Source: a virus. From it: DNA of 21,959 bases. The stretch is from positions 1 to 21,959 of the IMG/VR virus record IMGVR_UViG_3300021957_000360; one strand, 5' to 3'. This document shows positions 1 to 21,959 of this stretch, piece by piece (positions within the stretch are counted from its first letter, which is position 1; each line of letters begins with the position of its first letter). Both the position numbers and the translations under genes were made by a program. The notes under the pieces were generated by a model. It did not search any database. It was not told where the DNA came from and saw nothing but the letters and a program-made list of their open reading frames with translations.

Positions 1-2
1 GT

Positions 3-494
3 ACAGTTGAGGAGGTTATTTCTGGTCGCATAATAGGTGATGGTCTTGACGCTGGTACTGGCCCCGATGAAGTAGTTGATCCTGAGCCGCCTGAGCTGCC
101 ACCTTTGCCGCCTGAGCTGCCTGAGCCACCGCCTGAGCTGCCACCTTTGCCGCCTGAGCTGCCACCTTTGCCGCCTGAGCCGCTGCCAGAAGTGCCTGAG
201 CCGCTGCCAGAAGTGCCTGACCCGCTGCCAGAAGTGCCTGAGCCGCCGCCAGAAGTGCCCGAAGTGCCAGATTTTGGGGGTCAAGGCTTTATGGGCGTAC
301 AAACTAAACCGGGCGACTTGGTAGACCTTGGTCCGCTGTACGACATAAGCGCAAGTAGTATTTTCCAAGAACCCCGCGGCGAAGACGAACAAGACACTTT
401 GTCTTATCTGTACCCTAATCTTGGCGGTAGTGATATAGTGCAGGATTATGATATTGAAGAACTTATCAGGTTCTTAGAGAACCAACGAGGGTAA
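3..494 (+). CDS. C-terminal part of a proline-rich phage protein (5' end outside window)
   Basis: The frame is open from the left edge of the window to a TAA at 492-494, giving 163 residues of a protein whose start lies upstream. After about 29 ordinary residues comes a run of proline-rich heptads, first of the type PELPPLP and then PEPLPEV, spanning nucleotides 90-263. A folded-looking C-terminus follows (DLGPLYDISASSIF ... YDIEELIRFLENQRG). The heptads probably form an extended polyproline rod or spacer. The gene sits directly upstream of virion-type genes on the same strand, and its stop is one base before the next ATG, so it probably belongs to the same late operon. I do not recognise the family with certainty; a structural or tail-associated role is inferred from position only. 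Confidence 0.75.
   Translation, partial: TVEEVISGRIIGDGLDAGTGPDEVVDPEPPELPPLPPELPEPPPELPPLPPELPPLPPEPLPEVPEPLPEVPDPLPEVPEPPPEVPEVPDFGGQGFMGVQTKPGDLVDLGPLYDISASSIFQEPRGEDEQDTLSYLYPNLGGSDIVQDYDIEELIRFLENQRG
90..263 (+). repeat. 21-bp tandem repeat (coding minisatellite)
   Basis: About eight consecutive 21-bp units keep the reading frame and encode seven-residue proline repeats. There are two subtypes: units at 90, 132 and 153 are identical (PELPPLP) with a variant at 111, and units at 180, 201 and 222 are near identical (PLPEVPE/D) with a diverged unit at 243. Near-perfect nucleotide identity between neighbouring units suggests recent expansion by slippage or recombination. Confidence 0.9.
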
Positions 495-495
495 T

Positions 496-1176
496 ATGGC
501 CGATCCAGTTATTCCACAACGCACAGCGATACGTGGTGTAGTTCCGGGTACTTACGACTCTGAGCGTAGGCCGGGCAGTAGTGGGCAGCGTTATTTTAGC
601 GACATAGAATACGTTGCTAACGTAGACAGCCCTGCTGCGCAAAGGACCGCTAACCTTGCTGCACAAGCTCGTAGAAATGAACAAGCTGCTGGATTACAAG
701 CACTTAACTTGTCTAACTTGGCTAAGCAAAAGCGCCCTGCTACGTTCCTCGACCCTGTAGAAAGTGCTGGAGGTATAGCCACAGTAACTCCAAACCAAAC
801 TACTGGGGTACAGCGCATGTACGACCTGCTGGCTCAGTACATACAAGGCACGCAAGTACAGCCTTATGGGTATGGGGAAGAGACACAGACGATGGCTCAA
901 GGCGGTCTCGCTAGTGTAGCCCCTCAAGGTATGTACTTAGGCGGAAGTACTGATGGTATGGCAGACCAAATCCCTGCCACGATAGACAACAGGCAGCCCG
1001 CTGCGTTAAGCGATGGCGAGTTTGTTATACCTGCTGACGTGGTGAGCCACTTAGGTAACGGTAATTCAGACTCGGGTGCCAAGCAGCTTTACGGCATGAT
1101 GGACAGAATACGTAAGGCCCGTACAGGGTCTACTGAACAGGGTAAGCAAATTAACCCTAATAAATTTTTAGCGTGA
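496..1176 (+). CDS. Putative phage structural protein with SDGEFVIPADVVS motif (226 aa)
   Basis: The ATG follows a GAGGG ribosome binding site and lies one base after the previous stop. The N-terminal 120 residues are polar and not recognised. Residues 133-161 carry a glycine-rich stretch (MAQGGLAS, then GGSTDGMADQIPA), followed at 171-209 by LSDGEFVIPADVVSHLG and AKQLYGMMDRIRKAR. This pattern recurs in phage virion and tape-measure-like proteins, particularly of marine phages, where it usually ends the protein or a domain. The MAxGG element is shared with the downstream transglycosylase protein. A virion or ejection role is inferred from the motif and from position; its molecular function is not known to me. 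Confidence 0.75.
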   Translation: MADPVIPQRTAIRGVVPGTYDSERRPGSSGQRYFSDIEYVANVDSPAAQRTANLAAQARRNEQAAGLQALNLSNLAKQKRPATFLDPVESAGGIATVTPNQTTGVQRMYDLLAQYIQGTQVQPYGYGEETQTMAQGGLASVAPQGMYLGGSTDGMADQIPATIDNRQPAALSDGEFVIPADVVSHLGNGNSDSGAKQLYGMMDRIRKARTGSTEQGKQINPNKFLA

Positions 1177-1186
1177 GGAAAAGATT

Positions 1187-2026
1187 ATGTCCGTACCCGG
1201 CGATCCAGTAGGACAACCCGCAAGTACTGAAGGCTCCTTAGCTAGTTGGGCTTCCCCCTATGTAACTAGCATGTTAGGTAAAGGCCAAGCACTTTCCAAT
1301 ATGCCCTTTCAGGCGTACGGCGGCCCTCTAACTGCGGGACAATCTGAGCTTCAGACTCAAGCCTTCCAAGGTCTGGGTGCTTTGAACGTGCCTACTGAGC
1401 AGATGGGTGCTTTCACTCCGACTAGCTTTACGTCTGGCACAACAGCGCAAGACTTTATGTCTCCTTACATAGGCGCTGCTTTGGAACCCCAAATAGCAGA
1501 AGCGCAGCGTCAGGCTGAAATACAGCGCGTGCAAAACGCTTCTAGGCTGGGTAAAGCCGGCGCTTTTGGTGGGGCACGTCAAGCTATCATGGAGTCTGAA
1601 GGGCAGCGCAACCTGCTTAGAAACCTCACCGATATATACGGTACGGGGATGCAGCAAGCTTATACCCAAGGCATGGGGCAGTTTAATGTAGAACAAAATC
1701 GTGCACAGACGGCACAGGACATGACTAATCGTTTTGGTCTGGGTGCATTAGCAGCTCAGCAAGTGGGCGGTGGTATACAAAGAGACATCGAGCAGCAAGG
1801 CGTTGCCGCAGACTACGCTCAGTTTAGGGAAGAGCGAGACTACCCGTATAAGCAAGTTCAATATCAGCAGTCTTTGCTGCAAGGCTTACCCATTTCTAAA
1901 GAAGAAAGAAGTTATATTGAGCCTAGCGGTCTTGGTACTGGGCTGGGGTATCTGGGAGTTTTGGGTGAGATTTACAACGACCTTGGGCTTGATTTCCTAA
2001 ACCCTAACGACCCTAAAGACCCTTAA
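1187..2026 (+). CDS. Putative internal virion/ejection protein (279 aa)
   Basis: The ATG is preceded by a clear GAGGAA site ten bases after the previous stop. The protein is glutamine- and alanine-rich. Residues 40-65 read PFQAYGGPLTAGQSELQTQA, 90-94 read FMSPY, and 124-134 read AGAFGGARQAI, followed by a long predicted amphipathic helix region to about residue 215. This combination is one I recall from many uncultured marine phage virion proteins encoded beside transglycosylases. A helical, Gln-rich protein just upstream of a transglycosylase protein and a giant protein fits a T7 gp14-like ejection component, but that is inference from size, composition and order. No signal peptide or clear membrane segment is seen. 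Confidence 0.7.
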   Translation: MSVPGDPVGQPASTEGSLASWASPYVTSMLGKGQALSNMPFQAYGGPLTAGQSELQTQAFQGLGALNVPTEQMGAFTPTSFTSGTTAQDFMSPYIGAALEPQIAEAQRQAEIQRVQNASRLGKAGAFGGARQAIMESEGQRNLLRNLTDIYGTGMQQAYTQGMGQFNVEQNRAQTAQDMTNRFGLGALAAQQVGGGIQRDIEQQGVAADYAQFREERDYPYKQVQYQQSLLQGLPISKEERSYIEPSGLGTGLGYLGVLGEIYNDLGLDFLNPNDPKDP

Positions 2027-2052
2027 ACTAGTGGGTTAAAGAGACTAATATT

Positions 2053-4596
2053 ATGGCTATGACAGGCGGCATTGGATACGAAATTGACCAACTTACAGAG
2101 TTGGGCGTACCTGAACTTATGCGTAGGCAGGGTGTAGACCCCCAGCTTAAGTACGCACTTGCTCTACAACAAGCTACTAAGATGGTAGAGGCCGCTGCTC
2201 GTGAGCGTGATATGTCTCAACCAATGCCTGCGCCTGCTAATGTAGTAGGGCAAATGGAAACTAGCTTAGCTAAGCGGCTAGCACCGGGAGTTCAGATGCA
2301 AGGCCAACGGAGCCAGCGTATGCAGAACCGTGCAGCGATGGGGCTACCCGGACAAGCCGCTCCTAACTTAGCCCGCATGGCCCAAGGTGGTATTGTCGGT
2401 TACGCGGAAGGCGGAGATGTCCAACAGCAAGACCCAATGCAAGCGCAATTAGAACGCTTTATGCAGCTTCAAAAACTATATGAGACAAGGCAGGCAGCGG
2501 GGGCGACGGAAGAAGAACTTACACGTATTCAAGAAGACATAGATAGTTACAGCAGGGTCAACTCTCCCGGTTATAATATTGAAATAGAAGCTGCTAAAGC
2601 CCGTGGTGAGTACAACACGCCAAACGGTATGGCTATGGGCGGTATTGTTGGGTACGAAAAAGGCGGTCCTGTAGATATGGATGCGCTTTTAGACGCACTT
2701 ATGATTGCAGAAAGTGGTGGTGATCCGAAAGCGGTAAGCAGGGCAGGGGCCGAAGGTGCCTATCAAATAATGCCTTCTACTGCGGCTGATCCGGGTTTTG
2801 GTGTGTCTCCTATGGAAGGCGATAGGTTTGACCCCGAAGCAAGCCGTGCTTTTGCTCGTCAATACTTACAAGCCATGTTAGACCGCTATGATGGCGATGT
2901 TGAGGCTGCACTAATTGCATACAACGCGGGCGCAGGCAACGCTGATAAGTTTATGGCAGCTAACAGAGATTACGATGTGCTCCCGCAAACCATGCAAACT
3001 AAGCCTTATGTAAGCAAAATTATGGGGCAGGTTGAGCAAGAAGATCGCAGAAGAGATTTCCAAATGGGCGGCGGTAGGACCATTTCTACGACCGCGCCTG
3101 AAAGCTATACAGAACGCCAGCGACGCGAGACTAAAGAGCGTGCAGATCGGGCACTAGCTTCTCGGTTTGCTACAGTACCAGAAGAAACTAAGTCGGAGCT
3201 TTACGAGCCAAACATCCCTGACGCACTAGCAGTTGCTAAAGCCCAAACAGACCTCATGGGCGGCCCTACTATGAACATGGGCGAGCGTGATCCTCGTTTT
3301 TCTGACCCTGCTAATTACCTCCGAGATATGGGTGCAAAACAAACGGCAGATAATAAAGAGCGCTTTGCCCAAGCATTCCCTAAAGCTGAAAAAGCAGTTG
3401 CTGACTATGCGGAAGATAAAAAGTTAGGCGGCCTAGGCGCACTACGAACCATGGGCAGGTTACAAGAAAACCGCCGTAATGCGTTTTCCGAGGCTTTCCC
3501 TAAAGCTGCACAAGCTGCGGCTGAGTATGCGACGGATAAAGGAATGGGTGGTATTGGGGCATTACGCGTAGCGGGCCGTTTACAAGAACAGCGGGAAGCA
3601 AATGAAAAGGCTGAAGCCAACCGTGCACTGAATTACTTGAAGCAACAAGCTGAAATGCAACAGCTTTTAGAAGCCATTGACCCCGCCGCGCAAGACGTTA
3701 AAGGGTTTGATCAAGGTGGTGGCGTAGAAAGTGAAGAAGAAGTTAGCCCCGGTTTACTAGCTTCTCGCCAAACAGCTGGAAACATTGCAAACTTTTTTAC
3801 AGGGCTTACAGAAGGACAACAGAAAGCGCAGCAAAGGAAAGAAGGTTTTAATCGTATAGTGCAAGCGGGTAATGAAGCTATAGCCCGAGGTGAAAACCCT
3901 GAGCAAGTTCGAGCGGCAAGAGCTGCGGCACGGAAAGAAGTAGAAACTGAGGCAGCACTAGAGGTAGCAGCGGGTATGGATAAACCCACCGTGCCGACGA
4001 GACAAGAAGCGTTTGCTGATATGTTCCCAAATGCACAATCCGTTGCCGAAAGGTTTAAGGTACAGAAGCAGTTGGGTACAGAGGAATACCCTGAAGGCGC
4101 GCCTTTGAAAGATGCACCTAAGAAAGGGTTAGCTGGACTTCTCAGCAGGATCGACATGGGCAAGGTGGCAAACGTTGTTGAAACACTGGGCCGAGGTGCC
4201 GGTGCATCTAAAGGCTTTGAAGCTGCTCAGATTGTGCAGGAAAGCGCAAAAGCTAGGGCTATACAACAGGCTCGCCAAGACCAGCTGGACAAGCTCAGCC
4301 AGCAACTTGACGTTGAACGTGAGAAGATTGGTGCTACTAAATCAGTAGCGGAGTCTAGAGCTTTAGCAGCGTTAAATAAAGAGCAACGTGAAGCCGTGAG
4401 TAAATTTATAGAACAAAACCGCGTGCAGCTTATGGATATACAAGAGCAGATAGGGGCAGAAAGTATGTTTGACCCCCGCGTACTTGAAGCAATTCGCCCA
4501 GAGCTAGAAGCGTATTTAAGTGCTATAGGTATGGCAGGGAGCGTGGGCAATATGCCCGGACTACCCGAGGGTGTAACAGTCAAAAGAGTAAACTAG
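2053..4596 (+). CDS. Virion-associated lytic transglycosylase protein (SLT domain, 847 aa)
   Basis: An SLT/lysozyme-like domain lies at about residues 205-325. It has the catalytic-glutamate motif MIAESGGDP (E220), then GAYQIMPST (235-243) and AYNAGAGN (289-296), the three signature blocks of family 1 lytic transglycosylases. It would cut the glycan backbone of peptidoglycan, probably to let DNA or ejected proteins cross the cell wall. MAxGGIVGYxxGG motifs occur at 109-121 and 193-205, the second abutting the enzyme domain. Residues 438-517 are two tandem 40-residue repeats, with a degenerate third near 653-675. The C-terminal 180 residues are charged and probably coiled coil. The stop TAG abuts the next ATG. 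In T7 the equivalent domain is at the N-terminus of gp16; here it is internal in the protein before the giant one. Confidence 0.85.
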   Translation: MAMTGGIGYEIDQLTELGVPELMRRQGVDPQLKYALALQQATKMVEAAARERDMSQPMPAPANVVGQMETSLAKRLAPGVQMQGQRSQRMQNRAAMGLPGQAAPNLARMAQGGIVGYAEGGDVQQQDPMQAQLERFMQLQKLYETRQAAGATEEELTRIQEDIDSYSRVNSPGYNIEIEAAKARGEYNTPNGMAMGGIVGYEKGGPVDMDALLDALMIAESGGDPKAVSRAGAEGAYQIMPSTAADPGFGVSPMEGDRFDPEASRAFARQYLQAMLDRYDGDVEAALIAYNAGAGNADKFMAANRDYDVLPQTMQTKPYVSKIMGQVEQEDRRRDFQMGGGRTISTTAPESYTERQRRETKERADRALASRFATVPEETKSELYEPNIPDALAVAKAQTDLMGGPTMNMGERDPRFSDPANYLRDMGAKQTADNKERFAQAFPKAEKAVADYAEDKKLGGLGALRTMGRLQENRRNAFSEAFPKAAQAAAEYATDKGMGGIGALRVAGRLQEQREANEKAEANRALNYLKQQAEMQQLLEAIDPAAQDVKGFDQGGGVESEEEVSPGLLASRQTAGNIANFFTGLTEGQQKAQQRKEGFNRIVQAGNEAIARGENPEQVRAARAAARKEVETEAALEVAAGMDKPTVPTRQEAFADMFPNAQSVAERFKVQKQLGTEEYPEGAPLKDAPKKGLAGLLSRIDMGKVANVVETLGRGAGASKGFEAAQIVQESAKARAIQQARQDQLDKLSQQLDVEREKIGATKSVAESRALAALNKEQREAVSKFIEQNRVQLMDIQEQIGAESMFDPRVLEAIRPELEAYLSAIGMAGSVGNMPGLPEGVTVKRVN
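3364..3603 (+). repeat. Tandem 120-bp repeat encoding two 40-residue units
   Basis: Residues 438-477 and 478-517 of the transglycosylase protein align end to end with 24 of 40 identical residues. Both carry an AFPKA core followed by a GALR..GRLQE block. A weaker third copy (FADMFPNAQSVAERF) lies near residues 653-667. The units are probably helical hairpins; their function is unknown. Confidence 0.85.
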
Positions 4597-7500
4597 ATGG
4601 CTACTTTTGAAATACAGATGCCTGATGGTGGCACTTATCAAGTAGAAGCACCCGAAGGAACCACAGACGCGCAAGCTTACCAATATGCGTTAAGCCAAGT
4701 ACCTCCACCCGAACCCGAAGTCGGCATAGGTGAAGCGTTTACTACTGGTTTTGAGCGGGGTGTGGGGCGACTTGGTTCTACCATTACAGACATAATTCCT
4801 GCGTTAGCGGGCAGTGCTGTAGGTGCGGACGAATATGCACAACGCCAATTCCAAGAGGCTGCCGAGAAAGAGGCAGCTTTGCCTGCTCCTATATTTCCAA
4901 GCTATAAAGACGTAGAGGGTGTAGGAGACTTTACCAAGTTCGTTGCCGAGACTATCGGTGAGCAGATTCCTAATCTGGGTGTGGCTCTTGGTACCGCTCT
5001 TACAGGAGGGGCGGCTGCTCCTGTACTCGGCGCTACGCGTGCGGCGGGTCAACTTGCTGGCGCAGGCTTTGGTTCCTACGCACTTAACGCCCCTGAAATA
5101 TTCCAGAACATATACCAAGAGACCGGAAAAACTGCGCCCGGTACAGCCTTGCTGTTTGGCTCCGCTGCCGCTGCACTAGATTCAATTCTTCCTGCTGCTT
5201 TAGCTAAAAATATCTCTGGTCCTATGAAAGCAGGAGTAGTAGAAAAACTACTTGAAAAGTCAGGCATGTCGCGGGGTGTATTGCGGTCGGGCACTGCGGG
5301 CTTAGCAAAAGGTCTTGGTACAGAAGGTCTTACAGAAGGCGCGCAAGAAGGTATTAGCATCGCTGCTGAACGCTTTATCGACGACAACCCAGACATCTTT
5401 GGTAGCAAAGAGTTTGACCGCATAATGGAAGCTAGTGTCCGTGGTGCTGTGGCTGGCGGTGGCTTTGGTACAGTTGGCGGTGGCGTGCAGGGCGCTAGAG
5501 AAGGCATAGGACGTGCCCAACGACTCGCTGAGCTAGAAGAATCGCGTAAGCTAAGAGATGAGCTTAACAGAAAAGCAGCGGAAGAAGCTGAGTTAACTTC
5601 TACTATTGAAGACATACAAGCGCAGCCAGAACAAGGTGATTTATTTGGCGCGCCTGTGGTCTCAACACTAGTGCCTCCTGCGCGCCCTGAAGGTGAACCA
5701 GAAGTTACCCCTAGCGTAGCTAGATTTATGGAAGGTCGCCCGCAACCTAAAACTCGCGTTGCTAAATTTACTGACGAAGAAGTTAAAACCGAAGCAAAGC
5801 GTAGAAGCAAAGCTAACAAAACTCAAGAGTCAGTTGAGTTTGCCAACGTGTGGCGAGAGGTTAAGGAAGCCCGCGCTGCCGAAGCAACAGCTTTGTCCAA
5901 CCAGATAAAAGCCCAAACCGAAATGTTTACCACTAAAGGTAATTTAACTCGCTCTGTAGCTAGCCAAAACACAGCTTTCAATGCCCTCCAAAAGAAAGAA
6001 AGAGCTGCGCAGAAAAAATTAGACGCTGCTGCTGCCAAAGCTGCTAAAGCTGCCGAAGCAGCTCAAAACAAAGCCGCAGTAGAGGAGCGTAGAGCAGCGG
6101 AAAAATTAGCTAAGGAGCAACGCACGCGGCTGCAAAAAGCTAAGCAGTTGGAGCTAGACTTACAACCTACCATAGCTACTACAGAAGTTGCGGAAGATGC
6201 GGTTGCTGCGCGGCAAGGTGACATATTTGCGGGGCTGCCGGGTGAGCAAACCCGTGCTCCTAGCGTAGGTAAAGACCTAAATAAGTTTCTTAAAGACCAA
6301 GGCTTACCTGTTAACGCCGCCACCAAAAAAGCTTTTGCGGGCCGAGACTTGGCTGTGCCTGAGCAACGTGCGCAAGTAGTAACTGATTTACGTGCCGTAG
6401 CCGAGCGCAGTGGTTCCGCTGCCAACATAAATGCTATTGATGCTGTTATCCAGCAACTCGAGCCTACCGCTAAGCCTACGGCTGCGCCTGTAGTTGAGGA
6501 AGTAGGAACGGAAGAAGTGGTAGCTGAGCCTACTAAGAAAGCTGAGACTAAGACTGCCGCGCCTGTAGTTGAAGAAACAACAGATACTGTAAAAAAACTA
6601 ACGGGTGAAGACGGAAAACCGCTAATTTTATACAGAGGAATTGCTAGTGAAGAGAGCATCCCAGAAGCAGCGTTACGTGGGGAACCTAGAGAGGGTTATG
6701 CTGTTTTTGCATCAACATCTCCTTACGTCGCTGCCAGTTATAGTGGCACTCTAGAAAGCGGGGAGACACAAATAGAGAGCGTGCTGGGCGAAGAGGGTAT
6801 TGTAACAGGCGCTACAGTACCATTGCACGTTTACGCAGATAAGGTTATAGAATTTCCTGTACGTGTAGGCCGTGATGGCTCCCGCTCTTTTAGCTTTAGT
6901 GATTTTGATGCTGAAGCTACTAAACTACCTGCTAACACTGTTCTGGTAGCTAGACAAGTATATGACAGCGGGCCGCGAGTCAGTAAAGTTATTGACCCAG
7001 AAAGTTTATACAGCTTCCCAAGCGATATTTATGCGTGGAGCAAAGGCACAAAAACAACTTCTGCTACTGAAGCTAAAACTACTCCTAAGACTAAGACTGC
7101 CGCGCCTGTAGAAGATGTAGTAGTGCCTGCCGGTGAAGCTGCTGTAGCAACAGAGCTAGAAGAAGCCTCGGCCTTAGCAGCGCGTATAGACACAGAAACT
7201 ACGGATTTTCTTGCCCGAGAGATATACGACGCAAAGTTAGCCGCGGGGCGCATAGCCAACGGCAGGGCGCTGTCTGGGCTTTCCGTGCAAGAACAGCAAG
7301 AAGCTATAGCTAAAAATGTATTTCCTGAAGACATAAAAGCAGTTAAACAAGCCGACGGCGCTTCGCTAGGGCTTTCTAGGTTGTTGAGCGCCTACAGAGG
7401 TTATATAACTGGCGATAATACCCAGTCGGCTAACCCCGAAGCTGCACAGTCGCTAGTAGAGCCTATAGAAAAAATTATAGGGAAAGAAGAAGCTGACGCA

Positions 7501-10500
7501 TTGTTGCCTAACATAGCATCTGCTACCTCAGAAGCGTTTGCTAACATGCTGTCCACGGTAAACAGCCGAGCACGTACTTCTGTAGCAACAAAGATACGAG
7601 AAGAAATACTTCCTAAGTACGGACGCAAGAACGCGCCTGTCTACAAGGGCGCTGCCTTTAGCCCAGAGATAAGTCAGCTTGCAACGCGCGGACGACTCGC
7701 ACCTTTGCTTAATAAGCTAATCCCCAGCCAATCGCCCGAGATACAGCGCGTACTACGTAAGATTGGTACGCAAAACCTACGTACTCGCGTTGTCGTTGGT
7801 GCCACTCCAGAAGGCACAAGTGGTTTCTACGACGCGGCTACTGATGTAATTACGCTGAATCCAACTAGCGGTATGAATGAGCATACGGTTCTTCATGAGG
7901 TAACTCACGCTGCTTTAGCACAGGCACTAAACAACCCAGACCTGCAAATTACTAAAGACTTCTTTGATTTCTATTCGCAGATTGTCCCCACTATGGACGG
8001 GTTCTACGGTGGGCAAGACTTACAAGAATTCGCTGCTGAGTTAGTGGGTAACCCAGAGTTCCAAGCACTGCTTAAGCAGGTAAAAGCCCCGCAGGGCAAG
8101 AAAACTATGTGGCAGACCATTATGGATGCCATTGCTAAATTCTTTGGTTTTCGCAAAGGCCAGAGTGCTTACAACAAGGGCTTAGACTTTGTAGACAAAA
8201 TACTCGACGTATCCCAAGGCGTAGAGCCTACGCTTACCGACCAGTTGTTCTTAGGCACGCCTAAAATGGGCGTTGATACTATCGGCAAACTAATGACCAG
8301 CGGCAAAGAACTAGTGGGCAGTAAGAAAGAAAGCTTACTAGATGGTCTTTCTAAGTTAGGCACTACTAGCGGAGGCGGAAGGATTCTTAGCAACGCCCTA
8401 CGTGCGCTTCGCTTAAATGATTTGGTACAGTTATACGGTAAAAAAATACCTGCTCTTGGGAAGCTGCGTGACGCTATCCTCCAACGCCAAGGTGCAGTAG
8501 AGAAGGCTAGAAAAGCTGCACAAATAAAATACATAAACTTTAAAAAGATAACTAGAAAGAAACCCAAGCAGGCGGAGCAACTTGCAGAGTTAGCCTCAGA
8601 AGCACGGCGAGAAGGCTTTGATCTTGTAGGGGTAGACCCAGAGTTTGATGTGAATGGGCTGTCGGCTGAGCAAAAAGCCAAGTTTAGCAACATGATGACG
8701 CGCCTGCGCCGTTTAGATTCTGGCGTGCAGCAGATGTACAAGGATATGCGTGAAGATTACCGGCGCATGTACGATCAATATAAGAGCTATGTTCTAGACC
8801 AAGTTAAGGACGGCAAGAAGCGGGCTGAACTAGAGGCAAGATTTCTACGTGAAACATCAGCTCCGGGGTACGTGCCTTTCCTACGTTTTGGTGATTACTT
8901 CTTAGACTATACTGATCCGGCTACAGACGAGCGTGTGGTTGAGGCATTCGAGTCCCCGCGTGAAAGGCAAAAATTTATAGACGCCAATAGAAATGACATT
9001 GCAGGGGAAAAGGTATTTGATCGCACTGCTAATGCTACTTTTAGTAAGGCAGACTTCCCGCCCAATAGTTTTGTGTCGCAGTTGATGGATGCTCTTCCCG
9101 CCGAGCAGCAACCTATTGTGTACGAGCAGCTCCTTACTCTGTACCCCGAAAACTCTTTTATGCAGCGTACGCGTAAGGCAGATAAAGTACGTGGCGAGAC
9201 TAAGGACTTAGTACAAGGCTACGCAGATACCATGCTCAAGTGGGTTACCAAGCAAGGTAACTTAGAGTTTTTGCCTGAGATACAAAGCAGTCTAAACGAA
9301 ATAAAAGCCGCTAAGGTTACTGGCGTAGAAGCAGCAGTTAAAGAAGAGATAGGTCGCCGCGAAGAGTTTATTTCTAATCCGAACTACGGTCCTGTGACTT
9401 CTTTCTTTGCAACGTCTGCCTACAATTTATTCCTAACAGGCAATGTTTCTTCTGCAATCGTTAACTTAAGTGCGGTTCCTCTACTGTCCGGCCCGTTGCT
9501 TGTTGGTGTTTACGGTTTTAGAAAGAGTAACACGGCGCTTCTTCGCGCTATGCGCATTGCCAAGCCGAGCCTAAAAGATTGGAACTCGGATACTCAAACC
9601 TTTGAACCTGCGTGGGTTAAAGACCCTAAGTACGCCAGCTTAGTAGAAGGCTTGGATGCTATGGGGCAGCGCGAGCACACCATGCAACGTGAGATACTAG
9701 AAGGTTCTAGGCAGCGCGCGCAGGACTACGACGCACTCGGCGCTAAAGCTATGAACCTTGCTAGCCTGCCGTTTACAGAAGCGGAGAAGTACAGCCGTGC
9801 TACTACAGCAATAGCAGCGTATGAACTTGCTAAAGCAGAAGGTAAGTCAGACGCAGTAGCAGTGGAGGAAGCCGTAAAGCTTACTATGGATGTGCACACT
9901 TCCGGTATGGCGGCAGAGGGTCCTAGCTTGATGCAGGGTAACTTCGGTCGCGTAATGTTTACGTTTAAGAGCTTTATCTGGAACAGTGCTGTTATCACCG
10001 CTATGGCAACGAACAACGCCCTGAGGGGGGAGACTCCGGCGATACGTGAGATGGCTCGTAAACAAGTGCTTGGCATCTACGGTATGAGTGCAGCTATCGC
10101 GGGTATTAACGGACTGCCTTTTTATGGTGCGGCTGCTACGCTCGCAAACATGATGGATGCTCTGCTTGGTGACGATGACGAACCGTTTAATGCCAAAGAA
10201 GAAATGCGTGCATTTACCAACGAGTTTATCTATAAAGGCCCGTTGAATTACATAACTAACTTAGAAATATCTAATCGTGTAGGTCTAGCAAATGGCTTAC
10301 TGTTCCGAGAAGACCCGTACAGTGTCGAGCAGAATGGCTACGTTATGACCGCTATTATGCAAGCTATGGGTCCTGTGGGTAGCTACGCACTCAACATAGA
10401 GCGTAATGCGGGACGTTTGCTAGAACAGGGCGAGATCGGACGGTTCTTTGAAGCTATATCCCCAAGCGCGGTGCGTAATGTAATTAAGACTGGGCGATAC

Positions 10501-10911
10501 ATGCAGGAAGGCGCGCGTACTATAGACGGACAGCCTATTGTTGAAGACTTAAGTGGGTACAATTTGTTTTTACAAGCGTTTGGTTTCAGCCCTGCGAGTC
10601 TGTCTAGCTTATATGAAAACCGTGCGGCTGCCCTTAACTACCAAGCACAAGTGCGTAATAAAAAGCAGAAAATACTTAAGAAGTACTACATGGGCGTAAC
10701 TACGGGCGATAGCGACTTGATGCGAGAGTCGCTACGGGAATTCAATGAGTTTAGCCGTAGCTTCCCCGGTCTTGTAGGTCCTGATACGTTAGAGAGATCG
10801 TTTAGGTCTAGGCAGTCCTACGAAAAAGACTTAGTGCTTGGTATGAAATTCGATAAAGGGTTACAGAACAAGATAAACGATAAGTTCCTAGCTGAATTTA
10901 TAGAGCCTTAG
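4597..10911 (+). CDS. Giant polyvalent-type protein with ART-like and HExxH metallopeptidase domains (2104 aa)
   Basis: The ATG directly follows the previous TAG, with an AAAGAG site upstream. Domains in order: 1-45, a small phage N-terminal domain (MPDGGTYQVEAPEGT); 125-300, glycine/alanine-rich hydrophobic stretches with EGLTEGAQEG at 243-252; 395-525, charged coiled coil; 665-817, an ADP-ribosyltransferase-like domain with LYRG (R680) and FASTSP (704-709); 1065-1185, a metallopeptidase with HEVTH at 1100-1104 and a likely third ligand in QEFAAE (E1144 or E1148); 1200-2104, a long helical region with hydrophobic segments near 1600-1650 and 1825-1860, resembling LPD38-type regions of polyvalent proteins. 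Such proteins are thought to be injected with phage DNA and to act on host targets. Alternatively it is chiefly a gp16-like ejection protein with accessory enzyme domains. Ejection is inferred from position after the transglycosylase. Confidence 0.85.
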   Translation: MATFEIQMPDGGTYQVEAPEGTTDAQAYQYALSQVPPPEPEVGIGEAFTTGFERGVGRLGSTITDIIPALAGSAVGADEYAQRQFQEAAEKEAALPAPIFPSYKDVEGVGDFTKFVAETIGEQIPNLGVALGTALTGGAAAPVLGATRAAGQLAGAGFGSYALNAPEIFQNIYQETGKTAPGTALLFGSAAAALDSILPAALAKNISGPMKAGVVEKLLEKSGMSRGVLRSGTAGLAKGLGTEGLTEGAQEGISIAAERFIDDNPDIFGSKEFDRIMEASVRGAVAGGGFGTVGGGVQGAREGIGRAQRLAELEESRKLRDELNRKAAEEAELTSTIEDIQAQPEQGDLFGAPVVSTLVPPARPEGEPEVTPSVARFMEGRPQPKTRVAKFTDEEVKTEAKRRSKANKTQESVEFANVWREVKEARAAEATALSNQIKAQTEMFTTKGNLTRSVASQNTAFNALQKKERAAQKKLDAAAAKAAKAAEAAQNKAAVEERRAAEKLAKEQRTRLQKAKQLELDLQPTIATTEVAEDAVAARQGDIFAGLPGEQTRAPSVGKDLNKFLKDQGLPVNAATKKAFAGRDLAVPEQRAQVVTDLRAVAERSGSAANINAIDAVIQQLEPTAKPTAAPVVEEVGTEEVVAEPTKKAETKTAAPVVEETTDTVKKLTGEDGKPLILYRGIASEESIPEAALRGEPREGYAVFASTSPYVAASYSGTLESGETQIESVLGEEGIVTGATVPLHVYADKVIEFPVRVGRDGSRSFSFSDFDAEATKLPANTVLVARQVYDSGPRVSKVIDPESLYSFPSDIYAWSKGTKTTSATEAKTTPKTKTAAPVEDVVVPAGEAAVATELEEASALAARIDTETTDFLAREIYDAKLAAGRIANGRALSGLSVQEQQEAIAKNVFPEDIKAVKQADGASLGLSRLLSAYRGYITGDNTQSANPEAAQSLVEPIEKIIGKEEADALLPNIASATSEAFANMLSTVNSRARTSVATKIREEILPKYGRKNAPVYKGAAFSPEISQLATRGRLAPLLNKLIPSQSPEIQRVLRKIGTQNLRTRVVVGATPEGTSGFYDAATDVITLNPTSGMNEHTVLHEVTHAALAQALNNPDLQITKDFFDFYSQIVPTMDGFYGGQDLQEFAAELVGNPEFQALLKQVKAPQGKKTMWQTIMDAIAKFFGFRKGQSAYNKGLDFVDKILDVSQGVEPTLTDQLFLGTPKMGVDTIGKLMTSGKELVGSKKESLLDGLSKLGTTSGGGRILSNALRALRLNDLVQLYGKKIPALGKLRDAILQRQGAVEKARKAAQIKYINFKKITRKKPKQAEQLAELASEARREGFDLVGVDPEFDVNGLSAEQKAKFSNMMTRLRRLDSGVQQMYKDMREDYRRMYDQYKSYVLDQVKDGKKRAELEARFLRETSAPGYVPFLRFGDYFLDYTDPATDERVVEAFESPRERQKFIDANRNDIAGEKVFDRTANATFSKADFPPNSFVSQLMDALPAEQQPIVYEQLLTLYPENSFMQRTRKADKVRGETKDLVQGYADTMLKWVTKQGNLEFLPEIQSSLNEIKAAKVTGVEAAVKEEIGRREEFISNPNYGPVTSFFATSAYNLFLTGNVSSAIVNLSAVPLLSGPLLVGVYGFRKSNTALLRAMRIAKPSLKDWNSDTQTFEPAWVKDPKYASLVEGLDAMGQREHTMQREILEGSRQRAQDYDALGAKAMNLASLPFTEAEKYSRATTAIAAYELAKAEGKSDAVAVEEAVKLTMDVHTSGMAAEGPSLMQGNFGRVMFTFKSFIWNSAVITAMATNNALRGETPAIREMARKQVLGIYGMSAAIAGINGLPFYGAAATLANMMDALLGDDDEPFNAKEEMRAFTNEFIYKGPLNYITNLEISNRVGLANGLLFREDPYSVEQNGYVMTAIMQAMGPVGSYALNIERNAGRLLEQGEIGRFFEAISPSAVRNVIKTGRYMQEGARTIDGQPIVEDLSGYNLFLQAFGFSPASLSSLYENRAAALNYQAQVRNKKQKILKKYYMGVTTGDSDLMRESLREFNEFSRSFPGLVGPDTLERSFRSRQSYEKDLVLGMKFDKGLQNKINDKFLAEFIEP
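6545..6568 (+). repeat. 24-bp direct repeat, left copy flanking the ART-like domain
   Basis: A perfect 24-bp match to 7088-7111, in the same reading frame, encoding the linker residues KTAAPV and neighbours. A shorter relative (GCGCCTGTAGTTGA) lies just upstream near 6484. The two copies bracket the ART-like domain of the giant protein. Confidence 0.9.
7088..7111 (+). repeat. 24-bp direct repeat, right copy flanking the ART-like domain
   Basis: An identical copy of 6545-6568, offset by 543 bp, which is exactly 181 codons. Recombination between the copies would remove the ART-like domain without a frameshift. Confidence 0.9.
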
Positions 10912-11102
10912 ACTCGCCACACTCTGAGGCCCTTTACTCCGTCTTCTATTGTTACTTTAGTAACCACTCTAAATTTAAAACGTTTGGTTTCCTCAAGTAT
11001 TTCTTTACGTGCGGAGGGGGGGTGCAGGCAGGGCACAAAGAACGACCACCCTGCCTTGAACTTCTTCCAGTTAATCTGGTAGCTCACTTTCTCCACTAGC
11101 AT
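10908..11102 (-). CDS. Small conserved phage protein with C-terminal RVWRV (64 aa)
   Basis: This resembles small phage proteins that I recall as having a GxSFFVPC-like N-terminal motif and ending in G.RVWR. Here they read AGWSFFVPC at about residues 17-25 and GLRVWRV at the C-terminus. Function is unknown. The ATG overlaps the end of the primase-helicase gene by 32 bases in another frame and has no strong ribosome binding site, so it probably relies on coupling. Its TAA shares two bases with the TAG of the giant gene on the opposite strand, so there is no intergenic space at the convergence point. Confidence 0.7.
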   Translation of the reverse strand: MLVEKVSYQINWKKFKAGWSFFVPCLHPPSARKEILEETKRFKFRVVTKVTIEDGVKGLRVWRV

Positions 11103-13866
11103 CGTCTGCTTCCTTCGCTATTGCCCTTGCCCCAATAAACTCTGGGTGAGATGAATCAAGCCACACACAGCGGGTAGGGGTTGTGGTCATAGGCATACCT
11201 TTACCCATATCTTTGTTGTGTACTTTTATGCAGCAACCTTTGGCTTTTAGCTCAGCAATAGTGCGGTTGTAGTCCACTTGCTTATGGTCCCAGTATTTCC
11301 TTAGCTTACTTACCGCTATGTACACTATTTTTGCATCTGGCTCTTCACGTATATAGAGCGCGCCGCGTGGCTCTAAGTAAGGACGTTTAGTTTTACCTGA
11401 ACGAGCGTCTGCCTCCGCGTCAATAGACAGAACATTAGGAACGTGCTCGTTAATAAACTCGCCTACTAAAGCAAAGCAATCGCTTACTGGGGCTACCGTC
11501 TCTGCACGCATAACTTTAAGCTGAGGCGCTACTTTCTGAAAGATACGTTTCATTCCAAAGTCTATGATGCCGGCTTCTACTGCTAGCACGCCCGCAGCTA
11601 TATTAGAAGCTATAATAGCAGACCAGTTTCTTTCCCGTTGCGTCAAGCTCAACTCTTTGTCTATCTTAGCCTGTATCCCAAGCAACGTGCTTTTCGCGTG
11701 GTCGGGGTTCGCCATAATGTGTTGAACAAAAGGTATGATTGCATGCCCAAAGTTCTGGCTTAACTGGTGGTCAAACATCTGTTTGCCTTCAGCCGTAGAA
11801 ACTACATCCACGCCTTGGTAGTCAATAGTAAACTCAATGATGCGCATCAGCTCGCCATCAGGTGCGTTCTTCAAGCTCATTAGCTTCTGGTAGAAGGAGG
11901 CATTACTCGAAGACAAGGTTATGTTACGCCATGTAATCTCGTTCTTACGGTTGGCGTTTATGTGCATCTGGGCTTTCTCTTTGCCCCTGCCTTGCGAAGC
12001 AGCGTAAGCAAACTTACCTACTTCTGTCTCGTCTAAGTTAGTAAGCTCGTCCATAGTGTTGACTATGTTATTCAACGTGCCTAGCTTGTTTATCCGTCCG
12101 ACTGCGGTGTCGTCTGGCGTACCTAACAACATCTCGGGGTCACCCGCAATACTATTAGCCATACGCAATATTGTAGTTTTGCCTGTACCTGCATGAGGGT
12201 GAACTAGGTTTATGATAGCGCCTTTCTGCCCCGTAAACTTAAGTAAGGTAGAGCCAAACCCGCTAAGCGCAGCGAAAGCGTGCACTTCTAAACCCGGTCT
12301 ATTATATATGTTAAATACTTCTTGCCACTTCTCGTAAGACCCACGGGGCTGTAAGAAGTCACTGTATACGTTAGTAACAGTTGAAGGCGGCGAGTGATAT
12401 ACACCGTCTACTTTTACTTCACTTTCTCCAACGATGAAGGAAGTGTCTCCATCTGCCCAACCAAATTGTACGCGCATTTTATCCGCCGCCTTTTCTGTGC
12501 CCAATGCTTTAATGGAGTCAATAACATACTTATGCAAGTGGGGAGTAGATTTTTTATCCGATAGGATACCGTTTTTAGCTAGCACCCTAGTAAGCTCCCG
12601 GGTGTCTAACTGTTCATTCTGTATAGTAAACTCTCGTTTACCGTCTCTGGGGAGGTACACGACTCCTATAGCCACGTCGCCGTCGTTAGGATCAGTCATA
12701 CGTTGGCTTATATAGAAATCATATTCGTACACAAAGTGCGCTTCGCCTTCTTTATCCTGCACATAGATACCGCCGTTCTCTCCTTTTAAATAAGGAGGGC
12801 GATACTTAACAGGCCCTACACTATTGCTAGCTCTCTTAACTGTTTGCCCTAGCGTTATGGGGGTCTTTATCTTGCCTTTGTGTGGGCAACCTTTGCACCC
12901 GTCAGGGTTATGGGAAGCAAACTCTGTGCATGAGTGCGGGCCTTTAATACCGTGCATCTTACGTTGGGTTGCTTCAAAAGAATAATCAGGGTGACCCTCA
13001 GAGAGGATGACCGCCGCCTTCGTGCTGTCGCTACAGAACTTAGCAATTGATAGCGCGTCGAACCAACGCGGTTCTTCTAAATCCTGTCGGGTCCGGATAC
13101 AATCTTGGAGCTGCATGCACCCGTCACTACGTGTAACTATGCGTTTGAACACACTGGTGTAGTTTGAGTACTCTAATTCTTCAAGCGGGCTTAGTGCTAC
13201 CGCGCCGCGTTCTACTTCTTCTGCTTCAGAATCTACACCTAGTATTTCTCTTAGGTCGTCCGGTGTAATTCGTTTAGCGTTTGGGCGTATAACAGTTACT
13301 GGAGCAGGGGGATCGTATTTTTGATTAAAGGTCCCCGGCACTCTTAATATGCGAGACGCATCAAATACTTTTTGGTCAGCGTAAAACTCTTGTGTAACAC
13401 AGACTTGCTTTAAACGTTTGCAGATGGGTAGCCACCGCGTCCTTGGCACTTCTTCAGTTAGCGCCCAGTAAGCGTGTATCCCACCGCCAGAATCTATTAC
13501 TACAGGAAAGGGTAGCCCCACCGTTTCACAAAACTCTTTTAGCGCGAGTTGCGCTTCTTTCTTAGTTTCGTAACCCTTAGGTTGGCCTGTTGCATCGTCT
13601 ATGTCGTTGGCCTTTCCCTCGCCACAGTCGATGTCTACCCAGATAGACTGTAAAGATTCTACGTTTGTTGCTTCTCTGCTTCCGGCTTCTGTCACCTTCC
13701 CTAGCATGAAGTAAACATCCTTGCCTTGCTTAACAAACTGCTCGACTAAAATGTCTACTTCTGCTCGGTCCTTTGTGTACTCTGATTTGAAGCCTGAGCC
13801 TGCGCCAACCACACAGTAATAGCCGCCTTTAGGGACTACATAATCTATGAGGTTGAAGTCAGTCAT
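11071..13866 (-). CDS. Primase-helicase: AEP primase domain fused to DUF927-type helicase (931 aa)
   Basis: The N-terminal part is an archaeo-eukaryotic-type primase: WVDIDCG (D78, D80) supplies the metal-binding hDhD motif and DSGGGIHAYW (125-134, H131) the nucleotide-binding motif. A zinc-type cluster (SCTEF...DGCKGCPHKG) sits in the linker near residues 315-340. The C-terminal half is a P-loop helicase of the DUF927 type, with Walker A HAGTGKTT (558-565, K563) and Walker B NTMDEL (D606, E607), ending in a winged-helix-like tail. It should unwind DNA at the fork and lay primers for the family A polymerase at the other end of this arm. The ATG overlaps the stop of the HTH gene as ATGA. The family calls are from visible motifs; the exact AEP subfamily is not assigned. 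Confidence 0.9.
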   Translation of the reverse strand: MTDFNLIDYVVPKGGYYCVVGAGSGFKSEYTKDRAEVDILVEQFVKQGKDVYFMLGKVTEAGSREATNVESLQSIWVDIDCGEGKANDIDDATGQPKGYETKKEAQLALKEFCETVGLPFPVVIDSGGGIHAYWALTEEVPRTRWLPICKRLKQVCVTQEFYADQKVFDASRILRVPGTFNQKYDPPAPVTVIRPNAKRITPDDLREILGVDSEAEEVERGAVALSPLEELEYSNYTSVFKRIVTRSDGCMQLQDCIRTRQDLEEPRWFDALSIAKFCSDSTKAAVILSEGHPDYSFEATQRKMHGIKGPHSCTEFASHNPDGCKGCPHKGKIKTPITLGQTVKRASNSVGPVKYRPPYLKGENGGIYVQDKEGEAHFVYEYDFYISQRMTDPNDGDVAIGVVYLPRDGKREFTIQNEQLDTRELTRVLAKNGILSDKKSTPHLHKYVIDSIKALGTEKAADKMRVQFGWADGDTSFIVGESEVKVDGVYHSPPSTVTNVYSDFLQPRGSYEKWQEVFNIYNRPGLEVHAFAALSGFGSTLLKFTGQKGAIINLVHPHAGTGKTTILRMANSIAGDPEMLLGTPDDTAVGRINKLGTLNNIVNTMDELTNLDETEVGKFAYAASQGRGKEKAQMHINANRKNEITWRNITLSSSNASFYQKLMSLKNAPDGELMRIIEFTIDYQGVDVVSTAEGKQMFDHQLSQNFGHAIIPFVQHIMANPDHAKSTLLGIQAKIDKELSLTQRERNWSAIIASNIAAGVLAVEAGIIDFGMKRIFQKVAPQLKVMRAETVAPVSDCFALVGEFINEHVPNVLSIDAEADARSGKTKRPYLEPRGALYIREEPDAKIVYIAVSKLRKYWDHKQVDYNRTIAELKAKGCCIKVHNKDMGKGMPMTTTPTRCVWLDSSHPEFIGARAIAKEADDASGESELPD

Positions 13867-14096
13867 TTTTTATACTCTATTATTAGTTGTTTAATAGTAT
13901 CTGTTAGTTCTTCACTGGGCTTGTGAACTCCTGAAAACCAGTTGTAAACAGTTTGGCGGCTAACCCCAAGCTGGTAAGCAACTTGAGCCACGGGAACTTC
14001 CTTCCGGATGCACACGCGACCTAGTTTTACTCCCAGCATGGTGCCGTCAGCTAGTTTATTTAAGCTACCAAGCCTTGTTGTGTAGCCATAGCTCAT
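13863..14096 (-). CDS. Small helix-turn-helix DNA-binding protein (77 aa)
   Basis: Residues 36-56 (VAQVAYQLGVSRQTVYNWFSG) form a standard XRE/Cro-like helix-turn-helix followed by KPSEEL. I chose the ATG at 14096 because it overlaps the stop of the SSB gene as TAATG, like its neighbours; an in-frame ATG six codons upstream (14114) is possible but overlaps SSB further. It lies between SSB and primase-helicase, so it could be a regulator of this operon or an origin- or helicase-loading factor. The inverted repeat inside the candidate promoter at 15841-15861 is a plausible target. Role is inferred. Confidence 0.85.
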   Translation of the reverse strand: MSYGYTTRLGSLNKLADGTMLGVKLGRVCIRKEVPVAQVAYQLGVSRQTVYNWFSGVHKPSEELTDTIKQLIIEYKK

Positions 14097-14851
14097 TAGT
14101 CTTCGTCGCCCCATATATCAATGATGTCAGACATCTCTTCGTCCTCAGCAGGTGCCACTTCTTTTTTCTTCTTACGCTTAACAGGCTCCGTAACTTCCGG
14201 CTCTTCTTCGTCCTCAAACAAATCCGGCTGCTTGGTAATCTGTCCTTCAGCTTCAAACATACCATCGTCGTCTTCAACGGCCGCAGGCTCGGCAAATAGA
14301 CTCTTGCTTTGGTCAGCGGTGAAGCCGTCAACCGCATCAAAAGGAGACGCAGGTTTGTAAGGAATGTACTCAAGCACCTGTACACCACGGAGCCTAAGAG
14401 ATACACCAGTAGAAGCCATCTTAAACGGGATCATCTCGACTGCTATGCTTACGGTACTACCTGTAGTCAGCATAAAGTCAGCGCCAAGGCGTTCGTTCTG
14501 AGCGTCAAACTGAGCAGGTGGCTCGGTTATGCTGCCACTATAAGCTGCTTTCAGACTAGTCTTACCTACAAAACTACCATCGTCTTGCTTCTTGAAAGGC
14601 ATCTCTAGTTTAGCGGGCCAAGACTTGTCGCGGCTTTTTGCGTTGGTGTAAGCATCCTGCATGATTTTGTACAGAGCTTTAGCTTGAGCGGCAGACAGAT
14701 TAAAGTCTAGCTCGTAACGCGCACCGTCTTCGGCGGGGTCGCATGGGACGCTTTTACCGTTCTTCCCTGCCTTGTTGTCAAACCGATAAGGCTTATCCAG
14801 ACGTGGGTAGCGAGCTTCAACGTTCTTGATTATGTGAAATTGATTAGCCAT
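14096..14851 (-). CDS. Alternative short product: SSB alone from internal start (251 aa)
   Basis: Codon 192 of the fusion gene is an ATG preceded by CAGAGGAACTATAC, an AGAGGA Shine-Dalgarno sequence with seven bases of spacing. This is better than the site of the full-length start. The product would begin MANQFHIIKN exactly at the edge of the OB-fold-like domain and would be a normal-sized phage SSB. Two in-frame products from one gene are therefore likely. The alternative is that the site is fortuitous. Confidence 0.6.
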   Translation of the reverse strand: MANQFHIIKNVEARYPRLDKPYRFDNKAGKNGKSVPCDPAEDGARYELDFNLSAAQAKALYKIMQDAYTNAKSRDKSWPAKLEMPFKKQDDGSFVGKTSLKAAYSGSITEPPAQFDAQNERLGADFMLTTGSTVSIAVEMIPFKMASTGVSLRLRGVQVLEYIPYKPASPFDAVDGFTADQSKSLFAEPAAVEDDDGMFEAEGQITKQPDLFEDEEEPEVTEPVKRKKKKEVAPAEDEEMSDIIDIWGDED

Positions 14852-15424
14852 GTATAGTTCCTCTGAGTTTCCTGTAAAAGGATTGGTTGGTTGCGAAGCC
14901 GCTTTTAATTGCTGCTCCACGTTCGCAAGTTCTTCCTCGGCTAAAGGTCGAACCGGTTTAAAATATATCCTATACGAGTTGTAATGCTCGACGAGATATA
15001 ATTCGGTTAAGATATTCTCTACTTCTTCTTGGTTCTTTTCTAAGTACTCGATGTACTTGTACCACCCAAGCCTATTAGTTTCTTTAGCAAACAAGCTGCT
15101 CGCGCTTATGCGTACTTCGCAAACTATATTGTCTTTAGGTAGTAATACTTCAATAACAGTATAAAACTTACACGCCGCGCCCCGGTTATACCCGCCGCTT
15201 TTAATACTTTTAGCGCAGTCCATGCACCGGTTAGCTTGCACCCTACTATCGGGCACATTGTCATCAGGCCGCGCACAACCAGTAGACCAACACGCTAAGC
15301 CATTACTGTCGTAGTAACTCCTAGATAGCTCTCCCCTACGTACTATCACTACTTGTAGCGAATCGCGGGGGGAGTTGGTCCGTGGGTGTATGAAGCACCC
15401 ATTTTCATTTTTAAGTCGAATCAT
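14096..15424 (-). CDS. Zn-domain plus gp2.5-like single-stranded DNA-binding protein fusion (442 aa)
   Basis: The protein has two parts. Residues 1-175 contain a five-cysteine zinc-type cluster (C45, C50, C67, C70, C85; CMDCAKS core) like a small uncharacterised domain found in other phages. From residue 192 onward (MANQFHIIKN) it resembles phage OB-fold ssDNA-binding proteins, with a TGVSLRLRGVQVLEY strand near 340-360. It ends in a very acidic tail (DIWGDED) of the kind SSBs use to contact replication partners, and the tail includes QPDLF (399-403). The ATG overlaps the previous stop as ATGA and has no good ribosome binding site of its own, implying translational coupling. A separate start at codon 192 has a strong one. 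It is followed by the HTH and primase genes, consistent with a replication role. Confidence 0.8.
   Translation of the reverse strand: MIRLKNENGCFIHPRTNSPRDSLQVVIVRRGELSRSYYDSNGLACWSTGCARPDDNVPDSRVQANRCMDCAKSIKSGGYNRGAACKFYTVIEVLLPKDNIVCEVRISASSLFAKETNRLGWYKYIEYLEKNQEEVENILTELYLVEHYNSYRIYFKPVRPLAEEELANVEQQLKAASQPTNPFTGNSEELYMANQFHIIKNVEARYPRLDKPYRFDNKAGKNGKSVPCDPAEDGARYELDFNLSAAQAKALYKIMQDAYTNAKSRDKSWPAKLEMPFKKQDDGSFVGKTSLKAAYSGSITEPPAQFDAQNERLGADFMLTTGSTVSIAVEMIPFKMASTGVSLRLRGVQVLEYIPYKPASPFDAVDGFTADQSKSLFAEPAAVEDDDGMFEAEGQITKQPDLFEDEEEPEVTEPVKRKKKKEVAPAEDEEMSDIIDIWGDED
14861..14868 (-). promoter_or_regulatory. Internal ribosome binding site for the short SSB
   Basis: Read on the minus strand this is CTCAGAGG, continuing AACTATACATG. 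It lies inside the fusion gene at the boundary between its two domains and decides the second start. Confidence 0.55.
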
Positions 15425-15807
15425 TTTTTACGCGGCTTTAATACAGAAACAATATACTTACGGTTTGTTTGTAGCCCCGCAGGCATAAGATCAGGGTTGT
15501 CCTCAAGAAACTCTTGCATAGATTTGGTAGAGATTCGTTTCTCAAGTAAGTGAAAGGCATCGTTCTTCTTTACGAAGTCGTGCATTCTTTCCCAGTCGCT
15601 AGTCCAAAAGTGAGTCTGCACTCGGCGGCTAACTGTGCCAGAGGGCGTTCTTAGACTATCGAGGTCTTGCTCTTCGCAGAGCGCAAGCAGCTTTTCTACT
15701 ACAGTCTCTTGCTGCTTTTTTATTTTCTTTATATCTTCTTCTTTCTCTTTGACTGCTTCCCGCATCTTAAGATAGATTTTGGTTAGCTTATCTGCTGAAT
15801 CCTTCAT
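15421..15807 (-). CDS. Conserved phage protein of unknown function (128 aa, FWTSDWE motif)
   Basis: The N-terminal 55 residues are a charged coiled coil. After a TPSGTVSRRV segment comes HFWTSDWERMHDFV (66-79) and later EFLEDNPDLMPAGLQ (about 99-113). I recall this pattern from a small protein encoded among replication genes in many phages; no function is established to my knowledge. The start has a strong AGGAGGA site (15811-15817), and a promoter-like sequence lies just upstream. The stop overlaps the next start as ATGA. It is probably the first gene of a transcription unit with the SSB, HTH and primase-helicase genes. Confidence 0.8.
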   Translation of the reverse strand: MKDSADKLTKIYLKMREAVKEKEEDIKKIKKQQETVVEKLLALCEEQDLDSLRTPSGTVSRRVQTHFWTSDWERMHDFVKKNDAFHLLEKRISTKSMQEFLEDNPDLMPAGLQTNRKYIVSVLKPRKK

Positions 15808-15833
15808 GGCTCCTCCTAATTGAAAGGAAAGCC

Positions 15834-15863
15834 AGTTTAGGACACTTTAGTTTACAGTGTCAA
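15834..15863 (-). promoter_or_regulatory. Candidate sigma70-like promoter
   Basis: Minus strand: TTGACA (15858-15863) is a perfect -35, followed after 18 bases by TAAACT (15834-15839), which matches four of six -10 positions. Transcription would start near 15827, just before the ribosome binding site of the 128-aa gene. This is the only gap of note within this stretch of the right arm, which supports it. Confidence 0.45.
15841..15861. promoter_or_regulatory. Inverted repeat, possible operator
   Basis: GACACT, nine bases, then AGTGTC: perfect six-base arms sitting between and partly over the -35 and -10 elements. A repressor bound here would block the candidate promoter. As RNA it would make only a short hairpin with no U run, so an operator is more likely than a terminator. 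Confidence 0.4.
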
Positions 15864-17413
15864 GCATCTATTTCTTGTTTGTACAAATCAATTATCTTGT
15901 TGTGGTTATCTATGTTAGAACGCAGCATCTTATATAGCTTTCGCTCTACTTCGCTGCCCTCAATGTGCACCACAGTCATTGGGTTGTGTTGTCCCGGCCG
16001 GTCAATACGAGCGTTTGCTTGTAGGTAAGTTTCCACGCTAGTTACTGGGGCGTACCATATAATAGTATTAGCCGCTGTAAGTGTAAGCCCGTGCGAAGCT
16101 GCCATAGGTTGGATGATTAGCACTTTTATTTTGTCGGTAGTCTGAAAGTCTTTGATTATCTCACTTCGTTTGTTGACCGATACCTTGCCTGAGATTACCT
16201 CTGCGCTTATCTTGCTTTTCGCGCAAAACTCTTTAAGTAGCTCGATAGTGTGCGTAAATGGGACAAACACTAGTACTTTGTGTGACGACTCGTCTATTAC
16301 TTCTCTGATAACCTTTAGTCGGTTGCTAACATCGAACTCAATAACCTCACGGTCATCGGAGTAGACTGCTCCTCCTGATACTTGCAGGAGTTTGTTAAGG
16401 TTAGTCGCTGCGTTGACAGATGTAACTTGTTCTCCGTCTGCCTCCATCATCATACGATTTTTAAGTATTTTATAGTACGAGGCTTGTTGAGCAGTAAGTG
16501 GCGCTTCTCTATCTACGAAAGTAACCTTAGGCAGGTCTAAGCACTCGTCTTTACGAAACCTTATCGCCGGCTGTAAAGCAGCGTGCACAATCTCACTAGC
16601 CTCTGGTTTCGGTCGCCAAACGTATTGAGAAATTTTTTGCATAACTTTATCTTTGAACTGCCCAAAGTATTGCGGTACATTTTTAGGGCTAACTAGTTTT
16701 GCTAAGCCAAACGCATCTACTGGAGATTGTGCTGCGGGAGTACCTGTAAGCATCCAAAGCCAGTCTTTGTTTTTACAGATGTCTCGCAATATCTTCCACC
16801 GGTTTGTCTGTGAGTTCTTGTAGGCGCTAGCTTCATCTACCACAATTAAATCAAACCCACCTTTCTCTATCTCTTCTTTTACTACCGCCACACCATCAAA
16901 GTTAATAATGACAAACTCTGACCCTGCGTTGATTATCTTCCTGCGCGCGTTAGAGGTGCCATGCGCTACGGAACAAGTGCGGTGCATAGCAAATTTAAAC
17001 AAGTCTTCCTGCCATGCAGATTTCATAATAGACAGAGGACATATAACAAGAACTCGGTTGATAACCCCTTCCTGCATTAAGTAGTCCGCTGCCCATATTA
17101 CAGAAGCAGTTTTGCCCGTGCCTTGCTCGTTAAAACAAAAAGCTTTTTTGTTAAGCGTTAAGAAAGACGAAGTTTTCTTTTGGTGCTCAAATGGCTCAAA
17201 GCGCCCTGACCACTCATACTCGCGTCCTATAGGAGACGGCACATCTTTAACTCCAATGCTGTTTAACACCTGAGCCTCGTGTAGTCTCCACGGTAAAGCT
17301 AACTTGAAATAACCATCGTCTTGCTCTGCTACCTTGTAATTTTTTAGCTGTTCTGTGACAAGGTGCGGACGCTTAGTCTTAAGCACCATTGCGCGGTTGT
17401 TTATTATCTTCAT
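15860..17413 (-). CDS. SNF2-family DNA helicase/translocase (517 aa)
   Basis: Superfamily 2 motifs are present in order: I, NEQGTGKT (95-102, K101); II, VVDEAS (191-196), with DEAS in place of the usual DEAH; III, LTGTP (222-226); and VI, QANARIDRPGQ (465-475) with both arginines and the GQ typical of SNF2 proteins. It should couple ATP hydrolysis to movement on double-stranded DNA, with recombination, branch processing or protein removal as possible jobs. The N-terminal 75 residues are not recognised. The length is close to that of compact phage SNF2 proteins, without accessory domains. The ATG overlaps the upstream stop as ATGA, placing it downstream of three nuclease-type genes with which it may cooperate. 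Confidence 0.9.
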   Translation of the reverse strand: MKIINNRAMVLKTKRPHLVTEQLKNYKVAEQDDGYFKLALPWRLHEAQVLNSIGVKDVPSPIGREYEWSGRFEPFEHQKKTSSFLTLNKKAFCFNEQGTGKTASVIWAADYLMQEGVINRVLVICPLSIMKSAWQEDLFKFAMHRTCSVAHGTSNARRKIINAGSEFVIINFDGVAVVKEEIEKGGFDLIVVDEASAYKNSQTNRWKILRDICKNKDWLWMLTGTPAAQSPVDAFGLAKLVSPKNVPQYFGQFKDKVMQKISQYVWRPKPEASEIVHAALQPAIRFRKDECLDLPKVTFVDREAPLTAQQASYYKILKNRMMMEADGEQVTSVNAATNLNKLLQVSGGAVYSDDREVIEFDVSNRLKVIREVIDESSHKVLVFVPFTHTIELLKEFCAKSKISAEVISGKVSVNKRSEIIKDFQTTDKIKVLIIQPMAASHGLTLTAANTIIWYAPVTSVETYLQANARIDRPGQHNPMTVVHIEGSEVERKLYKMLRSNIDNHNKIIDLYKQEIDA

Positions 17414-17718
17414 GCTGTAGAGGTCTTCCTTTTCTTGCGCTCACGCGAGCTGGTTTCAGACACTAAGTTGCCCTTAGCGTCCCGCTTAAAGGATCGGTTG
17501 CGGCTTGCGGTCTCTACTTTAGTGCCGTCAGAGTTCTTACCGCCTTTGTCCATAGCCTTAACGTGAGCTACATCCTTACCGTCGCCTTTAGAAACTTTCC
17601 CCTCTCGCATTGCTTTACGCCTAGCTTTGTTGCGTTGAGCGCGTTTCTTTTTCTGCTCCTCGGTGCCTTGGTACTTAGCGTACTCGGCTCTGTAATCTCG
17701 TTTTCTGCTACCAGTCAT
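17410..17718 (-). CDS. Small basic HNH-like protein (102 aa)
   Basis: A lysine/arginine-rich N-terminus (residues 1-45) leads into GDGKDVAH (45-52), GGKN (59-62) and NRSFKR (74-79). I recall a family of short phage proteins with KGDGKDVDH...GG.N...NRSF that resemble HNH nucleases. Here the DVDH aspartate is alanine and there is no CxxC zinc pair, so activity is uncertain. The ATG has a GAGGAG site and follows the upstream stop by two bases; the end overlaps the SNF2 start. A DNA-binding or nicking role is inferred. Confidence 0.6.
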   Translation of the reverse strand: MTGSRKRDYRAEYAKYQGTEEQKKKRAQRNKARRKAMREGKVSKGDGKDVAHVKAMDKGGKNSDGTKVETASRNRSFKRDAKGNLVSETSSRERKKRKTSTA

Positions 17719-17720
17719 AA

Positions 17721-18152
17721 CTAGGCTCCTCGGTGTACCTGCTTAAACTTCTCCATGGGTATATACACGCACTCTTCTATATCGAGGGCATCCCCTCTGT
17801 CGGTGCGTCCACCTTCGCTTGATTCGTAAATGTCCTCCATCTTAGCAACCATAAGAATGTCGGTGAACTGTACTAACAGTAACGCGGGAACCTTCAAAGC
17901 CGAGGCTAACTTTAGCATTGCTTGGTGCTTTGCAGCGCTTAGCATATAAGTTGGATATTTATCGTGTGTGTTAGTACGTACTTTAAGTTCTGCTACTGCA
18001 TAGAGCGTATTGTGCTTGGTGCATATCAGCCTATCAACCACGCTTAACTGGGGCAGTCTCATACACACAGCGTTGTGCGAAGTCTCAAACGCTTTAAACA
18101 CTTCTTCTTCTTTCATTAAGTCGTCTTGCTTTTCGTATATAGGGCGCATCAT
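17721..18152 (-). CDS. Putative PD-(D/E)XK nuclease-fold protein (143 aa)
   Basis: The core reads SVVDRLIC (D40), then after a turn YAVAELKVR (51-59; E55 and K57 form the ExK pair), followed by LSAAKHQAML (71-80) and a hydrophobic strand LLLVQFTD. This matches the layout of small restriction-endonuclease-like phage proteins. Substrate is unknown. The upstream nuclease stop overlaps this gene as ATGATG; the first ATG (18152) gives the ATGA overlap, the second (18149) has better spacing from AGGAG, a one-codon difference. Confidence 0.65.
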   Translation of the reverse strand: MMRPIYEKQDDLMKEEEVFKAFETSHNAVCMRLPQLSVVDRLICTKHNTLYAVAELKVRTNTHDKYPTYMLSAAKHQAMLKLASALKVPALLLVQFTDILMVAKMEDIYESSEGGRTDRGDALDIEECVYIPMEKFKQVHRGA

Positions 18153-18814
18153 TTTCTCCTATGGTGTTCACAGCTAGTAACCGGACAGTACGCACATAGT
18201 GGGCCGTCCATAGCATTCCAAACATCGTTTTCTTGTGCTACATCTAGTCTTTCTAGCGCGTCGTCAAACACACTTAAGTAAGACTTGTACATGTCTACAG
18301 TGTGCCTTTTTTGTATGAACTCATTACTTACTACGTATGCTAACGCAGACTTAACTACTTTTACTTCGGGGTAGTGCACGAAGGTAGCACCCGCTAACAT
18401 GTCAAGCTGCTTGGTGTCCGCATACTTGGCGTTTTTGCCTGTCTTATAGTCTACAAGAAAAGCCTTCTCGCCGTTAACTATTAGAAGGTCAGCAATCCCC
18501 CGCCACCAAACGTCTTTGGCAAAGAACCCAGTAGGCTTATAAGAATTACCATCTTTAGCAAGTCCCATGCGTATCTCGCAGTGCTTTTCTCCTTCTATAT
18601 TGTTTAGCGAGTCTAAGACCTTCTTTATGTAATTAAACTTAGCGGGTATCGGAGTGTTGGTTTTTATGTAGTCTTCCGCTGCTTTATGTACTTCGTTCCC
18701 GTAGTACATTGCGGAGCTACCTACGTCTTTCACGTCTTTAGCTACTTTCAAATGGTAGTATTTCTTAGGGCATTGCTTAAATGTACTTAAGCTGCTGTAA
18801 GACCAAGCTGTCAT
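18149..18814 (-). CDS. Cas4/RecB-like PD-(D/E)XK exonuclease with Fe-S cysteines (221 aa)
   Basis: The N-terminus SYSSLSTFKQCPKKYY (C15) and the C-terminal CAYCPVTSC (C207, C210, C215) give the four cysteines expected for a 4Fe-4S cluster, as in Cas4 and AddB-type nucleases. Between them lie GNEVHKA (H43), RGIADLL (D109) and FLVDYKTGK (D122, K124), which supply the metal-binding catalytic set. It should be a DNA exonuclease, probably in recombination or host-DNA degradation. There is no CRISPR array or other cas gene in the window, so a Cas role is unsupported. It overlaps both neighbours by four bases. Confidence 0.88.
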   Translation of the reverse strand: MTAWSYSSLSTFKQCPKKYYHLKVAKDVKDVGSSAMYYGNEVHKAAEDYIKTNTPIPAKFNYIKKVLDSLNNIEGEKHCEIRMGLAKDGNSYKPTGFFAKDVWWRGIADLLIVNGEKAFLVDYKTGKNAKYADTKQLDMLAGATFVHYPEVKVVKSALAYVVSNEFIQKRHTVDMYKSYLSVFDDALERLDVAQENDVWNAMDGPLCAYCPVTSCEHHRRK

Positions 18815-19218
18815 AGTAAACCCCTTTCTTTTAGGATTTCATAGTTCGCTGTATGAGCGTCTTTTATGTCTTGCTTGCCTTGCCCATGGTACGCAACTGC
18901 TAGGTGTTCTGTAACTAGGGCAGCGTTGATTGAAGTTTTAGCTGATATAAAGATTACTCCCAAGAATCTTCCAAACTTACCTTTCTCACGGGTTTGGAGC
19001 TTATAGGTTCCTCCGACGTGGAGCGCGTCTTGGACAAACTTCTTTGCCAAGAGTCCGGCAGCTTTTTCTTGAGCATCTCGCGTGCGGCACTCTGGAGTAT
19101 CAACACCATAGAGACGTATGCGCTCACTGCAACGCCAAGTGCCAAAGCCAAGATCAATATCAACATCGACAGTATCTCCATCAACAACACGTGAAATTTT
19201 GCATTCATATTCGTACAT
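18811..19218 (-). CDS. Staphylococcal nuclease-like (SNase/thermonuclease) protein (135 aa)
   Basis: The SNase fold signature is complete: VVDGDTVDVDID (11-22) provides the calcium-binding aspartates, RIRLYGVDTPE (33-43) the catalytic arginine and glutamate, and KFGRFLG (81-87) the second arginine. There is no signal peptide, unlike secreted SNases, so it should act inside the infected cell on DNA and possibly RNA. The ATG joins the upstream stop as TAATG, with a GAGAGAGAG purine tract as ribosome binding site. Its position beside the Cas4-like gene suggests host nucleic acid breakdown or defence against other phages. Confidence 0.9.
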   Translation of the reverse strand: MYEYECKISRVVDGDTVDVDIDLGFGTWRCSERIRLYGVDTPECRTRDAQEKAAGLLAKKFVQDALHVGGTYKLQTREKGKFGRFLGVIFISAKTSINAALVTEHLAVAYHGQGKQDIKDAHTANYEILKERGLL

Positions 19219-19460
19219 TACTCTCTCTCTTTTTTAGGAGGGCGATATGCGCCTACGTCTCGGTTGGTTGGATCGGTTAGGGAATCGTTTCGCCCACCGT
19301 CGAACCGTTTCTTCGGGCCTTCGGTTAAAGTAAATGCGCGTGGGGGGCACTTTGTTACCCTGCCACCGTTGGCTAAATATTTTTTAACATCCTGCGCTAT
19401 CTTTTTTTGTTGTCTTTCTTTCTCGCCTTTGGTTGGTACATTTATCTTTGTCGTGGTCAC
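19218..19460 (-). CDS. Small phage protein of unknown function, GTG start (80 aa)
   Basis: The start is GTG at 19460, sharing one base with the stop of the lysin gene (TAGTG). The central segment DVKKYLANGGRVTKCPP (24-40) resembles the FLxxGGxI..P element seen in several small phage and bacterial regulatory proteins, but this is weak. The C-terminus is basic and probably disordered. No function is assigned. It is held between the lysin and SNase genes by overlapping start and stop codons. Confidence 0.7.
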   Translation of the reverse strand: MTTTKINVPTKGEKERQQKKIAQDVKKYLANGGRVTKCPPRAFTLTEGPKKRFDGGRNDSLTDPTNRDVGAYRPPKKERE

Positions 19461-19867
19461 TAATTAATACCTGTGTAGAAAACGTGCTTGTGTATCTTGG
19501 TTGTAACTTCCCCAGTGTAAGCCCACTGTGGGAACACCTTTGTGCTATGGTAGTGAGTCGCGCCTGCTGTAATATCAGGTACGAACCCACTCAAGTGCGC
19601 AATGTACAGCGCGTTAAACCACGCTTGTTTGTTCTTCGGGTCATCCGACTTGCCATCACAATAAAAACTAAACTGGCATTTGTTTCTTACAGGGTTGCCT
19701 CGCCAATAGTACCCTTGTTTAACCACGTCACACGCATTGTCTGGGTAACGTGGGTCTTCAATTCTGTTTCGTATTACTTGAGCAACTGCAACTTGTCCTG
19801 CACCGGGTTCGCCCCGGGCCTCAAAGTATACTGCGACTGCTATGCACATAAGCGCAGAAGTAATCAC
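19460..19867 (-). CDS. SleB-type cell wall hydrolase, probable endolysin (135 aa)
   Basis: The protein is a nearly complete Hydrolase_2/SleB domain: AVAVYFEARGEP with the catalytic glutamate E16, then QVAVAQVIRNRI, CQFSFYCDG, ATHYH and HVFYTG near the end. These enzymes cleave peptidoglycan, so this is the likely endolysin. I chose a GTG start at 19867 because it overlaps the preceding stop as GTGA and has ACAGGA upstream; a TTG at 19894 is open but less likely. It has no membrane-export signal apart from a hydrophobic helix belonging to the fold. It lies far from the virion genes, and no holin is apparent. Confidence 0.9.
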   Translation of the reverse strand: MITSALMCIAVAVYFEARGEPGAGQVAVAQVIRNRIEDPRYPDNACDVVKQGYYWRGNPVRNKCQFSFYCDGKSDDPKNKQAWFNALYIAHLSGFVPDITAGATHYHSTKVFPQWAYTGEVTTKIHKHVFYTGIN

Positions 19868-20049
19868 CTGTACGCTTCCTGTGTTTCTAAGCAACGGATT
19901 ACCTTAGCAGCGCGCAACTGTGTTTCGTAGTCGAACGTATCCCATAGCGATTTAAGTTTTTTAACGTTGCGTTCATTACTTTTCTTATTGCGGTTAGGTC
20001 CGCGTCTGCTGCTCTCTATATCATAATACCCACAGTCTCGTACAAACAT
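19864..20049 (-). CDS. Small basic hypothetical protein (61 aa)
   Basis: The ATG follows a GGGAAA site and lies two bases after the upstream stop; the TGA overlaps the lysin GTG start. The sequence is basic in the middle (NRNKKSNERNVKK) with a helical C-terminus (DYETQLRAAKVIRCLE). Not recognised. Its reality rests on tight spacing with both neighbours. Confidence 0.65.
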   Translation of the reverse strand: MFVRDCGYYDIESSRRGPNRNKKSNERNVKKLKSLWDTFDYETQLRAAKVIRCLETQEAYR

Positions 20050-20051
20050 AA

Positions 20052-20225
20052 TTATTTCCCTGTTGTTCTGCCAGATATTTCTAGGGGGTTATGCGCCCCG
20101 CGTCGCTCTACTTGATACACTTCAAACTGCTCACCTTCCACACGTATGCCGTAGGTAAGTTTTTCTTCTTTGGCGCAGAACTCTGCTTCTTCTAAAGCAC
20201 CTTTAAAATCAGTGAAGTACGACAT
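20052..20225 (-). CDS. Small hypothetical protein (57 aa)
   Basis: An ATG at 20225 (MSYFTDFKGALEEAEFCAKE) runs to TAA at 20052-20054. It begins inside the last 17 bases of the GNAT-like gene and ends two bases before the next ATG. It has a helical N-terminus and a strand-like middle (YGIRVEGEQFEVYQVE). The position fills what would otherwise be a gap in a fully packed operon, which is the main support. Function unknown. Confidence 0.65.
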   Translation of the reverse strand: MSYFTDFKGALEEAEFCAKEEKLTYGIRVEGEQFEVYQVERRGAHNPLEISGRTTGK

Positions 20226-20718
20226 TTGCTTCTATCTCGTATAAATAGTTAATGGTGTCTTCGTTAACCGAAAACATTTCTGCGCCGTTGTTGGTATGAA
20301 ACTTAAGTGCGCTATCTGATTTAGGTGACATCGTTACCACCGAGTCTACTGTCGGAAGAGCTACTGTTACAAACTCTATTAGCGAGCTAATCAACTGCCG
20401 GCCAGCACCCTTTTTGTAAGACCAAATAGAGTACGGACAAGCAAGGGTAGGGTCAGCATTCGTTACATCTTCGCCGTCTTCGGTTTCCATAAAGAACCCA
20501 CCGTTAGCTAGCATAAGCAAGTCGTCTTCGTCGGTAACTACAAACGCTGTTAACACTACACATACTACAGCTTGTACTTCCCCGCTATCTCCATCTACTT
20601 CAGCAAACACTCTGAAAGGGCCGTGAAACCTAGCCTCGTCTGCGTCAAACAAGTTAGGTCGCACGGGGTCATCCTTAATTAGATGCAGATGGTTTTCTAC
20701 GTTGCACTCAATCAGCAT
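20209..20718 (-). CDS. GNAT-fold acetyltransferase-like protein (169 aa)
   Basis: The start is placed at the ATG 20718, seven bases after an AGGAG site; a TTG two codons upstream is also open. The C-terminal half reads SYKKGAGRQLISSL (about 100-113), like the acetyl-CoA pyrophosphate loop and helix of GNAT proteins, then TMSPKSDSALKFHTNNGA (129-146), a block common in phage-encoded GNAT-like proteins. It may acetylate a host protein or small molecule, but the substrate is not visible. The N-terminal 65 residues are beta-rich. It overlaps the 40-aa gene upstream and the 57-aa gene downstream. Confidence 0.65.
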   Translation of the reverse strand: MLIECNVENHLHLIKDDPVRPNLFDADEARFHGPFRVFAEVDGDSGEVQAVVCVVLTAFVVTDEDDLLMLANGGFFMETEDGEDVTNADPTLACPYSIWSYKKGAGRQLISSLIEFVTVALPTVDSVVTMSPKSDSALKFHTNNGAEMFSVNEDTINYLYEIEANVVLH

Positions 20719-20830
20719 CTTCAAACTCCTGAAGTATCGCCTCTAGCTTTTCCACCGCCTCGGTTGCACGTTGCAACATAGCCATAAGTTCTTCGGCGTC
20801 AGCACCATCTACTTCTATTGTTATCTTCAT
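20708..20830 (-). CDS. Very small acidic helical protein (40 aa)
   Basis: An ATG at 20830 overlaps the preceding stop as ATGA; the frame ends at TGA 20708-20710, inside the start of the GNAT-like gene. It begins MKITIEVDGADAEELMAMLQ, one strand and then a helix rich in acidic residues. Overlaps on both sides support it; function unknown. Confidence 0.6.
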   Translation of the reverse strand: MKITIEVDGADAEELMAMLQRATEAVEKLEAILQEFEDAD

Positions 20831-21006
20831 TCGCCGTTCTTCTTTTTAGTTCTTACAAGCAACATGCCGCCTAATACTAACGCGTTTGGCTCTGCCACCT
20901 TAAAAGCAAAGTTTTCTTCCTCTTCTTGCAATACGGGTTCTAAACCTTCAGGCAGTTTAAGTCTAGTCCATGTGTATTCAACATTTTCGTTTTCCGTATC
21001 CGCCAT
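20827..21006 (-). CDS. Small hypothetical protein (59 aa)
   Basis: The ATG at 21006 joins the DUF3310 stop as TAATG and its TGA overlaps the next ATG. It has an acidic N-terminus (MADTENENVEYTW), a run of glutamates, then FKVAEPNALVLGGMLLVRTKKKNGE. Not recognised. The double coupling is the evidence that it is real. Confidence 0.65.
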   Translation of the reverse strand: MADTENENVEYTWTRLKLPEGLEPVLQEEEENFAFKVAEPNALVLGGMLLVRTKKKNGE

Positions 21007-21275
21007 TATTTCACCCCGTGTATCTCAATCAGCAGGTCAATACAATGTTTAGCTTTTTCTAAGTCCGACAAGGGTTGCCCCTTTAACTTCCAACGAGTAA
21101 TGTATTTCACTACGTTACCTTCAAGCAAAGACAAGCCGTTCTTCTCTGCGTACTCAGCAGGTTGGATTGCCATGTTCTTGTAATGATTACCGCCCGTCTG
21201 TGTCTGTAGGGCTGTCTGCTTGTTCGGCAACTTTGAGTCGCTCATTTTCGTTCTTGGCACTTCTGCTGTTAACAT
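21006..21275 (-). CDS. DUF3310 family phage protein (89 aa)
   Basis: The conserved core TGGNHYKNMAIQPAEYAEKN, then LLEGNVVKYITRWKLKG and DLEKAKHCIDLLIE, fills the C-terminal 65 residues and is diagnostic of DUF3310 (SaV-like), a common small phage protein encoded near replication genes; its function is not firmly established. I place the start at ATG 21275 because AAGGAAGAAGAG precedes it with eight bases of spacing. ATG 21245 would also keep the whole domain, and a longer frame to 21377 is less likely. It overlaps the upstream gene by 59-89 bases in another frame. Confidence 0.9.
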   Translation of the reverse strand: MLTAEVPRTKMSDSKLPNKQTALQTQTGGNHYKNMAIQPAEYAEKNGLSLLEGNVVKYITRWKLKGQPLSDLEKAKHCIDLLIEIHGVK

Positions 21276-21381
21276 TCTCTTCTTCCTTCTGTTTTGGTTT
21301 CTCAAAGATTTTTGCCCAATTCTCCCCGAACTCGTGCAGAGGTACGAACGTGGGTCTGCGTTTACTTCCTTTACCATTCAT
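21187..21381 (-). CDS. Small phage protein, GKGSKRRP type (64 aa)
   Basis: The N-terminus MNGKGSKRRPTFVPLHEFGENWAKIF matches in pattern a small phage protein I recall as GKGSxPRP...F..NWD.IF, usually encoded close to replication genes and without known function. A strong AGGAGAT site precedes the ATG. The C-terminal half is polar and overlaps the start of DUF3310 in another frame, which explains its unusual composition. Confidence 0.75.
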   Translation of the reverse strand: MNGKGSKRRPTFVPLHEFGENWAKIFEKPKQKEEENVNSRSAKNENERLKVAEQADSPTDTDGR

Positions 21382-21416
21382 CGGTATCTCCTTGGTCTAC
21401 CGTTACTGGGCCTTTA

Positions 21417-21611
21417 TCATTCATTCGCGTGTCCTCCCCCATTCCCTACAGTTGACCTCCACTTTTTCGCGGCCTCTTCTTTACTGCCTTCTATATCTGG
21501 CTTAGTACCACTCTCGTCTTCACCTTCATGGCCTCTTTGTCGGTTCCCTTCGCCATTTAATTCGGTTAAATCTTGTTGCGTTTTTCTGAAGTCTTTATCT
21601 TTACTCTCCAT
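21417..21611 (-). CDS. Small polar hypothetical protein (64 aa)
   Basis: The frame is open further upstream, to an ATG at 21740, but the ATG at 21611 has a GGAG site with seven-base spacing and is preferred. The product (MESKDKDFRKTQQDLTELNG...) is highly charged, glycine-rich and probably disordered. Extending to 21740 would add FVLGTVYTPSSPRYGPYQFW-type sequence that could be genuine coding; in that case the hairpin at 21654-21722 would lie inside the gene. Not recognised. Confidence 0.5.
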   Translation of the reverse strand: MESKDKDFRKTQQDLTELNGEGNRQRGHEGEDESGTKPDIEGSKEEAAKKWRSTVGNGGGHANE

Positions 21612-21773
21612 TAGCGTGCTCCAAAATTGGTAAGGCCCGTAGCGTGGGCTAGACGGTGTATACACAGTGCCGAGAACGAAACCTACAGAGAGGTTCGAGT
21701 GATGAGCTACTGTTATACACTGCGGGTGTTTTTTGGTCATGCTCAAACCAACCCACCGCCCGCTGGGGGACTG
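21612..21773 (-). other. Gap after DNA polymerase with strong stem-loop
   Basis: This is the longest gap in the right arm. It contains a stem-loop at 21654-21722: arms 21654-21667 and 21710-21722 pair over about 11-13 bases with one bulge, and an inner stem pairs 21677-21684 with 21691-21697. A G-rich run on the minus strand (21748-21761) lies just after the polymerase stop. It may be a structured leader or processing site before the small genes, or coding sequence for an N-terminal extension of the 64-aa gene. Confidence 0.4.
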
Positions 21774-21959
21774 CTAACATTCTCCGTACGATCTTCCGAA
21801 CCCGCCTTCACAGTCGAGGGGTAAGTCCGGTGCCCAAGTAGGGCGTATCTTCATAGCTTCTTCGACGTGACGCATACCTTCTTCTACTTCTTCTTCAGGG
21901 ACAATACAACCTATCGCGTCATGTACGGTCATAACCACTTTATATTTTTTAGCAACTCT
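21774..21959 (-). CDS. polA-like: DNA polymerase I, family A: C-terminal fragment
   Basis: The last 61 residues are visible; the rest lies beyond the right edge. TVHDAIGCIVPEEE holds motif C of family A polymerases (the HD pair coordinating the palm metal), followed by a helix and RPTWAPDLPL...SYGEC, the usual end of phage family A polymerases. This is the replicative polymerase of a T7-like or related replication system and fits the primase-helicase and SSB in the same arm. It ends with TAG at 21774-21776. Confidence 0.92.
   Translation of the reverse strand, partial: RVAKKYKVVMTVHDAIGCIVPEEEVEEGMRHVEEAMKIRPTWAPDLPLDCEGGFGRSYGEC

Follow-up and report, generated by a model that had tools for sequence, protein, structure and literature searches.

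A conserved, probable internal start site in a phage gene that joins a predicted Zn-type OB domain to a T7-type single-stranded DNA-binding protein

Internal in-frame starts, by which one gene gives a long and a short protein, are already an established phage device. The case nearest in logic to the one described here is T7 gene 4, where a replisome protein is produced in two forms, one that has an N-terminal zinc domain and one that lacks it: the primase-helicases gp4A (63 kDa) and gp4B (56 kDa), for which an M64G variant is also described (PMC9484634, PMC9198812). Genes I/XI and II/X of M13 use internal in-frame starts to give C-terminal products (PMC9228878), and Cas11 is a separate copy of the C-terminal domain of cas8 that arises through an internal in-frame start (PMC11899642). 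The M13 pairs are assembly and replication-initiator proteins, and Cas11 and cas8 are CRISPR effector subunits, whereas the short product considered here would be a phage single-stranded DNA-binding protein (SSB). To our knowledge, no fused or split relatives of the M13 pairs are known. The comparison with T7 is likewise one of arrangement, as the proteins are unrelated: gp4B drops the small zinc ribbon of the primase-helicase, whereas here a whole predicted OB domain would be dropped and the short product would be an SSB.

The gene described here comes from a metagenomic marine phage (IMG/VR record IMGVR_UViG_3300021957_000360; the window, which is the whole stretch of DNA analysed, is 21,959 nucleotides long). 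Its organization makes it probable, at roughly 0.83 by our own estimate, that both a fusion protein and a free SSB are made from the one gene. A non-exhaustive search of the open-access literature turned up no SSB that is made in this way.

Gene layout, the two candidate starts and the predicted folds

The full-length gene (positions 14096-15424, minus strand) encodes 442 residues (about 50 kDa), in which a predicted Zn-type OB domain is followed by a gp2.5-type SSB with a disordered acidic tail. The N-terminal part, which comprises residues 1-191 with the linker (14852-15424, minus strand), belongs to the PHROG 27714 family, and the remainder (14096-14851, minus strand) corresponds to a predicted free SSB of 251 residues (about 28 kDa) of the T7 gp2.5 type. 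Codon 192 is an ATG (14851-14849) preceded by ctcAGAGGAactatacATG, in which the Shine-Dalgarno (SD) motif AGAGGA (14859-14864, minus strand) is separated from the ATG by a spacer of 7 nt, as the initial annotation had pointed out. It had also described the full-length start as lacking a good site and depending on an ATGA overlap, and this proved accurate: the full-length ATG (15424-15422) overlaps the TGA (15423-15421) of the upstream gene in an ATGA at 15421-15424, the region 5′ of it (gtattaaagccgcgtaaaaa) contains no SD, and the pairing energy (dG) is -0.1, against -6.0 at the internal site, with the anti-SD taken here and throughout as the bacterial consensus, from which the host's own may differ. 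A scan of genome contigs for prophage relatives (query A7) gave 53 pattern matches and no relative, and hence no host. The upstream gene (15421-15807, minus strand; 128 aa; PHROG 13900) has a strong SD of its own (dG -9.6) and would supply the full-length start through coupling.

PHROG 13900 is labelled "minor head protein", yet this gene sits in a replication operon, which makes the label doubtful, and the gene has weak similarity to Mu Gam and Pam3 gp33. At the other end, an 83-aa HTH gene (13863-14114, minus strand) has no SD (dG +0.7) and begins while the SSB gene is still in its last codons, and the start of the primase gene overlaps the stop of the HTH gene in another apparently coupled start. 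Convergent with the replication operon is a gene for a 2104-aa large polyvalent protein with an LPD39 domain (4597-10911, plus strand). A separate short mRNA transcribed from its own promoter was considered and set aside, as the promoter scan gave little more than chance would (5 hits, with 2.7 expected); a weak match (9/12) at 14856-14829 overlaps the domain boundary.

By sequence and predicted fold, residues 192-442 are a T7-type (gp2.5/DUF2815) SSB, for which ssDNA binding is predicted. They match PHROG 112 (E 1.8e-14) and, by profile, PDB 1je5 (E 5.6e-8), although Pfam SBB_T7 is reached by the single sequence with merely 13 bits against a cut-off of 27. The model superposes on 1je5_B with a Z of 15.5 (162 residues, rmsd 4.0; model residues 193-372 on chain residues 2-202) and on Enc34 5odl with a Z of 14.7, which bears out the gp2.5-like SSB of the initial annotation. 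The hallmark of T7-type SSBs is a long capping helix that follows the second barrel strand (PMC5686142), and in our model a helix at 245-260 comes right after a strand at 236-243 (by DSSP order, not superposition). The disordered tail (residues 365-442; 14096-14332, minus strand) is acidic, like that of other SSBs, and ends DIIDIWGDED (DEEMSDIIDIWGDED), with W438 invariant. T7 gp2.5 and Enc34 ORF6 thus share profile, fold, long helix and acidic tail with this half (PMC5686142), but they are single-domain, single-start genes, whereas here the SSB is fused and has two candidate starts. Since the C-terminal half is of the T7 type and model residue 193 aligns structurally with gp2.5 residue 2, a product begun at Met192 would be a complete SSB.

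The N-terminal half had been described at first as a five-cysteine Zn domain that tethers the SSB. Five cysteines do lie within residues 45-85, but the N-terminal part contains seven in total, four of which (C45, C67, C70 and C85) are invariant among homologues, and the domain does not resemble a small finger: it spans about 180 residues with a whole OB fold predicted, so that "Zn-tethered" is best taken to mean attached to a second OB fold, of the Zn type. The model (pLDDT 85, pTM 0.80) has a beta barrel with a Cys-rich insertion, and its best fold matches are the phiC31 RDF (Z 7.9), T4 gp32 (1gpc, 7.8), RB69 gp32 (2a1k, 7.7) and BRCA2 (7.7), with the ssDNA-binding OB folds of RPA and BRCA2 among the best; these scores are middling, and a Z below 8 may reflect a common arrangement. 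The phiC31 RDF is also the sole PDB match by Foldseek below 1e-3. A helix at 121-130 between strands at 100-107 and 138-147 (DSSP order) has the place, between the third and fourth strands of the barrel, that the capping helix takes in SSBs that are not of the T7 type. The domain is likely an OB fold, judging from the model. It may resemble the T4 gp32 core in its predicted OB fold and in a Cys-rich insertion that probably binds Zn (Z 7.8 over 147 residues), but its four cysteines are spaced C-x21-C-x2-C-x14-C, and the site of gp32 differs, its Zn ligands being a His and three Cys. Because the Z scores are middling, the gp32 likeness is best treated as a lead, and on balance we favour, with reserve, a gp32-like module that would bind ssDNA, perhaps in a Zn-dependent manner.

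At the sequence level the N-terminal domain is elusive: it has no match to gp32 among solved structures, and a single-sequence search of phage records gave 0 matches, relatives being found once a split form (L304) was the query. The idea that the two halves are paralogues was rejected; hhalign aligned just a short NPF/SPF tail motif, so the N-terminal domain is no recognisable copy of the SSB.

Homologues and constraint on the internal start

IMG/VR was scanned with the protein, its alignment and each domain separately, giving about 310 loci in total. Both domains lie in one frame at 223 loci; several contigs are represented more than once among these, and merging those that share sequence leaves about 110 contigs, with 93 different proteins. 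All fused ORFs on these distinct viral contigs have the in-frame boundary ATG, and in a representative set of 52 fused homologues the sole methionine column that never varies is M192 (52/52), whereas the remaining ones are replaced by L, I, V, Q, K or further residues. Fused homologues reach down to 43-50% identity and carry linker indels. The initial annotation had named the same fusion without a conserved ATG or ribosome-binding site as evidence that would count against it; no fused homologue without the ATG was found, and the ribosome-binding site has been kept despite turnover of the linker. In two loci, L073 and L084, the reading frame is broken inside the fused gene, probably through sequencing errors in the contigs.

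Across 42 distinct boundary contexts, the anti-SD energy at the boundary averages -6.3 kcal/mol and is -5 or lower in 83%, against a mean of -3.7 for synonymous recodings of the same boundary peptides and of -2.0 for the remaining ATGs in frame within these ORFs, 313 in number (9% at -5 or lower). At the other end of the gene, the full-length start is an ATG or GTG with an NTGA overlap on the upstream stop in 42/42 contexts, with a mean SD energy of -0.9; 7% of full-length starts reach -5. A weak coupled start set against a strong internal one is thus a conserved feature of the family. When synonymous codons were shuffled, the excess of SD strength gave z = -6.9 for 35 lineages (clustered at 90% identity) and z = -4.1 for 15 lineages (70%; -5.9 against -3.9 recoded; 1 in 20,000 shuffles), weakening under stricter clustering to z = -2.4 for 10 lineages (60%; 172 in 20,000).

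Codon choice points the same way. The Glu that forms the SD is encoded by GAG in 25 of 28 lineages, against a background of 34% elsewhere in these ORFs (p 1.8e-9); in two of the three exceptions AAG preserves AAGGA, and in the third the Glu sits outside the SD. Where a Lys forms the SD it is AAG in 8/8, against a background of 49%. The linker itself varies in length and in sequence (SEELY, IEEIF, KEQE, VEQF, REELF, KDID, KETY, EGNTY), and different peptides yield different SDs (NSEELY with GAGGAA, PFKEQE with AAGGAGCAA, EQKDID with AAGGAT, QDKETY with AAGGAA, SEGNTY with GAAGGA), yet almost every lineage has an SD at a distance of some 6-9 nt from the ATG; in one (L019) EE has become KD and AGGA is retained. 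The mRNA near the boundary ATG falls on average (15 lineages) within the roughly 10% least structured positions of the ORF, which may partly come from the AT-rich disordered linker (AT rank 0.15). On these comparisons, the internal in-frame start with its ribosome-binding site appears to be under purifying selection.

Weak boundary SDs are found in two lineages, the L067 and L157 types (-2.9 and -3.3). The MKN clade (L067-L072, L074, L076-L082), with boundary SDs of -2.7 to -3.3, has an additional ATG 22-23 codons upstream of the boundary that the rest of the family lacks and that arose by a change of LAEEEL to LAEDEM (PLAEDEM). It is preceded by GCGGAGGATGAG, GCAGAGGATGAG or a close variant, with energies of -5.8 to -9.5 in those scored, and the internal start seems to have been relocated or doubled in this clade.

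Split and single-domain relatives

The two domains also occur as separate genes, as the initial annotation had suggested checking. In 10 distant contigs (L297, L298, L300, L301, L303, L304, L306, L307, L308 and L310) the N-terminal domain has its own stop and is followed by an adjacent SSB gene. In 7 of the 10, an SD (e.g., AAGGAGACTAACC) precedes an SSB ATG that lies 9-18 nt past the stop; in L297 and L307 the SSB gene was called from an ATG a few codons earlier, and the same AAGGAG immediately precedes the next in-frame ATG, and in L310 AGGAGA abuts the called SSB ATG. The split SSB genes begin at the position that corresponds to the internal Met, and stand-alone SSBs do likewise.

Cultured phages carry either part alone. 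The Roseobacter phages CRP-831 and CRP-406 have the SSB part only, and in KPP25, Xp15, Effie, Rollin and RHph_TM3_14A the N-terminal domain is not joined to an SSB. The Zn-OB gene of KPP25, Xp15, Rollin and RHph_TM3_14A, like the one here, directly follows a gene of the same kind as the upstream gene described above (PHROG 13900, or annotated as "minor head protein"). Two apparent cultured fusions, Rhizobium EVB41_075 (409 aa) and the Rollin protein (488 aa), were rejected: low-complexity tails account for their length, and they have neither an SSB domain nor a boundary start. The stand-alone PHROG 27714 proteins of cultured phages (L311-L315) are annotated "hypothetical" and form a candidate unannotated SSB family; several have long low-complexity tails with SSB-like W/acidic tips (Rollin ..FAGWDD, Effie ..IANKW, Xp15 ..GNW). 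As for the SSB part, the stand-alone Roseobacter proteins (L022, L023) end DDALPF and DDEIPF, like the tips of bacterial SSBs, whereas fused and split forms end DIIxxWG(D/S)xD or WDD, a switch of the tail tip and perhaps of its partner.

In a tree of the SSB gene (57 rows) the deep branches are weak, and a branch supported at 87/93, which holds with a truncated fused locus (L021) set aside, parts the fused forms from the split and SSB-only ones. Such a tree would fit a single fusion as well as a single fission.

Competing readings of the boundary and what the fusion may mean

Several readings of the boundary can be envisioned. A remnant would be expected there at first, because the 10 split contigs suggest that it is a former gene boundary; on this reading the internal SD and ATG are left over from the fusion and unused, and the 442-aa protein is the sole product. 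An unused site would have decayed, however, and what is found is an ATG kept in every representative and a GAG/AAG bias that persists at 43-50% identity and through linker indels, even where, as in L019, the peptide changed beneath the SD, so that this reading is quite improbable. It is less probable still that coding constraint alone is at work, with the E/K-rich linker and M192 retained for protein reasons and the look of a start site incidental: the codons of E, K, R and G are indeed SD-prone (the synonymous null is already at -3.7 to -4.0) and the NPF motif of the linker is widely retained, but codon choice is biased beyond the amino acids, the linker residues vary freely, M192 lies in a low-confidence (disordered) linker, and separate SSB genes share the same start residue. 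The disorder of that linker (pLDDT < 50 at 185-193) would also suit proteolysis as the source of the short SSB, with internal initiation minor; proteolysis leaves the nucleotide-level conservation of the SD and the invariance of the ATG unaccounted for, and it is the least probable of the readings weighed here.

A further reading is compatible with two products and concerns the N-terminal domain, which could be an RDF-like, partner-binding OB fold that recruits the SSB to a replisome or recombination complex and does not bind ssDNA. DNA binding is not universal among OB folds, and the phiC31 RDF, the best fold match, is tied with gp32; on the other side, stand-alone members of the family lie in replication modules, some with SSB-like tails, and the ssDNA-binding OB folds of gp32, BRCA2 and RPA are among the best matches, which leaves this possible but somewhat doubtful.

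In the two-product reading that we prefer, ribosomes that end the upstream gene would restart at the ATGA and make the 442-aa fusion, with a short flexible linker between a Zn-type OB domain of predicted gp32-like fold and the T7 gp2.5-type SSB, and other ribosomes would load at the SD and ATG of codon 192, giving only the 251-aa SSB. This free SSB would be commoner than the fusion and would coat single-stranded DNA in replication and recombination. The fusion, as the minor product, would contribute a further module that binds ssDNA or a partner and shares the same acidic tail, and it would act either as an SSB with two modules or as an anchor by which the SSB is brought to a partner. Such a gene could have arisen when two neighbouring genes merged by loss of the intervening stop, with the ribosome-binding site of the second gene kept. 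We incline, cautiously, to the fuller account in which this lineage fused adjacent ssDNA-binding genes, one Zn-type and gp32-like and the other gp2.5-like, and selection kept the inner ribosome-binding site, giving a two-OB SSB and a larger amount of single-OB SSB, with the strength of coupling fixing the ratio.

The comparative series, from single domains through two adjacent genes to a fused gene with an inner start, would then illustrate how a fusion can add a protein without losing the old one. PHROG 27714, which appears as "hypothetical protein" in KPP25, Xp15, Rollin, Effie and Rhizobium phages, would be a widespread unannotated OB-fold family and a source of candidate gp32-like SSBs. 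Because gene callers annotate the long product alone, the SSB would be mis-sized in every genome that carries such a fusion.
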